Below are positions 1 through 64,000 of a stretch of 64,000 nucleotides of DNA, piece after piece. Numbering within the stretch: position 1 is the stretch's first letter; the number at the start of each line of letters is the position of its first letter. A program made the position numbers and the translations under genes. Source of the DNA: Dehalococcoidales bacterium (lineage in GTDB: Bacteria > Chloroflexota > Dehalococcoidia > Dehalococcoidales > UBA5760); NCBI GenBank assembly GCA_028716225.1, contig JAQUQE010000007.1, forward strand, positions 1 to 64,000, given 5' to 3'. A model generated the notes under the pieces. It searched no databases. It was not told the DNA's origin and saw nothing but the letters and a program-made list of their open reading frames with translations.

Positions 1-1071
1 ATAGGTACCCCGTACTTTACCGAGGAGCTCCAGATCAAGCGGTGGCCCTGCCCCTCCTGCATCATGGGATGTCACCGAAGGATTACCAACCCGAAGTACT
101 TTCCTGCTGATACAGGCGGTCCGGAGTTTGAGACGCTGGGGATGATCGGCTCAAATCTTTTGATTGATGATCTGGGGGCGATAGTCAGGGCCAATGAGAT
201 GGCTAATCGCTATACGATAGACACCATTGATCTCGGCGGCGTGCTGGGCTGGGCTTTTGAGTGCTACGAGCACGGTTTGATAACCAAAGAAGATACCGAC
301 GGTATAGCACTGGAGTGGGGGAGCGGTGATGCTCTGATCAAGATGACGGAGAAGATAGTCAGGAGAGAAGGTATCGGCAACCTGCTCGCTGATGGACTAA
401 GGGCCTGTGTCGAACACATACCGGGAACTCAACTCTACGCTCTGGAGTCCTTGGGACAGACCGTTGGGGCGCATGACCCGAGGGCTTTCTGGGGGCAGAC
501 TATAACTACCATTGCCTCGACGAGAGGTGGCTGTCATTTGCACGGTTTTGGTGAGGCGTTTGACCTGGGTGCTCTGCTCCCCGAGATAGGTATTACCGAA
601 GGGACCGACAGGTTTGATGTTGCCAAGAAGGGCTATGCCGGTGCTATCTATCAGGATATCCAGCAATTCTGGAACAGCCTGACCTGGTGCTTCTTCTATT
701 TCTTCTCCGGAGTGACATTAGCTGATCAGGTTAATATGCTTAATGCCATAACCGGATGGGATGTAACCCCTGCCGAGGCTCAGAAGATGGGTGAGCGTAT
801 CGTGTGTATGCAGCAGGTTTTTAACCTGAATATGGGCATGGTGCCGGAGAAGGAGAACGTATTGCAGGAGCGCTTTACCAAACCCCATAAAGAGGGTGGT
901 GCTGCCGGCAAGGTATTGCCTTGGCAGGCGATTCTGCAAGAGTACTGGGAGACGAAAGACTGGACCAAAGGCGTCCCTAGTAAGGCAAAATTGGCTGAGC
1001 TGGGTCTTGATAAACTTGAGGGTAAAAAGGCGCTCAGTGCTGAGGTAGCTCGGGACTATAAGAAGGACTAG
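1..1071 (+). CDS. Aldehyde:ferredoxin oxidoreductase, C-terminal part (5' end outside window)
   Basis: C-terminal 356 residues of a tungstopterin aldehyde:ferredoxin oxidoreductase; the frame is open from base 1, so the gene starts upstream. Family members oxidise aldehydes to acids in the cytoplasm and reduce ferredoxin, typically in strict anaerobes. The fragment opens with the CxxCxxxC cluster motif (C-P-S-C-I-M-G-C, codons 49-72), which carries three ligands of the [4Fe-4S] cluster. The fourth ligand is probably the Cys in LTWCFF (codon 688-690). The tail (FNLNMG...RFTKPHKEGGAAGK) has the pattern of the AOR C-terminal domain. The true substrate cannot be told from this part. The next gene, hisC, is functionally unrelated. 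Confidence 0.9.
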   Translation: MGTPYFTEELQIKRWPCPSCIMGCHRRITNPKYFPADTGGPEFETLGMIGSNLLIDDLGAIVRANEMANRYTIDTIDLGGVLGWAFECYEHGLITKEDTDGIALEWGSGDALIKMTEKIVRREGIGNLLADGLRACVEHIPGTQLYALESLGQTVGAHDPRAFWGQTITTIASTRGGCHLHGFGEAFDLGALLPEIGITEGTDRFDVAKKGYAGAIYQDIQQFWNSLTWCFFYFFSGVTLADQVNMLNAITGWDVTPAEAQKMGERIVCMQQVFNLNMGMVPEKENVLQERFTKPHKEGGAAGKVLPWQAILQEYWETKDWTKGVPSKAKLAELGLDKLEGKKALSAEVARDYKKD

Positions 1072-1142
1072 ATATTCCACTCTAGCCATTCGGAATTAAT
1101 CGAGGGCAGGCTGTCAAAGATCGCCTGATAATAGAAGAATAA

Positions 1143-1204
1143 GAGGGAGTCGCCATAGGCAGGCCGTTATTTCTGTAGCGGTGCTGACCTTTGGGGACTC
1201 CCTC
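1143..1204. repeat. 9-bp inverted repeat upstream of hisC
   Basis: GAGGGAGTC at 1143-1151 is matched by its exact complement GACTCCCTC at 1196-1204, with 44 bases between. It lies in the gap between the oxidoreductase stop and hisC. No T-run follows on either side, so it is not a clear intrinsic terminator, and no T-box or riboswitch core was recognised. It could fold as a long-armed hairpin in the hisC leader. Confidence 0.4.
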
Positions 1205-1298
1205 ATCGTATTTATCCGGTTATTCTGTAGGATAATCCGGCAATTCGTGCTACAATATGGGGCGGTTTAGTTTTATGATACGAGGAGATAGAGAAGGC

Positions 1299-2408
1299 AT
1301 GTCAGGTGATGGCGGGATAGAGAGACTTATACGCCCCGGTTTAGTTGCTTTTGGCGGCTATAGCGCCCGAAAGTCATCGGAGAATCTGGTGGGGGAGCTT
1401 GAGGTTCCGTTAGAGAGCGTTATCAAGCTGGATGCTAATGAAAACCCCTATGGCTGTTCGCCGCGAGTCAACCGGGCACTTGCCTCCTACCGTGAGATAA
1501 ATACCTATGCCGATGCCGGACAGCAGGAACTGAGCAGATTGATTGAGGGTTATACCAGAATCAGCGCCGGGCACATCGTATCCGGTAATGGCAGCTGTGA
1601 GTTGATCGACCTTCTTTTCCGCCTCTTTGTTGAACCGGGGGATGAGGTGATAGTTACCGCCCCTGCCTTCATTATGTATCGTTTCAGTGCCGGAATCTGC
1701 GGCGGCAGACTGGTCGAAGTACCCAGGGACAAGGGCTTTGGTATCAATGTTGCGGCGATAAAGGCAGCAATAGGCAAAAGGACCAGAATGATAATTATCG
1801 ATAATCCTAATAACCCTACCGGGAACCTGGCTGCCGAGAAGGATATCCTTGAGATAGCTGCTACCGGGCTGCCGTTAGTAGTGGATGAAGCCTATTTCGA
1901 GTTTGCCGGAGAAACCGTGGCGCCGCTGATGGGCAGATATCACAACCTGATGGTGCTGCGAACATTCAGTAAGTGGGCCGGGCTTGCCGGCCTCAGGATT
2001 GGTTACGGCCTTTTCCCTCCTATAGTTGCCGATTACCTGATGAAGATCAAGCTCCCTTATAATGTGAATGTGGCGGCAATCGTCGCTGTTCGTGAGTCGC
2101 TGAAGGACCTGGATTACTTGATGGATAACGTGAGGGCGATAATCGCCGAAAGGGAGAGGCTTTTTAATGAACTGAAAAAGTTTAAGTTCTTAGAGCCCTT
2201 TCCCTCGCGGGCTAACTTCATCCTTTGCTCGGTCCTGGGTGCCATGGCCGGTGAGCTCTGTGATAAACTTCAGAGGAGAGGCATCCAGGTTCGCTACTTC
2301 AATACGCCGGTACTAAAGAATTACATCCGTATCAGCGTGGGTAAACCGGAGCATACCGATATTCTGATCAGGGCACTCCAGAAAATAGGGGAGGAGACAA
2401 ATGGCTAA
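1299..2408 (+). CDS. hisC: Histidinol-phosphate aminotransferase
   Basis: PLP-dependent class I/II aminotransferase that converts imidazole-acetol phosphate to histidinol phosphate in histidine synthesis. The N-terminal LDANENPYG segment, the VVDEAYFEF segment and the PLP lysine in [17 protein letters not shown] (Lys225 from this start) are all visible. The reading frame is open from 1257, but ATG 1299 is the better start: AGGAG at 1283-1287 sits 11 bases before it, while the ATGs at 1257 and 1275 lack a Shine-Dalgarno sequence. The 369-residue length fits the family. The gene overlaps hisB by 8 bases, so the two are probably translationally coupled. Confidence 0.93.
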
Positions 2409-2991
2409 CCGAAATTATGTTGTAAAAAGGGATACCAAGGAGACCGACATCAGCCTGTCGCTTAATATTGATGGTAGCGGCAAATGGGATATGAATAGCG
2501 GCATCAGGATGCTGGATCATCTGCTGGCTCAGTTATCTCAGCACGGCTTATTTGACATAAAGCTTTCAGCGACCGGTGTTGATCAGCATCACGTAGTAGA
2601 GGACGTCGCTATTACCCTGGGTAAGGCTTTTGCTCAGGCACTGGGTGAGAGGCGGGGTATTGTCAGGATGGCCGATGCGGCCGTACCGATGGATGATGCC
2701 CTGGCAGAGGTGGTTGTAGACCTGAGTGGTCGGGGATATACGGTATTGGATTTGCCTTTTAGCGATAATGATATGTTCGGTTTTCCCACCGACCTGGTCC
2801 GTCACTTCCTGGAGACCTTTGCTGTTGAAGCCAGGATCAATCTCCACGCCAGGTTTCTCTACGGTGTTAACGATCACCATAAAGCGGAAGCCTTGTTCAA
2901 GGCCCTGGGTAGAGCCCTGGATAAGGCTACCAGAATCGATGAGCGAATCAGGGGTAAACTACCCAGTACCAAGGAATTCCTTGAAGGTTAA
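2401..2991 (+). CDS. hisB: Imidazoleglycerol-phosphate dehydratase
   Basis: A 196-residue, monofunctional HisB that dehydrates imidazole glycerol phosphate to imidazole acetol phosphate, the step just before HisC. The two metal-binding His repeats are visible: [11 protein letters not shown] in the first half and [18 protein letters not shown] near the C-terminus. The [12 protein letters not shown] segment is also typical. There is no fused histidinol-phosphate phosphatase domain. The stop lies only 16 bases from the stop of the convergent purC and no terminator hairpin is visible between them. Confidence 0.95.
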
Positions 2992-3007
2992 TACGTCGGG
3001 TTGAGTT

Positions 3008-3916
3008 CTATGCCAGCTTCTTACCGGTCAACCTTTCGTAGGCATGCCGGTATCTTGTGGTAGTAGCTTCAATGACCTCCGGCGGGAGCATGGGAGCCGG
3101 AGGTTCTTTATTCCACCCTGACCCGGCGAGCCAGTCCCGTACCGGCTGTTTATCGTAGCTTGGTTGGGATTGCCCCACCTGGTAGAGCCCGGCATCCCAG
3201 AACCGGCTCGAGTCCGGGGTTAAAAGTTCGTCAACTAGAATCAGCCGGTCGCCATCCAGCCCGAATTCCATCTTGGTATCGGCGATAATAATGTCTCTGG
3301 CGTAATCCCTTGCGTAGTTATAGATGGCCATACTTTTTTCCTTGAGCTCACGGGCCATCTTTTCCCCTACCATTTCTTTCAGCTCATAGGTACTGAGCGG
3401 CAGGTCGTGCCCTGTCTCTGCCTTGGTTGTCGGTGTGAATAATGGTTCGGGTAGCTCCTGGCTTTCCTTCAGCCCTGTCGGTAGCGGTTCGCCGTTAATT
3501 GTACCCTGTTTTTGATACTCTACCCAGGCCGATCCGGAGATGTAGCCGCGAACAACGCATTCAACCGGAATAACCTTAACTTTCTTAGCGATCATAGACC
3601 TTGCCTCAAGGTAAGAGGGATAAGCAAAACGGTCTGTCGCCGGCAGGTATTTGTCCAGGCATCTTACGTCATCAACTACTTCTATCAGGTGGTTGGCTAT
3701 TATACTTTCTGTATTCCGGAACCAGAAGGCGGAGAGTCTGTTGAGCACCATACCTTTATCGGGGATGCCACAGGGTAGTACTACATCGAAGGCGGAGATG
3801 CGGTCGGTGGTTACGATTAGCAGCCGGTTGCCCAGGTCATAGGTATCACGTACCTTGCCTCGGGAAAATGTTGGCAGGGGCAGTTCGCTTTTCAGTAAAA
3901 CAGGGCAAGCGCTCAT
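3008..3916 (-). CDS. purC: Phosphoribosylaminoimidazole-succinocarboxamide synthase
   Basis: SAICAR synthetase: joins CAIR and aspartate with ATP in purine synthesis. Visible family segments are FSRGKVRDTYD near the N-terminus, the SGSAWVEYQKQGTING region and the VDELLTPDSSRFW segment. At 302 residues it is of the longer type. The frame is open further upstream (to 3970), but ATG 3916-3914 overlaps the purB stop as ATGA, the usual coupled start, and gives a normal N-terminus. It is the last gene of the minus-strand purine block guaA-purD-purE-purB-purC. Confidence 0.95.
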   Translation of the reverse strand: MSACPVLLKSELPLPTFSRGKVRDTYDLGNRLLIVTTDRISAFDVVLPCGIPDKGMVLNRLSAFWFRNTESIIANHLIEVVDDVRCLDKYLPATDRFAYPSYLEARSMIAKKVKVIPVECVVRGYISGSAWVEYQKQGTINGEPLPTGLKESQELPEPLFTPTTKAETGHDLPLSTYELKEMVGEKMARELKEKSMAIYNYARDYARDIIIADTKMEFGLDGDRLILVDELLTPDSSRFWDAGLYQVGQSQPSYDKQPVRDWLAGSGWNKEPPAPMLPPEVIEATTTRYRHAYERLTGKKLA

Positions 3917-5268
3917 ATTGACCTCGGCACCATGTTCTTGTCTTCCGTTGCCGTCGCTTTTTCTTTCCACTGTGCTGAGGTCAGGCCGATTTTCTTGAAG
4001 ATGTCGTCGATGTAGCGCAAATAGTACTGCTCGTTAAAAAGCGGTTCAAGCTCTTCCGGAGCCAGGATAGCGGTAATATCGGCATCGGCCTTAAGCAGCT
4101 TCAAAAAATCCCTGTTCTTCTCCCAGGTCTTCATAGCATTTCGCTGTACCAGTTCGTATGCTTTTTGACGGGATAGCCCCTTGTCGATAAGGGTCAGCAT
4201 TACCCGTTGCGAGAAGACCAGTCCCTTGGTAAGTTCGATATTTCTCTTCATCTTCTGGGGGTAGACCAGTAGTCCTCTCATTACCGATGCAAAAAGACTG
4301 AGACAGTAGTCCAGGACGAGGCAGGCGTCGGGAAGAATGATACGCTCTGTTGAAGAGTGGCTGATATCCCGTTCGTGCCATAATGCGATGTTCTCCATTG
4401 AGGTCAGGGCGTAGCCCCTTAGCAGTCGAGCTAGGCCGCAGATTCGCTCGCAGAGCTCGGGGTTACGCTTGTGTGGCATGGCTGAAGACCCGGTCTGACC
4501 GGCTGCAAAGGGTTCCTCTACTTCCCTGACTTCGGTCTTTTGTAACGCCCTGATTTCGGTGGCGAATTTCTCTAATGAACTGGCGATTATTGCCAGGGTA
4601 GTGGTGAACTGAGCGTGACGGTCGCGCTGTATAATCTGATTCGATACCGGTGCCGGTGAAAGCCCCAGTCTGGCGCAGGTCTTCTCTTCAAGTTCAGGGA
4701 GCAGGGTGGCGTAGGTGCCGACTGCCCCCGAGATTTTGCCGACGGTGATAGCCCTCTTGGCGGCGGCAAGCCTCTGGCGGTGGCGCTTCATTTCCTCGAC
4801 CCAAAGAGCCAGCTTCAGACCGAAGGAGAGCGGTTCGGCATGGATACCGTGTGTGCGGCCGATCATAGCCGTGTATTTATGCTTTATCGCCTGTTGCGCC
4901 AGTACCGAAATCAGTTCTTTGATATCCTGATTCAGTATCTCTGTCGCCTCGATAAGCTGTAGGCTGAGGGCAGTATCAATTACATCCGAGGAGGTAAGAC
5001 CGAGATGAATAAAGCGTGATTCTTTACCCAGGCTTGTAGCTACGGAGCTGAGAAAGGCGGTAACGTCGTGGTGAGTTTCTTTGAGAATTTCCTCCATACG
5101 TTTAAGATTAACACGGGCCAGCTTTATCTTGGGTACCGCCTCTCTGGGGATAACACCCAGTTCCGCCCATGATTCGCAGACGGCAATCTCTACCTCAAGC
5201 CATTTGTTGAATTTGTTCTCGTCTGACCAGACGCTCTTCATTTGTGGTCGGGAATATCGTTCAATCAT
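3913..5268 (-). CDS. purB: Adenylosuccinate lyase
   Basis: A 451-residue fumarase-superfamily lyase that acts twice in purine synthesis: it releases fumarate from SAICAR and from adenylosuccinate. The signature loop SSAMPHKRNPELCE, with the catalytic serine, and the TSSDVIDTA and GRTHGIHAEP segments are present. Both ends overlap neighbours as ATGA: its start with the purE stop and its stop with the purC start. The three genes are therefore read as one coupled unit. Confidence 0.97.
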   Translation of the reverse strand: MIERYSRPQMKSVWSDENKFNKWLEVEIAVCESWAELGVIPREAVPKIKLARVNLKRMEEILKETHHDVTAFLSSVATSLGKESRFIHLGLTSSDVIDTALSLQLIEATEILNQDIKELISVLAQQAIKHKYTAMIGRTHGIHAEPLSFGLKLALWVEEMKRHRQRLAAAKRAITVGKISGAVGTYATLLPELEEKTCARLGLSPAPVSNQIIQRDRHAQFTTTLAIIASSLEKFATEIRALQKTEVREVEEPFAAGQTGSSAMPHKRNPELCERICGLARLLRGYALTSMENIALWHERDISHSSTERIILPDACLVLDYCLSLFASVMRGLLVYPQKMKRNIELTKGLVFSQRVMLTLIDKGLSRQKAYELVQRNAMKTWEKNRDFLKLLKADADITAILAPEELEPLFNEQYYLRYIDDIFKKIGLTSAQWKEKATATEDKNMVPRSI

Positions 5269-5729
5269 TTGTTGTCTCCCTGTAAATCACTCCTGTATTT
5301 CTCGTAGGAGTTTCTTATCTCATCATGCTTCAGGCCCAGAATTTCGGCTGCCAGATAAGCCGCGTTCTTAGCTCCGGCACTACCGATTGCCACGCAGGCT
5401 ACCGGTACTCCAGCCGGCATCTGGACTATGGAATAGAGGGCATCAAGCCCATTTAGTTCACTACCAGCTAGCGGTACGCCGATGACCGGTATAGTCGTCC
5501 AGCTGGCGATGACTCCGGGGAGGTGGGCGGCGCCGCCGGCGGCGGCGATGATGACCTCAATACCCCTGCCCCGGGCATCCAATCCGAAACTGCGTACCTT
5601 TTCCGGGTTGCGGTGGGCTGACATTACGATTAGCTCATAGTCGATGCCCAGTTTACCGAGTGCCTCCAGCGTCGATCGCATCGATTCGGTATCTGATTTA
5701 CTGCCCATAACTACAGCTACTAACGGCAT
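5265..5729 (-). CDS. purE: N5-carboxyaminoimidazole ribonucleotide mutase
   Basis: A 154-residue class I PurE that moves the carboxyl group of N5-CAIR to give CAIR. MGSKSDTESM at the N-terminus, MSAHRNPEKV and the AAAGGAAHLPGVIAS segment mark the active-site loops. GAGGAGGTGAG lies just upstream of the ATG as a strong ribosome site. No purK is present in the window; the partner is either elsewhere or not needed. Directly upstream is purD, 94 bases away. Confidence 0.96.
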   Translation of the reverse strand: MPLVAVVMGSKSDTESMRSTLEALGKLGIDYELIVMSAHRNPEKVRSFGLDARGRGIEVIIAAAGGAAHLPGVIASWTTIPVIGVPLAGSELNGLDALYSIVQMPAGVPVACVAIGSAGAKNAAYLAAEILGLKHDEIRNSYEKYRSDLQGDNK

Positions 5730-5823
5730 ATATTAATCTCACCTCCTCCAGCCCCTCTCCTCTTTTCGAGAAGAAGGAAAGAAGTTATTTGTAAGTGGAC
5801 AGAGTTTTCATCGGGCCCTTTTC

Positions 5824-7083
5824 TCATACCAGGGCGATGTCTTTGCGGTAATGACAGCCCTCGAAGTTAATTCGTGATATGTTGTGATAGACCTTTTCTC
5901 TGGCCTCAGTGATATTCTTGCCGGTAGCGGCTACGGTAAGCACCCGTCCCCCGTAGCTCAATACCTGTCCTTTTGTTGTGCCTACCCTGGTACCGGCGTG
6001 AAATACCATAATGTCTTTGTCCAGGCTATCCAGTCCGCTGATCGGGAATTCCGTCCGGTAGCTTCCGGGATAACCTCCTGATGTCATTACCACGCCGACA
6101 CAGGCATTCCCGCTCCATTCTATATCTATCTGGTCAAGATTGCCACTGATTATTGCCAGCATGATATCTAACAGGTCCGTTTTTAAGAGGGGGAGAACTA
6201 CCTGTGTCTCCGGATCGCCAAAGCGCGCATTGAACTCTATCACCTTTGGCCCGTCCCCGGTGATCATCAATCCTCCGTAGAGAACTCCCTTATAAGGCCT
6301 TTTCTCGGCGGCCAGTGCTTTTACCGAAGGCCTGAGGATGGTCTCGGCTACTTCTTGGTCCAGCTTGGGGCTGGTGAAGTATGGTGGGCTGTAGCTACCC
6401 ATACCGCCGGTATTCGGGCCCCGGTTCCCATCAAATACCGGTTTGTAATCGCATGCCGAGACAAGCGGGATTACGGTGCTGCCATCGGTAAAGGCAAAAG
6501 AGCTCATCTCTTTTCCAGTCAGGCATTCTTCAATAACCACCCTGTTCCCGGCGGCACCGAAGATTTTGGCTTCCATAATCTGGTATAGAGCATCGATGGC
6601 TTCCTGGATTGAGCGGGCGACGGTTACCCCCTTGCCGGCAGCCAGGCCGTCCGCCTTGACGACAACGGGGGGTGTCTGCTGCTCGATGTACCTTTTCGCT
6701 CTACCGTATTCGGAGAAGCTGACCCCACTGGCACAGGGAATACCATACTTCTCCATTAGCTGCTTGGCAAACACCTTACTCGACTCTATTTCGGCGGCTG
6801 CTTTTCCGGGACCGAAGATAGGTATGCCGATGCTCTGGAAGTGATCGACGATGCCGCTGGCAAGTGAAGCCTCCGGACCGACCACGGCAAGCTCGACTCC
6901 CTTTTCCTGTGCCGCTTTAGCTAATTCCTCTATATCAGTGGGCTTAATGTCCAGGTTATGGGCAATTTGGGCCGTACCGGCATTACCCGGGGCGGCATAA
7001 ATCTCCTTGACCTTGCGACTACCGGCCAGCTTCCAGACCAGGGTATGTTCCCTGGCCCCGCTACCAACAACCAGTACCTTCAG
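5824..7083 (-). CDS. purD: Phosphoribosylamine-glycine ligase, probably started by CTG
   Basis: GAR synthetase of the ATP-grasp fold; ligates glycine to phosphoribosylamine. The first ATG in frame (6885) would remove the N-terminal domain. Upstream of it the frame encodes the expected GSGAREHTLVWKL and the AAPGNAGT loop. That frame has no ATG, GTG or TTG before the upstream gene's stop. The only sensible initiator is CTG 7083-7081, with AGGAGGAGAGG at 7100-7090 as ribosome site. This gives 419 residues, the normal family length. Visible segments include GPEASLASG, VVKADGLAAGKGV and EFNARFGDPETQ. A base error in an original ATG or GTG is the alternative explanation. Confidence 0.9.
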   Translation of the reverse strand: MKVLVVGSGAREHTLVWKLAGSRKVKEIYAAPGNAGTAQIAHNLDIKPTDIEELAKAAQEKGVELAVVGPEASLASGIVDHFQSIGIPIFGPGKAAAEIESSKVFAKQLMEKYGIPCASGVSFSEYGRAKRYIEQQTPPVVVKADGLAAGKGVTVARSIQEAIDALYQIMEAKIFGAAGNRVVIEECLTGKEMSSFAFTDGSTVIPLVSACDYKPVFDGNRGPNTGGMGSYSPPYFTSPKLDQEVAETILRPSVKALAAEKRPYKGVLYGGLMITGDGPKVIEFNARFGDPETQVVLPLLKTDLLDIMLAIISGNLDQIDIEWSGNACVGVVMTSGGYPGSYRTEFPISGLDSLDKDIMVFHAGTRVGTTKGQVLSYGGRVLTVAATGKNITEAREKVYHNISRINFEGCHYRKDIALV

Positions 7084-7100
7084 CGTTTTCCTCTCCTCCT

Positions 7101-7589
7101 CTATGTAATCTGGTACTCTACCTGTACTGCTATCTCGCCCTGGGGCGTGCTCGATTTAATACTAATTACATGGAAGCCATTCTCCGGCGCGATGAAGATG
7201 AAGTGTCCTTCTGCAGCAGCAACTACCTTGCCCTTCTCCAGACGTCCCAGTCCAGTGTCCTTTATGTTCCCGGCTTGACCGGTGCTGGTCTGGTATCCTA
7301 GAACTTCCTCGGCCGGTGTGGTAACTCGGAGCATTACTGCGGCCCCCTCGGCATAGAAGGATAGATACAGTTCTTGTCCACGCTTAAGGTACAGGGAGAA
7401 GCTGTGAGAGTCGTACTCGTCGGTGTTGCCAGGAGTGGTGTCGGTTGACAGTTGAAAGTTTATTGTTTCGTGGGGAGACTGCTCCGGTACCGGGGTCTGA
7501 GCACGCATTAGTACCGGCGCATAGACTCCAAGTACAACTGAGATTGCTCCCAGTATAATTCCCAGGATAATGATCGGTTTTTTGTACAT
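7101..7589 (-). CDS. Membrane-anchored extracytoplasmic protein, emp24/GOLD-like, function unknown
   Basis: 162 residues. Residues 5-28 form one hydrophobic segment (signal anchor), followed by a linker rich in Pro, Gln and Thr and then a beta-rich domain of about 110 residues. Its pattern (YLKRGQELYLSFYAEG, AEGHFIFIAPENGFHVISI) resembles the GOLD-like domains seen in small anchored bacterial proteins; I infer this by eye only. It lies inside the purine block, 18 bases before the inferred purD start and 40 bases after guaA, so it is probably co-transcribed. Nothing links it to purine metabolism beyond its position. Confidence 0.7.
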   Translation of the reverse strand: MYKKPIIILGIILGAISVVLGVYAPVLMRAQTPVPEQSPHETINFQLSTDTTPGNTDEYDSHSFSLYLKRGQELYLSFYAEGAAVMLRVTTPAEEVLGYQTSTGQAGNIKDTGLGRLEKGKVVAAAEGHFIFIAPENGFHVISIKSSTPQGEIAVQVEYQIT

Positions 7590-7628
7590 CCTTGACTCCC
7601 CTCCTCTTTAGTTATCCTTACCCCTCCG

Positions 7629-9311
7629 TTACTCCCACTCTATAGTCGATGGTGGTTTGGAGGTTATGTCATAGACGACCCGGTTTACGCCGGTTACCTC
7701 GTTGACGATACGGTTAGAAATCTTGGCCAGCAGTTCGTAGGGCAGCCGTGCCCAATCGGCAGTCATCGCATCGTCACTGGTTACGGCACGGACGGCAACC
7801 AGGTAGCCATAGGTTCTGAAGTCCCCCATTACCCCAACACTTTTGACGTCGGTAAGTACGGCAAAACTCTGCCATAGCTGGCGGTATAGTTTTGCCTGCT
7901 TGATCTCTTCCATTACAATCCAGTCGGCACTACGAAGTATTTCCAGCTTCTCTCTGGTTACCTCACCAATGATACGGATGGCCAGACCGGGACCGGGGAA
8001 CGGCTGTCGCCATATCATCTCCTCGGGGAGACCCAGCCCCAGGCCTACCTGCCGTACTTCATCCTTGAATAGGTAGCGCAGGGGTTCAACCAGGTTGAGC
8101 GTCATCTTGGCGGGTAGTCCGCCGACATTATGATGGGTTTTTATTTTTGCTGAAGCTTTACTTCCAGAAGAGGCGCTCTCGATGACATCCGGGTAAAGGG
8201 TACCCTGGGCCAGAAAATCGACCTTGCTTATTTTAGCGGCTTCTTCCTCGAAGACCTTGATGAATTCCTCCCCGATAACCTTGCGTTTCTGCTCGGGGTC
8301 GATTATACCCTGCAGACGGTTGAGGAATCTTTCACTGGCATCAACATGAATGGTATTCATCCCCAGGTTACGGCGGAAGACTTTTAGGGTTCTTTCTGCC
8401 TCTTGGCGGCGTAGCAGTCCGTTATTAACAAAGATGCAGGTAAGCTGGTTTCCAATAGCCTGGTGAATGAGGGTAGCTACTACCGATGAATCAACTCCTC
8501 CGGAAAGGGCATTGATGACCTTACCGCCGCCGACCTGCTCTTTAATCCTGTCCAGGCTGTCCCTGATGAAGCTGCCCATAGTCCAGTTCCCCTGGCAGCC
8601 ACATATCCGGTAGGCAAAATTCTTCAGGATGGTCTTACCATTTGGTGTATGAGCTACCTCAGGGTGAAACTGGAGGCCAAATATTCTCTTATCATTACCC
8701 ATTACGGCAAATGGCGAGCCTTCAGTATAGGCCAGGGTACTGAATCCAGGTGGCATTTCTTCAATCTGATCGCCGTGGCTCATCCATACCGGAGCGGGGG
8801 TGGGTAAATCAGCAAGCAGGAGCGAGTCTACATCGGCAACATGAAGGACGGCATGGCCGTATTCGTGCCTTTTCCCCTGGGTGACCTTGCCACCTAGCTG
8901 GTGGGTGATCGCCTGCATTCCGTAGCATATCCCCAGCACCGGCAGGTTGCTTTCGTAGATATAGGCTGGCGCCAGAGGCGCCTCCGGTGTGTAAACGCTG
9001 GCCGGTCCGCCGGAGAGGATGAATCCCTTTGGGTTTAACGGGGCTATCTTTTCCCAGGGGGTGTCATATGATACCAGTTCACAATATACCTGACATTCTC
9101 GTATCCGCCGTGCGATGAGCAGGCTATACTGAGAGCCGAAGTCGATGACAACGATAGTCTCGCGCTCGGTGACGGGAATAGCTTCTTTTGCCGCCGCCGG
9201 CTGTTCACCACCCATCTCTTTGGCAATCTCCAAATAGGTGGATACTTCAATATCGCCACTGGTGGCCACGCGGTGGCTGCTTGGTGTCTCTTGTGATTTG
9301 TCTTCGGTCAT
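7629..9311 (-). CDS. guaA: GMP synthase (glutamine-hydrolysing)
   Basis: Converts XMP to GMP with glutamine and ATP. The class I glutamine amidotransferase half has the nucleophile in LGICYGMQ and His/Glu in [10 protein letters not shown]. The ATP-pyrophosphatase half has the P-loop [11 protein letters not shown] and the dimerisation tail ending [16 protein letters not shown]. The open frame gives 560 residues, about 40 more than usual. The extra N-terminal stretch before [11 protein letters not shown] has no recognisable fold, so initiation at Met33 or a GTG near it is possible. It is the first gene of the minus-strand purine block and diverges from tsaC. Confidence 0.96.
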
Positions 9312-9384
9312 TATATCTCAAAGATTATCATTATGGTATACTGGCGTCAAGAGTGAAGCGAAATTTCCGCTAGGTGGTATTGCG

Positions 9385-10032
9385 GTGTTAACCGGACTCC
9401 CTGCGAGTGTTGCAAACCAGGTCCGTGAGGGTGTGGCCGTCCTCAGGGGTGGGGGTATCGTTGCTTTCCCTACTGATACCGTCTATGGTCTGGGGGTCTG
9501 TCCTTATCTTCACCGGGCGGTGGAACGGGTCTATGCGGTAAAGGAACGGCCGTTGGAGATGGCACTGCCCCTGCTTTTGTCCAGTACGCTACAGATAAGC
9601 GAAGTTGCCGAATCGGTGCCGCCGATTGCCCGGTTGCTGGTGGAGAAGTTCATGCCCGGTCCTTTAACTCTGGTCTTATATAAGTCCGTGGTTGTTCCGG
9701 GCATTGTTACCGCCGGGGGTATTACCGTAGCTGTTCGTGTTCCAGCCCACCCTGTACCCGTTGCCCTTGCTCTGGGGTTGGGGGCGCCTATTTCGGGCAC
9801 CAGCGCTAATCTGAGCGGTAAGCCGAGTGCTCTGACGGCTGATGAAGTGCATGCTCAATTCGGTAACAAAATCGATCTGGTTATTGATGGCGGCCGGTGT
9901 CCGGGTGGCCGGGAGTCTACCATAGTTGATGTCACCGGAGAGATACCGGTGGTTTTACGAAAGGGAGCGATAGATTTTGGCGAACTGAAGAAGGTGTGTG
10001 CTAGTATTATTTTAGGAGGGAGGGTCGATTAG
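9385..10032 (+). CDS. tsaC: L-threonylcarbamoyladenylate synthase (YrdC/Sua5 family)
   Basis: Makes threonylcarbamoyl-AMP for the t6A37 modification of ANN-decoding tRNAs. The YrdC core is plain: GGIVAFPTDTVYGLG, KERPLEMALPLLLS, MPGPLTLVL, VAVRVPAHPVP and GAPISGTSANLSGKPS. The frame is open back to 9238, inside guaA, but GTG 9385 has AGGTGG 7 bases before it and avoids the overlap. That start gives 215 residues, the TsaC length without a C-terminal Sua5 domain. Its TAG stop overlaps the GTG of rpiB by one base, so the pair is probably co-translated. Confidence 0.92.
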   Translation: MLTGLPASVANQVREGVAVLRGGGIVAFPTDTVYGLGVCPYLHRAVERVYAVKERPLEMALPLLLSSTLQISEVAESVPPIARLLVEKFMPGPLTLVLYKSVVVPGIVTAGGITVAVRVPAHPVPVALALGLGAPISGTSANLSGKPSALTADEVHAQFGNKIDLVIDGGRCPGGRESTIVDVTGEIPVVLRKGAIDFGELKKVCASIILGGRVD

Positions 10033-10466
10033 TGCGTATTGCTATTGGGTGTGACCACAGGGGATTGGATATCAAGCAATTTGTGATCAGCCTGGTTAGT
10101 GACTCGGGGCACAGTGTCGAGGACTTTGGCTGTTATACTACCGATCCGGTGGACTATCCCGATATCGCCAGAAAGGTAGCTCTGGCGGTAGCCGGAGGTG
10201 ATTGCGCTCAGGGTATCCTGATATGTAATACCGGTATCGGCATGAGCATCGCCGCTAATAAGTTTAAGGGTATAAGGGCGGCTCTATGTTGTAGCGTCTT
10301 TGATGCCTGCCGTGCTCGTCAGCATAACGATGCTAATATCCTTTGTCTGAGTGCCGAACGGGATAGAGAGTCAATATCCGAAATAGTTAATACCTATCTT
10401 ACCAGTGAATTTCAAGGTGGCCGGCATCTGCTAAGGGTGAACAAGATAATAGCTATGGAGGGTTGA
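10032..10466 (+). CDS. rpiB: Ribose-5-phosphate isomerase B
   Basis: A 144-residue RpiB/LacAB-family isomerase that interconverts ribose 5-phosphate and ribulose 5-phosphate. GCDHRGLDIK at the N-terminus, the active-site segment GILICNTGIGMSIAANK and NDANILCLSA are typical. The start is GTG, overlapping the stop of the gene before it. Nucleotide-sugar supply fits the purine and histidine genes near by, although those lie on the other strand or further upstream. Confidence 0.95.
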   Translation: MRIAIGCDHRGLDIKQFVISLVSDSGHSVEDFGCYTTDPVDYPDIARKVALAVAGGDCAQGILICNTGIGMSIAANKFKGIRAALCCSVFDACRARQHNDANILCLSAERDRESISEIVNTYLTSEFQGGRHLLRVNKIIAMEG

Positions 10467-10482
10467 CCAGATACGAATTAGC

Positions 10483-10511
10483 TTGACAATGGGCAGGTGC
10501 TATGCTATGTT
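10483..10511 (+). promoter_or_regulatory. Sigma-70-type promoter of the ilv-leu operon
   Basis: TTGACA at 10483-10488 and TATGTT at 10506-10511 are separated by exactly 17 bases. It lies 17 bases after the rpiB stop and about 95 bases before ilvD, and it is the only strong promoter pair seen ahead of the 13-kb operon. Confidence 0.7.
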
Positions 10512-10550
10512 TTTTTAAACGGGGTAAAGCTATTATTTCAGATTATTGGT

Positions 10551-10573
10551 CCGTCCGGATAGGGGCGGTTTTT
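10551..10573 (+). terminator. Intrinsic terminator-like hairpin in the ilvD leader (possible attenuator)
   Basis: CCGTCC (10551-10556) pairs with GGGCGG (10563-10568), one G-U pair included, across a six-base loop, and is followed directly by TTTTT (10569-10573). It stands about 40 bases after the predicted promoter and 33 bases before ilvD, so it would stop transcription before the operon unless it is bypassed. No classical leader peptide with runs of Ile, Val or Leu codons precedes it. Confidence 0.55.
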
Positions 10574-10606
10574 GATTATTAATGGGGGAAGGAGTTAGTC
10601 TGGCTT

Positions 10607-12274
10607 GTGAAGAGTGACGTGGTTAAAAAGGGTGTAGAGAGGGCTCCACACCGGTCTCTATTGTATGCCTTGGGTTGTACGACTGATGATATGGATCGGC
10701 CTTTCGTCGGAATTGTGAATAGCTTTAGTGAGATTGTGCCGGGTCATATACACCTGCGCCAGATTGCTGAAGCGGCTAAATCGGGGGTGTACAGTGCCGG
10801 GGGTGTTCCCTTTGAGATGAATACCATTGCTGTATGTGACGGTATCGCTATGAACCACACCGGTATGAAATATAGTTTGCCCAGCCGGGAGCTGATTGCT
10901 GACTCGGTAGAGACAGTGGCTGAAGCCCATGGTTTCGATGCACTGGTCTTTATTACCAATTGTGACAAGATTGTTCCCGGGATGCTTATGGCGGCGGTCC
11001 GGTTGAACCTGCCGTCCATCTTTGTCAGTGGTGGTCCGATGCTGGCCGGACGCCTCTGTGGGGAGGATGGGGTTAAGCATGTTGATGTTAATTCTATCTT
11101 TGAGGCGGTCGGCAGGGTGGTTAAGGGTGGCATGGGTAAAGAGGAGCTGGAACAGCTTGAGGCGGTTGCTTGCCCCGGCTGCGGTAGTTGTTCCGGTATG
11201 TTTACCGCTAACACGATGAATTGTGCTACCGAGGCTATGGGAATGGGTCTGGTCGGTAATGGCACCATTCCAGCCATTGACGCCAGACGGGTGAGGCTGG
11301 CGAAACAGGCCGGGCGACAGGTCATGCGACTTCTGGCTGAAGATGTTAGGCCGCGCGATATTATCAACAGGGATTCTATTCATAATGCCTTTGCAGTTGA
11401 TATGGCATTAGGCGGCAGTACCAATTCGGTGCTGCACCTCATCGCCGTAGCCCATGAGGCAGGTGTTGATTTCACCCTGCCCATGGTTAACCGGATAAGT
11501 GAGTGTACTCCACATCTGGTAAAGATGAGGCCGGCCGGTGATTTTCACCTGGAGGATTTGGATGCGGCAGGCGGCGTCCCGGCAGTGATGAAAGAGATTA
11601 AAGGGGTGCTGAATCTGGAAGCAAGGACGGTATCGGGTAAATCGGTGGCTGAGATTGTTGCCGACAGCCGCTTTGTGGATAGAAAGGTGGTTCGTTCTGT
11701 AGACAGCGCCCACTCGGCTAGCGGCGGTATTTGTATCCTCTTCGGTAACCTGGCGCCGGAGGGTGCAGTGGTGAAGAGGGGGGCGGTAGCCCCTGAGATG
11801 ATGGTCCATCGTGGTCCGGCCAGGGTGTTTGATTCCGAGGAGGAAGCTACCAAAGCTATTCTGGACGGTAAAATAGAGTCGGGTGATGTGGTGGTCATTC
11901 GCTATGAGGGTCCTAAAGGCGGACCGGGAATGAGAGAGATGCTCACTCCTACCTCCATCCTGAGTGGCATGGGGATGGATAATGAGGTAGCTTTGATAAC
12001 CGACGGGCGTTTTTCTGGAGCGACCCGTGGCGCTGCTATCGGGCATGTCTCTCCCGAGGCGGCCAGTCGGGGGCCTATCGCTGCTCTGAAGGATGGTGAC
12101 ATGATAAGTATCAATATCCCCGACTATAAACTTGAGGTTGAACTTGATGATAGCGAAATATCCCGGCGTTTGGCCGGTCTGGCTGAATTTGAACCCAGGG
12201 TGAAGGCTGGTTATCTCAAGCGGTATGCGGAGAGGGTCTCTTCCGCCAGTAGCGGAGCGGTATTTAGCCAGTAG
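10607..12274 (+). CDS. ilvD: Dihydroxy-acid dehydratase
   Basis: Iron-sulfur dehydratase that makes the 2-oxo acids of valine and isoleucine synthesis from the dihydroxy acids. 555 residues, the usual length. The cluster and metal segments are seen in [32 protein letters not shown] and the C-terminal [14 protein letters not shown]. It starts at GTG 10607 with AAGGAG at 10589-10594. It is the first gene of a unit running with short gaps or overlaps to cimA. Confidence 0.96.
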
Positions 12275-12279
12275 GAGCG

Positions 12280-13983
12280 ATGATGATGAAAATGACAGGC
12301 GCCCAGATTGTATGTGAGAGTATGTTGAAGGAGGGAGTGGAGGTTATCTTCGGTTTACCGGGGGGAGTTGTGATACCGCTTTATGATACCCTGCCTCAGT
12401 ATCCCCAACTCCACCATGTTCTGGTGCGTCACGAGCAGGGGGCGGCTCATGCCGCTGATGGCTACGCCAGGGCCAGCGGCAAGGTAGGCGTATGTTTTGC
12501 TACCTCCGGTCCGGGGGCCACCAACCTGGTAACCGGCATTGCCAATGCCTATCTGGACTCGGTGCCGATGGTGGCGATAACCGGGCAGGTAGTCCGATCT
12601 TGTATCGGCAGGGATGCTTTCCAGGAAGTGGATACCACCGGTATTACTCTACCTATTACCAAGCATAACTATCTTGCGCTTGATGTCGGTTCACTGGCCA
12701 GAATACTCAAGGAATCCTTTCACCTTGCCCGGACGGGGCGGCCGGGGCCAGTGCTGATTGATATCCCTAAGGATGTATTTACCGACCAGGCGGAATACTG
12801 CTATCCGGATGAGGTGAAATTACCCGGTTATAATCCGACCCTTGAAGGACACCCGGCCCAGATTAAGAAAGCCGCCAAAATTATCAATGAGGCAGAGCGG
12901 CCGCTGGTCATCGCGGGCAGGGGAGTGGTTATCTCGGGTGCTTATGCTGAACTTAAGGATATGGTGGAGACGGCGCAGTTACCGGTGGTTACCACGCTGT
13001 TGGGCATCGGTTGTTTTCCGGAGAGCCATATGCTGAGCTTCGGGATGCTGGGGATGCATGGTATGGCCTATGCTAATATGGCGGTTGACGGGGCGGATGT
13101 GATAGTGGCGGTAGGAATGAGGTTTGATGACAGGGCGACGGCCAGGGTGAGTGCGTTTGCACCGCATGCTAAGGTGGTGCATATCGATATTGATCCTGCT
13201 GAGATTGGCAAGAACGTCCGGGTGGATGTCCCGATAGTAGGTGATGTCCGGCTTGTGCTGAAGGAGTTGAACAAGCTGGTTGACTCTGCGGATCATTCCG
13301 ATTGGATCGATCAGATTGATGAGTGGCGGCGGGAACGTCCGATAGAGATCCCCTGGGGTGGTGGAAGTCTGTTGCCGCAGTATGTAATGAGCAAGATATT
13401 TGAGGTAACCGGTGGTGAGGCGATAGTGGTAACCGGGGTAGGGCAGCATCAGATGTGGGCGGCGCAGCATTATTGTTATGACAGGCCGAACAGTCTGATA
13501 TCGTCTGGTGGATTGGGCACGATGGGGTTTGGGCTACCGGGGGCGATAGGGGCGAAGATAGGCTGTCCGGACAGGACGGTCTGGTGTGTAGATGGTGATG
13601 GTAGTTTTCAGATGACGATACAGGAGCTAGCCACGATGATGCAGGAGGGGTTGGCGGTGAAGATAGCGATAATCAATAATGGTTATCTGGGGATGGTGAG
13701 GCAGTGGCAGCAGCTCTTTTATGACAAGAGGTATGTAGCGACGCCGCTTTCCGGTCCTGATTTTGTCAAGTTGGCGGAGGCGTACGGGATACCGGCGGTG
13801 AGGGTGAAGAGGAGGGAAGAGGTAGTGCCGGCGGTTGAGCAAGCGATGGAGGAAGAGGGGGCGTTTCTGATAGATTTTGTGGTAGAGCCGGAGGAGAATG
13901 TGTATCCGATGGTACCGCCCGGGGCGGCGCTGGCCGAGATTATGGATAGACCGAAGGATAGAGAGGTAGCGGGATGCCGGTGA
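12280..13983 (+). CDS. ilvB: Acetolactate synthase large subunit (complete copy)
   Basis: TPP- and FAD-dependent acetohydroxyacid synthase catalytic subunit, 567 residues. The N-terminal pyrimidine-binding domain has the catalytic glutamate in VRHEQGAAHAADGYA. The central FAD-type domain spans roughly residues 200-350. The C-terminal TPP domain carries GDGSFQMTIQELATMM...IINNGYLGMVRQWQ. It overlaps the short ilvN copy by 10 bases. The last 620 bases of the gene unit (13357-13976) are identical to the second ilvB copy downstream. This copy is the only one in the window with all three domains, so it is presumably the working enzyme. Confidence 0.96.
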   Translation: MMMKMTGAQIVCESMLKEGVEVIFGLPGGVVIPLYDTLPQYPQLHHVLVRHEQGAAHAADGYARASGKVGVCFATSGPGATNLVTGIANAYLDSVPMVAITGQVVRSCIGRDAFQEVDTTGITLPITKHNYLALDVGSLARILKESFHLARTGRPGPVLIDIPKDVFTDQAEYCYPDEVKLPGYNPTLEGHPAQIKKAAKIINEAERPLVIAGRGVVISGAYAELKDMVETAQLPVVTTLLGIGCFPESHMLSFGMLGMHGMAYANMAVDGADVIVAVGMRFDDRATARVSAFAPHAKVVHIDIDPAEIGKNVRVDVPIVGDVRLVLKELNKLVDSADHSDWIDQIDEWRRERPIEIPWGGGSLLPQYVMSKIFEVTGGEAIVVTGVGQHQMWAAQHYCYDRPNSLISSGGLGTMGFGLPGAIGAKIGCPDRTVWCVDGDGSFQMTIQELATMMQEGLAVKIAIINNGYLGMVRQWQQLFYDKRYVATPLSGPDFVKLAEAYGIPAVRVKRREEVVPAVEQAMEEEGAFLIDFVVEPEENVYPMVPPGAALAEIMDRPKDREVAGCR

Positions 13984-14077
13984 CGAAGCATACGCTGGTG
14001 GCTCTGGTGGAGGACAAGCCGGGGGTACTCAACCGGATGGCAAGCGTGTTCCGGAGGCGTGGCTTCAATATCGAGAG
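13357..14077 (+). repeat. Copy 1 of an ilvB-ilvN direct repeat
   Basis: Read side by side, 13357-13976 is identical base for base to 14988-15607 (offset 1631). Similarity then continues with a few changes through the first part of ilvN to about 14077 (15708 in copy 2). Identity stops abruptly at 13357/14988, where copy 2 has lost its central ilvB domain. A further identical patch occurs upstream, around TTTACCGACCAGGCGG in both copies. This fits recent conversion between, or duplication of, the two units. Confidence 0.9.
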
Positions 14078-14249
14078 TATCAATGTCCTTGAGACCATCA
14101 ATACTGAAAGTGATGAGTTGCCCCATCTGTCCCGTGTGGCCATTGTAGTTGGTGGGTCGACTGCCATGCTGGAACAGCTGAGAAAGCATCTGGAAAATAT
14201 CGTGGATGTTGTCAAGGTAACCGATATTACTACCAAGGGCATATATTGA
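13974..14249 (+). CDS. Truncated acetolactate synthase small subunit (ACT domain only)
   Basis: 91 residues, about half the usual IlvN length. The N-terminal ACT domain (THTLVALVEDKPGVLNRM onward) is intact, but the frame stops at TKGIY, where the full-length copy at 15605 continues into its second domain. The ACT half of IlvN is the part that binds valine and the catalytic subunit; the C-terminal half is missing here. It overlaps the complete ilvB. It may still fold and bind, or it may be a decaying duplicate, since the complete small subunit is encoded two genes later. Confidence 0.8.
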   Translation: MPVTKHTLVALVEDKPGVLNRMASVFRRRGFNIESINVLETINTESDELPHLSRVAIVVGGSTAMLEQLRKHLENIVDVVKVTDITTKGIY

Positions 14250-14354
14250 CAGTTCTGTAATTGAAGCGGTTGACTGGTGTAATGATGCACTGGCAATTCG
14301 GGTAAGGCAGTAAATCCTGTATGTCTTGCTTGGGGATAAGCTGGAGAGACAGTA

Positions 14355-15608
14355 ATGAGAATGACTGGTGCCCAGATTATGTGCGAGAGCTTGGTGGAGG
14401 AGGGAGTAGAGGTCATCTTCGGTCTGCCTGGAGTACCACTCATACCGCTGTTGGATTCACTGCCCCGGTATCCCCAGCTCCGTCATGTTCTGGTGCGTCA
14501 CGAACAGGGGGCGGCTCATGCCGCCGATGGTTACGCCAGGGTCAGCGGCAAGGTAGGAGTATGCCTGGCCACTTCCGGTCCGGGGGCTACCAACCTGGTA
14601 ACCGGTATTGCCAATGCCTACCTGGACTCAGTGCCGATTGTGGCGATAACCGGGCAGGTAGCCAGGCCCTTTATCGGTAAGGATTCCTTCCAGGAGACGG
14701 ATATTACCGGTATCGTTTCACCGATTACCAAGGATAGCTTCCTTGTTCTTGATGTGGATTCACTGGCCGGAATTGTCAAGGAGTCTTTTTACATTGCCCG
14801 GACGGGGCAGCCGGGGCCGGTTTTGATTGATATACCGAAGGACGTGTTTACCGACCAGGCGGAATACTGCTATCCGGATGAGGTGAAATTACCCGGTTAT
14901 AATCCGACCCTTGAGGAGCGTCCGGCTCGGGTTAATCAGGCGGCTGAAGTTATTGATGAAGCTGAGCGCTTGTTAGAGGATGCTGGAGGTGGTGGAAGTC
15001 TGTTGCCGCAGTATGTAATGAGCAAGATATTTGAGGTAACCGGTGGTGAGGCGATAGTGGTAACCGGGGTAGGGCAGCATCAGATGTGGGCGGCGCAGCA
15101 TTATTGTTATGACAGGCCGAACAGTCTGATATCGTCTGGTGGATTGGGCACGATGGGGTTTGGGCTACCGGGGGCGATAGGGGCGAAGATAGGCTGTCCG
15201 GACAGGACGGTCTGGTGTGTAGATGGTGATGGTAGTTTTCAGATGACGATACAGGAGCTAGCCACGATGATGCAGGAGGGGTTGGCGGTGAAGATAGCGA
15301 TAATCAATAATGGTTATCTGGGGATGGTGAGGCAGTGGCAGCAGCTCTTTTATGACAAGAGGTATGTAGCGACGCCGCTTTCCGGTCCTGATTTTGTCAA
15401 GTTGGCGGAGGCGTACGGGATACCGGCGGTGAGGGTGAAGAGGAGGGAAGAGGTAGTGCCGGCGGTTGAGCAAGCGATGGAGGAAGAGGGGGCGTTTCTG
15501 ATAGATTTTGTGGTAGAGCCGGAGGAGAATGTGTATCCGATGGTACCGCCCGGGGCGGCGCTGGCCGAGATTATGGATAGACCGAAGGATAGAGAGGTAG
15601 CGGGATGA
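14355..15608 (+). CDS. Acetolactate synthase large subunit copy lacking the central domain
   Basis: 417 residues against 567 in the first copy. The N-terminal domain (with VRHEQGAAHAADGYA) and the C-terminal TPP domain (GDGSFQ...NNGYLG) are kept in one frame. About 146 residues are gone between EAERLLEDAG and GGGSLLPQYVM, that is, the whole FAD-type middle domain. The C-terminal third is identical at DNA level to copy 1. Acetohydroxyacid synthase normally needs the middle domain, so this copy is probably inactive or altered. Even so the frame is open and it overlaps a complete ilvN. No frameshift or stop is visible. Confidence 0.85.
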   Translation: MRMTGAQIMCESLVEEGVEVIFGLPGVPLIPLLDSLPRYPQLRHVLVRHEQGAAHAADGYARVSGKVGVCLATSGPGATNLVTGIANAYLDSVPIVAITGQVARPFIGKDSFQETDITGIVSPITKDSFLVLDVDSLAGIVKESFYIARTGQPGPVLIDIPKDVFTDQAEYCYPDEVKLPGYNPTLEERPARVNQAAEVIDEAERLLEDAGGGGSLLPQYVMSKIFEVTGGEAIVVTGVGQHQMWAAQHYCYDRPNSLISSGGLGTMGFGLPGAIGAKIGCPDRTVWCVDGDGSFQMTIQELATMMQEGLAVKIAIINNGYLGMVRQWQQLFYDKRYVATPLSGPDFVKLAEAYGIPAVRVKRREEVVPAVEQAMEEEGAFLIDFVVEPEENVYPMVPPGAALAEIMDRPKDREVAG

Positions 15609-15708
15609 TAGTGACGAAGCATACGCTGGTGGCTCTGGTGGAGGACAAGCCGGGGGTACTCAACCGGATGGTAAGCCTTTTCCGGAGGCGTGGCTTCAAT
15701 ATCGAGAG
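14988..15708 (+). repeat. Copy 2 of the ilvB-ilvN direct repeat
   Basis: Second copy of the block at 13357-14077, 1631 bases downstream. Identity is complete over the ilvB part (14988-15607). It is broken at the codons just after the ilvN start and at a few bases within the ACT domain. Confidence 0.9.
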
Positions 15709-16150
15709 CATCGCCGTGGGGAGCAGTGAATTGCCCCATCTATCCCGTATGACTATCGTGGTAGGTGGGCCGGCTGACATTGTGGAACAGGTCAGGAAGC
15801 AGTTGGACAAGGTGGTCGAAGTGGTCAAGGTAACTGATATTACCGACAAGCGTATTCTGGCCCGTGAATTAGCCTTGATTAAGGTAAAGGCTACCACCTC
15901 TACCCGGAGCGAGATTATTGAGATTGTTGATATCTTCAAGGCGAATATTCTGGATGTATCCGCTGATTCGATAGTGATTGAGGTTACCGGGGATGAGGAT
16001 AAGGTTAACTCGTTATTTAATCTGCTTCGTGGTTTTGGCGTTAAAGAGATGAACCGTACAGGGCGTATAGCTACCACCAGGGGGGGGAAGATGCTGCCGG
16101 CGGAGGAAAGAATACCCGGGGCTCAGAAGGAAAAGAGGGGTAAATCTTAG
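15605..16150 (+). CDS. ilvN: Acetolactate synthase small (regulatory) subunit, complete
   Basis: 181 residues: an N-terminal ACT domain (THTLVALVEDKPGVLNRMVSLF) followed by the second IlvN domain (ELALIKVKATTSTRSEIIEIVDIFKANILDVSADS...). The regulatory subunit stimulates the catalytic subunit and gives valine feedback. The start overlaps the shortened ilvB copy as ATGA. The first stretch of the gene is almost identical to the truncated ilvN copy, which lacks everything after residue 91. It would have to work with the complete ilvB three genes upstream. Confidence 0.94.
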   Translation: MIVTKHTLVALVEDKPGVLNRMVSLFRRRGFNIESIAVGSSELPHLSRMTIVVGGPADIVEQVRKQLDKVVEVVKVTDITDKRILARELALIKVKATTSTRSEIIEIVDIFKANILDVSADSIVIEVTGDEDKVNSLFNLLRGFGVKEMNRTGRIATTRGGKMLPAEERIPGAQKEKRGKS

Positions 16151-16235
16151 GGTTTGTCGGTAGCGGTGTGATAGAGTCTATGTTTTGTGGGTAAGCTTAT
16201 ACTGTAGTGGGATACCCTCACAGTCTATCCTGCTT

Positions 16236-16361
16236 CGTGGTAATAGCCGCGGTTTTTAGACAGGTTCATATCCGTCTCGTCGTCTTTTCTTGCCAGATAT
16301 AGGGTAAAAGGGATAGACTTTAATATGTAGTATTGTCATAGTCGTCGCGGCTGCTGTTTTT
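16236..16361 (+). terminator. Two weak terminator-like hairpins between ilvN and ilvC
   Basis: CGTGG (16236-16240) pairs with CCGCG (16247-16251), followed by a T-run at 16253-16257. AGTCG (16340-16344) pairs with CGGCT (16348-16352), followed shortly by TTTTT. Both stems are only 5 bp. The 238-base ilvN-ilvC gap holds no gene. The hairpins may lower read-through or mark an internal start of the ilvC-leu part of the operon. Confidence 0.3.
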
Positions 16362-16388
16362 ATTTAAATAATTTAAGGAGGTAAGGTT

Positions 16389-17384
16389 ATGGCAAAGATA
16401 TACTATGACTGTGATTGTGACCTGAAGTTGCTTGAAGGAAAGGTGATCGGTGTTGTCGGTTTTGGCAGTCAGGGACATGCCCACGCTCAGAACCTCAGGG
16501 ATAGCGGTTGTCAGGTAATCGTGGCTGAAGCGGAGGGGACTCCGGGCTGGAAGGATGCTAAGGATGCTGGCTTTAAGGTCTCGAGCGCTGTCGATGTGGC
16601 CAGGGAGGCCGACATTGTTATGATGCTGGCACCGGATACCGTTCAGCCGGTTATTTATAGGTCGATTGAGAAAGAGCTGGTGCCCGGCAACACCCTGATG
16701 TTTGCGCATGGCTTTAATATTCATTACGGGCAGATTGTCCCTCCGGCGGGGATTGATGTGACCATGATAGCCCCTAAAGGTCCCGGTCATCTGGTCAGGC
16801 AGCTATATACGGATAAGATAGGTATCCCGGCGTTGGTAGCGGTATATCAGGATGCCTCGGGTCAGGCAAGGGATGTCGCCCTGGCTTATGCTAAGGGTAT
16901 CGGTGCCTCCCGGGCTGGCGTCCTCGAAACGACCTTTGCCGAAGAGACCGAGACCGATCTTTTCGGTGAGCAGGCGGTGTTATGCGGCGGCGTTTCCGCT
17001 CTGGTTAAAGCTGGCTTTGAGACACTGGTCGAGGCTGGTTATCAACCGGAGATAGCCTACTTTGAGTGCTTCCATGAGATGAAGTTAATTGTCGACCTTA
17101 TGTATCAGGGCGGCTTGGACTATATGCGCTACTCAATCAGCGATACTGCTGAGTATGGTGACTATACCCGGGGGCCTCGGGTTATCGACGAGTCGACCAA
17201 GGAAGAAATGGAACAAATCCTGGCTGAGATTCAGGATGGCAGCTTCGCCAAGGAGTGGATTTTGGAAAATCAGGCCGGTCGTCCGGTCTTCAATGCCCTG
17301 AGGCGTATGGATGCCGAGCACCTGATTGAAGAGGTAGGGGCAGAGCTGCGTCAGATGATGCCGTGGCTAAAAGGAACCAAGTAA
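16389..17384 (+). CDS. ilvC: Ketol-acid reductoisomerase, class I
   Basis: 331 residues, the short class I form; isomerises and reduces acetolactate or acetohydroxybutyrate with NAD(P)H and Mg2+. The Rossmann motif [15 protein letters not shown], the [12 protein letters not shown] segment and the metal-binding [10 protein letters not shown] and [18 protein letters not shown] segments are present. A strong AAGGAGGT lies 5 bases before the ATG. The cofactor loop reads [12 protein letters not shown]: the Arg and second Ser common in NADPH-type loops (LREGSKSW) are Ala and Gly, and a Glu stands at the loop start. That pattern hints at NADH use (inference). Confidence 0.96.
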
Positions 17385-17417
17385 TCTGGCCTGTTTACTT
17401 GAAGAGGGGATAGAGTA

Positions 17418-18941
17418 ATGATGGATCGAGTTATTATCTTCGATACCACCCTCCGGGACGGAGAGCAGGCGGCGGGGGGGGCGCTTAATATCCATGAAAA
17501 ATTGGAGATAGCCAAGCAGCTGGAGGAGCTGGGAGTGGATGTTATCGAGGCTGGCTTTCCCTCTAGCTCCCCGGGTGACTTTGAGGCGGTAAGCCTGGTT
17601 GCCCGGGAGGTCCGGGCTCCGGTAGTTTGTGGCTTGGCTCGGGCCCACCCCGATGATATTGATAGTGCCTGGGAAGCGCTGAAAAAGGCCGGGCAGCCAA
17701 GAATACATGTGTTCCTGTCGGCTTCGGATATTCACCTTACGTATCAGTTGAAGAAGAGTCGTGAGCAGGTCCTTCAGACTGCCCGTGATATGGTAGCCAG
17801 GGCCAAACGGTATACCGGTGATATCGAGTTTTCCCCGATGGATGCCAGCCGGACTGATCCGGAGTATTTGTATCAGATCGTAGCCGCTGTTATTGATGCC
17901 GGAGCTACTACGGTTAATATTCCGGACACCGTCGGCTATGCCATACCCGGTGAGTTTGGTAGCCTGATCGAGGGGATTTTTGAGAATGTATCCAACATTA
18001 ACCGGGCTGTCATTAGCGTCCACTGTCACAATGACCTGGGCTTGGCGGTAGCAAACAGTCTGGAGGCAGTCAGGATGGGGGCGAGGCAGGTGGAGTGTAC
18101 CGTTAATGGCATCGGGGAGAGGGCAGGTAACGCTTCGCTTGAGGAAGTGGTGATGGCGATTAAGACCCGCCGGGACTTTCTCAAGCTCTCCACCGGTGTT
18201 AATACCGAACAGATCTACCGCTCAAGCCGGCTGGTGAGTGAAATGACCGGTTTTCCGGTACAGCCCAATAAGGCAATCGTCGGTGCCAATGCCTTCCGGC
18301 ATGAGTCGGGCATTCACCAGGACGGCGTCATCAAGATGCCGATAACCTATGAGATAATAGACCCGAGGACGGTTGGTATACCGGCCTCGAGCCTGGTGCT
18401 GGGTAAGCTCAGCGGCCGGCACGCCTTTCGGGAGCGGCTGGCGGAACTGGGTTATAGTTTGTCCGATGATGACCTGAGTCATGCCTTCGGTGTTTTTAAG
18501 GAGCTTGCCGATAAGAAGAAGGAGGTTACCGACCGGGATATCGAGTTTATCATCGCTCAGGAGTTGCGTACTGCATCTGAAGCATACCACCTCGATTGTG
18601 TTCAGGTATCCTGTGGCGATAAAGGTATACCAACTGCATCGGTCAGGCTGATCGGTCCCGATGGACAGGTGCTGGCTGATGCGGCACTGGGGGCTGGTCC
18701 TGTCGATGCAGTGTACAGGGCCATCAACCGGCTGGTGGGCGTGTCTAACCTGCTCACTGAGTTTAGTGTTAAGTCGGTAACCGGTGGTATTGACGCTATC
18801 GGCGAGGTGCTCATCCGGATAGAGAGCGATGGTGTGACCTATACGGGCCGTGGCGGTGATACCGATATTATCGTTGCCAGCGCTAAGGCCTATATGAATG
18901 CCTTAAACAGGTTGCTGGCGGCCAGGAAGGCGACTGAATAG
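17418..18941 (+). CDS. leuA: 2-isopropylmalate synthase
   Basis: 507 residues; condenses 2-oxoisovalerate with acetyl-CoA, the first step to leucine. The DRE-TIM barrel carries [14 protein letters not shown], the metal site [13 protein letters not shown] and the [15 protein letters not shown] segment. A linker then leads to the C-terminal LeuA dimer (leucine-binding) domain, recognisable in [17 protein letters not shown] and [25 protein letters not shown]. It begins at ATG 17418, with an alternative ATG three bases on. The MgtC-like gene follows after 9 bases. Confidence 0.96.
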
Positions 18942-18950
18942 CCCGGTGGG

Positions 18951-19364
18951 GTGTTTTTAATGCCGGTTGAGTTACAGATGGTCATTCGTATATTGGCGGC
19001 GGCGGGGATGGGGGCGGCTATAGGTTACGAGCGTGAGAAGTCGCATAAACCGGCCGGGCTGAGGACGCACATTCTCATCGCGGTGGGAGCTGCTCTGTTT
19101 ACGGTGGCCTCGGTCTATGGCTTCGGGCCGACCGGTGATATCAGCAGGGTGGCGGCGGGAGTGGTGGCCGGAATCGGTTTCATCGGCGCTGGGGCGATTA
19201 TACACCGTGGTGGTGGTGACATCGTTGAGGGGCTGACTACGGCGGCTACCATATGGGCGGTGGCGGCTGTAGGGCTTGCGGCTGGTGCCGGTCTGTATCC
19301 GGTTGCCGGTGCTACTACCGGGATTACCCTGGCGATATTGTTGCTGCCGCGCCATATTCGTTAG
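18951..19364 (+). CDS. MgtC/SapB-family inner-membrane protein
   Basis: 137 residues with about four or five membrane segments. It matches the MgtC/SapB N-terminal domain: GAAIGYEREKSHKPAGLRTH, then GVVAGIGFIGAGAIIHRGG and GLTTAATIWAVAAVGLAAGAG. The C-terminal cytoplasmic domain of Salmonella MgtC is absent. Family members act in Mg2+ homeostasis or modulate the membrane ATP synthase; which applies here is unknown. It starts at GTG 18951, or at ATG 18960 three codons later. Its place between leuA and leuC, with 9- and 44-base gaps, means it is almost surely transcribed with the leucine genes, which is odd for this family. Confidence 0.88.
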   Translation: MFLMPVELQMVIRILAAAGMGAAIGYEREKSHKPAGLRTHILIAVGAALFTVASVYGFGPTGDISRVAAGVVAGIGFIGAGAIIHRGGGDIVEGLTTAATIWAVAAVGLAAGAGLYPVAGATTGITLAILLLPRHIR

Positions 19365-19408
19365 TGACCATCTTTCCGGTATCTCCCGGAGGGAAAGGAG
19401 AGACTCTG

Positions 19409-20665
19409 TTGACTCTAGCTGAGAAGATTCTGGCTGCTCATACCGATAATAAAAAGGTAAGCCCCGGGGAGTTTTTAAATGTCAGGGTGGACCTGATTCT
19501 GGCTAACGATATTACGGCTCCCATTGCAATCAGGGAGTTTCGCAGAATAGGCGTGGGTAAAGTCTTTGACCCCGGTAAGATAGTGATGGTTCCGGACCAT
19601 TTCACGCCTAACAAGGACATTGCTTCGGCAGAGCAGGTTAAGGTAATGCGTGAGTTCTGTCGTGAGCAGGGGGTGATATACTTTGAAGTTGGCCAGATGG
19701 GCATCGAGCACGTCCTTTTGCCGGAGCAGGGTCTGGTGTTGCCCGGTGACGTCGTTATCGGGGCTGATTCGCATACCTGTACTTACGGGGCGCTGGGTGC
19801 TTTTGCTACCGGCATGGGGTCAACCGATATCGCTGCTGCTATGGCGACCGGAGAAATCTGGATGAAGGTACCGCCGACCATCAAACTGGTCTATCACGGC
19901 AGTACGGGTAAATGGGTAGGGGGTAAAGACTTAATCCTGTATACCATTGGAGACATTGGAGTTGATGGTGCCCTTTATTCAGTGATGGAGTTTACCGGCG
20001 AGGCTGTCGACGCATTGCCCCTGGACGGACGGTTTACTATGGCTAATATGGCGATTGAGGCTGGAGCAAAAGCGGGCATCTTCAGAGTGGACAACAAGAC
20101 CCAACTTTACATAAAGCATCGAGCCCGTCGTCATTATATGGTCTATGAGCCGGATAGTAACGGGACATATGCCCGGGTGATTGACTATGATATTTCTGCT
20201 ATCGAGCCTCAGGTTGCGCTGCCTCACTCGCCGGCTAATGTCAGGCCGGTCAGCCAGTTAGGCGACATTAAGATTGACCAGGTGGTAATTGGCAGCTGTA
20301 CTAACGGCCGTATTGAGGACCTGCAGCTTGCCGCCCAAGTGCTGAAGGGCAGGAAGGTTCACCCCGGAGTGCGTTGCATTATCATTCCCGGCTCCCAGGA
20401 AGTATACCTCGATGCTATCACCAGGGAGCTAATAGGGGTATTTATCAAGTCGGGTGCTGCTGTCAGTACTCCCACCTGCGGTCCCTGCCTCGGAGGGCAT
20501 ATGGGGATTCTGGCCAGCGGCGAGCGCTGCGTTGCCACCACTAACCGTAATTTCGTTGGTCGTATGGGCAGCCCTCAATCGGAGGTATATCTGGCAAACC
20601 CGGCAGTAGCCGCTGCCAGTGCTGTCGCCGGCAGGATTGTCGGCCCGGACCAAATTACCACCTGA
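19409..20665 (+). CDS. leuC: 3-isopropylmalate dehydratase large subunit
   Basis: 418 residues from TTG 19409, which has GGAAAGGAG 8 bases before it; the longer open frame back to 19253 lies inside the MgtC-like gene and is not family-like. It is an aconitase-superfamily isomerase with a [4Fe-4S] cluster and forms the enzyme with LeuD. Visible segments are DSHTCTYGALGAFATGMGSTD, GSCTNGRIEDL and PTCGPCLGGHMGI, with cluster cysteines. The length matches the short LeuC/HacA-type subunits, which also act on citramalate, as needed for the cimA route to isoleucine. Confidence 0.95.
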   Translation: MTLAEKILAAHTDNKKVSPGEFLNVRVDLILANDITAPIAIREFRRIGVGKVFDPGKIVMVPDHFTPNKDIASAEQVKVMREFCREQGVIYFEVGQMGIEHVLLPEQGLVLPGDVVIGADSHTCTYGALGAFATGMGSTDIAAAMATGEIWMKVPPTIKLVYHGSTGKWVGGKDLILYTIGDIGVDGALYSVMEFTGEAVDALPLDGRFTMANMAIEAGAKAGIFRVDNKTQLYIKHRARRHYMVYEPDSNGTYARVIDYDISAIEPQVALPHSPANVRPVSQLGDIKIDQVVIGSCTNGRIEDLQLAAQVLKGRKVHPGVRCIIIPGSQEVYLDAITRELIGVFIKSGAAVSTPTCGPCLGGHMGILASGERCVATTNRNFVGRMGSPQSEVYLANPAVAAASAVAGRIVGPDQITT

Positions 20666-20732
20666 TATATCCGGCAGGATGTAGCGCAGATATCACGCTC
20701 CCGGAAAGCCTGAATTGAGGAGTTATTGTCTT

Positions 20733-21233
20733 ATGTTAAAAGGTAGAGTTCATAAGTATGGCGCCAATGTTGATACCGATGCCATTATCCCGGCACGGTA
20801 CCTCAACGTGTCCGATCCGGCGGAGCTGGCCGGACACTGTATGGAGGATATCGATAAGGACTTTGTTACAAAAGTTAGGCCGGGTGACATCATTATGGCA
20901 GCCGCCAATTTTGGCTGCGGCTCTTCCCGTGAGCATGCTCCGCTGGCGATTAAGGCAGCCGGTGTCTCTTGTGTCATTGCCGGGACATTTGCCCGCATTT
21001 TTTTTCGTAATGCAATAAACATCGGCCTGCCCTTGCTTGAGTGTGAGCAGGCGGTAAACGGTACTGAGTCCGGGGATATCCTTGAGGTGGATCTCTCCAG
21101 CGGTAAGATAAAGAACCTGACCAGTGGCAAGGTATTTGCCGCCAGACCTTACCCTGATTTTATGGCGAAATTGATTTCGAGCGGCGGCCTTATTGAATAT
21201 ACCAGGAAAAGATTGGCTAACAGGAGGATTTAG
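20733..21233 (+). CDS. leuD: 3-isopropylmalate dehydratase small subunit
   Basis: 166 residues; the swivelling domain that completes the LeuC active site. [16 protein letters not shown] and [20 protein letters not shown] are the family hallmarks. ATG 20733 has TGAGGAG at 20716-20722. The open frame begins at TTG 20715, but that codon overlaps the ribosome site. leuB begins one base after the stop. Confidence 0.95.
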
Positions 21234-21234
21234 C

Positions 21235-22332
21235 GTGCGATTCAGTCTAGCTGTTTTACCCGGTGATGGTATCGGTCCCGACGTTACTGCTGAAGCGGTC
21301 AAGGTTTTGGAAGCTGTGGGCAGCCGCTTCGGCCATGAGTTCAAATTGGACTACGGACTGGTGGGCGGCGTTGCTATTGACAAGACGGGGCAGGCCCTTA
21401 CCGTTGATACGTTGAAGATGTGTCGGAGCAACCAGGCGGTATTGCTCGGGGCGGTTGGTGGTCCTAAGTGGGACAACAACCCCGGGGCTAAAGTCCGTCC
21501 CGAGGACGGGCTGCTTGCTTTGAGGAAGGGGCTGGGGTTGTTTGCCAACCTGCGCCCGGTCAAGGTCTTTCCGGTGTTGGTGAATTCCACCAACTTGAAG
21601 CCGGATGTTATCCGGGGAGTTGACTTTGTATTTGTTCGTGAGCTTACCGGCGGTCTGTACTTTGGCCGGCCCAAGAGGCAGTGGCGGACGTCACGGGGAC
21701 GACGGGCTACCGATTCGATGACCTACTCCGAGCAGGAGATCGAGCGTATCGTTCGGGTCGGTTTCGAACTGGCGTTGAGACGTGATAGAAAGTTGATTTC
21801 GGTGGACAAGGCCAACGTGCTGGAGTCCTCCCGGCTGTGGCGGCAGGTGGCCATGGAAGTGGCTGGCGATTACCCCGATGTCGAGCTGGAGCATATGCTG
21901 GTCGATGCCTGCTCGATGCGCATAATTCAGAACCCGGCCTACTTTGATGTCATCGTTACCGAGAATACCTTTGGTGATATCCTTACCGATGAGGCCTCGA
22001 TGCTGGCGGGTTCGATGGGAATGTTGGCATCGGCCAGTCTGGCCGGTGTACCGCAGGAGGGGGTCAATATCTTCGGTATGTATGAGCCAATACACGGCAG
22101 CGCTCCCCGCCGTGCCGGGCTTGATATGGCTAATCCGATCGCTATTATCCTCAGCGTTGCTATGATGTTGCGTTATTCCTTTGGTCTGGACCGGGAAGCG
22201 GAGGCAGTTGAGCGTGCGGTTGATGAGGTACTCGAGGAGGGCTATCGCACCTATGATATAATGGCTGAGGGCAAGGTAAAGGTGGGCACGGGAAAGATGG
22301 GTGACCTGATTGCCGGGAAGGTGGCAGGATAA
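21235..22332 (+). CDS. leuB: 3-isopropylmalate dehydrogenase
   Basis: 365 residues; NAD-dependent oxidative decarboxylation of 3-isopropylmalate, and probably of 3-methylmalate in the citramalate route. [21 protein letters not shown] opens the protein. [13 protein letters not shown] and [20 protein letters not shown] carry substrate- and Mg-binding residues, and [13 protein letters not shown] leads the cofactor loop. GTG 21235 has AGGAGG 7 bases before it. The in-frame ATG at 21193 lies within leuD and is not the likely start. Confidence 0.96.
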
Positions 22333-22334
22333 GA

Positions 22335-23954
22335 TTGGCTTCAGTTCGGCTTTACGATACCATACTTCGCGATGGGGCGCAGAAAGAGGGCATTTCATTT
22401 TCTGTAACGGATAAGTTGGCTATTACACGTAAGCTCGATGAGCTGGGTATTCATTTTGTCGAAGGGGGATGGCCCGGATCCAACCCCAAAGATGTCGAGT
22501 TTTTTACCCTGGCGAAGGACCTCAGACTGCGTAATTCTGAGCTGGTTGCCTTCGGCAGTACCAGACCATCCGCCAGCAGGGCTGAGGATAATGCTAACCT
22601 TCAGTCCCTGGCTGGTGTCGGGGTGAAGACGGTTACCATCGTTGGCAAAAGCTCCGAGTTACAGGTTATCCGGGTGCTGGAAACTAGCCTTGAGGAAAAC
22701 CTGACCATGATTGCCGATTCGGTAGGCTATCTCAGGGCGAAGGGGCTTACCGTTTTTTTCGATGCCGAGCATTTTTTCGACGGCTTCAAGACCAATCCTG
22801 ACTATTCCCTGCGTTGTCTGGAGGCAGCGGCCGATGCCGGGGCCGGCTGTCTGGTGCTTTGTGATACCAACGGCGGCTCGCTGCCTGATGAGATAGCTAC
22901 CGCCATTGGGGTGGTCAGGGATAAAACCAGTGTAGCGCTGGGTATCCATACCCATAATGATGGCGGGCTGGCAGTAGCTAACACACTGGCTGCTGTGGCC
23001 GGCGGGGTAAGTCAGGTTCAGGGGACGGTCAACGGCTATGGTGAGCGTTGCGGTAATGCCGACCTCTGCTCTATTATCCCGGCACTTAGGCTCAAGATGG
23101 GCATTGATTGTATCACCGATGCCGGGCTGGCTAAACTGACCGGGGTTTCACACTACATCAGTGAGGTGGCTAATCTTGCCCTCGATCCCTCTTCGCCCTA
23201 TGTTGGTTCCAGTGCCTTCAGCCATAAGGGCGGACTCCATGTTTCCGGTCTGGCCAAGTGGGCGGAGAGCTACCAGCATATCGACCCGGCCCGGGTCGGT
23301 AACCAGTCCAGGGTAGTGGTGTCCGAGCTGTCGGGCAAGGGCAACATTATTTACAAAGCCAGAGAGATGGGCCTGGATCTGCCCTCACGTGGCGAGCAGG
23401 TGAAGAAGCTGCTCGAGCAGGTCAAGTCTCTGGAGAGCCGTGGTTTTCAGTACGAGAATGCCGGGGCTTCCTTTGAGTTGCTGGTCCACCGGGCCAAGCC
23501 GGACTACCGGCCCTCCTTTGAGCTGGTTGATTTCATGGTGATGGTGGAGAGAAGGCGAAGACTGCCGACTATAGCCGAGCTTGAGGATATGCTCTCCGAG
23601 GCGACGGTAAAGGTGAAGGTGGGTGGTGCAATAATTCATACCGCAGCCGAAGGTAACGGTCCGGTTAATGCCCTAGATCATGCCCTGCGCAAGGCGTTGC
23701 TTCAGTTCTATCCCAGCCTGGCTGCCGTCAGATTGGTGGACTATAAAGTCCGTATTCTTGAAGAAAGCGTCGGTACCGAGTCTCAGGTTCGGGTTCTTAT
23801 CGAGTCCAGCGACGGAGTCCATGAGTGGCGTACTGTAGGCAGCTCGGCCAACATTATTGAGGCTAGCTGGTTGGCTTTAGCCGACAGCCTGGAGTACTGG
23901 CTGTTAAAGCAAAAACCGGATAGGGAGAAAGGAGCCAAGGCAGATGGAGATTGA
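22335..23954 (+). CDS. cimA: (R)-citramalate synthase
   Basis: 539 residues; condenses pyruvate and acetyl-CoA to citramalate, giving 2-oxobutyrate for isoleucine through LeuCD and LeuB without threonine. The DRE-TIM barrel begins LYDTILRDGAQKEGISFS, with FVEGGWPGSNPKD, HTHNDGGLAVANTLAAV and VNGYGERCGNADLCS. A C-terminal LeuA-type dimer domain follows. It starts at TTG 22335, two bases after the leuB stop. No ilvA (threonine deaminase) is seen in the window, consistent with this route. Confidence 0.95.
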   Translation: MASVRLYDTILRDGAQKEGISFSVTDKLAITRKLDELGIHFVEGGWPGSNPKDVEFFTLAKDLRLRNSELVAFGSTRPSASRAEDNANLQSLAGVGVKTVTIVGKSSELQVIRVLETSLEENLTMIADSVGYLRAKGLTVFFDAEHFFDGFKTNPDYSLRCLEAAADAGAGCLVLCDTNGGSLPDEIATAIGVVRDKTSVALGIHTHNDGGLAVANTLAAVAGGVSQVQGTVNGYGERCGNADLCSIIPALRLKMGIDCITDAGLAKLTGVSHYISEVANLALDPSSPYVGSSAFSHKGGLHVSGLAKWAESYQHIDPARVGNQSRVVVSELSGKGNIIYKAREMGLDLPSRGEQVKKLLEQVKSLESRGFQYENAGASFELLVHRAKPDYRPSFELVDFMVMVERRRRLPTIAELEDMLSEATVKVKVGGAIIHTAAEGNGPVNALDHALRKALLQFYPSLAAVRLVDYKVRILEESVGTESQVRVLIESSDGVHEWRTVGSSANIIEASWLALADSLEYWLLKQKPDREKGAKADGD

Positions 23955-24126
23955 GAAGGTAACCGTTAAACCGACCTGGGGACTGGCCTGGGGTCTCTGG
24001 TGGAGGATGCTGCTGATTAACATCGGCATAGTGGCGATCATCATCGGTATCACGTTTGCTGTCGGGGCCGTTTTCCTGGAGTCTCTGATCGGCCCCTATT
24101 TCGGAGGGAACTGGTTCATACCCTGA
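23944..24126 (+). CDS. Small membrane protein, function unknown
   Basis: 60 residues with one long hydrophobic stretch, roughly residues 20-50 (WRMLLINIGIVAIIIGITF and on). It overlaps the 3' end of cimA by 11 bases in another frame and has AAAGGAG about 9 bases ahead of the ATG, so translation is plausible. It is the last gene of the ilv-leu-cimA unit. I do not recognise the family. Confidence 0.55.
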   Translation: MEIEKVTVKPTWGLAWGLWWRMLLINIGIVAIIIGITFAVGAVFLESLIGPYFGGNWFIP

Positions 24127-24270
24127 CTCGGCGCGGGTTAGAGTATACTACCCACGAGCAACAACTTATCCTCTCACAATAAAAGGATTATTACAGGGCG
24201 GAACTGCATTCGATTACACGAAGCAGGTACAAATCATAGAACCCCTCGAGTAATGATGCCGGGTGACCTG

Positions 24271-26580
24271 TTACGGCAGCTCTTCGGTTGGCAGATGGCT
24301 GAGCGGGATTACCTGATCTTCGGTTATCTCTACCTCGGGCATGCCGTCAGTGAAGTGAGGTTCGGGTGGAATAACCTCTTCGTCCCGGCGGTAGGTTTTC
24401 TTCTCTGTGATGGTGTTTAGCAGGGTGTATACCATGCGAAAATTGCCCTGGTGGTTCCCGGTATGACCGGCAGGCAGGAAGCAATTGAGGATTTCCCACT
24501 CGTTGTATATATCGCGTGTCCAGACTATAACCCGCCCCTTCTTGCTTGCTTCTTGCGGTTCTTCTCCCTGGTGCCAGCTTCCGGTGACGACTCTGAGTAA
24601 CTTCCTTGCCTTGAAGCTGCATAGTGAATCCTGGTCGATGACGGCATCCGGCGTTGATAGCATCTTTCTTCCTCCGGGGCTTTCGCCATCAGCCAGCTCT
24701 TTGGCCTGCTCGTTTAATACCGAGACTCTTATTTCGTTTTCATATTTATCCAGAAGCTCGCTGAGTTTATCCAGGAGCTTCTCCCGGGTCGTTTCGGTTT
24801 GCGGCTTCGAGGTATCGCCGATCATTACCACTGTTGTCTGTGGTTGAGGAGTGGCGGCCGGAGCCGGTTGCGGAGCTTTGCGGTGACGGTACGTGAAATA
24901 TATCCCCAGGCCGACGGCCAGGGCGATCAGGGAGATATAGATAGCCGGTCTGGTGTAGTCCGGCTTCCAGTCCACGTTTATTATCTTCGGGCTATCCATA
25001 AGCTCGGTACCGCTGGCGTCGGCGGCTATCAGCTTGCCTCCCAATGCACCGAATACTCCCGACATGGCAACCTCGCGGGTGTCCAGATTCCATTGGGCTT
25101 CACTCCCTGCCTTATGCCAGGTACCACCCATCTCGCCGTAGGGATATTCCATGCTTAGCTGATAGTAGGTATCATAGTTGGCTGTGATGCTTCCCGGCAT
25201 GGTGACAGTCAGGTTCAGGTCCTCGCTCCTGACCGTTTCTCCGGTCGGTAGTTCCCAGTGAGAAAAACGGTATCGGGTGTCGGATGTTTCTTCAACCTCC
25301 TCCGGAGCGCTAGTCCTGAGAGTATATCCCCCGCTGTACCAGCCGGTTCCGGTCACCTGCCCCACCTCGGCGGGTTCGGTTATGAATTCGACAAGGTACT
25401 CGGTGTCGTAGTTGGCGATAATCCTTCCCGGCATGGTGACAGTCAGGCTCAGATTCTCACTGGTGACCGTACCCCCGGTAGGAAGCTGCCAGTGGGAAAA
25501 TCGATACCGTGTGTCGGACGTGTCTTTAACTTCACCTGGAGCGGTGGCGTTGAATACTTCCCCTTCGCTGTACCAGTCGCTACCGCTCATCAGGCCGGCC
25601 TCGCTGGGAGCTGCCGTGACCTCGAGGAAATACTCGGCGTGATAGCTGAAATGAGCATCGGGAGAGCCCTCGCTTACCTCGATGCTGTCGTCTTCCGCCA
25701 CAAATCTGATGCTGGCATTGGTGGGATTGGAAACAGTATCGTCAACAGTTATCGTCTGGCTTGAGTCCAGGTCCAGGCTTAACTGAACGGACTCGCCGCC
25801 TTCCAGAGCTGCTACCCAGTCTCCTTCGACGAAAACATTGGTCTCTCCTGAGGCTAAGCTGGAAGCAATGCTGACAACCGATTCGAAGGTCCCCTCTCGA
25901 ACGAGAAGGATGAAGCTCTGCTGGGCGGACAGTGTTGACGCCGAGCTGTCGGTAACCCTGATGACAAAGCTGTAGGAACCGGCGGTGTCGTCATCCGGAG
26001 AGCCGTTAATGATGCCGGTGCTGCTCCTTAGCGACAGGCCGTCCGGCAGTGAGCCGTTGACGATAGACCAGGTATATGGCGACGTGCCCCCGGTTACGTT
26101 AACTTTTTGTGAGTAGCTGGTGTCCTCGGTAGCGTCCGGTAAAGTGGTGGTGAGGAAGGACAGGGGAATTTGCGTAACGGTAATTATGAATCCCTGCGGT
26201 GATGAAGTGCCGGTTATGTCGGTGACGGTGGCGAAGAAGGCGTAGCTCCCGGCCGTGGTCGGCTCTCCCGAGATAACCCCCGTAGCGGCATCAATCGTTA
26301 GTCCGGGTGGTAGCGAGCCGCTGGTGATTGCCCAGTTGGCGGGGGGTGTGATCGGGGCGGCAACCAGGGTCGTCGTGTAGTAGACATCGACCTCAGCTTC
26401 CGGCAGGGTGCTGGGTAGAATGGTGGGCGCTGCCCAAACAGGTGCACTAATAAAGAATATCGCACCGAAGATAGCCAGCGCGCTGACCGTAACTACCTTA
26501 ATTAGACGGCGTACCGAGTTGGCCGCTACCATTAAAGAGTACCGGCGTCGTTGCCGGTTAAGAAGCTTGATCTCTCTCAT
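24271..26580 (-). CDS. Large membrane-anchored protein with putative Ig and beta-repeat domains
   Basis: 769 residues. Residues 1-50 hold a basic stretch and a hydrophobic export signal. Two putative-Ig (He_PIG-like) modules follow, each with a SLPPGLTIDAATGVISGEP- or SLPDGLSLRSSTGIINGSP-type line (about 55-225). Next come two clear copies and one partial copy of a repeat built around DTRYRFSHWQLPTG and LTVTMPGRIIANYDT (about 310-540). A membrane helix lies near 546-564. The last 205 residues, probably cytoplasmic, have an acidic and proline-rich linker, a short helical stretch and an unrecognised domain with Cys and Trp. A surface adhesion or sensing role is only a guess. Confidence 0.75.
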   Translation of the reverse strand: MREIKLLNRQRRRYSLMVAANSVRRLIKVVTVSALAIFGAIFFISAPVWAAPTILPSTLPEAEVDVYYTTTLVAAPITPPANWAITSGSLPPGLTIDAATGVISGEPTTAGSYAFFATVTDITGTSSPQGFIITVTQIPLSFLTTTLPDATEDTSYSQKVNVTGGTSPYTWSIVNGSLPDGLSLRSSTGIINGSPDDDTAGSYSFVIRVTDSSASTLSAQQSFILLVREGTFESVVSIASSLASGETNVFVEGDWVAALEGGESVQLSLDLDSSQTITVDDTVSNPTNASIRFVAEDDSIEVSEGSPDAHFSYHAEYFLEVTAAPSEAGLMSGSDWYSEGEVFNATAPGEVKDTSDTRYRFSHWQLPTGGTVTSENLSLTVTMPGRIIANYDTEYLVEFITEPAEVGQVTGTGWYSGGYTLRTSAPEEVEETSDTRYRFSHWELPTGETVRSEDLNLTVTMPGSITANYDTYYQLSMEYPYGEMGGTWHKAGSEAQWNLDTREVAMSGVFGALGGKLIAADASGTELMDSPKIINVDWKPDYTRPAIYISLIALAVGLGIYFTYRHRKAPQPAPAATPQPQTTVVMIGDTSKPQTETTREKLLDKLSELLDKYENEIRVSVLNEQAKELADGESPGGRKMLSTPDAVIDQDSLCSFKARKLLRVVTGSWHQGEEPQEASKKGRVIVWTRDIYNEWEILNCFLPAGHTGNHQGNFRMVYTLLNTITEKKTYRRDEEVIPPEPHFTDGMPEVEITEDQVIPLSHLPTEELP

Positions 26581-26683
26581 TAAGGTCTATTATAGCCGCA
26601 ATATTTAGTACTTACAATGCGCAAATGTTAAGATATGTAGTATTTTTTGATGGTCATTAACGGCAATCTCAAACAGCCTGAAC

Positions 26684-26770
26684 CTTAAAACGCATGTTAT
26701 TTCTTTCATCTATGGTTTTTAGCACTGGTAGGAATACTTTTACGCTTGATCTAACGGATAATTGATAGAG
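26684..26770 (+). repeat. Non-coding repeat, copy A
   Basis: An 87-base stretch beginning CTTAAAACGCAT and ending TAACGGATAATTGATAGAG. It aligns over its full length with 30653-30738 (copy B) with scattered changes and small gaps. It lies about 80 bases before the ferredoxin-like gene. The best-kept part is the 3' end, roughly GCTTGAyhTAACGkATAAT. The rest of the 270-base gap 26581-26850 shows no gene. Confidence 0.5.
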
Positions 26771-26850
26771 CCGCATACATTGCTTGGGGAAGGTATATGG
26801 GATAGAATGAAACCAATCCGTTTATGAACTGGCAGGTAATGGCGGTCTGA

Positions 26851-27579
26851 ATGATGGTAAAGGCGTTTAGAAAGATAGTCCGAATTGATGAGAAAAAGTG
26901 TGATGGCTGCGGCCTGTGCGTGCCAGCCTGTGCCGAGGGTGCTCTTCAGATAATTAATGGCAAGGCGAAACTGGTCAGCGACAACTACTGCGATGGGTTG
27001 GGTGCCTGTCTTGGCGAATGCCCGCAGGGGGCTATTACCATTGAGGAGAGAGCAGCAGAGGAATTTGACGAGGGAGTTGCCCGGCAGCACCCGGATTCGG
27101 GGAAAGGTGCGGGAGAAGAAGCTGCCTGCGGTGGTTGTCCTTCAGCTGCGGTTAGGCAGCTCGTTCATCAGGAGGTGGGGGATGCCTTCCCAGGGGAGCA
27201 ATCTAATCAGCAGTCGATGCTCTGTCACTGGCCGGTTCAACTCAGCCTCGTACCGCCTTCGGCAGCTTTCCTGAATGACGCCAGGGTGATACTGGTGGGT
27301 GACTGCGTACCATTTGCCTATGCCGACTTTCACCGGGGATTTCTCCGGGATCACGCTCTGTTGGTGGCCTGTCCTAAGCTTGATGACTTTTCCGCTCATT
27401 TAAAGAAGCTGACCGATATTCTGAGCCATTCGAAGGTAAAGAGCATTGATGTAGTTCGTATGGAGGTACCTTGCTGCGGCGGGCTGACGCAGATGGTAAA
27501 GCAGGCGATTCAATTAAGCGGTCGGGATATTATCTCACAGGAGACCGTCATAGGCATTAACGGTGAGATAAAATCATGA
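26851..27579 (+). CDS. 4Fe-4S ferredoxin-type protein with unknown C-terminal domain
   Basis: 242 residues. Residues about 10-65 form a two-cluster ferredoxin domain: KKCDGCGLCVPACAEGAL and DGLGACLGECPQGAI. An acidic linker follows with CGGCPS. The C-terminal domain (DARVILVGDCVPFAYADF, LLVACPKLDDFSAHL, MEVPCCGGLTQMV) has extra cysteines and is common in similar proteins of anaerobes, but its function is unknown. It may start one codon later (two ATGs in a row). It is probably a cytoplasmic electron-transfer or cluster-handling protein. The PAS protein follows in the same direction. Confidence 0.82.
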   Translation: MMVKAFRKIVRIDEKKCDGCGLCVPACAEGALQIINGKAKLVSDNYCDGLGACLGECPQGAITIEERAAEEFDEGVARQHPDSGKGAGEEAACGGCPSAAVRQLVHQEVGDAFPGEQSNQQSMLCHWPVQLSLVPPSAAFLNDARVILVGDCVPFAYADFHRGFLRDHALLVACPKLDDFSAHLKKLTDILSHSKVKSIDVVRMEVPCCGGLTQMVKQAIQLSGRDIISQETVIGINGEIKS

Positions 27580-27619
27580 TAATGTGGATGCCGGCACAGA
27601 AAAGCGATAAGGAGTGAAA

Positions 27620-28006
27620 ATGATTGAGCAGTTAAACAAAGATCAACTCGCGGCTATGTTGGAAAAATTACCGGTAGATATCACCTTTGTTGATGAAAAT
27701 GATGTCGTTAGGTATTGGAACAAGCACGATAACAGGATTTTCCAGCGGCCGCTGTCATCGTTAGGTAGGCCGACCCAGCAGTGCCATCCTGACCGGGCCT
27801 TAGACAAGTTGAATCGGATACTGACTGATTTTAAGAGTGGCAGGAAGGATTTGGTGGAGTTCTGGAAGGATATTGAGGGGCGTAAGATACATATCAGGTA
27901 TTTTGCCGTGCGGGATACAGATGGCAGATATCTCGGTACGCTGGGTACGGACCAGGATATTACTGACATAAAGGGACTTGAGGGAGAAAAGGTTACTCTT
28001 GATTAA
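27620..28006 (+). CDS. Single PAS-domain protein
   Basis: 128 residues from ATG 27620, which has TAAGGAG at 27608-27614. The protein is essentially one PAS fold: LPVDITFVDENDVVRYWNK, then RPLSSLGRPTQQCHP, and YFAVRDTDGRYLGTLGTDQDIT at the end. The pattern resembles the PAS part of DUF438-type proteins. No kinase, HTH or other output domain is attached, so it probably senses a ligand or redox state and acts through a partner. The ferredoxin-like protein 40 bases upstream is a candidate partner by position only. Confidence 0.8.
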   Translation: MIEQLNKDQLAAMLEKLPVDITFVDENDVVRYWNKHDNRIFQRPLSSLGRPTQQCHPDRALDKLNRILTDFKSGRKDLVEFWKDIEGRKIHIRYFAVRDTDGRYLGTLGTDQDITDIKGLEGEKVTLD

Positions 28007-28228
28007 GTCTAGACTAGTTCAGATTAAGAGAACGATGTAGGAATACACCATGGCTTGAGTGTTTTTACAAAACATACTAATCCTTCTAACATCATTCTCA
28101 CACTTCCAGTCCTGCAGAAGACCTCGCAATCAACGCTGTGAACCATCTTAACCGCAACAGTATCAAACACAATAACGTGCTTAAAATGTACGTTCTTTAT
28201 AAATCAATAGTTATGCTAAACATCATAC

Positions 28229-28897
28229 CTAATTGTCTTTACTATTAGCTTTCTTTGAATACCAGCGTTCGTTGAAATCAGGGATGTTTTTACTACGGGT
28301 CAAAATGATGATCTCATCCCCTTTATGGAATTTTGTATCATTATCAGCAAAGTTAAGTTTATTGTCACGATAGTAGAAAACAATATGTGCATCTTTGGGA
28401 AGCCCCAGTTCACTAGCTTTGATCGCATCTTCCTCTCGGGCTGTAAAAACAAAAAATCTGGCGTCTTCCTTGAGCAGTGTAGATAAATTAATACTATCAA
28501 GTCCTCGTACCATATTGTCTAGGTGTCGACTTAATGTCCATACTGGAATGATTGTATCTTCAAGCCCGAGTTCACGGCACAATTGCTCCAACCCCGTATC
28601 TTCTATGCTAGTGATAACGCGCTTAAAACCCATCGAGCGTCCCAACAACGATGTGATGATATTAATCTGATCGCTGTTGGTCAGACAAAATAGAATATCG
28701 CTGTTCTTCGGATCTACCTGACTTAATATTGCTGGTTTGGCAGAATCACCGTGTAGGAAGCTACAATCTAATTCTTCGCAAAACTGGTCAATTTTTTCTT
28801 TGTTGACTTCAATAATAATGACTTCGTGCCCCTCGTTGATCAGCGTCTTGGCAGTAATAATAGTTAACGGACTGGCACCTGAAAATACGATCCTCAT
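28229..28897 (-). CDS. trkA: TrkA/KtrA-type potassium uptake regulatory protein
   Basis: 222 residues; cytoplasmic gating ring subunit of a Trk/Ktr K+ channel. Residues 1-120 are a Rossmann NAD/ATP-binding (RCK-N) domain: MRIVFSGASPLTIITAKTL, then an acidic residue after the second strand (IIIEVNKEKI) and DSAKPAIL. Residues 140-210 are the RCK-C (TrkA_C) domain ending HKGDEIIILTRS. This is a half-size TrkA with one RCK repeat. It starts one base after the stop of trkH, its membrane partner. A+T content is higher than in the flanking biosynthetic genes. Confidence 0.9.
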   Translation of the reverse strand: MRIVFSGASPLTIITAKTLINEGHEVIIIEVNKEKIDQFCEELDCSFLHGDSAKPAILSQVDPKNSDILFCLTNSDQINIITSLLGRSMGFKRVITSIEDTGLEQLCRELGLEDTIIPVWTLSRHLDNMVRGLDSINLSTLLKEDARFFVFTAREEDAIKASELGLPKDAHIVFYYRDNKLNFADNDTKFHKGDEIIILTRSKNIPDFNERWYSKKANSKDN

Positions 28898-28898
28898 A

Positions 28899-30350
28899 TC
28901 ATTCCTCCAGTTTTCTTCCTATCCAAGTACGTGGATAGAATAACACTAACCAGGCTAAGATTTCTAGACGGCCCAATAGCATATCTGCGCAAAGGACCAT
29001 TTTTAGAAGTGGGTGTAGCTCAGGAGTAGTTATGCCTGATGATAGACCGACGGTGCCAACCGCTGAGACTACCTCAAATAGTGAGTCAAGGGCATTATGC
29101 CCCATGCCGACAAATATCAGCCATGAAATTGTGATACACGCCAGATAAACAAGAATGATGCTTATAGCACCCTGGATCTCATCTGGCTGCAGCCGGCGCC
29201 GGCCGATGCTAGCTTCAGCGATAGCCTGCCGTGGCATACTAGCACGTTGAAAAAAGACATAGATTACTTGTGTTACTATCAACAAACGCAAGATTTTGAT
29301 GCCTCCAGCGGTAGAACCGGCGCAGCCACCCAAAAACATTGAGCAGATAAGTGCAATTTTCGCGCCATCGCTGATTGGAGAAATATCCAGTGTGGTAAAT
29401 CCTGCTGTTGAGATAGCGGAGAATGCGTTTAAGAATCCATGGCGTAACGCTTGGGGCCAGTTGAATTCATGACCGCTGAATAGAAATAATGCGACAAGCA
29501 ATGACGTGATCACTCCGGCTAGGAGAAGCCACCGAAATTGGCGATCGCGTATGAAAGCCCCTATGCCATCCTTGGACGAACGATAGTATAGGACCAGTGG
29601 GATTGCGCCTGCTACTGATAATAATATCACCATTACCTGTAGAGAAAGACTATCTAATCCGGCAAGACTGGCATTATGAGGTGAAAAACCACCCGTGGAG
29701 ACAGCTGAAAAAGCATATATGATGCTATTAAACCATCCTGCGCCCAGTAAACCTAAGATAATGATTCCAAATCCGGTCAATAAGGAGTAGACGATTATCA
29801 TACGTCGGGCATGTGATCTGGTACTGCCGACTAGATCCTCTTCATAGTCTTCTATGTCTCCGATTCTTTTGGCGGCCAACCCCGGGCTAATCATAATTGC
29901 CACTGATAGGATAACTATACCCAGCCCCCCGACCCACTGCGCCCAGGACCGGGAGAATAGGAACATGGGTGTTTTATCCTCTACAGACGCTACGACACTC
30001 AGACCTGTAGTTGTGATACTTGAGACGCTCTCGAAAAATGCGTCGATAAAGCTCAGGCCGGAAGCCGTAATAGGCCATATCATAACTAATGCTCCCAGCA
30101 AGAAGATGAAAGCGGTAATGACCATGGCCTCGTTCGTCTGGATACGTTTAGGGGTGGGTAATCTTTGCAGGAAGAAGCCTGTGGTAAAGACACTGACAAC
30201 AATAATCAAATAGCGGAGTGAAGTGTCGTAATCACCGAGTAGTATAGATACGGCTAACGGTACCAGTGAGAGTAGTGCTAGAACAACCGAAATCTGGCCG
30301 AAGTATTTCAAGATTGGTAACAGTCTAACGGAATAACTCAACGAACGCAT
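28899..30350 (-). CDS. trkH: TrkH/KtrB-type potassium transport membrane subunit
   Basis: 483 residues, about ten or more membrane segments; the pore-forming subunit for K+ uptake. Four selectivity-filter-like loops can be followed: VSSITTTGLSVV, FSAVSTGGFSPHNAS, FSAISTAGFTTLDIS and VSAVGTVGLSSGIT. GGCAGSTAGGIKILR is a conserved family segment. It sits just ahead of trkA on the same strand, forming a two-gene operon. Confidence 0.93.
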   Translation of the reverse strand: MRSLSYSVRLLPILKYFGQISVVLALLSLVPLAVSILLGDYDTSLRYLIIVVSVFTTGFFLQRLPTPKRIQTNEAMVITAFIFLLGALVMIWPITASGLSFIDAFFESVSSITTTGLSVVASVEDKTPMFLFSRSWAQWVGGLGIVILSVAIMISPGLAAKRIGDIEDYEEDLVGSTRSHARRMIIVYSLLTGFGIIILGLLGAGWFNSIIYAFSAVSTGGFSPHNASLAGLDSLSLQVMVILLSVAGAIPLVLYYRSSKDGIGAFIRDRQFRWLLLAGVITSLLVALFLFSGHEFNWPQALRHGFLNAFSAISTAGFTTLDISPISDGAKIALICSMFLGGCAGSTAGGIKILRLLIVTQVIYVFFQRASMPRQAIAEASIGRRRLQPDEIQGAISIILVYLACITISWLIFVGMGHNALDSLFEVVSAVGTVGLSSGITTPELHPLLKMVLCADMLLGRLEILAWLVLFYPRTWIGRKLEE

Positions 30351-30816
30351 GACTTTATCTCAGTTTATTTTCAATAAATAAAACCTGGCAAAGTTCTGTC
30401 AAATACGCTGTTATTTATCATACTCTTCAGACAGGTCCGGCATTGTGTCAGATGCCACTAGCTGTTGGCCTAAGGCTATCAACGGACATACCTGATTGTA
30501 TTACCTAATCCACTCACAATCAATAGTTTTGGGTGAGATGAAGAAGTTATACTCTGCCTTTCAATACCAACCTGATTATTATATTTGTGCGAATCAACAT
30601 TAGAAATCTGTCGTTGATTGAACAATCAGTTATAAACAATGTCTATAGCATGCTTAAAACGCATATTATTTTTTCGCCATATGGTTTAGTAATCATTAAG
30701 ACAACTTTTCTGCTTGACATAACGTATAATCAATAGAGGTTAACAAACAAGGAGACTCACATGCGTAAAGTTAAGCAATCATTTAACAAAAGGGGATATG
30801 AGAAGAGGAAGTTACA
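30351..30816. other. A+T-rich spacer between trkH and the tRNA-Gly element
   Basis: 466 bases without a convincing gene. It holds repeat copy B (30653-30738). It also has a short open frame beginning at ATG 30761 with AAGGAG 7 bases ahead; that frame runs through the att core into the element and stops at 30937. Before integration it would have run into antisense tRNA-Gly sequence, so I do not call it a gene. Confidence 0.5.
30653..30738 (+). repeat. Non-coding repeat, copy B
   Basis: 86 bases related to 26684-26770: it begins CTTAAAACGCAT and ends TAACGTATAATCAATAGAG. The two copies bracket the ferredoxin-PAS-trk region in the same orientation. Confidence 0.5.
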
Positions 30817-30992
30817 TGGAGCGGGTGAAGGGATTCGAACTTGGGAAGCAATTCCTGGGCACGATTCTTGTGAACTAGTTCACAAATTTTGTCTTCTAAA
30901 TACTCCGGTATCTTTCGCTTGCCTGATAGCATCATAGAGAGGTAGCTCTTACTGATGCCGAGTTCTTTGGCGAGTTCATTTTGTCGTTTCAT
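30783..30992 (-). CDS. Small XRE-family HTH regulator, 3' end spans the att core
   Basis: 69 residues. Residues 1-45 are a lambda-repressor-like HTH: NELAKELGISKSYLSMMLSGKRKIPEYL. The ribosome site is AAAAGGAT about 9 bases before the ATG. The last codons run through the att core into chromosomal DNA, so the C-terminus differs between states. In the excised circle the frame would read across attP into the recombinase side and end at 37458-37460. It lies downstream of the promoter at 31231-31259 and the 25-residue gene. It is probably a regulator of the element or an excision factor. Confidence 0.75.
   Translation of the reverse strand: MKRQNELAKELGISKSYLSMMLSGKRKIPEYLEDKICELVHKNRAQELLPKFESLHPLHVTSSSHIPFC
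30817..30840. repeat. attL: duplicated tRNA-Gly 3' end at the left boundary
   Basis: 24 bases identical to 37483-37506. It holds only the tRNA 3' end (acceptor strand, T arm, CCA) and cannot make a tRNA. Just inside the element the next 11 bases (TTGGGAAGCAA) equal the anticodon-arm stretch of the intact tRNA at 37521-37531, with 14 bases missing in between. Confidence 0.85.
30869..30884. promoter_or_regulatory. Perfect 16-bp palindrome near attL
   Basis: TGTGAACTAGTTCACA, 28 bases inside the left core repeat and within the XRE gene. A near copy, TGTGAACAGTTCACA, lies 20 bases inside the right core. It is a candidate arm-type binding site for the recombinase or the regulator. Confidence 0.55.
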
Positions 30993-31094
30993 TTGTTTGC
31001 ATCCTTTTTAGCAGCAAATCAAACGTATAGTTGAAAATGTCACTATTGTTGGTTAAAGTAGATAAAGGGGTATCAACTAATATGATATTATCTA

Positions 31095-31172
31095 CTAGAT
31101 GGACTCAATAGCTGCTTTAACTACTAGAGCAATTATCCAGCCCCCGAAGACTAACTGAATAAGTTTTGCCAT
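31095..31172 (-). CDS. 25-residue single-membrane-segment microprotein
   Basis: ATG 31172-31170 to TAG 31097-31095. The peptide starts MAKLIQLVFGG, continues with a hydrophobic helix (WIIALVVKAA) and ends ESI. AGGAG stands 8 bases before the ATG, and a good promoter (31231-31259) lies upstream on the same strand, so expression is likely. It precedes the XRE gene by about 100 bases. Small hydrophobic peptides of mobile elements can be toxins, leader peptides or membrane regulators; the sequence does not decide. Confidence 0.55.
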   Translation of the reverse strand: MAKLIQLVFGGWIIALVVKAAIESI

Positions 31173-31195
31173 ACAGCATACTCCTGATATAATAT

Positions 31196-31253
31196 TATTT
31201 TTAGTTGGTAATTTAGCTATATTATCTAGTATTTTAATATATTTTTAGTTGGT
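31196..31253. promoter_or_regulatory. Pair of 14-bp operator-like repeats
   Basis: TATTTTTAGTTGGT occurs at 31196-31209 and exactly again at 31240-31253. On the minus strand one copy fills the spacer between the -35 and -10 boxes and the other lies just downstream of the -10, the layout expected for repression by the element's own XRE protein (inference). Confidence 0.55.
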
Positions 31254-31259
31254 TGTCAA
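31231..31259 (-). promoter_or_regulatory. Promoter of the microprotein-XRE transcript
   Basis: On the minus strand TTGACA (31259-31254) is followed after 17 bases by TAAAAT (31236-31231). In the excised circle this transcript would pass through the XRE gene and attP into the recombinase gene. Confidence 0.65.
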
Positions 31260-31265
31260 GGTATT

Positions 31266-31427
31266 ATGCCAGTATGTCCATATTGCTATAGTCGTGATTT
31301 GATTAAGTTCGGGAAATACCGCTACGGAAGTAGGGTATTACAGAGATGGCGCTGTTCGGCATGTGGGGGTATTACGGCTTACCCTCTGAAACGAAGGCCC
31401 CCACAGAGACGGAAACGTACGAACTAA
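31266..31427 (+). CDS. 53-residue zinc-ribbon protein
   Basis: ATG 31266 to TAA 31425-31427. Two Cys pairs, CPYC near the start and CSAC after RWR, form a zinc ribbon like the N-terminal CPxC...WRCxxCG motifs of small transposition-related proteins. The tail is basic (KRRPPQRRKRTN). No strong ribosome site is seen, and the start lies only 7 bases from the divergent promoter -35 box. It probably binds DNA; function unknown. Confidence 0.55.
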   Translation: MPVCPYCYSRDLIKFGKYRYGSRVLQRWRCSACGGITAYPLKRRPPQRRKRTN

Positions 31428-31479
31428 GCGATGGTAGATAGCTAAGGTAAAGTAGTCGGCTATAAATAGTACCGGTTAT

Positions 31480-32037
31480 TTACCATTCCTTACACACAGG
31501 ACAGGTACCTTTGAATGTCTTCCTTTCAGCCAGCATCCTCAATGTGTTAATTAGCTTACCGGGATATTTATTTAACAAATCATAGTAATCCTGCTCTGGT
31601 GGAAACTCAGCCATTAAGTGCTCGGCAAAGCAATCAAACATGTGCCAAGTGCTGTACTTACCACATACATAATCGATATTGCCTTCGATTCTACCAGTGA
31701 GTTGGTTACGAGTTAGTTCGTAATAACCCAAATCAGGACTATTAATACCATATGTACTATCAGATTGCTCACTATCCCCGCGCACTATTACCTTACCTAC
31801 ATCTTCCTCTAAGAGTATGTTGGCTATGTCCGTCATCTGGGCAAAGTGCTCATCAAGGTTGCGAAGATAACGGACATTCTGATTCTGAAGCCACCGTCTG
31901 ATAGTCCGCTCATCCATAGGTACTTGGTCAGCACCGTACTCATCCGATAGTGCATCAATGACGTTAGCTGCTGACCTACAGGTTGGCGCTATCTCTATCG
32001 CACGTTTCCTCACTGCTGCTGGATATTTAATAGGCAT
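31480..32037 (-). CDS. HTH-containing protein of the element, function unknown
   Basis: 185 residues. The first 55 look like a homeodomain-like HTH (KYPAAVRKRAIEIAP...DERTIRRWLQ), as in transposase- or terminase-small-subunit-like proteins. The remainder is predicted helical, with one CPVC pair at the C-terminus. It is divergent from the RepA-like gene, 102 bases away. I do not recognise the family. Confidence 0.6.
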   Translation of the reverse strand: MPIKYPAAVRKRAIEIAPTCRSAANVIDALSDEYGADQVPMDERTIRRWLQNQNVRYLRNLDEHFAQMTDIANILLEEDVGKVIVRGDSEQSDSTYGINSPDLGYYELTRNQLTGRIEGNIDYVCGKYSTWHMFDCFAEHLMAEFPPEQDYYDLLNKYPGKLINTLRMLAERKTFKGTCPVCKEW

Positions 32038-32139
32038 AGCTATTGTCCGCCTTAATGTCCGTTTGTTGTATCGAATGTCTGTCTGTCTACCAGTATTATA
32101 GAACTAAAACTTTGAATATTTGAAATATGGAGGTGTCTT

Positions 32140-33138
32140 ATGAACTTACAAAGTGACAACAAGTCTTCACAAATTAAATCAGGCTATGACCTAGTTAATA
32201 CTCCAGTACCTGACATCCCTTACCGAATACTGGGGTTACTACGGTCGAATGGCGGTAGGTTGTCTATTACTGCTCAGTACAAGAGTGAGAAATCATTACT
32301 CGCTCATGACCTAGCACTTAGAGTAGCAGCAGGTGAGGATTGGCTTGGATTCAAGACCAGTCAAGGTAAGGTTCTATATGTGAATCTCGAGATATCAGAG
32401 GAAAAGTTTCAAGAACGCACTCAGGATTTTCATGCTGAAGGAAATTACAGCCAATTAGCATTGAGTAGCTTCATGGCAATTACTATTTTGGACAAGAATC
32501 TCTGCCTTGATATAAGTGAAATAGTAATCCAGGAAGTACTAAATACCAGTTTGGGGAATGGGTTCAAAATTGACCTTCTAATTCTAGACCCCAGGGCTAG
32601 AATAGTTGCAGGCAGCGAAAATGAAGAAACCGTTATTAAACATCTTTGTGACAACATAGATAAGCTACTAGCGAATAATCATGGTCTATCAGTTGTTATT
32701 GTAACTCACATGGGTAAAGACCCTACTAGAGGAGCAATTGGCCACTCGCGTTTTTCTGGCTGGCTGGATACAGAGATAACAGTTGTTAAGAGTGATAAAA
32801 TGATCTCTAAGAAGGAACTACACATAGTAGGTCGGGATATAGAAAGGGTAATAATACCACTTGACTTTAACTACCCACTGCATAGGGTATCTCCTATTGA
32901 ACGTATGGCTAGAGAATCAAAGGTTGAAGCAGCCAAGAAATTTATTATCGGACACTTGCAGAATGGGCCTCTAGATGAACAACGAATCAGAACTGAGGCT
33001 AAGGGAAATAATATTACTGATTATGCCTTTCACTCCGCAATACGCGAACTGAAGGATGAAAACAGAATTCAGGCTGTTCCCGCTGGTGGCCAAGGGAATA
33101 GAAAGCTATTAAAATTGGCCGATAAAGTTGTTGACTAA
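32140..33138 (+). CDS. RepA/AAA_25-like RecA-fold ATPase with degenerate Walker A
   Basis: 332 residues. The RecA-type core resembles plasmid RepA helicases and AAA_25 proteins: KVLYVNLEISEEKFQER, Walker B in LLILDPRARI, and VVIVTHMGKDPTRGAIGHSRFSGW. The Walker A position reads AQYKSEKSLLA, where the usual glycines are Ala and Glu while Lys-Ser is kept. The C-terminal 80 residues look like a winged-helix segment (QRIRTEAKGNNITDYAFHSAIREL). GGAGGTGTC lies before the ATG. It is probably a replication or DNA-handling protein of the element. Confidence 0.75.
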   Translation: MNLQSDNKSSQIKSGYDLVNTPVPDIPYRILGLLRSNGGRLSITAQYKSEKSLLAHDLALRVAAGEDWLGFKTSQGKVLYVNLEISEEKFQERTQDFHAEGNYSQLALSSFMAITILDKNLCLDISEIVIQEVLNTSLGNGFKIDLLILDPRARIVAGSENEETVIKHLCDNIDKLLANNHGLSVVIVTHMGKDPTRGAIGHSRFSGWLDTEITVVKSDKMISKKELHIVGRDIERVIIPLDFNYPLHRVSPIERMARESKVEAAKKFIIGHLQNGPLDEQRIRTEAKGNNITDYAFHSAIRELKDENRIQAVPAGGQGNRKLLKLADKVVD

Positions 33139-33243
33139 AATATGAATATATACCCATAGAAGTCATAACTTCGATATTTTGAATTTTTGACATTTTTTAT
33201 GAGGGTTATATAATAACAAGGCTTCTGGTCACTTATTAAAACC

Positions 33244-33600
33244 TCAACGGAACCAGCGTTCAAATACAATAGTGGCCTTTGGGTATACTTGGTATGGCGT
33301 AATTATCTGACACGAGAGGCTCTTTCCTATCAAAACCTCAGAAATATCAGTATCAGTTGATGAGCTACTAGATGACCCTTCCAATTTTCCGATTTTCCTT
33401 TGCAGATTATCTATTTCCCATTCGGCTATACTAAGGTTTGCTTCTAATGCTGAAATACGCTGTTCCATTGCCGATTGCGTCTGGACGATTCTGTCTGAGG
33501 ATTCTGTCTGAGGGGGCGGTTTCTGGTTACAGCTAATGAGTAACCCGGGGATCAATAACAATGAGAGTCCAATCATAATTAGGGTGATTCTTAATTTCAT
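33244..33600 (-). CDS. Small lipoprotein with coiled coil
   Basis: 118 residues from ATG 33600, with GGAGGG 6 bases before it; the longer frame to 33636 has no ribosome site. The signal peptide ends in the lipobox LLISC. Then come a Pro/Gln linker, a coiled coil of about 40 residues (MEQRISALEANLSIAEWEI...), a serine run and a short beta-rich tail. It is anchored at the outer face of the membrane. No family is recognised. Confidence 0.7.
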   Translation of the reverse strand: MKLRITLIMIGLSLLLIPGLLISCNQKPPPQTESSDRIVQTQSAMEQRISALEANLSIAEWEIDNLQRKIGKLEGSSSSSSTDTDISEVLIGKSLSCQIITPYQVYPKATIVFERWFR

Positions 33601-33636
33601 ATTTACCCTCCAAGTAGATGTTTTATTAGTACCCAC

Positions 33637-34024
33637 TTACTTCCTGGGTATCGAATAGACTACATTCAAAATTGTTGATATGGTGAACAGATATCCTAAA
33701 GCTATGTATAGATTTTGTCAATACGGTAGACGGTATCTGTCATCTTATTTACAGGTAATTAAACAAGGTGACGACTGCAGTTGTATTACCAGGCATTGAC
33801 TACCAACCAAGCATGATTCGGTTTGGTTAAGGGTTGTTCAAATAGGTTCAATAATAGCTTTGGCATGTGGAGAATAGATGAAGAAACACGATTATCAGTT
33901 GATTCTGTCAATAAGGCCAATTTAATCATAGGATATGTAAGGGTGGGGTGGTGCTGGGTGGAATGTAAACTTCACAGCATGGTATTGATTATCCCTAGTC
34001 TTCAGTGTTAGCATTCACCTTAGC
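33637..34024. other. Non-coding spacer in the element
   Basis: 388 bases. An open frame of 62 codons at 33823-34011 has no ribosome site and no recognisable domain. I see no promoter pair, hairpin or repeat here that I would defend. Confidence 0.4.
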
Positions 34025-35062
34025 ATGTTTAGATTACTTTTCATGCCTGCAATCGTTGGTATTATTACGGGGATAGTTGCTAGCTCATGGCTTTGGGGTA
34101 TAGTTGGCTTTTTTGCTACCCTAGGTATTGTTGTCGGCATAGGTAGCAGAATATATAGAAGGTCCACTAAGAGCGGTGTAGGGCCGGATAGAAATACAGA
34201 AAAATTTTTGAATAAGCTAGAAGAGATTGGCACCTACAAGAATGAACTACCTTTTCATTTACGAGGATGGTGCAATGCGTTAGGTCTATATGTTCAATTA
34301 CAGACTGCAGGAGGAATGAAAAGATTACAGGCTGGTGAAGAGAAGAATACTAAGGTGGATGCTAGAACCCAATGGGAAGAGCCTGACAAATGGATAGTCA
34401 CGAAATACAAACGCGGTAGCTGGGAAAGATCGATAGAACCGACTCTGGAAATTGCATCCTTCTTGCATAACAGTAATTTAGAGGAAGTAGACGTATCGAA
34501 GCTAAAACAAGCGATAACCCAGTACGAGTTTTCAGGTAATATTGCATCCCTACAGACTTTAAATGATGTCAGTACAAACAATGCCGAGAAAGTATCAGCC
34601 GCAGAAGAAATCGAGCCAACTTTTGAGCAACCTTGCATTGACCCTCTACTAGATAAAATGGTTAAAGAAGTTGCTCGTCTTGCTAAAAAGTATGATGCGG
34701 AACTTGAGCGGTTATGGTACTCTACGACTCCAGGTGAATGTGCTAATCTAATGATTGTTTTTCTTGATGAGTTAAGGCATAACTGGCCAAGAGAATATCC
34801 GCAACTAAATCCAGAAAGAGTTCCTGATTGGATATCTAGTAATCTAAGGGAGGGGATTACAGCCGCTTATAAAGCAGGTTATATGAGGGGAAAAGGTTGG
34901 ATATCACAAGAGCAAATAGTAGATTATACTCTCTATTTAGGCGATAAACTAGCAGGCGACTTAAAGCATGTTTTTCCGCAAGTAGAATCAGATGCCAATG
35001 CTTTTGCAAGTGGATATGTTGCCGTTTCGGTGCAAGGTCATCTGCAATCTAACAAGATGTGA
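34025..35062 (+). CDS. Membrane-anchored protein of unknown function
   Basis: 345 residues. Two closely spaced hydrophobic segments occupy residues 4-40 (LLFMPAIVGIITGIVASS...FFATLGIVVGIG), followed by a soluble, mostly helical part with many charged residues. Trp-rich stretches (WEEPDKWIVTKYKRGSWERS) and a C-terminal helical region of about 130 residues stand out. It is probably an inner-membrane protein with a large cytoplasmic domain. No family is recognised, and no clear ribosome site precedes the ATG. Confidence 0.6.
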   Translation: MFRLLFMPAIVGIITGIVASSWLWGIVGFFATLGIVVGIGSRIYRRSTKSGVGPDRNTEKFLNKLEEIGTYKNELPFHLRGWCNALGLYVQLQTAGGMKRLQAGEEKNTKVDARTQWEEPDKWIVTKYKRGSWERSIEPTLEIASFLHNSNLEEVDVSKLKQAITQYEFSGNIASLQTLNDVSTNNAEKVSAAEEIEPTFEQPCIDPLLDKMVKEVARLAKKYDAELERLWYSTTPGECANLMIVFLDELRHNWPREYPQLNPERVPDWISSNLREGITAAYKAGYMRGKGWISQEQIVDYTLYLGDKLAGDLKHVFPQVESDANAFASGYVAVSVQGHLQSNKM

Positions 35063-35221
35063 AATATTCTAAAGGATTATGAAGTCCACAACTACTGTAT
35101 TGTCTAAGGTTATTTTGAAGTGTTACTATTCACCATAGTTCAGTAGATACATGAAGACATTAAAACTGTTTTTGGGGTGTTTATAACAGAACAGACTACA
35201 GTCACTTTGAAAGGATAGGCT

Positions 35222-35659
35222 ATGCCGGGGATATTTAAGTATAAATGCAGCAATTGCAGTTTTGCTCTTCAAACAGGGTGGGGATATTACTTTTATGTAG
35301 AAAACGATAAAGGTGAAAGAATACCTTGCTATCATCCCGCAGAACGATGGTGTGTCGCTGAAGTATTAGGTAAAAAGGCATCCCTCAAGTTGATAAGAGA
35401 ACGGACGGGATTCAATTCTTTCTGCCTTTGTCTTGATTGTCTGCATCAGTTCAAAGCAGATTTAGGTGAGGTCGGTTGGAGTCCATACGAATCCAGTTTT
35501 CGGGGACACATAGCTAGAATTAAACAAGAGAAAGACAAGCGGGAATGCCCCAGCTGCTATTCTAAGAATGTAAAGACAGAACTGGAGATGGTCGGGGAAA
35601 ATTGCCCCAAGTGTAAAACAGGTGTAATTAAAGAAAAATGGACAGGTAATATGTCTTAA
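35222..35659 (+). CDS. Multi-zinc-ribbon protein, function unknown
   Basis: 145 residues with four CxxC pairs: CSNC near the N-terminus, CLDC in the middle, and CPSC plus CPKC at the C-terminus. The first two pairs and the last two can each form a zinc ribbon. AAAGGATAGGCT lies before the ATG. It sits between two membrane-protein genes of the element. It may bind nucleic acid or protein; no family is recognised. Confidence 0.6.
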   Translation: MPGIFKYKCSNCSFALQTGWGYYFYVENDKGERIPCYHPAERWCVAEVLGKKASLKLIRERTGFNSFCLCLDCLHQFKADLGEVGWSPYESSFRGHIARIKQEKDKRECPSCYSKNVKTELEMVGENCPKCKTGVIKEKWTGNMS

Positions 35660-35780
35660 GATATCGGAAAGCATTATTGATATATGAGGATATTCATCCG
35701 AAAATATAAGTAGAATGCTCCGCTATTAATGTAAGATTGTAGACTTTTTAAGTATTGATAACAAAGGGGATAGTTGCCAA

Positions 35781-36398
35781 GTGGTTTCTATGAAGCGTAT
35801 TTTTATTGCTATATTGGTCATTTGCGGCGTACTGTTCATCTATTCAATCGTGTCATATTCTAGGGAAACCCTCATAGATCAGGAAGCCGTTAAGTCCATT
35901 TATGGTTATATCGAAAAATGGGATTCTCTTCTTTCTTTACTAGCGACTGTTATTCTGGCATTCGCTGCCTTTTGGGTAATTTCTGATACTAGGCACTTCA
36001 GGTATCTTGATGATAAAACAAAAGCAATTTCTGACCTTAACGAGTGGACGGCAACAGTAATAAGACATTTAAGTATACCTATGCGTCAAGCTAATGATAA
36101 TCTTCAATTAAAGAAGCACTTGTTGGATTCTAGGGCTGAACTGGTCAACAGCGTGGCTACTAGCATTAGTGTTTTTGAAGTAGCACGTAGGCTAACGGAT
36201 AATCTCGACACTCAGACACGATTGGAAATCAATAAGGCGATAGGTAAAGCAGATACAGAATTAAGAGATTACATAGACAAACTGTTCCGTTTCGATATAA
36301 ATACTGCTACTCTAAAAGATATCGATCAATTTACAGATAATGTAATAAGCCTTACAGATACTCTGAGACAGCTATTAGAAGTAAGCTCCAAAATATAA
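35781..36398 (+). CDS. Two-helix membrane protein with cytoplasmic helical domain
   Basis: 205 residues from GTG 35781, or 202 from ATG 35790. Hydrophobic segments lie near residues 5-25 and 50-70 (LLSLLATVILAFAAFWVIS). A 135-residue charged, all-helical region follows, probably a coiled coil. No enzyme motif is seen. It is the last cargo gene before the recombinase, which is convergent. Confidence 0.6.
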   Translation: MVSMKRIFIAILVICGVLFIYSIVSYSRETLIDQEAVKSIYGYIEKWDSLLSLLATVILAFAAFWVISDTRHFRYLDDKTKAISDLNEWTATVIRHLSIPMRQANDNLQLKKHLLDSRAELVNSVATSISVFEVARRLTDNLDTQTRLEINKAIGKADTELRDYIDKLFRFDINTATLKDIDQFTDNVISLTDTLRQLLEVSSKI

Positions 36399-36633
36399 AC
36401 AAAGGTTTAATAAATATTCCCGAAAATCAGCGAATGTAACAAATTTAATAACCACTGGACGAAAACAAAGATTTTACAGTCCCTTGCTGGACAATCTTAT
36501 ATTACTCTACTAACATACGATGTACTATTGTCTAGTAATAACTATTGCTAATACTCACATCGAATATCGGTACTGAAAAATTTGCGACCGACCCTTCTGT
36601 AATAACATAGCATGGATAAAAGAGCATACCGTA

Positions 36634-36647
36634 CCCCCTAGTAGGGG
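36634..36647. terminator. Small GC hairpin between convergent genes
   Basis: CCCC (36635-36638) pairs with GGGG (36644-36647) across TAGTA, in an otherwise A+T-rich 278-base gap between the membrane protein and the recombinase. It has no good T-run; it may be a weak bidirectional terminator. Confidence 0.3.
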
Positions 36648-36676
36648 ATTAGCTAACTTGACATAACTGCTAGCCG

Positions 36677-37561
36677 CTATGTTTTGGAATTAGCCGCCTT
36701 GTATAGACTCAAAGCATCATCAAAGGTCAGGCTTGCTGCATAGTGGCTAACCATAGCCGGAGTCTCCCAGCCACCTAGGGCCTGTATTACCCTATTGGAT
36801 AGGCCACTCTTAACATTGTGAACGCAGAAGCCTCTTCTGAAGCTATGTGCATTACAATGAATGCCTGTAGCTTGACCTAATCTTTGAAGCATTGTCGCTA
36901 TTCCTCTTGCTGTTATTTCTAAAGTATCATGTTTGGAGAACCATTCTTTTACAATGCTGTTACCAGCCAGAGCCTTGCGATAGCGATTACCTTTACCTAA
37001 GACAATTACAATTCCTTCATCCCAATAGAAGTCTTTGGCTTTTATATTAGCAATTTCTGATAGCCTCATTCCTGAATACCATAATAGATTAAGGATAATC
37101 CTGTCTTTTTCAGTTAGTGCGTGGCTTACAAGTATAGCTAATTGTTCCTTGCTTATAGCTGGTAATAGCTTCTTTTGTCTTCTTGGCGGTAGTACTTTCT
37201 CAATAGGATTAGAGGAAAGCTGATCAGTGTGGTATAGCCATCTACAAAGAGTTTTAATGACACGGTAATAGTTGTGTTTGCCATTCCTACAAGTAAGGCT
37301 ATCTAGATAAGATTGGATACCTTCAGGGGTTAAAGGATAGCCAATGAAATTATCTAAGGCGAATTGGTATAGCGTTATAGTTCTTGGATTTGTACCAGAC
37401 GCTCTAGATTTAATGAAGTTATCCAGTTGAGATTTTGCGAACTTTTTTGTGAACAGTTCACAACTGTTTTGTGTGTAAAACTTGGAGCGGGTGAAGGGAT
37501 TCGAACCCTCGACGTCTTGCTTGGGAAGCAAGCACTCTACCGCTGAGTTACACCCGCTCAC
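36677..37561 (-). CDS. Tyrosine recombinase (integrase) of the tRNA-Gly element
   Basis: The open frame covers 294 codons, but the first 26 lie inside tRNA-Gly. The true protein probably begins near the element edge, around KFYTQNSCELFTKK. A SAM-like core-binding domain (FAKSQLDNFIKS...TLCRWLYH) is followed by the catalytic domain: Arg in SGMRLSEIANI, Lys in VLGKGNRYRK, HSFRRGFCVH, Trp in GGWETPAM instead of the usual His, and the nucleophile in VSHYA. After the core repeat there is no ATG, GTG or TTG in frame. Initiation must therefore use a codon within the tRNA, an unusual codon, or, in the circle, sequence from the other end. Confidence 0.88.
   Translation of the reverse strand: MSGCNSAVECLLPKQDVEGSNPFTRSKFYTQNSCELFTKKFAKSQLDNFIKSRASGTNPRTITLYQFALDNFIGYPLTPEGIQSYLDSLTCRNGKHNYYRVIKTLCRWLYHTDQLSSNPIEKVLPPRRQKKLLPAISKEQLAILVSHALTEKDRIILNLLWYSGMRLSEIANIKAKDFYWDEGIVIVLGKGNRYRKALAGNSIVKEWFSKHDTLEITARGIATMLQRLGQATGIHCNAHSFRRGFCVHNVKSGLSNRVIQALGGWETPAMVSHYAASLTFDDALSLYKAANSKT
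37448..37462. promoter_or_regulatory. Palindrome near attR
   Basis: TGTGAACAGTTCACA, 7-bp arms around one base, 20 bases inside the right core. It matches the palindrome at 30869-30884 near the left core. It lies in the 5' part of the recombinase frame. Confidence 0.55.
37483..37506. repeat. attR: 3' end of the intact tRNA-Gly
   Basis: 24 bases identical to 30817-30840, from the encoded CCA to the T loop of tRNA-Gly. It marks the right boundary of the element. Confidence 0.85.
37483..37557 (-). tRNA. tRNA-Gly (anticodon CCC), CCA encoded
   Basis: Read on the minus strand: acceptor GCGGGTG pairs with CACCCGC; the D arm is ACTC-AGCGGTA-GAGT; the anticodon stem is CTTGC/GCAAG with loop TTCCCAA, anticodon CCC; the T arm is GAGGG-TTCGAAT-CCCTT. 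The discriminator is T and CCA is encoded. 75 bases. It is the integration target of the element; its 3' end is duplicated at 30817-30840. Confidence 0.96.
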
Positions 37562-37772
37562 AGGTACACAGCGTTCACAGTTCAGTTACGGAAAGAGTTT
37601 ATCATATCGAGGTTGGCAGGGACAAGCCCGGGACAATTACCGGCTGTCGATAGCGGGCAACCTTGACATAATTTTTACTACTGCCGGTGCGTGAGATAAA
37701 AAGATCCTGCACCTGTTACGGCACAGCGTGATAGGAGTCGGTTAAGGTAGCCTGAAGCTCTACAGGGCGTAA

Positions 37773-37982
37773 CTATTCCGAGTCGCTTGGATCTAAATCA
37801 ATAATAGGTGCGTTCTTATATATTATCTTCATGCAGTTCCAACACTGCCAGCCATCCTCATGGGTCACGATATATTTACTCTCATAACACTTGGGACATA
37901 CCGTGGGTGGCTTGGGTAGATTTGTTTTTTTCAGTAGCGTGTCAGTTGTCATTTTACAGTTGTGAAACCTCCCGTTAATCAC
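37773..37982 (-). CDS. Small zinc-ribbon protein
   Basis: 69 residues from GTG 37982, or 59 from ATG 37952. One zinc ribbon: CPKC, then CWNC 20 residues later (after THEDGWQ), followed by an acidic tail ending DLDPSDSE. GGGAGG stands before the internal ATG, though rather far away. It lies just outside the tRNA-Gly element but in equally A+T-rich DNA. Function unknown. Confidence 0.5.
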   Translation of the reverse strand: MINGRFHNCKMTTDTLLKKTNLPKPPTVCPKCYESKYIVTHEDGWQCWNCMKIIYKNAPIIDLDPSDSE

Positions 37983-37989
37983 ACAAAAA

Positions 37990-38035
37990 TAGAGCGTAAC
38001 GAGTTACCTCCCGATAACTAGTCCATTACGCTCTA
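37990..38035. other. Strong imperfect hairpin
   Basis: TAGAGCGTAA (37990-37999) pairs perfectly with TTACGCTCTA (38026-38035). Inside, AGTTA (38002-38006) pairs with TAACT (38015-38019) around an 8-base loop, CCTCCCGA. No T-run follows, so it is not a simple terminator. It lies upstream of the zinc-ribbon gene on one strand and of the nucleotidyltransferase on the other. Confidence 0.5.
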
Positions 38036-38230
38036 AGATATTATATGTCTATATAAGCTCGGTGCTAATTCTCGTGGAAACCAAATAGGGATTATAACCC
38101 TTTCCCAATTAATTGTCAATATCCAAAATGCGGGGGGTGACGGGAAAGACCTTTAGAGTGTATCATATTATAGAGCATTTGCTTGTACCTGTGGGCCTTG
38201 CGTTATTAAGAGATAGAGGAGGGCCGGGTA

Positions 38231-39316
38231 ATGTCGAAGACAGATATAGTGTCTAAGGCGGTGATTCTGGTCGGCGGTCAGGGGACAAGGCTCCAGCCCC
38301 TTACCTTCTATCTGCCCAAGCCGATGCTGCCGGTACTGAATCACCCCTTCCTGGAGCATACCATCAGCTATCTTAAGGGATACGGAGTTAGTGATATTAC
38401 CCTGGCGTTGAGCTACCTCCCTGAAGCCATTCGGGACTGTCTTGGTGACGGCAGCCGGCTGGGGATATCGCTGAACTATGCGGTGGAGGATAACCCGCTG
38501 GGTACTGCCGGGGCGGTAAAGAATGCCGAGCGGTATCTGGACAGTACCTTTGCCGTCTTAAATGGAGATATTTTCACCGATCTTGACATCACCGGTATGT
38601 TTGCTTTCCACCGCCGCAGGGGAGCGAAGGTGACTATCGCCCTGTCCTGGGTGGATGACCCCTCCGCCTTCGGGGTGGTTGAGACCGATAGTGACGGCAG
38701 GGTCAAGTGCTTCACTGAGAAACCGAGTCCGGAGCGTATCACCAGCCACTGGATAAATGCCGGCACCTATATTGTCGAACCGGAGGTCTTGGAGCATATT
38801 CCACCTAACCGCCGCTATATGTTTGAGAGGGGACTCTTTCCTCTTCTCCTTGAGCTCGGTGAGCCGGTATACGGCTACCCCGATAGCGGCTACTGGCTTG
38901 ATATGGGAACACCGGAGAAGTATTTACGCTTGAACTTTGACCTTTTGTTGAATAAGGTAAGCAGTTATCTTATCCCTGGTCTTGGTGGAGAGGGCATTTC
39001 CTGTGAGAAGAATGTGGTTATTTCCCCTTCGGCCGGTCTATCCGGGGCGGTGGTAATCGGCAGCGGGGTCCGGATAGACCGGAGGGCATCTGTTATCGGG
39101 CCTGTTGTCATCGGCGCTGGGTGCTGCCTCGGTGAGGGTGCCTTAGTCGAGCAGGCTGTCCTTTGGGATGGCGTCAACATCGGCGCTGGTGCCGGGCTGA
39201 GGCGGTGCATCATCGGTGCCGGATGCGCAATAGCGGATGGTGAGCAGGTCGCTGACTGTGTCGTAACCAAAGGCGAGAACGGGCTGCTCGGCAAAAGAGA
39301 TCTGACGGTTGATTGA
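38231..39316 (+). CDS. Sugar-phosphate nucleotidyltransferase with left-handed beta-helix tail
   Basis: 361 residues. The N-terminal nucleotidyltransferase domain has KAVILVGGQGTRLQPLT and KPMLPV (nucleotide and Mg site), VLNGDIFTDLD, and GYWLDMGTPEKYL. Residues 245-350 carry hexapeptide-like repeats (VVIGSGVRIDRRASVIGPVVIGAGCCLGEGALVEQ). The pattern is that of mannose-1-phosphate guanylyltransferase or glucose-1-phosphate nucleotidyltransferase-like enzymes; the sugar and nucleotide cannot be fixed from sequence. It makes an activated sugar, probably for a surface glycan or a compatible solute. The next gene follows in the same direction. Confidence 0.9.
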   Translation: MSKTDIVSKAVILVGGQGTRLQPLTFYLPKPMLPVLNHPFLEHTISYLKGYGVSDITLALSYLPEAIRDCLGDGSRLGISLNYAVEDNPLGTAGAVKNAERYLDSTFAVLNGDIFTDLDITGMFAFHRRRGAKVTIALSWVDDPSAFGVVETDSDGRVKCFTEKPSPERITSHWINAGTYIVEPEVLEHIPPNRRYMFERGLFPLLLELGEPVYGYPDSGYWLDMGTPEKYLRLNFDLLLNKVSSYLIPGLGGEGISCEKNVVISPSAGLSGAVVIGSGVRIDRRASVIGPVVIGAGCCLGEGALVEQAVLWDGVNIGAGAGLRRCIIGAGCAIADGEQVADCVVTKGENGLLGKRDLTVD

Positions 39317-39364
39317 GCAGTCCGGAGGCCCGGTTGATTTCATATCTGTTTTGAGGAGGTTCAG

Positions 39365-40063
39365 ATGTCTCAAGAGCTTGGGCAGGTTGAGAAGCCATTA
39401 GTCGAGGAGTTCAAAGAGGGGAGAAAGCTGTACTTTGTTCCCCTCATTTACTGCGTCAAGGATTCCCCCGATGACTATCTCGATAAATTTAACCGATACT
39501 GGAACCAGGTCGAGGACCAGTTGGGCACCCTCGAGTTAAAGCTGGGTAAAATAAACAGAATATATCATGAGTTGGTCCCGGCGGGTGGTGACGATGGAGT
39601 CAAGATGGTAAAGGACTTCAGCGATAAGAGCTATCAGGTGGTGAAGAATAGACTGGACAAAGGGGCGCAGATGGAAGCCGCTGAAGAGGACGGGCTTTTA
39701 ACGGAGATGATGGACTGGAGCCGGTGTCTGGCCATCGGGCTGCAGAACCAGGGGGTATTCAACCGGGTTTACCAGTCTTACACCGAGGTGAGCAAGAAGA
39801 GGAATGAATATATCGCCGGTCATATTGACGAGACGCTTAAGGCGGATGAAATCGGAATGTTGTTTATGAGGGAGGGACACCAGATTCAATTTCCTAGGGA
39901 TATCCAGGTGTTCTATGTATCTCCCCCGGCGCTTGATGAGATTGGGCGCTGGCTTAGAGACCGCGAAATCCGCCTGGAGCGGAAAGCTGAGCCGGATCAG
40001 GATAAAGAGAAAGAGCAAACGCAAGAGCAGGGTAAGGAGCAAATGCGGGATAAAGACGCTTAG
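39365..40063 (+). CDS. Conserved-looking cytoplasmic protein, function unknown
   Basis: 232 residues, no signal or membrane segment. The body (about 1-200) is mostly helical with segments such as LYFVPLIYCVKDSPDDYLDKF and FNRYWNQVEDQLGTLELKLG. The last 30 residues are a Lys/Glu/Gln-rich tail (KEKEQTQEQGKEQ). GAGGAGG precedes the ATG. It lies 48 bases after the nucleotidyltransferase, so the two are probably co-transcribed. I do not recognise the family. Confidence 0.7.
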   Translation: MSQELGQVEKPLVEEFKEGRKLYFVPLIYCVKDSPDDYLDKFNRYWNQVEDQLGTLELKLGKINRIYHELVPAGGDDGVKMVKDFSDKSYQVVKNRLDKGAQMEAAEEDGLLTEMMDWSRCLAIGLQNQGVFNRVYQSYTEVSKKRNEYIAGHIDETLKADEIGMLFMREGHQIQFPRDIQVFYVSPPALDEIGRWLRDREIRLERKAEPDQDKEKEQTQEQGKEQMRDKDA

Positions 40064-40102
40064 CCGGGGTTGTTTTATATTCAGGACTTTGCCGTATTCC
40101 AC

Positions 40103-40142
40103 AAAAAAAGTGGAGGGCACCTTTTCCAGCACCCTCCACTTT
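40103..40142 (-). terminator. Rho-independent terminator of the candidate RNA
   Basis: Minus strand: AAAGTGGAGGG (40142-40132) pairs with CCCTCCACTTT (40117-40107), 11 bp, and runs into a stretch of T (40109-40103). It can also serve the plus-strand gene ending at 40063, with a poorer T-run. Confidence 0.8.
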
Positions 40143-40298
40143 GTAGTTTCCGTATCTCCTAACTTTCACCACCAGGTCAATCCTCAAACCCAACTCACTT
40201 GCGGTTACCTTCGCCGCAGCGGGGCCTCTCTTTGAGGCTAACCCATTTCACTAGCTCAAGTCGAGTCTGAGTTCCGCCCGCCCCGCCTTTGCGGGGCA

Positions 40299-40343
40299 CT
40301 ATTTGTCAACCTGCCAAACTCCGTATATCCCATGAAGCCTCAT
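40299..40343 (-). CDS. 14-codon leader-type open frame within the candidate RNA
   Basis: ATG 40343-40341 to TAG 40301-40299, peptide MRLHGIYGVWQVDK. TAAGGAGGT stands 5 bases before the ATG, one of the best ribosome sites in the window. The same bases can fold as ACCT-AAGG-AGGT, which would hide the site. Two bases after the stop comes the GCCCCGC hairpin. It could be a real leader peptide or a coincidence of a G-rich RNA. Confidence 0.35.
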   Translation of the reverse strand: MRLHGIYGVWQVDK

Positions 40344-40394
40344 AGCACACCTCCTTAGGTAAAATCCGTCAGGCTCTGCTTGGCCTCTACTTTC

Positions 40395-40423
40395 ATATAA
40401 TCAAATTATCCGTTGATTGTCAA
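40395..40423 (-). promoter_or_regulatory. Promoter of the candidate RNA
   Basis: On the minus strand TTGACA (40423-40418), a 17-base spacer and TTATAT (40400-40395). It points away from the LysE-type gene and towards the terminator at 40142-40103, with no long gene between. Confidence 0.65.
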
Positions 40424-40542
40424 GGGGGTGCTGCCGGCCGGTCTGGAGGTGAGTTTAAGATTAATCGGTGTTATAATAGGAGACGAAAATCTGTTATTCT
40501 TGATGCTATAAAATTATCCCCTTTCTTAAATAAGGTATTTTT

Positions 40543-41154
40543 GTGTTTCCGTTTCTGTCCAGTGTCGCTCTGGTCTCAATATCCGGGGTTATGATGCCCG
40601 GCCCTGCGTTTGCCGTCACTGTGGCCAGGAGTTATCGGTCCCAGTTTGTCGGCTTGAAGATAGCACTGGGTCATGCCATTGTCGAAGTCCCACTGATGCT
40701 GCTGATATACTTCGGTTTCGGGCGTTTCTTCGAAAGAGAGCCGGTCCAGATTACCCTGTACCTGGTGGGTGGAGCCATTCTGGTCTGGATGGGTATCAAT
40801 ATGTTCCGTAAGAGGGGCAGTGTGGTAGAAAGAGACAGAGAGGTTCATCACCGTTCGGTGATAGCCGGAGTGGCTACCAGCCTGCTAAATCCCCTTTTTT
40901 TCCTGTGGTGGGCAGCCGTGGGCAGTATGCTCATCATGAAGTCCCTGACTTTTGGGTTTATCGGGTTTGCCCTGCTGATTATCGTGCATCTGCTGTGTGA
41001 TTTCGGTTGGCTCGCTTTTGTTTCCGTTCTTGTCTACCGGACCAAATCGCTCTGGGGGGGTAAGGTGCAGGCGGGCCTGCTTACTGCCTGCAGCCTGTTG
41101 CTTATCGGCTTCGGCGGCTGGTTTCTCTCATCGGGTTTGAGGTTGGTGGCTTAG
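40543..41154 (+). CDS. LysE/RhtB-family exporter
   Basis: 203 residues, about six membrane segments. The family signature region near the N-terminus is MMPGPAFAVTVARSYRSQFVGLKIALGHAIVE, followed by the NPLFFLWWAAVGS segment in the fourth helix region. Members export amino acids or related small molecules; the substrate here is not known. It starts at GTG 40543 without an obvious Shine-Dalgarno sequence. It stands alone between the candidate RNA and the deacetylase gene. Confidence 0.85.
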   Translation: MFPFLSSVALVSISGVMMPGPAFAVTVARSYRSQFVGLKIALGHAIVEVPLMLLIYFGFGRFFEREPVQITLYLVGGAILVWMGINMFRKRGSVVERDREVHHRSVIAGVATSLLNPLFFLWWAAVGSMLIMKSLTFGFIGFALLIIVHLLCDFGWLAFVSVLVYRTKSLWGGKVQAGLLTACSLLLIGFGGWFLSSGLRLVA

Positions 41155-41226
41155 ACGTTGCATTATTATATATAGGATGCCGTGTCAGATATCCGGAAAT
41201 GGATTATTCGATGAAAGGTGGTAGCC

Positions 41227-42273
41227 ATGAGTGTCGGTTATGTTTATGATCCTGTCTATCTGGAGCATGATACCGGCCAGCATGTTGAAAATGCCCAGCG
41301 GCTGGTAGCAATTATGACCTGCCTGGAAGAAAGCGGACTTAAGGAACAGCTTGACTATATCAGACCGCGGGCGGCTACTGCCGACGAGGTGGCCCTGGTA
41401 CATTCACCTGAGCTTATTGCCCGCATTCAGATTATGGCAAAGCAGGGTGGGGGTTGGCTGGACCCCGATACTGTGATGTCGGCGGAATCCCACCGGGCGG
41501 CTCTCTATGCCGCCGGAGGTCTGATCAGGGCTACCGAGGTGGTCCTGGATAAGGGAGGCAGCGTATTTGCTCTGGTTAGGCCTCCGGGACACCATGCCAC
41601 ATCCAATCAGGCGATGGGCTTCTGTCTCTTTAACAATGTGGCTATTGCGACCCGGTATGCTCAGAGCAGATATAGCTTAGAACGTATCGCCATTATCGAT
41701 TTCGATGTACACCACGGTAACGGTACCCAGGACATCTTCTATGAAGAACCGCGGGTGCTCTATATCTCGGCTCACGAGTCTCCTCTCTATCCGGGAACAG
41801 GTACTATGGAAGAGACCGGCAGTGGGGATGGCAAGGGGACCACAATCAATATACCCCTGCCGGCCGGCAGCGGTGACCACGAGTACCTGCATGCTTTTGA
41901 GCAGGTAGTCGTTCCGGCGGTCAGGCGTTTTGGCCCCCAGCTTGTTCTGGTCTCGGCGGGCTATGACCCGCACTGGTCGGAGAGACTGGCTATGATGGGG
42001 GTGAGTGTCACCGGCTTTGCCCGTATGACAGGTGTCATCAAAGGGCTGGCTGATGAGTTGTGTGACGGCCGGATCGTCTTTGCCCTGGAAGGGGGCTATC
42101 CTCTTGATTCTCTGGCGGCTTCGGTCAGGGCTACCTTTGATGTGCTCCTGGGTAACCCCGATGTTAAAGACCCGCTGGGGCAGCCGCCACCCGGCTTTAA
42201 GATGCGCGGATTCAAGCCGCCGGATATTACCTCTCTCATTGCACAGATAAAACAGCTACATAACCTGCCGTAA
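41227..42273 (+). CDS. Histone-deacetylase-superfamily amidohydrolase (AcuC-like)
   Basis: 348 residues from ATG 41227, with AAAGGTGG before it; the GTG 9 bases upstream is less likely. The zinc-dependent arginase/deacetylase fold shows VRPPGHHATSNQAMGFCLFNN, the metal ligands in DFDVHHGNGTQD and in VSAGYD, and the LEGGYPLDSLAASV segment. Family members remove acyl groups from lysines (as AcuC does on acetyl-CoA synthetase) or from polyamines. The true substrate is unknown. Confidence 0.9.
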   Translation: MSVGYVYDPVYLEHDTGQHVENAQRLVAIMTCLEESGLKEQLDYIRPRAATADEVALVHSPELIARIQIMAKQGGGWLDPDTVMSAESHRAALYAAGGLIRATEVVLDKGGSVFALVRPPGHHATSNQAMGFCLFNNVAIATRYAQSRYSLERIAIIDFDVHHGNGTQDIFYEEPRVLYISAHESPLYPGTGTMEETGSGDGKGTTINIPLPAGSGDHEYLHAFEQVVVPAVRRFGPQLVLVSAGYDPHWSERLAMMGVSVTGFARMTGVIKGLADELCDGRIVFALEGGYPLDSLAASVRATFDVLLGNPDVKDPLGQPPPGFKMRGFKPPDITSLIAQIKQLHNLP

Positions 42274-42353
42274 AAGTCTGTGAGAGGATAGCCTGGGGTT
42301 TTTAAGGCTGGATTGAAGGGGTTCTTTGAAAGTTTTCCTACTTCTCTTTGGCC

Positions 42354-42494
42354 TTAGCGTTTTCCTATTCGGAACATCTTGGTACCGCAGTTGGGGCATA
42401 TTCCCTGCGTCGCCGGTCTTCCATTCTTCATGGTTATCGCCCTGGCGTCCTTCATCTCACGCTTGGTTCGGCACTTTACACAGTAAGCCTGCAT
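42354..42494 (-). CDS. 46-residue zinc-ribbon protein (DUF5679-like)
   Basis: ATG 42494-42492 to TAA 42356-42354. The peptide begins MQAYCVKCRTKREMKDARA, has MKNGRPATQGICPNCGTKM, and ends FRIGKR. The two CxxC pairs and the NGRPA line fit the DUF5679 family of very small zinc ribbons. AGGGGGTG lies 6 bases before the ATG. It is downstream of secF on the same strand, 105 bases away. Function unknown. Confidence 0.8.
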   Translation of the reverse strand: MQAYCVKCRTKREMKDARAITMKNGRPATQGICPNCGTKMFRIGKR

Positions 42495-42599
42495 CTGGTC
42501 ACCCCCTTTTTACTAAACAGGTTAATCCACACGGTTGTAGAAGTCAATCACCTGATAGTTGGATTTGCTGCTGCTACGAGAGGGGAAATCTGTGCTGCG

Positions 42600-43526
42600 T
42601 CAGCTCTTCCTGGCTTCAGCAGCCGGTTGCGGGTTCCGTTTGAAAAGGCTGCTCCACTTTCCTTCTTCCCAGACTACCAGCAGGTTGGGGGCAATGCAGA
42701 CCGAGCTGAAGGTTCCTGCGATGACACCGATTAGCATTACCACGGCAAAGTTTTGGATTGATGCCCCGACAAAAAGAAGCATGGCCAGGATGACAAACAG
42801 CGTGGTCAGGCTGGTGTTCAGGGAGCGGCTTATGGTTTCAGCAATGCTGTTGTTCACTACCGTCTTGAAGTCCGTGCTGACTCTCCGGCTTAAATTCTCC
42901 CGTATTCTATCGAAGACGACCACGGTATTGTTGACACTGTAGCCGACGACGGCCAGAATACCGGTAATGAACATCAGGTTAATCTCCCAGCCGAACATGC
43001 CGCCGAGGACGGCAAAGACCCCCAGCGCTACCAGAATATCGTGTCCCAGACCTATTAGGGCGCAGGCACCATAGCGGAAGGGTTTGGGCATTCTACGGAA
43101 TGCCCAGGTGATGTAGAGCAGGATCCCGACTGCGGCTACCGCGATGGCAATGCCGGCATTGCGGGCCGTTTCAGAGGCTACCATCGGTGATACCGAGTAG
43201 AACTCCGATTCGGTGGTTGCTCCGAATCTATTCTGCAGGGCATCCTCCAGATCTGTTTTTTCTTCGCCGGAGAGTTCTTCGGTACGGATAAGGAAACCGC
43301 CCTCCCCGGTCTGTTGAATCAGAGCGCCGGGATAGCCGGCGCTGGCCATCTCTTCCTGCAATTCGCTCTTGACTACTGTCTGTTCGAAGCTGACTGTCAG
43401 CATAGAGCCGCTGCTGAGCTCGATACCGGGTTTGAGCCCGAAATTGGCCAGAGAGATGATGCTGAAGAGAATGATTATCCCTGCGGCGACGAAGAACCAG
43501 AACCTTTTTCCTACAATATCAGTCAT
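42600..43526 (-). CDS. secF: Protein translocase subunit SecF
   Basis: 308 residues from ATG 43526, with AGGGAAAG just ahead; the longer open frame to 43622 lies inside secD. Six membrane segments and one large external loop (about 35-130). Family segments are GLGHDILVALGVFA, VGYSVNNTVVVFDRIREN and SRSLNTSLTTLFVILAM. With SecD it uses the proton gradient to help protein export through SecYEG. The start overlaps the secD stop by 8 bases. Confidence 0.95.
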   Translation of the reverse strand: MTDIVGKRFWFFVAAGIIILFSIISLANFGLKPGIELSSGSMLTVSFEQTVVKSELQEEMASAGYPGALIQQTGEGGFLIRTEELSGEEKTDLEDALQNRFGATTESEFYSVSPMVASETARNAGIAIAVAAVGILLYITWAFRRMPKPFRYGACALIGLGHDILVALGVFAVLGGMFGWEINLMFITGILAVVGYSVNNTVVVFDRIRENLSRRVSTDFKTVVNNSIAETISRSLNTSLTTLFVILAMLLFVGASIQNFAVVMLIGVIAGTFSSVCIAPNLLVVWEEGKWSSLFKRNPQPAAEARKS

Positions 43527-44871
43527 GTTCTTTCCCTGAATAAACTCTGAATAGTGAACTCTTCTGCGCCAGGCGGGTACCGGCGAATGTACGCAGGAAG
43601 GTGCGGGTAACCACAACCGCACTGAACATGCTTACCGCTACCCCGATGGCCAGGGTTGTGGCGAAGCCCATCACCGGAGCGCTGGCGATAATGCTGCTGC
43701 CCAGCCAGTAGAGGATGCCGCAGACAATGAAGGTGGTTATGTTGCTGTCCCGAATTGCCGGCCAGGCCCGGCTGAAGCCGGTCTCAATAGCAGACGCCAG
43801 CGGTCGACCCAGCCGCAGTTCTTCTTTCATCCGTTCGAAGATAAGAACATTGGCATCTACTGCCATACCTATGGACAGTATGAAGCCGCCGATGCCGGCC
43901 AGAGTGAGGGTAACCGGTATCAACTTGAATATCGCCAGCACCGACGCCGCATAGAATAGCAAAGCGGCGCTGGCGAGAGCTCCCGGCAGGCGGTAGTAGA
44001 TCATCATAAATACCATAACCAGTATCAGGCCGATTATCCCTGCCTTAAGGCTCATATCGACAAAGTCGGCGCCCAGGATGGGGGATACCTTCTGTTCATA
44101 GACGGGGATCAGCGGCACCGGAATACGGCCGGCATTGAGTTGTTTGGATAATGTCATGGCCTCGTCGATGCTTAAACCTGTGATTACTCCGCTATCGGTG
44201 ATTACGTTGCTGACAACAGGTGCGATCGGTCCGCCGTCTTCTCCCGAACGGAGCGTATCATCGCCTTCGAATATACCCAGGCGCTTATTGAGCAGACGTG
44301 TAGTGATTATTTGGGAAAGCTCGCTGCCTTCTTTATTCCATTGAAAGACAAGTTGTATTCTTCCTAATTCATCCTGGGCTACATAGGTGTTTTCCCTAAA
44401 GAAGGCACTGCTTAGCACTACCTCTGTGCCGTCAATATCTGCTGCCGCCGGTTTCCATCTACCCAGCTCATTTTCCCATTTGGCCTCTTCTTCATCGGCG
44501 GCAAGTTCCCCGAACTCTAGTATGGCTGTACGCGAAAGCCTCTCCTTTTCTTTATCGGTCATGTTAAGCCCGGGTAACTGTACTGCTATGCGGTTTTCCC
44601 CTAATTTTTGAATAACCGGCTCGGTTACTCCCAACGGATTGATTCGGTTAGTGAGAACGTCGATTACGCCATCGATAATGCCGGATTCCTCACCCGGCTC
44701 TACCTGGGACAGATCCGCCTCATATACCAGGTGTATACCGCCCTGCAGGTCAAGCCCCAGTCGTAGCCCTTTCTGGCCAAGCACCCCCTTGTCAACGGGT
44801 ATCACGACAAGCATGGCCAGGGCGAAGAGAATACCGATTATGATGAGGGGGACCCTATTTTTCCTGTTCAT
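43519..44871 (-). CDS. secD: Protein translocase subunit SecD
   Basis: 450 residues; six membrane segments with a large first periplasmic domain. RLGLDLQGGIHLVYEAD at the start, DVLTNRINPLGVTEPVIQKLGENRIAVQLPG, and AGIGGFILSIGMAVDANVLIFERMKEELR in the C-terminal half are diagnostic. It partners SecF downstream, and the two genes overlap. The nucleotidyltransferase gene ends 2 bases before the secD start, so the three form one transcription unit. Confidence 0.96.
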   Translation of the reverse strand: MNRKNRVPLIIIGILFALAMLVVIPVDKGVLGQKGLRLGLDLQGGIHLVYEADLSQVEPGEESGIIDGVIDVLTNRINPLGVTEPVIQKLGENRIAVQLPGLNMTDKEKERLSRTAILEFGELAADEEEAKWENELGRWKPAAADIDGTEVVLSSAFFRENTYVAQDELGRIQLVFQWNKEGSELSQIITTRLLNKRLGIFEGDDTLRSGEDGGPIAPVVSNVITDSGVITGLSIDEAMTLSKQLNAGRIPVPLIPVYEQKVSPILGADFVDMSLKAGIIGLILVMVFMMIYYRLPGALASAALLFYAASVLAIFKLIPVTLTLAGIGGFILSIGMAVDANVLIFERMKEELRLGRPLASAIETGFSRAWPAIRDSNITTFIVCGILYWLGSSIIASAPVMGFATTLAIGVAVSMFSAVVVTRTFLRTFAGTRLAQKSSLFRVYSGKEHD

Positions 44872-44873
44872 CC

Positions 44874-46445
44874 CTACTCCGCTTTATTCTCCAGGTGCTT
44901 CCGAATATAGGATAACGCTTCCTCTCTGGTCTTTAACTCGCCTGAGGCATGGGCTTCGCGTATCAGTTCCAGCAGGTTGCCTATTCCGGGTCCGGGGCTC
45001 AAGCCAAAGATATCGATCAGGTCGTTACCGTTGATCAGGCCGGGCGTGGAGACCAGCGTCTCCTGCTCGGAGTGTTCGTTCAGTACATAGTCCACTATCC
45101 GGGTATGCTCCCGCCATCCATCCGGGTTGAGGTTAGGGCCCCTGGTAGCCAGGTGGTCGGCCAGACTCAGGAATAGTGTGTCGACTCCGGCATCACCGGT
45201 ATCCCGGAAGTAGCGGTAGATGGCCCTTTGTGTGGGAAGGATCCCGCTCTGGCTAATCTGGGTTGGTCTCAGGTGGTGTTCCACCATAGTCTCTACCAGC
45301 TTAATCTCTTTATTGCTGAACCTCAGCCTTTCCAGAATACTATTGCTGGCCGTCGCTCCTTCTCTGGCGTGTCCCAGAAAACGCATTCGGCCGCTGCTGT
45401 CAATAGCTTTGGTCTGTGGTTTGGCGATGTCGTGGAGAAGCGCCGCCATCTTGAGTATCAGTCTCCTTGTGCTGCCGCTGCTTACTCCGGTGTTAAAGTG
45501 TTCTTCCATCTCCACCGACCAGGGTACCATGTTCAAAGCTTCTCTGTCGGCGTACTCCCAGCTTCCCTGCCGGAGTATAAAATCAACCGCCGCCACCGTC
45601 TTGAGGGAGTGGTCAAAGACATCCCAGAAGTGTTCCGGGGGTTGTCCCACACCCTTTTCCTGAGCTAGCTCCGGGATTATGGCGGTAAGTAATCCTATCC
45701 TGTCGAGATATGTCAGTACTGCTCCGGTCTGAGTGACAGTCAGGAGCAGGAGCATCTCTTCTCTGACCCGCTCACCGGCTATGCCGGCGATAAGATGGCA
45801 GTGGCGTTTCATCAGTGTCTCGGTTTCGCCGTCAATCGTGAAGCCGAGTTCGTAAGCCAGGCGTATCGCCCTTAGCAGACGGGCGGCGTCCGATTCGAAT
45901 GCAGACCGGGTCACTACCCTGATAATGCCCTGCTCAAGGTCGCGTTGACCTTGAAACGGATCGATGATGGTGAAACCGGCGCGGCTCTTCTCCAGCCGGC
46001 TGAGTTCAATCGCCATGGCGTCTATGGTGAAATCACGCTGCCGCAGATCTTCTTCAATACTGCCCGCAAAAGTGGAGAAATCAAGCTCGCATTGTCCGCT
46101 GGCATAGGGGACTTCTTTACCGGTCAGTACTACCCGGCCTATTCTGTTTACCGCATCCAGCGGGATATATTTACCGTCTAGAGCAGTAGCTACCCCGCGG
46201 GCAATCTCCAGGGCATCGGCAGATACGGCGATGTCGATATCGGCCGTATCTCTCTTGAGCAGCATGTCGCGGATGAAGCCGCCAACGATGTAGGATGGTA
46301 CCTGTCGCTCGGTAAGGAGATGGCTTAACCGGGTGAGTAACGGTAAGAATCTGGAATCAATCAATCTGTCGAAAAAGCCTCCGGGAGCTTTCTTAGCAGT
46401 GTTCTTCTCGCTATCAGTACTTTTAATCTCCGCTAACAACTTCAT
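44874..46445 (-). CDS. tRNA nucleotidyltransferase / poly(A) polymerase family protein with HD domain
   Basis: 523 residues. The class II nucleotidyltransferase head has VGGFIRDMLLKRDTADIDIAVS, with the DxD metal site, and EEDLRQRDFTIDAMAIEL. The RNA-binding part begins DAARLLRAIRLAYELGF. An HD domain (KMAALLHDIAKPQT) sits in the second half. The layout fits bacterial CCA-adding enzymes with an HD domain. Whether it adds CCA, A only or poly(A) cannot be told; both tRNA genes in this window already encode CCA, so a repair role is possible. It is read together with secD. Confidence 0.88.
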   Translation of the reverse strand: MKLLAEIKSTDSEKNTAKKAPGGFFDRLIDSRFLPLLTRLSHLLTERQVPSYIVGGFIRDMLLKRDTADIDIAVSADALEIARGVATALDGKYIPLDAVNRIGRVVLTGKEVPYASGQCELDFSTFAGSIEEDLRQRDFTIDAMAIELSRLEKSRAGFTIIDPFQGQRDLEQGIIRVVTRSAFESDAARLLRAIRLAYELGFTIDGETETLMKRHCHLIAGIAGERVREEMLLLLTVTQTGAVLTYLDRIGLLTAIIPELAQEKGVGQPPEHFWDVFDHSLKTVAAVDFILRQGSWEYADREALNMVPWSVEMEEHFNTGVSSGSTRRLILKMAALLHDIAKPQTKAIDSSGRMRFLGHAREGATASNSILERLRFSNKEIKLVETMVEHHLRPTQISQSGILPTQRAIYRYFRDTGDAGVDTLFLSLADHLATRGPNLNPDGWREHTRIVDYVLNEHSEQETLVSTPGLINGNDLIDIFGLSPGPGIGNLLELIREAHASGELKTREEALSYIRKHLENKAE

Positions 46446-46561
46446 TCCTGATATAAGTAGGTCAGCCCCCAGCCTTTCCTGTTTCTTTTAGGTATCTAAG
46501 GATAAACTATACTATACAATCTGCCCCTTTAGCAAGGCGAAGCAGTAATATTCTATCGGCC

Positions 46562-49012
46562 TCAGGCAAGCCCTGCCGGGTCAATATCGATTGTCCAGCC
46601 CTTCGGTAGCGTTACTTCGGCAAGGAAGCGGGACGGTTCGGCACCGCGAATTATAAGCTGCCAGCGGAATCGTCCCCGTAGTCTATGGAGAAATGCCGGG
46701 GCCGGTCCGATCAGGTCGATATTATCTATCCCTTTTGTCTCTATTTCATCGGCCAGCCGCTGCCTTATTCTTTCTGCCTCTCGCTGGCAGAGTTTGTCGT
46801 TGGTGTGGCTGTAGGTGAGACGGGCCAGCCGGGTGAAGGGAGGGTTATTGAGCTGGCGCCGGTAATCGATCTCCTGATCGTAGAAGAGTTCATAATCGTG
46901 CTTGGCTGCTGCCTGAATAGCGTAGTGTTCGGGGCAGTAGGTCTGAATGATAACCTTCCCGCCTGAAGCGCCCCTTCCGGCTCTTCCCATCACCTGAGAC
47001 AGCAGCTGAAAGGTCCTTTCCCCGGCGCGGAAGTCGGGCAGGTTCAGACTGAGATCTGCGTTAACTATCCCGACCAGTGTGACCAGGGGGAGGTGTAACC
47101 CCTTGGCAATCATCTGGGTGCCAATGAGAATATCGGCGCCGTGGCTGCGGAAGCAGTCCAGTATCTTATGGTGGGAAGATTTTTCCCTGGTGGTATCGCG
47201 GTCCCAGCGTAGCAATCTGGCTTGAGGAAAGCTGAGACTGGCTTCCTGCTCCAGTTTCTCGGTGCCGGCGCCCAGGAATTTTATCAGGTGGCTTGAACAA
47301 CGGGGACAAATATGGGGGACGGATTCCCTGTAGTTGCACTGGTGGCAGACTAGGGCATCTTCGCTGAAGTGATAGGTTAGGGTAACCGCACATCGCCGGC
47401 AGCAGAGCACCAGGCCACAGTTACGGCATTGGACGAAGGTGGCCCCTCCCCTCCGGTTAAGAAACAGGATTACCTGCTCCTGCCCGGCGACTGCTCTGGA
47501 TACATCACGGGACAGTGAGCGGCTGAAAATACTCCGGTTCCCTGACTTAAGCTCACTTCTTAAGTCCACCACTTCTACATCGGGCAGCGGGGAGCCTTGC
47601 TTGGGGACAACCCGCTCGGGCATCCGGAGCAGCCGGTAATTCCCTTTTTGGGTCTGGTAGAAGGTCTCGACATCCGGAGTGGCACTGCCCAGGACAACTA
47701 CGGCTCCGGTCAGTTCGGCCAGCTTTATCGCCACATCACGGACCCGGTAGCGGGGTGTTGTATCGTGCTGTTTGTAGGTCCACTCATGCTCCTCATCAAT
47801 GATAATAAGCCCCAGGTCGGGTTGGGGAGCGAAGATGGCGCTTCGCGAGCCGATAACAACATCGGCCCGGCCTTTTCTTGTCTGGTGCCATTCATCAAAC
47901 TGTTCGCCCAGAGAAAGCCTGCTGTGTAGGACGGCCACACGGTAGGGGAAACGGGAGACGAAGAGTTCTATGGTTTGAGGGGTAAGTGCAATCTCGGGAA
48001 CCAGGACGATACCACGCTTGCCCTGTTTCACTGCCTCGGCAATGGCTTGCATGTAGACCTCGGTCTTGCCGCTTCCGGTAACCCCGTGGAGCAGAAAAAC
48101 ATTCCTGTGTGGACAACTCTCTGCCGTCTTGAGCAGGCTCGCTCTGATGGCTGCCAGGGCTGATTCCTGGTGGCTGGTGAGGGGTAGCGGCTGTGAAGGG
48201 GTAGTGTCGTGGTATTGTAAGGTCTCCCGTCTTACTTCAACCTCCTGGAATCCGGCAAGACCCTTGTCAATTAAGGCCCGGATCGCTGAGGTCGAGGAGT
48301 TACCCCTCTTTTTTACTTCAGCAAGGGGTATCGGCCGTGATATTCCGGAGAGAAATTCAAGGAGCTGTGCCTGCTGTTCTGCCCTTGTTTCCTGTCGCAG
48401 TCTGCTTGCTTCCCTGATGGCTTCATCGGGGGTAATTAACAGGTGCAGGTGGCGGACCTTTCGTGGTCTTACCTTGGTCCTTTCCAGTTGATGGCTCCTG
48501 GTTAGTAGTCCGTGGTTAACCAGTTGAGAGGTTAGCAGTTTGGCTTTCCGTGCGCCCAGAGCTTTTTCTATCTCCCCGGAGTCAACCCTACCCTTACTCC
48601 GAACTAGATTTAACAGGTGTTTCTGTTCTTCGCTTAGCTCCAAAACGGCGTAGTCTTTCTCGGCGGTCGGCGTTGTGGAGATGTAGGTAATTGCTTTGCG
48701 CTTAAATCCCGGTGGCAGCATTAGGGAAATTGCCTCGAAGAGGGGCGATAGGTAATACCCGCTTATCCAGCGGGCCAGAGATATCTGGGGTGGAGACAGC
48801 AGCGGGGTATCCTCAATAATACCGGCTATTTCCCTGGTCTCTGTGACGGCAGGATAATCGGTTAGCTCAAGGACGATGCCCTGAAGCAGATTGCTGCCGA
48901 AAGGAACCCATACCGCCTGGCCGACCTTGATATTCAGGTCGGTAGGGATAGTGTAACTGAACGTCCTGCGCTGAGCCGCTGGAGAGTTGACACTAACCTC
49001 GGCATATCCCAT
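46562..49012 (-). CDS. priA: Primosomal protein N' (replication restart helicase)
   Basis: 816 residues; 3'-to-5' helicase that reloads the replisome at stalled forks. The N-terminal 3'BD and winged-helix parts precede the helicase core: Walker A LLHGVTGSGKTEVYMQ, the DEEH box in LIIDEEHEWTYKQ, and GSATPDVETF. The zinc-binding insert has CRNCGLVLCCRRC...CHQCNYRE...CPRC. Motifs V and VI are seen in GTQMIAKGLHLPLV and QVMGRAGRG. It lies between rplS and the nucleotidyltransferase gene on the same strand. Confidence 0.96.
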   Translation of the reverse strand: MGYAEVSVNSPAAQRRTFSYTIPTDLNIKVGQAVWVPFGSNLLQGIVLELTDYPAVTETREIAGIIEDTPLLSPPQISLARWISGYYLSPLFEAISLMLPPGFKRKAITYISTTPTAEKDYAVLELSEEQKHLLNLVRSKGRVDSGEIEKALGARKAKLLTSQLVNHGLLTRSHQLERTKVRPRKVRHLHLLITPDEAIREASRLRQETRAEQQAQLLEFLSGISRPIPLAEVKKRGNSSTSAIRALIDKGLAGFQEVEVRRETLQYHDTTPSQPLPLTSHQESALAAIRASLLKTAESCPHRNVFLLHGVTGSGKTEVYMQAIAEAVKQGKRGIVLVPEIALTPQTIELFVSRFPYRVAVLHSRLSLGEQFDEWHQTRKGRADVVIGSRSAIFAPQPDLGLIIIDEEHEWTYKQHDTTPRYRVRDVAIKLAELTGAVVVLGSATPDVETFYQTQKGNYRLLRMPERVVPKQGSPLPDVEVVDLRSELKSGNRSIFSRSLSRDVSRAVAGQEQVILFLNRRGGATFVQCRNCGLVLCCRRCAVTLTYHFSEDALVCHQCNYRESVPHICPRCSSHLIKFLGAGTEKLEQEASLSFPQARLLRWDRDTTREKSSHHKILDCFRSHGADILIGTQMIAKGLHLPLVTLVGIVNADLSLNLPDFRAGERTFQLLSQVMGRAGRGASGGKVIIQTYCPEHYAIQAAAKHDYELFYDQEIDYRRQLNNPPFTRLARLTYSHTNDKLCQREAERIRQRLADEIETKGIDNIDLIGPAPAFLHRLRGRFRWQLIIRGAEPSRFLAEVTLPKGWTIDIDPAGLA

Positions 49013-49039
49013 CCCTTGCTCCGGTGATTTGGCTCCGGG

Positions 49040-49408
49040 TTAGCTCCCTGCCTGATTCTGCTCTTTATCTGCTCGCTTCTCCTTGATACGGGCCGCTTTG
49101 CCGCTGCGTCCCCGCAGGTAATAAAGCTTGGCCCGGCGTACCTTTCCGTGTTGTACCACTGCTACCTTATCAACAAGAGGCGACTGAAACAGGAAGGTAC
49201 GCTCGACGCCGATGCCATGGCTGACACGCCTTACCGTGAAGCTTCCGCCATCGGTGCTCCGCCGAATCTTAATTACTACGCCCTGGAATAACTGGATGCG
49301 TTCCTTATCCCCTTCGATGACTTTCGTGCTGACCTTTACCGTATCGCCCGGGGTGAGAGTTGGAATATTGGGATTTGCTTTCACATCGATTAGTTCAGTA
49401 ATGTTCAT
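49040..49408 (-). CDS. rplS: 50S ribosomal protein L19
   Basis: 122 residues with the L19 pattern: FTPGDTVKV-like [46 protein letters not shown] and [20 protein letters not shown]. It follows trmD, as in many bacteria, 62 bases downstream, but rpsP and rimM are not in the window. Confidence 0.97.
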
Positions 49409-49470
49409 TTCTTAAGACCTCTCGTGATTTTTAGTTTTTCCTTCCTTAATTATATCTTCTTCTTCGGTGA

Positions 49471-50220
49471 CTAGGATTCCTTCATCTTTTCTACAAGGGC
49501 TCTCTCATCTGCCCTCAGGTCGGCTTTATCCAGCAGGTCCGGCCGGCGTTCCAGAGTGCGTAGAATAGCCTGTTGACGTCGCCAACGGGCTATCTGGCCG
49601 TGGTTTCCCGATATCAGGACCTGAGGTACCGGCCAGACCCGGTATATTTCGGGTCGGGTATATTGCGGGTATTCCAGCAGTCCGGTAGAGTGTGAGTCGT
49701 CCCGGGCCGAGTCTTCCGAACCGAGTACTCCTGGTAACAGCCTGACTACGGTGTCTGTCAATACCATTGCTGCCAGTTCGCCGCCGCTGAGCACGTAATC
49801 ACCGATGCTGATCTCATCGGTGACCAGGTGTTCCCGTATCCGTTCATCAATTCCCTCATAGTGCCCGCAGATGAGAATCAGATGACTGTGCCCCGATAGC
49901 TCTTCCGCGATTTTCTGGCGGAAAAGGCGTCCCTGCGGCGTAAGCAGGATAACCGGTAGCTCCTCCCTGCCGTCTGAATCAGGGTATACCTCTGATTTGA
50001 TTGACTCTACTGCTTCAAAAACGGGTTCGGCCTTAATTACCATGCCGGTTCCTCCCCCATAGGCATAATCATCAACGGTGCGGTGTTTGTCGTGAGTATA
50101 GTCCCGGATGTTGTGGATATTTACCGTGACCAGTTCTCTGTCAACCGCCCGCTGGAAGATACTCTCGCTAAAGGGTCCCTGGAACATCCGGGGAAACAGG
50201 GTTAAGATATCAATTCGCAC
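49471..50220 (-). CDS. trmD: tRNA (guanine37-N1)-methyltransferase
   Basis: 249 residues; SPOUT methyltransferase that makes m1G37 and prevents +1 frameshifting. [59 protein letters not shown] and the knot region are clear. The start codon is GTG 50220-50218. It begins 4 bases after the moaB/mog stop, so the two are coupled. rplS follows. Confidence 0.97.
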
Positions 50221-50224
50221 TTGC

Positions 50225-50728
50225 TTAAGCCTCGCTGTCTGGAGCTTTGTGCTCAGTTACCTCACCCTTGATAATCTCTATGGCGTGAGGAATAACTGGT
50301 ATTATTACCCCGAGGCATTCCCTGACTGCTTTGGGGCTGCCGGGTAGGTTGATAATAAGGCATCTTCCTCTAACGCCGGCCGCAGCTCTGCTTAATATAG
50401 CCGATGGTGTTACCTTAAATGTTTCGGCTCTCATTGCTTCGGTGATGCCGGGTACAACCTTGTCCACTACGGAGAGGGTTGCTTCCGGGGTGACATCACG
50501 CTGGGCCAGTCCGGTGCCACCGGTAGTCAGGATAACGTCTACGCTGCCTTCATCCGCCCACTCGATAAGTTTTGCGGCAATCAACTCCGTCTCATCGGGG
50601 ACAATCTCATACTTGGCGAATTTATAGCCCTGTGACGACAGACTGTCCTTGATTACCTGGCTGCTCTTATCCTGACGCTGGCCACGCCAGCCTTTATCAC
50701 TAACGGTAATAATTCCTGTATTGAGCAT
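50225..50728 (-). CDS. MoaB/Mog-family molybdopterin biosynthesis protein
   Basis: 167 residues from Met at 50728 (an alternative ATG at 50746 adds six). MoCF-binding fold: [37 protein letters not shown], and [20 protein letters not shown]. Family members adenylylate molybdopterin before metal insertion. This fits an organism with a pterin-dependent tungsten or molybdenum enzyme such as the oxidoreductase at the window start. Its place ahead of trmD is not functional in any obvious way. Confidence 0.9.
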
Positions 50729-50813
50729 AACACTATTCCGGAGCATTTCATTTTACCATATCCAGGTCGGATAACAAAAATCAACCTTTTTGTGAAATTT
50801 AACAAACGGGGTA

Positions 50814-50844
50814 TTGACAAGAATAAATTCCTGTGTTATATAAT
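50814..50844 (+). promoter_or_regulatory. Promoter of the mraZ division cluster
   Basis: TTGACA at 50814-50819, then TATATA at 50837-50842 (17-base spacer), overlapping TATAAT at 50839-50844 (19-base spacer). It lies about 40 bases before the mraZ start and directly upstream of the MraZ-type boxes. Confidence 0.7.
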
Positions 50845-50867
50845 GGTAAATTGTGGTAGAGAATGGT
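50844..50867 (+). promoter_or_regulatory. Three MraZ-type boxes with 10-bp period
   Basis: TGGT occurs at 50844, 50854 and 50864, each followed by six other bases, just after the -10 box. MraZ proteins are known to bind tandem TGGG-like boxes spaced by 10 bp at their own promoter; the spacing and place match, while the fourth base is T rather than G. Confidence 0.65.
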
Positions 50868-50881
50868 GGATTAGGGGAGAA

Positions 50882-51310
50882 ATGTTTTTCGGAGAGTTTG
50901 AGTATCGGATCGATGAGAAGGGTAGGATACCTATCCCGCCCAAGTTCCGTAGAGAGCTGAGAGAGGGACTGGTACTGACACCGGGCTTAGAGAAATGCGT
51001 CGTTGCCTACCCTGCATCGGAATGGAAAAAACTGGCCGACACTCTTACTACCGGTTCAATCACCCCCAGTAAATTAAGGAAGCTGAATCGCGCTATTTTC
51101 GCCACTGCCTTCAGCACTAATATTGACGGGCAGGGCAGGATAGCTTTACCCCACCCGCTGCGGGAACACGCTGCTATTAACGATGAGGCAGTTATCACCG
51201 GGGCCAACAACTATTTTGAGTTGTGGAATAAAGAGCGGTGGGAAGAAGAGAAGGCTATCAGTCAGGAGCAGGCCTGGCAGATTATAGAAAGTCTGGAGAA
51301 ACGCTGTTGA
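50882..51310 (+). CDS. mraZ: Transcriptional regulator MraZ
   Basis: 142 residues with two AbrB-like (SpoVT/MraZ) halves: [20 protein letters not shown] and [20 protein letters not shown]. It binds its own promoter and controls the division cluster. The frame is open back to 50792, but that stretch holds the promoter and boxes; ATG 50882 follows GGGGAGA and gives the normal N-terminus. It overlaps rsmH by 4 bases. Confidence 0.95.
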
Positions 51311-52362
51311 ATTTGAATATGTCGGCAACTACCCATACTCCGGTCCTGCTTGATGAGGTCGTCAGTGCACTGGCGGTTCAGCCCGGGGGGCGTTATGTGG
51401 ATTGTACTCTGGGAGGTGGGGGGCACGCCGCTGCTATCCTGGAACGCAGTGCACCCGGTGGACAGCTTTTGGGTATCGATGCTGACCCCGCAGCGATCAA
51501 GGTGGCTGGCGGCAAACTCGCGGCACATCGTGATTCAATCCTCTTGGTTAATGCTAACTTCGTAAAATTACAGGCTATCTGTCTTGAGTATGATTTCCAG
51601 CCGGTGCACGGCATCCTGTTTGACCTCGGGGTTTCTTCACTTCAGCTTGATGGTGCGGACCGTGGTTTCAGTTTCCAGCATGAAGCGCCTCTGGATATGC
51701 GCTTCAGTCCCGATCAAGAGGTTACCGTCGATGACATCGTTAACCGGTACTCCGAGGCTGAAATTGCCCGTATCATCAGGACCTATGGCGAGGAAGGTTA
51801 CAGTCATCGCATAGCCCGTCATATTGTTAAGGAGCGTCCTGTAAAGACTACCTTAGAGCTTGCCCGGATGATAGAGCAGGCTGTCGGCGGCCGAAAGGGC
51901 AGAATTCACCCGGCTACCAAGACCTTTCAGGCACTACGTATAGCGGTTAACCATGAGCTCGAGAATCTTGAGTCGGCACTAAGACAGGCGGTTGACCTTC
52001 TTGGCTATGGCGGCCGGTTGGTGGTCATCAGCTATCACTCTCTTGAAGACCGTATTGTTAAACAGTTTATGCAGAGGGAGGCAAGAGGCTGTGTTTGCCC
52101 GCCTGGTATACCTGCCTGTGTTTGCGGACATACTGCCCGCCTGAGGGTATTGAATAAGAAGATCATTACTCCTTCTCTTCAGGAAGTTCAGCTTAATCCG
52201 CGTAGCCGCAGCGCCAGGTTGAGATCTGCTGAGTGTATTACGGTTGGTGGTGAATACCGTGAGGTCGCGGAAAGGTTATGCTGGCTGGTCGGGGATAATG
52301 CTAACGGATGGAGGAGGCCGGCGTTACTGGCAAAGCTAAGAATGACATATCTGGCATCTTAG
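51307..52362 (+). CDS. rsmH: 16S rRNA (cytosine1402-N4)-methyltransferase
   Basis: Rossmann-fold SAM enzyme (MraW) that methylates C1402 in the decoding centre. [30 protein letters not shown] (SAM loop), [19 protein letters not shown] and [15 protein letters not shown] are diagnostic. TTG 51307 overlaps the mraZ stop as TTGA and has GGAG 8 bases ahead; ATG 51319 is the alternative start (347 residues). In most bacteria ftsL, ftsI and the mur genes come next; here ftsA follows directly. Confidence 0.95.
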
Positions 52363-52459
52363 GTCGCATATGATACTCTACCGCCACGCTAAGGGGGACG
52401 GAAAATGTGAAAATGATAATAAATAGCAGCAATAAAAAAGCGAAAAAGGGGGGTGACAG

Positions 52460-53668
52460 ATGAAAAAGCAGGCTACATTAACCTCGATCGATGTTGGTAC
52501 TACTAAGGTATGCACCATTATCTCTGAAGTTGACCCAGGGGGTGGTATCCGGGTTGTCGGAGTGGGTATTACTCCATCTAAGGGGTTGCATAAGGGATTG
52601 GTAGTTAACATCAATGAGGCCAGAGAGTCGATTCGTGAGTCGGTGAGAAAAGCGGAACAGTCCAGCGGTTACAAGGTTGAATCAGCCTATATCGGAGTAA
52701 CGGGACGTCATGTTACTTCGGTGAATAATCGGGGAGTGGTGGCGATTACCCGTAACGATCGCCTGGTGCGCCGGGATGATCTGAAAAGGGTGCTTGCGCA
52801 GTCTCAGAATATTAAGGTACCCAGTGAGAGAAGGCTGCTCCACGTTATTCCCCGGGGTTACGCCGTTGACGGACAGGTAGGTATTAAAAACCCGGTGGGT
52901 ATGCATGGCTTCCGGCTGGATGTGGAAACCCATATTATTACTGCTGCCGTAACCTCCGTTCAGAATCTGGTGAAGTGTATTCGTGGTATTGGTATAGAAA
53001 TCGATGACCTGATTCTTGAGCCATTAGCCAGTAGCGAAGCTATCCTGACCGAGGATGAAAAACAGGTGGGCGTCATACTGGCTGATATCGGCGGCGGAAC
53101 CACTGATATCGCTGTCTTCAAGGATGGTAGTATTTGGCATACTGCTATCCTGCCGGTGGCGGGTTATCAGCTTACCAGAGATGTTGCTATTGGCCTGGGG
53201 TTGCCGTTTGATGTGGCTGAGGAAATGAAGAAGCGCTATGGTAGTGTTATGCCGGTATATGAAGCTCAGTCCGAGACTACCAGTGCCATATCGGCTGATG
53301 GACACGGGGTTTCTTATCAGGACCTCTGCGATATCGTCAGAGCCCGGGTTGAAGAAATCATGCGGCTTATCCTGCTCGAGATGCCGCGCTCGGATTATGA
53401 GTCGCTGGTTCCTGCCGGACTGGTCCTTACCGGTGGCAGTTCCAATCTTTCCGGCATCGAAGTGCTGGGGCGCGATATACTACGACTCCCGGTAAGGGTT
53501 GGCGTACCTATGGGTATGACCGGTATTACCGATGTCCTGCGTGATCCGGCTCATGCTACCAGCGTTGGCTTGTTGCTCTGGGGAGCGAAGCACGAAGGCA
53601 GGCAGATATGGAAAGCACAGGGTCCCTTCCGGCGGTTTGTCTCCCGAATAAGAAGCCTGTTCCGTTAA
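52460..53668 (+). CDS. ftsA: Cell division protein FtsA
   Basis: 402 residues; actin-like ATPase that tethers FtsZ to the membrane. The phosphate-1 loop is in SIDVGTTKVCTIISEV, phosphate-2 in LADIGGGTTDIAVF, and an adenosine-type motif in LVLTGGSSNLSGIEVLG. The C-terminal end, GPFRRFVSRIRSLFR, is a basic amphipathic helix, the usual membrane target. GGGGGGTG lies 5 bases before the ATG. ftsZ follows 42 bases later. Confidence 0.96.
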   Translation: MKKQATLTSIDVGTTKVCTIISEVDPGGGIRVVGVGITPSKGLHKGLVVNINEARESIRESVRKAEQSSGYKVESAYIGVTGRHVTSVNNRGVVAITRNDRLVRRDDLKRVLAQSQNIKVPSERRLLHVIPRGYAVDGQVGIKNPVGMHGFRLDVETHIITAAVTSVQNLVKCIRGIGIEIDDLILEPLASSEAILTEDEKQVGVILADIGGGTTDIAVFKDGSIWHTAILPVAGYQLTRDVAIGLGLPFDVAEEMKKRYGSVMPVYEAQSETTSAISADGHGVSYQDLCDIVRARVEEIMRLILLEMPRSDYESLVPAGLVLTGGSSNLSGIEVLGRDILRLPVRVGVPMGMTGITDVLRDPAHATSVGLLLWGAKHEGRQIWKAQGPFRRFVSRIRSLFR

Positions 53669-53710
53669 ATAGACGACAAAGAAAATTAATGGTATTGAAA
53701 GGAGGAGGAG

Positions 53711-54853
53711 ATGGCAAAGACAAGTTTTGTGGCTAACCCGGCTAAGATTAAGGTTATTGGCTTGGGCGGTGGCGGCTGTAATGCTATAACCCGTATGGTA
53801 CAGGAGGAAATCCGGGGCGTAGAGTTCGTTGTTATGAATACCGATGCTCAAGCCCTGGCTATTGCCGAGGCTCCGCTGCGCGTTCAGCTTGGCGAGAAAG
53901 CTACCAAAGGGTTAGGCGTTGGTGGCGACCACAACTTCGGAACAAAGGCGGCTGAGGAGAACCGCGATGAAATCAAGGAGATTGTCTCCGGTGCGGATAT
54001 GGTTTTTATCACCTGCGGAATGGGGGGTGGTACCGGTACTGGTGCGGCTCCTGTCGTCGCTGAGATAGCCAAGCAAAGCGGTGCTCTTACCATTGCTGTG
54101 GTTACCAAACCGTTTGCTTTTGAGGGCAATCGTCGCTGCCAAGTGGCTGATGAAGGCATCACCAATCTACTGGACAAGGTCGATACCCTGATTATTATTC
54201 CCAATGATCGCTTGCTCAGTCTCTGTGACCAGAAGACGGGGGTGGATAATGCCTTCAAACTGGCTGATGATGTCTTAAGGCATGGTGTTCAGGCGATATC
54301 CGAGGTCATCACTGTCCCAGGGATGATTAACCTCGACTTTGCCGATGTCAAGGCGATAATGAAGAACGCCGGTCCTGCCTGGATGTCCATCGGTGTTGCT
54401 TCCGGCAAGAACCGGGCGGTAGAAGCAGCCAGAGAGGCTCTGTGCAGTCCGCTGCTGGATGTTTCTGTTACCGGATCAAAGGGAGTCCTGTTTAATGTTG
54501 TCGGCGGCAATAGTCTCACCCTGTTTGAGGTTAATGAGGCGGCGGCGGCAATTAAAGAGGCGGTAGACCCTGAGGCTAACATTATTTTCGGTGTGGCTCA
54601 TGATCCTAGTATGAATGACGAGGTCAGGATTACCCTGATTGCTACCGGGTTTGCTTCCAAGACAGGGATGACTAAAGGTCAGGAGGATGATGAGATTACG
54701 CAGCTGCTCAAGGGTTTAAAGAGCGAGGAAGAGATGGACGTACCCTCATTCCTGCGCCGTCCCCTGTTCAGTCATCGGCGTCAGGCGGTAACTCCATCCC
54801 AGAAGATTGCCAGCGGCCCTTCCTATACTCCGCTCAGGGAAGCCTCCCGGTAA
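53711..54853 (+). CDS. ftsZ: Cell division protein FtsZ
   Basis: 380 residues; tubulin-like GTPase that forms the Z ring. KVIGLGGGGCNAITRM at the N-terminus, the tubulin signature in GMGGGTGTGAAPVVAEIAK, NFGTKAAEENRDEI, and the T7 loop NLDFADVKAIM are all present. A short linker leads to DVPSFLRRPLF, a recognisable C-terminal peptide, but about 25 more residues follow it. GAAAGGAGGAG stands before the ATG. A terminator lies 55 bases after the stop. Confidence 0.97.
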   Translation: MAKTSFVANPAKIKVIGLGGGGCNAITRMVQEEIRGVEFVVMNTDAQALAIAEAPLRVQLGEKATKGLGVGGDHNFGTKAAEENRDEIKEIVSGADMVFITCGMGGGTGTGAAPVVAEIAKQSGALTIAVVTKPFAFEGNRRCQVADEGITNLLDKVDTLIIIPNDRLLSLCDQKTGVDNAFKLADDVLRHGVQAISEVITVPGMINLDFADVKAIMKNAGPAWMSIGVASGKNRAVEAAREALCSPLLDVSVTGSKGVLFNVVGGNSLTLFEVNEAAAAIKEAVDPEANIIFGVAHDPSMNDEVRITLIATGFASKTGMTKGQEDDEITQLLKGLKSEEEMDVPSFLRRPLFSHRRQAVTPSQKIASGPSYTPLREASR

Positions 54854-54907
54854 AGTCAGTAACTGAATAAACGTGGAGTTTCTTGAGGAAAGCCTCGAGA
54901 TCAGTGT

Positions 54908-54936
54908 AAGGCTGTGGGCGTTATGCCCGCAGCCTT
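54908..54936. terminator. Hairpin terminator between ftsZ and the ABC permease
   Basis: AAGGCTGTGGGC (54908-54919) pairs with GCCCGCAGCCTT (54925-54936) over a 5-base loop, 12 bp with one G-T position. It lies between two convergent genes and can serve both, although the T-runs are short. Confidence 0.65.
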
Positions 54937-54993
54937 CTTGATTTCCCGGGTCTTTGCCTAGGGAGGGCGTCGCCCCTTGATTGACAACCGGTA

Positions 54994-55971
54994 TTAAGTG
55001 GATCTTATCTCTTCGCGCATAAACTTGTAGTACGAGATGGCGAAGAGCATCGTGGGTATGGCGATGAAGGTTACTATGTGGGGCCATATGGTAAGTATAC
55101 TCTGCCCCAGCGGCAGGGTACTGGAGATAAGGCCGCCCCCGGATGACTGTTGCAGTAGTTGCAGTAGTTCGGATGCCGTCCTCTCTCCCGGAGCAAGGAT
55201 TACGGTAGTCGCTTCTTGGAATAGAAAAATAGGTGAGGCACGCGAAGCTGTGATTTGAATTTCGATGTTCCGGAATATCTCCTGTGTTGTTGACGTATCG
55301 CCGATCGGTGCCATTGTGTTGGCAATGAAGGTGGATATCATGGCCATGAAGATGAGAAAGAATATCCAGACGGCAATCGTGGCCAGCGCTGAGGTGGCCA
55401 CCCGCTGCAGGAAGGTGGAAAATAGCATGGCCAGCCCCAGCCAGAACGCTCCGTACAGTGTACCCATTACGATGAATAGAAACAACCGGAAGACTTCTTC
55501 CGAGCTTGGGGGTACTCCGATCATGCTTAGTCCCAGCCCGGATATAAGCAGTATAATGCTCGTCAGCATTATGGCGATGGTGGTTATGCCGGCGAAGAAT
55601 TTGCCGTTAAAGACGGTGTCCCTGTAGATGGGCTGCGAGAGGAGCCGGCTCAGGGTGCCGCTGTTCTTTTCACTGTTGATGGCGTCAAAACCGAAGGCTA
55701 TGCCTATTACCGGTACCAGGAATGCCGAGACGAAGTAGAGGAAGGATAGAGAACTCTGTCCGGAGGTGGTAAAAAGCTTGAGAAAGACGAACTGGGTAGC
55801 GCCGAATTGACTGGTGGAGGTCAAATCGGCGCGGATATTTTGCAGTGCCCCCGCCGGTCCGTAAATAGCGAATACCGCTGTCAGCAACACCACACCGAAA
55901 AGTATGATGCCTCTCCAGCTGATGAAATAGTCAGCCAGTTCTTTATTAAATACCGTCAGTAGTCCTCGCAT
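54994..55971 (-). CDS. ABC-2-type transporter permease
   Basis: 325 residues with six membrane segments and one large external loop between the first two. The ABC-2 pattern is visible in FGFDAINSEKNSGTLSRLLSQPIYRDTVFNGKF after the second segment. It is read after the ATPase gene, starting 1 base beyond its stop. Such pairs move lipids, drugs, polysaccharides or peptides, or insert surface proteins; the NEW3-type protein in the same operon suggests an envelope role (inference). Confidence 0.9.
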   Translation of the reverse strand: MRGLLTVFNKELADYFISWRGIILFGVVLLTAVFAIYGPAGALQNIRADLTSTSQFGATQFVFLKLFTTSGQSSLSFLYFVSAFLVPVIGIAFGFDAINSEKNSGTLSRLLSQPIYRDTVFNGKFFAGITTIAIMLTSIILLISGLGLSMIGVPPSSEEVFRLFLFIVMGTLYGAFWLGLAMLFSTFLQRVATSALATIAVWIFFLIFMAMISTFIANTMAPIGDTSTTQEIFRNIEIQITASRASPIFLFQEATTVILAPGERTASELLQLLQQSSGGGLISSTLPLGQSILTIWPHIVTFIAIPTMLFAISYYKFMREEIRST

Positions 55972-55972
55972 A

Positions 55973-56920
55973 CTAGGCCTCTTTAAAGTATTTCAGGTAA
56001 ATGTCCTCTAGAGCATAGCTCTGTATTTTCATCTCTACCAGCAGGCCGTTCGCCTCGACAATCGCCTTGGCTATCTGTGGTCTCAGGTCCTTCGAGCAGC
56101 CTGCCAGCAGCCTGTCCTCCATCCTGTCCACGCTGAGAACGCCTTTGACCCGCTTGATAGCATCGATGATGCCTTGAGTTATTTCAGTAAGTTGAAGCTC
56201 AATCTTGAACTGGCTGCCGCCGAGGCTATCCTTACCCAGCTGGTTGGGTGAGCCCTTGACCAGCAGTCGTCCTCGCACCATTATCCCGATCTGGTTGCAG
56301 ATTCTCTGCACCTGATGCAGTTGATGGGATGACATGATAACGGACATCTTTCTCTCTTTGGCTATCTTGGCGATCAGGTCGAGTAGCTGGTTAATGCCCT
56401 CGGGATCAATGCCTGAGGTGGGCTCATCCAGAATGGCAACCCGGGGATTTTTTATCAATATGTCGGCAAAGGCAAGCCGCTGCTTCATTCCTTTGGAGAA
56501 CTCTCCTACCGGCTGCTCGGCCTTGTCGGCGAGGCCGACGATGTCCAGTGTCTCGGCGACCCTTTTTTTGACAACTTCTTCGGGGAGATTATTCAACCTG
56601 GCTATGTAGGCGAGATTATAGGATGCGGTCAGGCTTTCGTAAAAGCCGACCTTTTCCGGGACATAGCCGGCGATACTCTTGACTTTCAATGGCTCCCGTG
56701 TAGAGTCATAGCCGGCGACATGCACTGAACCGGAGGTGGGTTCGGTAAGCCCGAGCAACATCAATATCGTTGTCGTCTTGCCGGCACCGTTAGGACCGAG
56801 GAAACCAAAAAGATCTCCCTCCTCTATATGAAGGTTCAGATTATCGACCGCGGTAGTGTCGTCGTAGACCTTGGTCAGGTTCTTTGTCTCTACCATCAGC
56901 TTGTTGGCCAATTTGCTCAC
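55973..56920 (-). CDS. ABC transporter ATP-binding protein
   Basis: 315 residues. Walker A is GPNGAGKTTT, the Q loop is in GYVPEKVGFY, the signature is FSKGMKQRLAFA, and Walker B with the catalytic Glu is VAILDEPTSGIDP; the switch is SSHQLHQVQRI. The 90-residue C-terminal extension (VKGVLSVDRMED...) is usual in ABC-2-type ATPases. The start overlaps the NEW3-type gene upstream as ATGA. It energises the permease encoded next. Confidence 0.94.
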   Translation of the reverse strand: MSKLANKLMVETKNLTKVYDDTTAVDNLNLHIEEGDLFGFLGPNGAGKTTTILMLLGLTEPTSGSVHVAGYDSTREPLKVKSIAGYVPEKVGFYESLTASYNLAYIARLNNLPEEVVKKRVAETLDIVGLADKAEQPVGEFSKGMKQRLAFADILIKNPRVAILDEPTSGIDPEGINQLLDLIAKIAKERKMSVIMSSHQLHQVQRICNQIGIMVRGRLLVKGSPNQLGKDSLGGSQFKIELQLTEITQGIIDAIKRVKGVLSVDRMEDRLLAGCSKDLRPQIAKAIVEANGLLVEMKIQSYALEDIYLKYFKEA

Positions 56921-57846
56921 CGTTTGCCTAATCTTCTGAACCAGATTATCAAGCCGGCGATAACTCCGGCCGCGATGCCGATGCCGATGCCTCCCCAGGC
57001 AGTGGATGCCGGTACGGCTACCCTGATTTCCAGATTACCGTCAGCCTTCTCACTGGCGGCTTTCAAAATAACGGGATAGTCGCCGGCTTCCGTACCCTTG
57101 GGGGGTTTTATCGCAACATCTATCTCCTGGGCAAGACCCGATTCCAGATTATCCAGGCTGCTCGGAGTAAAGGTAACCTCCCATCCCTCCGGTTTTTCTG
57201 ATGATAGGGTAATATTATCCAGTTCTCCGGTCGCCGAGTTGGTTATCAGGATTGACATATGGTTGTCTTCACCGGCGCTCGCCTGGATCCCGGTCTGTTG
57301 GGTGGGGATGGACATACTCAGCGCGTACCTGAGGGGTGATTCGACTACTATTGCCTTAAGGTCAATGCTGTCCTTTAGGTCGTCCGAAGCTACCTCAAAG
57401 GTGAAGTCGTACTCACCCGGTTCGGGTAGAGTATCTATCGGCCAGACTTGAACGATGAGCTGTTCAGTCATGTTCAGTGGTTCCGGGTCGAAGGCCGATA
57501 TCGCGCTCTCCGGGGTGGTTGACTTTGGTGTACCGTTCCATCCCGGCGGCATGGTGAGATTAAGGTCGAAAGTCCTGCGTTCCTTAATCCGGTAATCAAC
57601 GGTAATCTCAAAATTATAGCTGGTGCCGGCCGTGTTTTCCAGGACGGGGTATTGGGCGGAGAGTTCTATGCGTTCCTGGGGGGTGGTCTGCTCCTCGGCA
57701 GGTTGCTCCTCGTTTGGCGGTAGCGTGTAGGAGTTACTGGCGTTTTCCTGGGCGGCGAGGGCGACATGGCTTCCCAATAAGCCACCGAGCACTGTACAGA
57801 GTGAAGCTAGGCAAAGAAGATAGCGAACTCTCCTAAATCTAATCAT
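56917..57846 (-). CDS. Exported, membrane-anchored NEW3-type (alpha-galactosidase-associated) protein
   Basis: 309 residues. A signal peptide (about 5-32) leads to two Ig-like beta domains. Typical lines are YNFEITVDYRIKERRTFDLNLTMPPGW and LSSEKPEGWEVTFTPSSLDNLESG...VAIKPPKGTEAGDYPVILKA, the pattern of NPCBM-associated NEW3 domains. A C-terminal membrane helix (WGGIGIGIAAGVIAGLIIWF) and a basic end anchor it. It is the first gene of a three-gene unit with the ABC ATPase and permease, and similar triplets are known; it may be the extracytoplasmic partner of the transporter. Confidence 0.82.
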   Translation of the reverse strand: MIRFRRVRYLLCLASLCTVLGGLLGSHVALAAQENASNSYTLPPNEEQPAEEQTTPQERIELSAQYPVLENTAGTSYNFEITVDYRIKERRTFDLNLTMPPGWNGTPKSTTPESAISAFDPEPLNMTEQLIVQVWPIDTLPEPGEYDFTFEVASDDLKDSIDLKAIVVESPLRYALSMSIPTQQTGIQASAGEDNHMSILITNSATGELDNITLSSEKPEGWEVTFTPSSLDNLESGLAQEIDVAIKPPKGTEAGDYPVILKAASEKADGNLEIRVAVPASTAWGGIGIGIAAGVIAGLIIWFRRLGKR

Positions 57847-58172
57847 GGCTTATCCCCTCAACAGAGTTATTAGCTTTCCCGTGGACCTACTGATATCTCC
57901 CGGGAAGAATGGGCATTCTTTCTGGCAATTGCGTCTATATCGAATTGCCGTGAAATTTGTTAGATTATAGCCTGTCCAAGGAAATAAATCAAATCTGCCT
58001 GTGTGGGGCTATGGGATGGTTCCCCAAAGTTATTGGTACCTACTAGCCAATTGGGTCTTGTAGCTATTATACTTTGAACGGGAGTTTCATGACCGGTGAC
58101 CACCGTGGATATGGTCCATGTTCTTTGTAGTATCTACCCATCGGCAGTATTAGTACGAACGGGGAGAAAAGT
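57847..58172. other. Divergent intergenic region
   Basis: 326 bases between the NEW3-type gene (minus) and the symporter (plus). It should hold both promoters, but I see no pair of boxes good enough to call. No gene, repeat or terminator is recognised. Confidence 0.4.
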
Positions 58173-59543
58173 ATGCTTCAGCTGGCGATTATTGCCGCCT
58201 ATTTCGTGGTTGTGATTGTTATCGGAGTATTGAGCCGGGATAGGGCGAAAGAAGTGGATGATTTCCTGGTTGCCGGTAGAAGGGGGTCTCCTCTGCTCAT
58301 TACCGGCTCTCTGCTGGCCACCATTGTGGGCGGCTCGGCAACTATCGGCATGGCCGGGTTGGGTTTTGCCCGGGGTCTAACCGGGGCCTGGTGGTTGCTG
58401 GTAGGCAGCATCGGGCTGGTGGTCTCCGGGATTTTCTTCGCCGGGAAGGTGAGGGGGTTCGGGCTGTATACTCTTCCCGAGATGGTTGAGAAGCAGTATG
58501 ACAGCCGGGTTGGCCTGGCTGCCTCGTTTCTTATTGTCATTGCTTGGGTAGGTGTTCTCGCCGCTCAGATTATAGCTTCAGGTAAGATACTGGGTATCCT
58601 GGGAGTGGCTGCTCCTGCCCTGTGGATGGTAATCTTTACGGTTGCCTTTGTCGTTTATGCTGTTCTGGGCGGTCAGCAGGCTATCATCCGGACCGATGTC
58701 GTACAGATAGGGATAGTGCTGGCCGGGATATTCACCTGCCTGGCGCTGGTACTGTCGCGGCTGGGGGGTTGGACCGGGTTGGTCAGCTCCCTGCCCCCGG
58801 AGCGCTTCGCCTTCCCCGTCAGCTCCCAGTTCGGTGGTGGTGACCTCGCCTCATTCCTTCTGCTGGTGGGATTAACCTATCTTGTCGGGCCTGATATCTA
58901 TTCCAGGCTGTTCTGTGCCCGGGATACCGGTACAGCCAGGGTATCGGTATTCTGGACTGCTTTGATTATCGTCCCGGTCGCTTTCGCAATTACGGTAATT
59001 GGCATGGGGGCTTCGGCTCTGTTTCCCCAGATTGCTTCCCCGGAACAGGCTTTTCCTGCGGTAGTAACCGGGGTATTACCGCCATTTGCCGGCGGAATCG
59101 TGCTGGCCGCCCTGCTCGGTGCGGTGATGTCTTCGGCTGATACCATCCTCTTCAGTGCCAGTACCATACTGTCTGTGGATATAATCGGTCATTTCCGACC
59201 GCTCACCCGGGAAAAGACCCTTTTCTACTCTCGCTGGATGATTGTAATACTGGGGGTGGTCGCCTTACTGCTGGCCCTGGTTCTAAGAGGGGTGATAAGT
59301 GCTCTCCTTTTTGCCTATACGGTGTATACCGCCGGGCTGATTGTGCCGGTAATCGCCGGCTTCTACCGGGAAAAATTGAAAGTAACTCCCCGGGGAGCGC
59401 TGGCGGCGATTATAGGCGGCGGGTCGGCGGCGCTTGTCAGTGGAATACTTGACATAAAGTATATGGATCTGGGCAGCCTGGCAATCAGCGTCGCGTTGCT
59501 TTTTCTCGTCAGTTATTTCGATAATCGGAGTATAGCGGCTTGA
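58173..59543 (+). CDS. Sodium:solute symporter family transporter
   Basis: 456 residues, about 13 membrane segments. SSS-family features are VDDFLVAGRRGSPLLITGSLLATIVGG (sodium site in helix 1), GFGLYTLPEMVEKQYDSRVG, VGPDIYSRLFCARD and GAVMSSADTILFSASTILSVDI. Members take up sugars, amino acids, pantothenate or other solutes with Na+; the substrate here is unknown. GGGGAGAAAAG lies before the ATG. tRNA-Val follows 35 bases after the stop. Confidence 0.92.
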   Translation: MLQLAIIAAYFVVVIVIGVLSRDRAKEVDDFLVAGRRGSPLLITGSLLATIVGGSATIGMAGLGFARGLTGAWWLLVGSIGLVVSGIFFAGKVRGFGLYTLPEMVEKQYDSRVGLAASFLIVIAWVGVLAAQIIASGKILGILGVAAPALWMVIFTVAFVVYAVLGGQQAIIRTDVVQIGIVLAGIFTCLALVLSRLGGWTGLVSSLPPERFAFPVSSQFGGGDLASFLLLVGLTYLVGPDIYSRLFCARDTGTARVSVFWTALIIVPVAFAITVIGMGASALFPQIASPEQAFPAVVTGVLPPFAGGIVLAALLGAVMSSADTILFSASTILSVDIIGHFRPLTREKTLFYSRWMIVILGVVALLLALVLRGVISALLFAYTVYTAGLIVPVIAGFYREKLKVTPRGALAAIIGGGSAALVSGILDIKYMDLGSLAISVALLFLVSYFDNRSIAA

Positions 59544-59578
59544 CGGCCGATATGCCATCTAGTAGAATTTCTTTTAGT

Positions 59579-59655
59579 GGGCGGTTAGCTCAGCTGGTCA
59601 GAGCGCTGCGTTGACATCGCAGAGGTCACTGGTTCAAGTCCAGTATCGCCCACCA
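59579..59655 (+). tRNA. tRNA-Val (anticodon GAC), CCA encoded
   Basis: Acceptor GGGCGGT pairs with ATCGCCC; the D arm is GCTC-AGCTGGTCA-GAGC; the anticodon stem is CTGCG/CGCAG with loop TTGACAT, anticodon GAC; the T arm is ACTGG-TTCAAGT-CCAGT. Discriminator A and encoded CCA. 77 bases. The serine recombinase gene on the other strand ends within its 3' part, marking it as an integration site. Confidence 0.97.
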
Positions 59656-61190
59656 TCGTGTACAATAGGGGGAACCGCAGCTACGTTCTCTGATGTCATG
59701 CCTCTTGAAAGTGGCATGGTATAGTCTATAGTTACCTGATCACCAGTGACCCTTACTTCTTTCACGAAGCTCCGAACAAAAGATTTCCTCTCAGTGATGG
59801 AGCTTTCTCCAAGCAGGTTTTGCAGATCCTCAACGTAAGCCCTGACAGTCTCAGAGTCAGCAAGCTCTACTCGTCTATCGGCTAGGAGTATTTCCAGTTC
59901 CCACCGGGTTGACTGCAGTTGCTCCTGGCGCTGTCGCAATGCCTGAATACGAGGAGAGAGATCCTGGAGGCTTAGCGTAGTACTAGTCTCAAGAGTATCG
60001 TAGAGTTTGTCAAGACGCCGGCTTACGGTATCGTATTCATATATTACAGACATAAGCCGACTACGGTATTCACCAGCCGCAGAATCCATCTCCTCGTTGA
60101 CAAGCCGGGCAAGTTCCCTCAGGTTTTCGTAGGTCAAGATATGTTCCTTGATCCTGGTGATTACCAGTTGTTCGAACTTATCTCTGTTAAGATAGTTTGC
60201 CTGACATGCCCCAGATCCCTTTTTGTTTATGGTACCGCAGACATAGTAGTGGAATTGTCCTCCCTTAGCATCCTGTCCCACTAGAGCCTTACCACAGTGA
60301 CCGCATTTAGCCAGGCCACTGAGCAGGTAGCTGCTGGTAACCCGCTTGGGATGTACCCTGGCAAACGCCCTATCCTGAAGGAGAGCGTTGGCCTGCTGGA
60401 ACGTGCCTTGATCAACAATACTTGGCCAAGCCTTTTCCACTATTATTGGGGGTAGGCTTCGGTTGCTCTGCTGACCCCAGACCAAGTTACCGAGATATGC
60501 CTCATTGGAGAGTATCTTATGTAGTGTGGTCTTACCCCAGCCTTTACTGCGGGGAGCTGCGATACCGTCTCTGTTGAGCCCCTTGGCAATCTCCACCATC
60601 CCCTTTCCGTCAATGATTTCGTGAAAGATCCGTTTTACGACCTTAGCCTGACCGGGCTCAATCTCCAGGGTGGAGCGCTCTTTCGCTCCGTCTCTTACCT
60701 TAATCTTCCGATAGCCGTAAGGAGCGTAGCTGGATACGTAAAATCCCCTTGAGGCACTCTCCCGCATCCCTCTGGTTACCTCCTCACCCAGATTAGCCGA
60801 GTAGAATTCATCAAGACTCTCAATCATGGCTTCCAGCAGCCTGCCTGTCGGCGTGTCCTCAAAAGGCTCGTTTATTGAAATAACCTGCACACCTGCCTTA
60901 CGCAGCATGGCCTTGAAGAGGATGGAGTCCTCGCGATTGCGGGCAAACCGGGAATACTTCCAGACCAGGATCAGATCGAAGGGCCGATCAGAGCGCCGAG
61001 CGGAGGCAATCATTTCCCGGAAGGAAGGCCGCTGGCTTGTTCTGCCGCTTTCGGCCTCATCAACATATTCCTTAACGATGTAATGGGAATTTCTGGCAGC
61101 GTATTCACGGAGCGCCTTAAGCTGAGCCGAGATAGAAAGATCGACATCCTGTCGTTCCGAACTAACCCTGGCATACAGACAAGCTTTCAT
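59634..61190 (-). CDS. Large serine recombinase
   Basis: 518 residues. Residues 1-150 are the resolvase domain with the nucleophile in YARVSSERQ and SRFARNREDSILF. The recombinase domain follows (GYRKIKV...VVKRIFHEII...KGWGKTTLHKILSNEAYLG). A zinc ribbon has CGHCGKALVGQ...CGTINKKGSGAC, and there is a coiled-coil region near 370-440. It catalyses integration and excision without an external cofactor. The last codons (GGRYWT and stop) are encoded by the antisense of the tRNA-Val 3' end, so the C-terminus changes on excision. Confidence 0.93.
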   Translation of the reverse strand: MKACLYARVSSERQDVDLSISAQLKALREYAARNSHYIVKEYVDEAESGRTSQRPSFREMIASARRSDRPFDLILVWKYSRFARNREDSILFKAMLRKAGVQVISINEPFEDTPTGRLLEAMIESLDEFYSANLGEEVTRGMRESASRGFYVSSYAPYGYRKIKVRDGAKERSTLEIEPGQAKVVKRIFHEIIDGKGMVEIAKGLNRDGIAAPRSKGWGKTTLHKILSNEAYLGNLVWGQQSNRSLPPIIVEKAWPSIVDQGTFQQANALLQDRAFARVHPKRVTSSYLLSGLAKCGHCGKALVGQDAKGGQFHYYVCGTINKKGSGACQANYLNRDKFEQLVITRIKEHILTYENLRELARLVNEEMDSAAGEYRSRLMSVIYEYDTVSRRLDKLYDTLETSTTLSLQDLSPRIQALRQRQEQLQSTRWELEILLADRRVELADSETVRAYVEDLQNLLGESSITERKSFVRSFVKEVRVTGDQVTIDYTMPLSRGMTSENVAAVPPIVHDGGRYWT

Positions 61191-61220
61191 TCTATCACCT
61201 CCAGATTTTGATCCATTGTT

Positions 61221-62042
61221 CTAAAGAGGGCAGTACTTACAGTGCCCGGGCACCACACCTCTCATGATTATGGTGGTTAGCTCACTTCTTATCTTCTTCT
61301 TGATCTCCCGCATCTGACCAAGGAGATCCGATAACTTGTGATAGTCATCCCAGGAAGTGAAAGCATCCTCATATTCAGTAACTACTTTCTTTAGGTCCCC
61401 GGCTACCTCCCCGCTCTGCTTACCCATGTGGAAGGAACCGTACTTTACCTCGCACATACCGTCTTCGCCTTGTATAGCAGAAAAGTCATCGTAAAGGACT
61501 AAACCGGTTTCGCCTCGCCCACGGCGTTCCATATTAAAAAGAAGGGCTGCCGTTATGCCAGCGACGGCCCCGTCGAGTTGTGTGGCAGGCGCATCTTTCA
61601 GTCTGGAGTCAGCTCTTAATCCTATCTGTAATTTGGATTCCAGTGCCTTCCTTGAGCCTTTAAGACTATTATGTATACTATCCCATCTTGCCAGCAGGTT
61701 CCAGAGGGATATCCGTGGCTGGTGCTGTTTCAACGCTGTCCAGTAGGGATCCTCACGTAAGTCATTCGATACGACTATTCCTTTGTCAACAGTCTTATTG
61801 AGTTTCTGGGCAAAGTTGACTATGCCCCTGTAATGTCGTTCCAGGGTATTACGTAACACCACGGCGCGGGCTTCTTTAGCCTCCCGCTCCATCTTTGCCA
61901 GCTCGATATGCTTTCTGACAGTACGAACATCATAGCCGTCCTTTTTGGCGATCTGGGGCGGCGACTGCCCACCCTCATTACGCCTGACCCATTCCAGTCT
62001 TTTTCCCGCCTCCACTTCGGGTTTCTTGGTTTTCTTTACCAT
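61221..62042 (-). CDS. Element protein with N-terminal HTH, function unknown
   Basis: 273 residues. The first 55 carry an HTH-like segment (RRNEGGQSPPQIAKKDGYDVRTVRKHIELA). The rest is mostly helical, with WNLLARWDSIHNSLKGSRKALESKL and a C-terminal CKYCPL. GGAGGACAT precedes the ATG. It lies directly upstream of the recombinase gene on the same strand (30 bases), so it may regulate or assist recombination. No family is recognised. Confidence 0.65.
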   Translation of the reverse strand: MVKKTKKPEVEAGKRLEWVRRNEGGQSPPQIAKKDGYDVRTVRKHIELAKMEREAKEARAVVLRNTLERHYRGIVNFAQKLNKTVDKGIVVSNDLREDPYWTALKQHQPRISLWNLLARWDSIHNSLKGSRKALESKLQIGLRADSRLKDAPATQLDGAVAGITAALLFNMERRGRGETGLVLYDDFSAIQGEDGMCEVKYGSFHMGKQSGEVAGDLKKVVTEYEDAFTSWDDYHKLSDLLGQMREIKKKIRSELTTIIMRGVVPGHCKYCPL

Positions 62043-62158
62043 GGTATGTCCTCCTTTGAAGCATAAACTGGTATTTTAGTGATGTTCTATCATGGCTACA
62101 GTTAGTAATCATGAGCTAACGTGTGTTCTTTATCAGTATTCTTCATGTGCCTTAACTA

Positions 62159-62198
62159 TTGACAATATGTACTATATAGCCTGTATATAATATACAGG
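62159..62198 (+). promoter_or_regulatory. Promoter with overlapping palindromic operator
   Basis: TTGACA at 62159-62164 is followed by a TATA-rich stretch. CCTGTATATAATATACAGG (62180-62198) is a perfect 8+3+8 palindrome that covers the -10 region (TGTATA at 62182, TATAAT at 62186). A repressor binding there would block transcription. The divergent HTH gene, 117 bases away, is a possible source (inference). Confidence 0.6.
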
Positions 62199-62210
62199 AT
62201 AATATAATCA

Positions 62211-62369
62211 ATGTCAACTGCAAAAAGGCAACCCGACCTGAATTTGAGAGAGGATACTTTCACTGGCGATAGATCACGCATCTTAGCTAGGATCATCGCC
62301 AGAGTGTATTTAGCCAGGAACACGGCAGCCAATGCCAACAGTCAAAAAACCGGAGGGCACAGAAAGTAG
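62211..62369 (+). CDS. 52-residue basic protein, function unknown
   Basis: ATG 62211 to TAG 62367-62369. It starts MSTAKRQPDLNLREDTFTGD, has a helical middle (SRILARIIARVYLARN) and a basic tail. It lies just downstream of the promoter and palindrome. AGGA stands 11 bases before the ATG. It may be the first gene of the plus-strand unit that includes the tyrosine-recombinase-like gene. No family is recognised. Confidence 0.45.
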   Translation: MSTAKRQPDLNLREDTFTGDRSRILARIIARVYLARNTAANANSQKTGGHRK

Positions 62370-62425
62370 CATCAGCCAACCTACACGAATCTCCCCAGGT
62401 GATGAGGAAGGAAATAGAGGCTTAG

Positions 62426-63127
62426 TTGGCAGCAGTAATGAAGACATACCTTGATCCGAAAGAAGTGGAGAAAATGGAGGCAGCGGCCACTAATCAGCGT
62501 GACCGGTTGCTAATCAGGTTGCTGTTCCACTTGGGCTGCCGGATCTCAGAGGCCCTTGGCATTACTGTTGATGATATCGATCTTGGGCGCGCCACTATTA
62601 CCATTCAGCACCTCAAATACCGGATTGAACTCTCCTGCCCCATCTGTGATACCAGGATTGGTATGCGCCACACCTTCTGCCCACGGTGTGGCGTCCGCGT
62701 TGAGGAAGCAGTGAGAAAGGCCACTGAGCATCGGCGGGTCAGGACCCTGCCAATCGATGAGCATACTTTACAGTTGATCAGTGAATACCTTGCTGCCGGG
62801 GGGCCGGTCATCAAAAACGGCAGGTGGATACTCTTTGGGATCAATAGGCACCGCGGTTGGCAAGTTGTGCATAAATGCGCAGAGAGCGCGGGACTATCTC
62901 CTTTATTAAACCCGGATTCCGGCAGGACGCGTGGCGTTAGCCCGCATCGACTACGAGACGCGTTCGCTACCCACGCCGTCAAAATGGATGACTCAGGCGA
63001 CGGGCTGCGGCTTCTTCAGGAACACCTTGGGCATCAGAGCATTGCAACTACCATGAGGTATCGTAAAGTCTCCGGCGAAGAGCACAGGAAGTGGTGTCGA
63101 CGACTATGGGAGCAAAAGGAATCATGA
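62426..63127 (+). CDS. Tyrosine-recombinase-like protein with zinc-knuckle insertion
   Basis: 233 residues from TTG 62426 (229 from ATG 62438). Catalytic-domain motifs are complete: Arg in GCRISEALGI, HRLRDAFATHAV with His-x-x-Arg, LGHQSIATTMRY with His and the Tyr nucleophile. The N-terminal core-binding domain is absent: the protein opens directly with the helix before the first Arg. Between the first strands, where the beta-hairpin with the catalytic Lys lies, two Cys pairs (CPICDTRIGMRH and CPRCGV) are inserted. This resembles transposon- or element-borne recombinases more than phage integrases. The next gene overlaps as ATGA. Confidence 0.8.
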   Translation: MAAVMKTYLDPKEVEKMEAAATNQRDRLLIRLLFHLGCRISEALGITVDDIDLGRATITIQHLKYRIELSCPICDTRIGMRHTFCPRCGVRVEEAVRKATEHRRVRTLPIDEHTLQLISEYLAAGGPVIKNGRWILFGINRHRGWQVVHKCAESAGLSPLLNPDSGRTRGVSPHRLRDAFATHAVKMDDSGDGLRLLQEHLGHQSIATTMRYRKVSGEEHRKWCRRLWEQKES

Positions 63128-63675
63128 CTACACCAGTGAGACCCAAGCGAGGGGGATTTCTGAGGCCATTCGGGTGCGGCTGGTTCATCAGGGAATTCCT
63201 CTTGGGCAACCAACCCTATGGGGCTCCTGCTATCGATCCTCTTATTGGCGCTCCCCAAGCTGATATCTTCTATCACTATAAGACAGCCATCATCCGGGTC
63301 ACTGCCGCCGATAGAGCCACGCGCCAGGAAGAAAAACAGGCACGGCGTGAGAAACGCTCCATCAACCCGGACAACATCGAGCTGTTGATTAGTAAATACC
63401 TTGCCCGGATTCCCTACAAGGGCCACGGATGCCGCTACCATAGCTTCGTAAGCTACTTTTCGACGCTGCGGCGGCTGGGTTGGGTGGAGCCATCGGGTAA
63501 AGAAGAGACATCAGCTTTTCAGGATAATTATCCCTCTGGTCAACCGAGGAGGTATTACCGTCTAACTCCGGCCGGCCAATCAGCCAGTGACACGGCTTGG
63601 GCAAACCCGCATCTTACCCTCTACGGTAGAGGCCATTATTCAGTCAAATGGAAGGGGGCATTTTATGGTCAATAA
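63124..63675 (+). CDS. Unknown protein coupled to the recombinase-like gene
   Basis: 183 residues from ATG 63124, which overlaps the previous stop as ATGA and has AAAGGA ahead; the frame is open to 63091. The middle is charged and helical (ATRQEEKQARREKRSIN). The second half (FVSYFSTLRRLGWVEPSG...RRYYRLTPAGQ) looks like a winged-helix domain ending in a wing strand. It probably binds DNA and works with the recombinase-like protein. No family is recognised. Confidence 0.65.
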   Translation: MTTPVRPKRGGFLRPFGCGWFIREFLLGNQPYGAPAIDPLIGAPQADIFYHYKTAIIRVTAADRATRQEEKQARREKRSINPDNIELLISKYLARIPYKGHGCRYHSFVSYFSTLRRLGWVEPSGKEETSAFQDNYPSGQPRRYYRLTPAGQSASDTAWANPHLTLYGRGHYSVKWKGAFYGQ

Positions 63676-63714
63676 AGGCGGTCAATAAGGTCAAATACCG
63701 GTCGAGTGGTCAAT
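63667..63714 (+). repeat. Cluster of five GGTC(AAT) repeats
   Basis: GGTCAATA at 63667 and 63680, GGTCAAATA at 63689, GGTC at 63700 and GGTCAAT at 63708, all in the same direction within 48 bases. The first overlaps the last codons of the preceding gene; the rest lie 65-100 bases before the HTH gene at 63779. They could be iterons or operator boxes. Confidence 0.55.
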
Positions 63715-63778
63715 TGAAATCATGACACTCATACTCTTGGTATTTTAAGTAGCACGACTAAGGAGAAAGAGTAAAGAG

Positions 63779-64000
63779 ATGAAAAGTGTTAGCAGGGTAA
63801 AAAGAATGGAAGTAGCCAGCGAGTATCTGCTTGGTAAGAGCTACCGGGAAGTCGAGGGAGAGACCGGCGTGTCCCACGGCAGCATTGTCAACATCGTCAG
63901 GGAGCTTGAAGAAGGCCAGCTTAACATTGAAGGTATCAGCTCAGAGCAGGTGGAAGACCTCCGCAGGCTAGGTGCGGAACTGAAATCCAGCGGGCTCAAA
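63779..64000 (+). CDS. HTH protein, N-terminal part (3' end outside window)
   Basis: The frame is open from ATG 63779 to the window end, 74 codons. It begins MKSVSRVKRMEVASEYLLGK, then a helix-turn-helix (SYREVEGETGVSHGSIVNIVREL) and a helical continuation (SSEQVEDLRRLGAEL). The pattern resembles small HTH proteins or terminase-like DNA-binding heads. AAGGAG lies 13 bases before the ATG. Its role is unknown; the GGTCAAT cluster upstream may be its target. Confidence 0.6.
   Translation, partial: MKSVSRVKRMEVASEYLLGKSYREVEGETGVSHGSIVNIVRELEEGQLNIEGISSEQVEDLRRLGAELKSSGLK

Follow-up and report, generated by a model that had tools for sequence, protein, structure and literature searches.

Dual-function small RNAs such as Spot 42/SpfP and SgrS/SgrT are free-standing, have their own promoter and terminator, and carry a small translated ORF. 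To our knowledge, few RNA regulators have been described in Chloroflexota, and especially in Dehalococcoidia. VcdRP is a further dual-function RNA (PMC8672173), and the RNA analysed here resembles it in being free-standing, with its own promoter and terminator and a small, very probably translated ORF. However, it differs from the dual-function small RNAs in having a covarying multibranch fold, an ORF that is tied to a hairpin at a fixed distance, and an apparently phylum-wide range.

Among leader peptides, ErmBL stalls at its Asp10 codon and the stalling is amino-acid-dependent (PMC8274638). ErmBL-type arrest leaders (PMC8274638, PMC4935803, PMC9178857) share with our locus a short ORF that is conserved in its amino acids rather than its codons. 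They also share Val-Asp followed by Lys, Arg, or Ser at a similar chain length, a motif so short that the likeness might be a coincidence. Unlike these leaders, the locus has no downstream resistance gene, carries a conserved hairpin 6-7 nt past the Asp codon, and is mostly free-standing; stalling is something that we infer here. In Sinorhizobium meliloti, the attenuator RNA rnTrpL and the 14-aa peptide peTrpL both act in trans (PMC7298713). Our locus likewise has a 14-aa Trp-bearing leader peptide on a terminated RNA, but no trp genes follow, its single Trp codon is not essential, a Shine-Dalgarno site is present, and a large conserved domain separates the ORF from the terminator. Nor does it have the layout of a trpL-type attenuator, since the terminator does not lie between the ORF and controlled genes and the ORF has no codon runs, only the one Trp codon. 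Covarying multi-helix RNAs have been found by genome comparison, as this one was (PMC2864571, PMC11109978), and the excerpts of these two papers that we consulted name other motifs for the phylum (Chloroflexi-1 and pan; rdhA in Dehalococcoides). Searches of open-access texts gave nothing specific to this motif. The locus is described most closely as a combination of dual-function RNA and leader-peptide device features, put together in a way that we have not found described.

The window, which is the whole 64,000-nucleotide stretch of DNA that was analysed, contains the RNA in an intergenic region between two plus-strand genes (Table 1). The promoter TTGACA-N17-TTATAT that had been read from the sequence earlier is present, and 78 of the 81 homologues keep a promoter with no more than three mismatches to the consensus, compared with 12 of 81 shuffled sequences. 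The distance from the -10 hexamer to the Shine-Dalgarno site is near-constant among homologues (mostly 35-39 nt). A simple promoter scanner omits this promoter, because TTATAT breaks its rule. The transcript start is an estimate, about 7 nt past the -10 hexamer. The U-tailed terminator is also where it had been placed, although its stem has 15 pairs rather than 11. The stretch had been called highly structured, and it folds better than every shuffled sequence (z -4.45; transcript alone, z -4.89). Elsewhere in the window, the apparent start of a recombinase-like ORF (36677-37561, minus strand) overruns a tRNA gene (37486-37557, minus strand), and the ORF could possibly belong to an integrated element whose attachment site lies within the tRNA.

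Table 1. Features of the RNA locus and its flanking genes, with positions in the window.
Feature	Position	Strand	Basis or remark
RNA locus, whole	40423-40103	minus	conserved promoter, ~280 transcribed bases, U-tailed terminator
Flanking gene, no Pfam match	39365-40063	plus	
Flanking gene, LysE-type translocator	40543-41154	plus	
Promoter	40395..40423	minus	TTGACA 40418-40423, 17 nt, TTATAT 40395-40400; read directly
Predicted transcript, ~280-286 nt	40103..40388	minus	promoter and terminator
Shine-Dalgarno site AGGAGGTG	40348..40355	minus	read directly; conserved in homologues
14-codon ORF MRLHGIYGVWQVDK, ATG at 40343, stop TAG	40299..40343	minus	protein-level conservation, 76 homologues
Hairpin P2, 7 pairs, GCCCCGC-AAAG-GCGGGGC	40280-40297	minus	covariation, spacing, fold probability
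Helix P1, 5' strand, 14 pairs	40258..40271	minus	covariation; fold probability ~1 for most pairs
Hairpin region P3, within P1, variable sequence and length	40221..40244	minus	covariation
Hairpin P4, within P1	40200..40218	minus	covariation
Helix P1, 3' strand	40183..40196	minus	covariation
Intrinsic terminator	40103..40142	minus	15-pair stem 40107-40142 and U tail; alignment shows conservation in homologues

The transcribed bases hold no long gene, as the original prediction said, but it overlooked an ORF of 14 codons preceded by a strong Shine-Dalgarno site. The RNA is not purely non-coding, since its 5' part is an ORF conserved at the protein level. Among 76 homologues in the same register, pN/pS was 0.34 over codons 2-13 and fell to 0.22 over codons 7-13. 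In other frames the values were 1.08-1.68, or 1.08-1.53 in the comparison with 0.34; these are pairwise values uncorrected for kinship, and the contrast between frames is internal. All four GTN codons are used for Val9; since only rows with Val at this position were retained (76/81), its invariance is partly built in. The Trp codon is replaced in 15 of the 76 members, and R, F, C, L, and M are the residues that stand in for W10 in some of the family, a variation that tells against the pausing reading favoured below. Conservation of the amino acids rather than the codons of a short leader peptide is a mark of nascent-chain arrest, and it is found here. The ORF and the adjacent hairpin are the most conserved part of the RNA. 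It is very probable, judging from this coding signature, that the ORF is translated.

There is a stop at codon 15 in 50 of the 76 members, and the others read on into the hairpin. In about one third of the long forms and in nearly all short forms (see below), the ORF runs into hairpin-derived codons of random length. Stop readthrough or selenocysteine insertion was considered and rejected, since codon 15 is TGA, TAA, TAG, or a sense codon across members. Three long-form copies (G012:C3, L140; G044:C15, L143; G049:C125, L185) have a peptide ending in GVWLFPS or GVWLFPI and not in GVWQVDS. In G012 and G044, the GVWLFP-type copy is beside a second copy with GVRQTD or GVRQVDS. The GVWLFPS and GVWLFPI copies are possibly specialised paralogues.

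The fold has four helices. P2 directly follows the ORF, and P1 (strands CTCAGACTCGACTT and GAGTTGGGTTTGAG) closes a multibranch domain that holds P3 and P4. In the window RNA, pair probabilities of P1 and P2 are about 1, except for the end pair of P1, and the inner two model pairs of P4 are absent from the fold. The alignment of P3 is the least certain among the four. The original prediction had already picked out the separate hairpin that is P2, and its other helices fared less well. The nested helices AACTC/GAGTT, ACTTG/CAAGT, and GGTTA/TAACC pair in 71% of cells, only modestly above shuffles, whereas P1-P4 pair in 84-89% of cells with many more double changes. AACTC/GAGTT was right in the two segments, which are those used by P1, and wrong in the register. 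The long-range CAGGT/ACCTG pair was abandoned, because ACCTG is lost even among close relatives. A 5'-UTR hairpin ahead of the Shine-Dalgarno site was rejected as a by-eye pairing in a subset of members that gave no consensus structure. Sequestration of the Shine-Dalgarno site by the 3' arm of the terminator was rejected as well, since by eye the terminator sequence is too variable.

Covariation was examined in three ways. In a sequence-only alignment, double changes occurred at 29 of the 38 pairs, compared with 16.6 in shuffled and 13-16 in slid controls. In an alignment of 84 distinct sequences the count was 35 of 38 versus 26.7, with a covariation score of 0.426 versus 0.216; this alignment is model-fitted and so favours the model from the outset, and related rows had served for choosing the structure. 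Since shuffles ignore kinship, a phylogeny-aware test was added. It is our own simplified, R-scape-like version, in which independent columns were simulated 40 times on a maximum-likelihood tree of an 80-row sequence-only alignment, and it gives rough E-values. Of 15,225 column pairs, seven had E <=0.05. Six of these are in P1, P2, P3, and P4, and the seventh is beside a P4 pair; three of the seven exceeded every simulation and four were at the threshold. The original prediction had named a lack of homologues or of covariation in relatives as grounds for rejecting it, and both were found, the covariation in P1-P4. A real structured RNA family at this locus is nearly certain.

By blastn, homologues are strong within the genus and moderate in about 30 genomes of the order. 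Covariance model R1, built from 31 of these homologues, detected the RNA at E <=0.01 in 96 of the 393 genomes sampled from the class, the weakest of these being marginal, and several matches outside the order had E-values of about 1e-36 or better. Model R2 consists of the ORF and hairpin and was built from members found in this analysis, and its E-values are rough. It matched in 53 of 101 relatives; within the class there were matches in 82 of 393 genomes, and a phylum-wide sample gave matches in 31 of 301. Some weak R2 matches (for example L173) look like chance. The GVWQVD core and the hairpin are retained in most of the matches inspected in other classes, many of which also have a similarly placed long-range helix and a terminator; the consensus fold from ten of these members is only rough. 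In family f9 of the order, complete genomes are without the RNA. A GTDB-wide scan with a narrow N-terminal peptide pattern returned only records named as Dehalococcoidia or Chloroflexi, except for one titled Deltaproteobacteria. This record (JABMRW010000038.1, L069, 7594 bases) is probably a mislabelled Chloroflexota bin. Judged from these matches, the family spans Dehalococcoidia, with weaker detection in other Chloroflexota. The RNA was originally proposed as a stand-alone, structured, undescribed family of one lineage. Homologues, covariation, promoter and terminator, lack of strand bias, and lack of an Rfam match bear out all but the last part, and the range extends through Dehalococcoidia and into other Chloroflexota. 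Since the RNA is conserved and usually single-copy in many uncultured lineages, it is probably useful to its hosts.

We also looked for known families and other origins. With Rfam 15 at gathering thresholds, the window, 10 homologous loci, and 20 further loci were scanned, and the only matches in any of them were to tRNA. At relaxed thresholds there were chance-level matches only, none of them credible. The Rfam check proposed earlier thus leaves the minus-strand RNA without a match to a known family. It is not a tmRNA, because there is no RF00023 match in the window and the tmRNA of this genome is on a different contig. Sources from phages, plasmids, and viral contigs gave no match (viral scans used narrow patterns). 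This genome (G000) has two above-cut-off tmRNA matches (C2:184180-184535 and C19:16252-16610) and is about twice the size of its congeners, and thus its bin may be mixed.

The hairpin keeps a close register to the ORF. P2 starts about 7 nt past the Asp13 codon in the window RNA and 6-7 nt past it in 69 of 73 long forms. The distribution of this spacing is the same whether codon 15 is a stop or a sense codon, and therefore the hairpin appears to be registered to the position of a ribosome and not to the end of the ORF. Short forms and members from other classes keep this spacing less strictly. It is mainly because of this register that a pause is suspected, and we put a programmed ribosome pause at about an even chance.

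Among 96 long forms, the next downstream gene is on the same strand as the RNA in 50 and on the opposite strand in 46; in the window it is convergent to the RNA. Since the strand is about even, the RNA is likely to be free-standing. This strand count and coding selection, both comparative, are the grounds on which the RNA can be taken as a free-standing RNA with a translated small ORF. No gene neighbour was common to all long forms, and the neighbours that recur are lineage-local. Several families of the order also have a short form, which consists of the ORF and hairpin without the P1 domain or terminator and usually lies 60-110 nt ahead of a start codon. By a crude rule, the next gene has a signal-peptide-like start in 27 of 29 short forms, whereas the rule is passed in 27 of 104 cases at long-form loci and, for the window, in 11 of 48; the predictor is crude, the gene choice of the script favoured signal-bearing starts, and the proteins come from a few families with paralogues. 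Proteins behind short forms make up 15 clusters. At four long-form loci of genomes that have short forms, 6 of 12 neighbours pass the signal rule, and in a looser count at short-form loci 70 of 122 ORFs pass. The association of the short form with exported-protein genes is suggestive. In short forms the frame relation between leader and gene is random, which disfavours a programmed frameshift that would fuse the two.

We tentatively favour, at somewhat below even confidence, a ribosome-pausing cassette on a stand-alone structured RNA that has been reused as a cis leader. The strong Shine-Dalgarno site would load ribosomes, which would make the peptide as far as GVWQVD. The nascent peptide and the hairpin at the mRNA entrance might then together cause a pause near Asp13, in the manner of leader-peptide arrest. 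As a cis leader ahead of an exported-protein gene, the pause could tune the stability or translation of the message. The stand-alone RNA would be a dual-function RNA acting in trans, since no gene consistently follows it. The simplest route for this would be competition with cassette-bearing messages for whatever factor or signal acts on a paused ribosome. That the RNA acts in trans on messages sharing its cassette is doubtful in itself. Similarly speculative, and perhaps a little less likely, is the broadest version, in which free-standing RNAs throughout the phylum capture a ribosome by the arrest peptide GVWQVD and the registered hairpin and control cassette-bearing exported-protein messages in trans, so that a leader-peptide system is split into a leader and an independent RNA. 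The recurrence of peptide plus hairpin, including before exported-protein genes, suggests a new regulatory device linked to the ribosome. A real pause would make this a leader-peptide element that serves in cis as well as on a free RNA and does not depend on any single downstream gene. For annotation, the gain is a family for which a covariance model can readily be set up, together with a micro-ORF overlooked by gene finders.

Alternatively, the RNA might work by its fold, as a decoy or by binding a protein or ligand, while translation of the ORF would only gate or stabilise it, for example by a ribosome shielding the 5' end from 5' nucleases. The four covarying helices agree with this, as does a P1-type architecture that seems to be kept in other classes. 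However, the P1 domain is less conserved than the peptide and hairpin, its sequence and size vary most between classes, and a mere shield would not need the conserved GVWQVD. We regard this as unlikely but not implausible. A little less likely is that the RNA is a plain mRNA of a functional micropeptide, whose 14 residues act in trans and whose structured 3' part only protects the message. The protein-level conservation is strong and most members have the stop at codon 15, as expected for such a peptide. However, the C-terminus is not fixed, with many ORFs running into hairpin codons; moreover, the distance between the hairpin and codon 13 is kept and the 3' domain covaries.

A classical cis attenuator, in which formation of the terminator, and with it control of the downstream gene, depends on how ribosomes behave on the ORF, is improbable. 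Leader ORF, structured RNA, and terminator are in the correct order for it, and the short form does precede genes, but 46 of 96 long forms, the one in the window among them, have the next gene on the opposite strand, no gene family recurs beyond close lineages, and by eye no antiterminator pairing was seen. A functional replacement of 6S RNA is more improbable still. The Rfam 6S model is below cut-off in all 21 genomes of the order (undetected in 20, sub-threshold in one), with no RF00013 match in this genome, and the RNA is free-standing and usually single-copy; against this, the 6S model also fails in many control genomes, the fold is a multibranch domain and not one long hairpin with a central bubble, and the translated ORF has no counterpart in 6S RNA. 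A chance set of promoter, hairpin, and terminator without function, of a kind easily found by eye, is refuted by the homologues, covariation, and coding selection, and its probability is negligible.

Against the preferred reading of a pausing cassette reused in cis, this genome yielded no intact short form. It does contain two near-identical degenerate copies of the ORF and hairpin (G000:C83:1280-1405, L114; G000:C65:1281-1411, L115), in which TGA replaces the Trp codon. By eye, the opposite strand just downstream of these copies resembles a GGDEF-type coding sequence. In another genome, locus L116 (G072:C10:1-9500) contains serial short-form leaders, each ahead of a different exported-protein gene. 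Direct repeats like TGTTCAGGTTG are found upstream of one L116 leader and also in L117, and they could be response-regulator sites.
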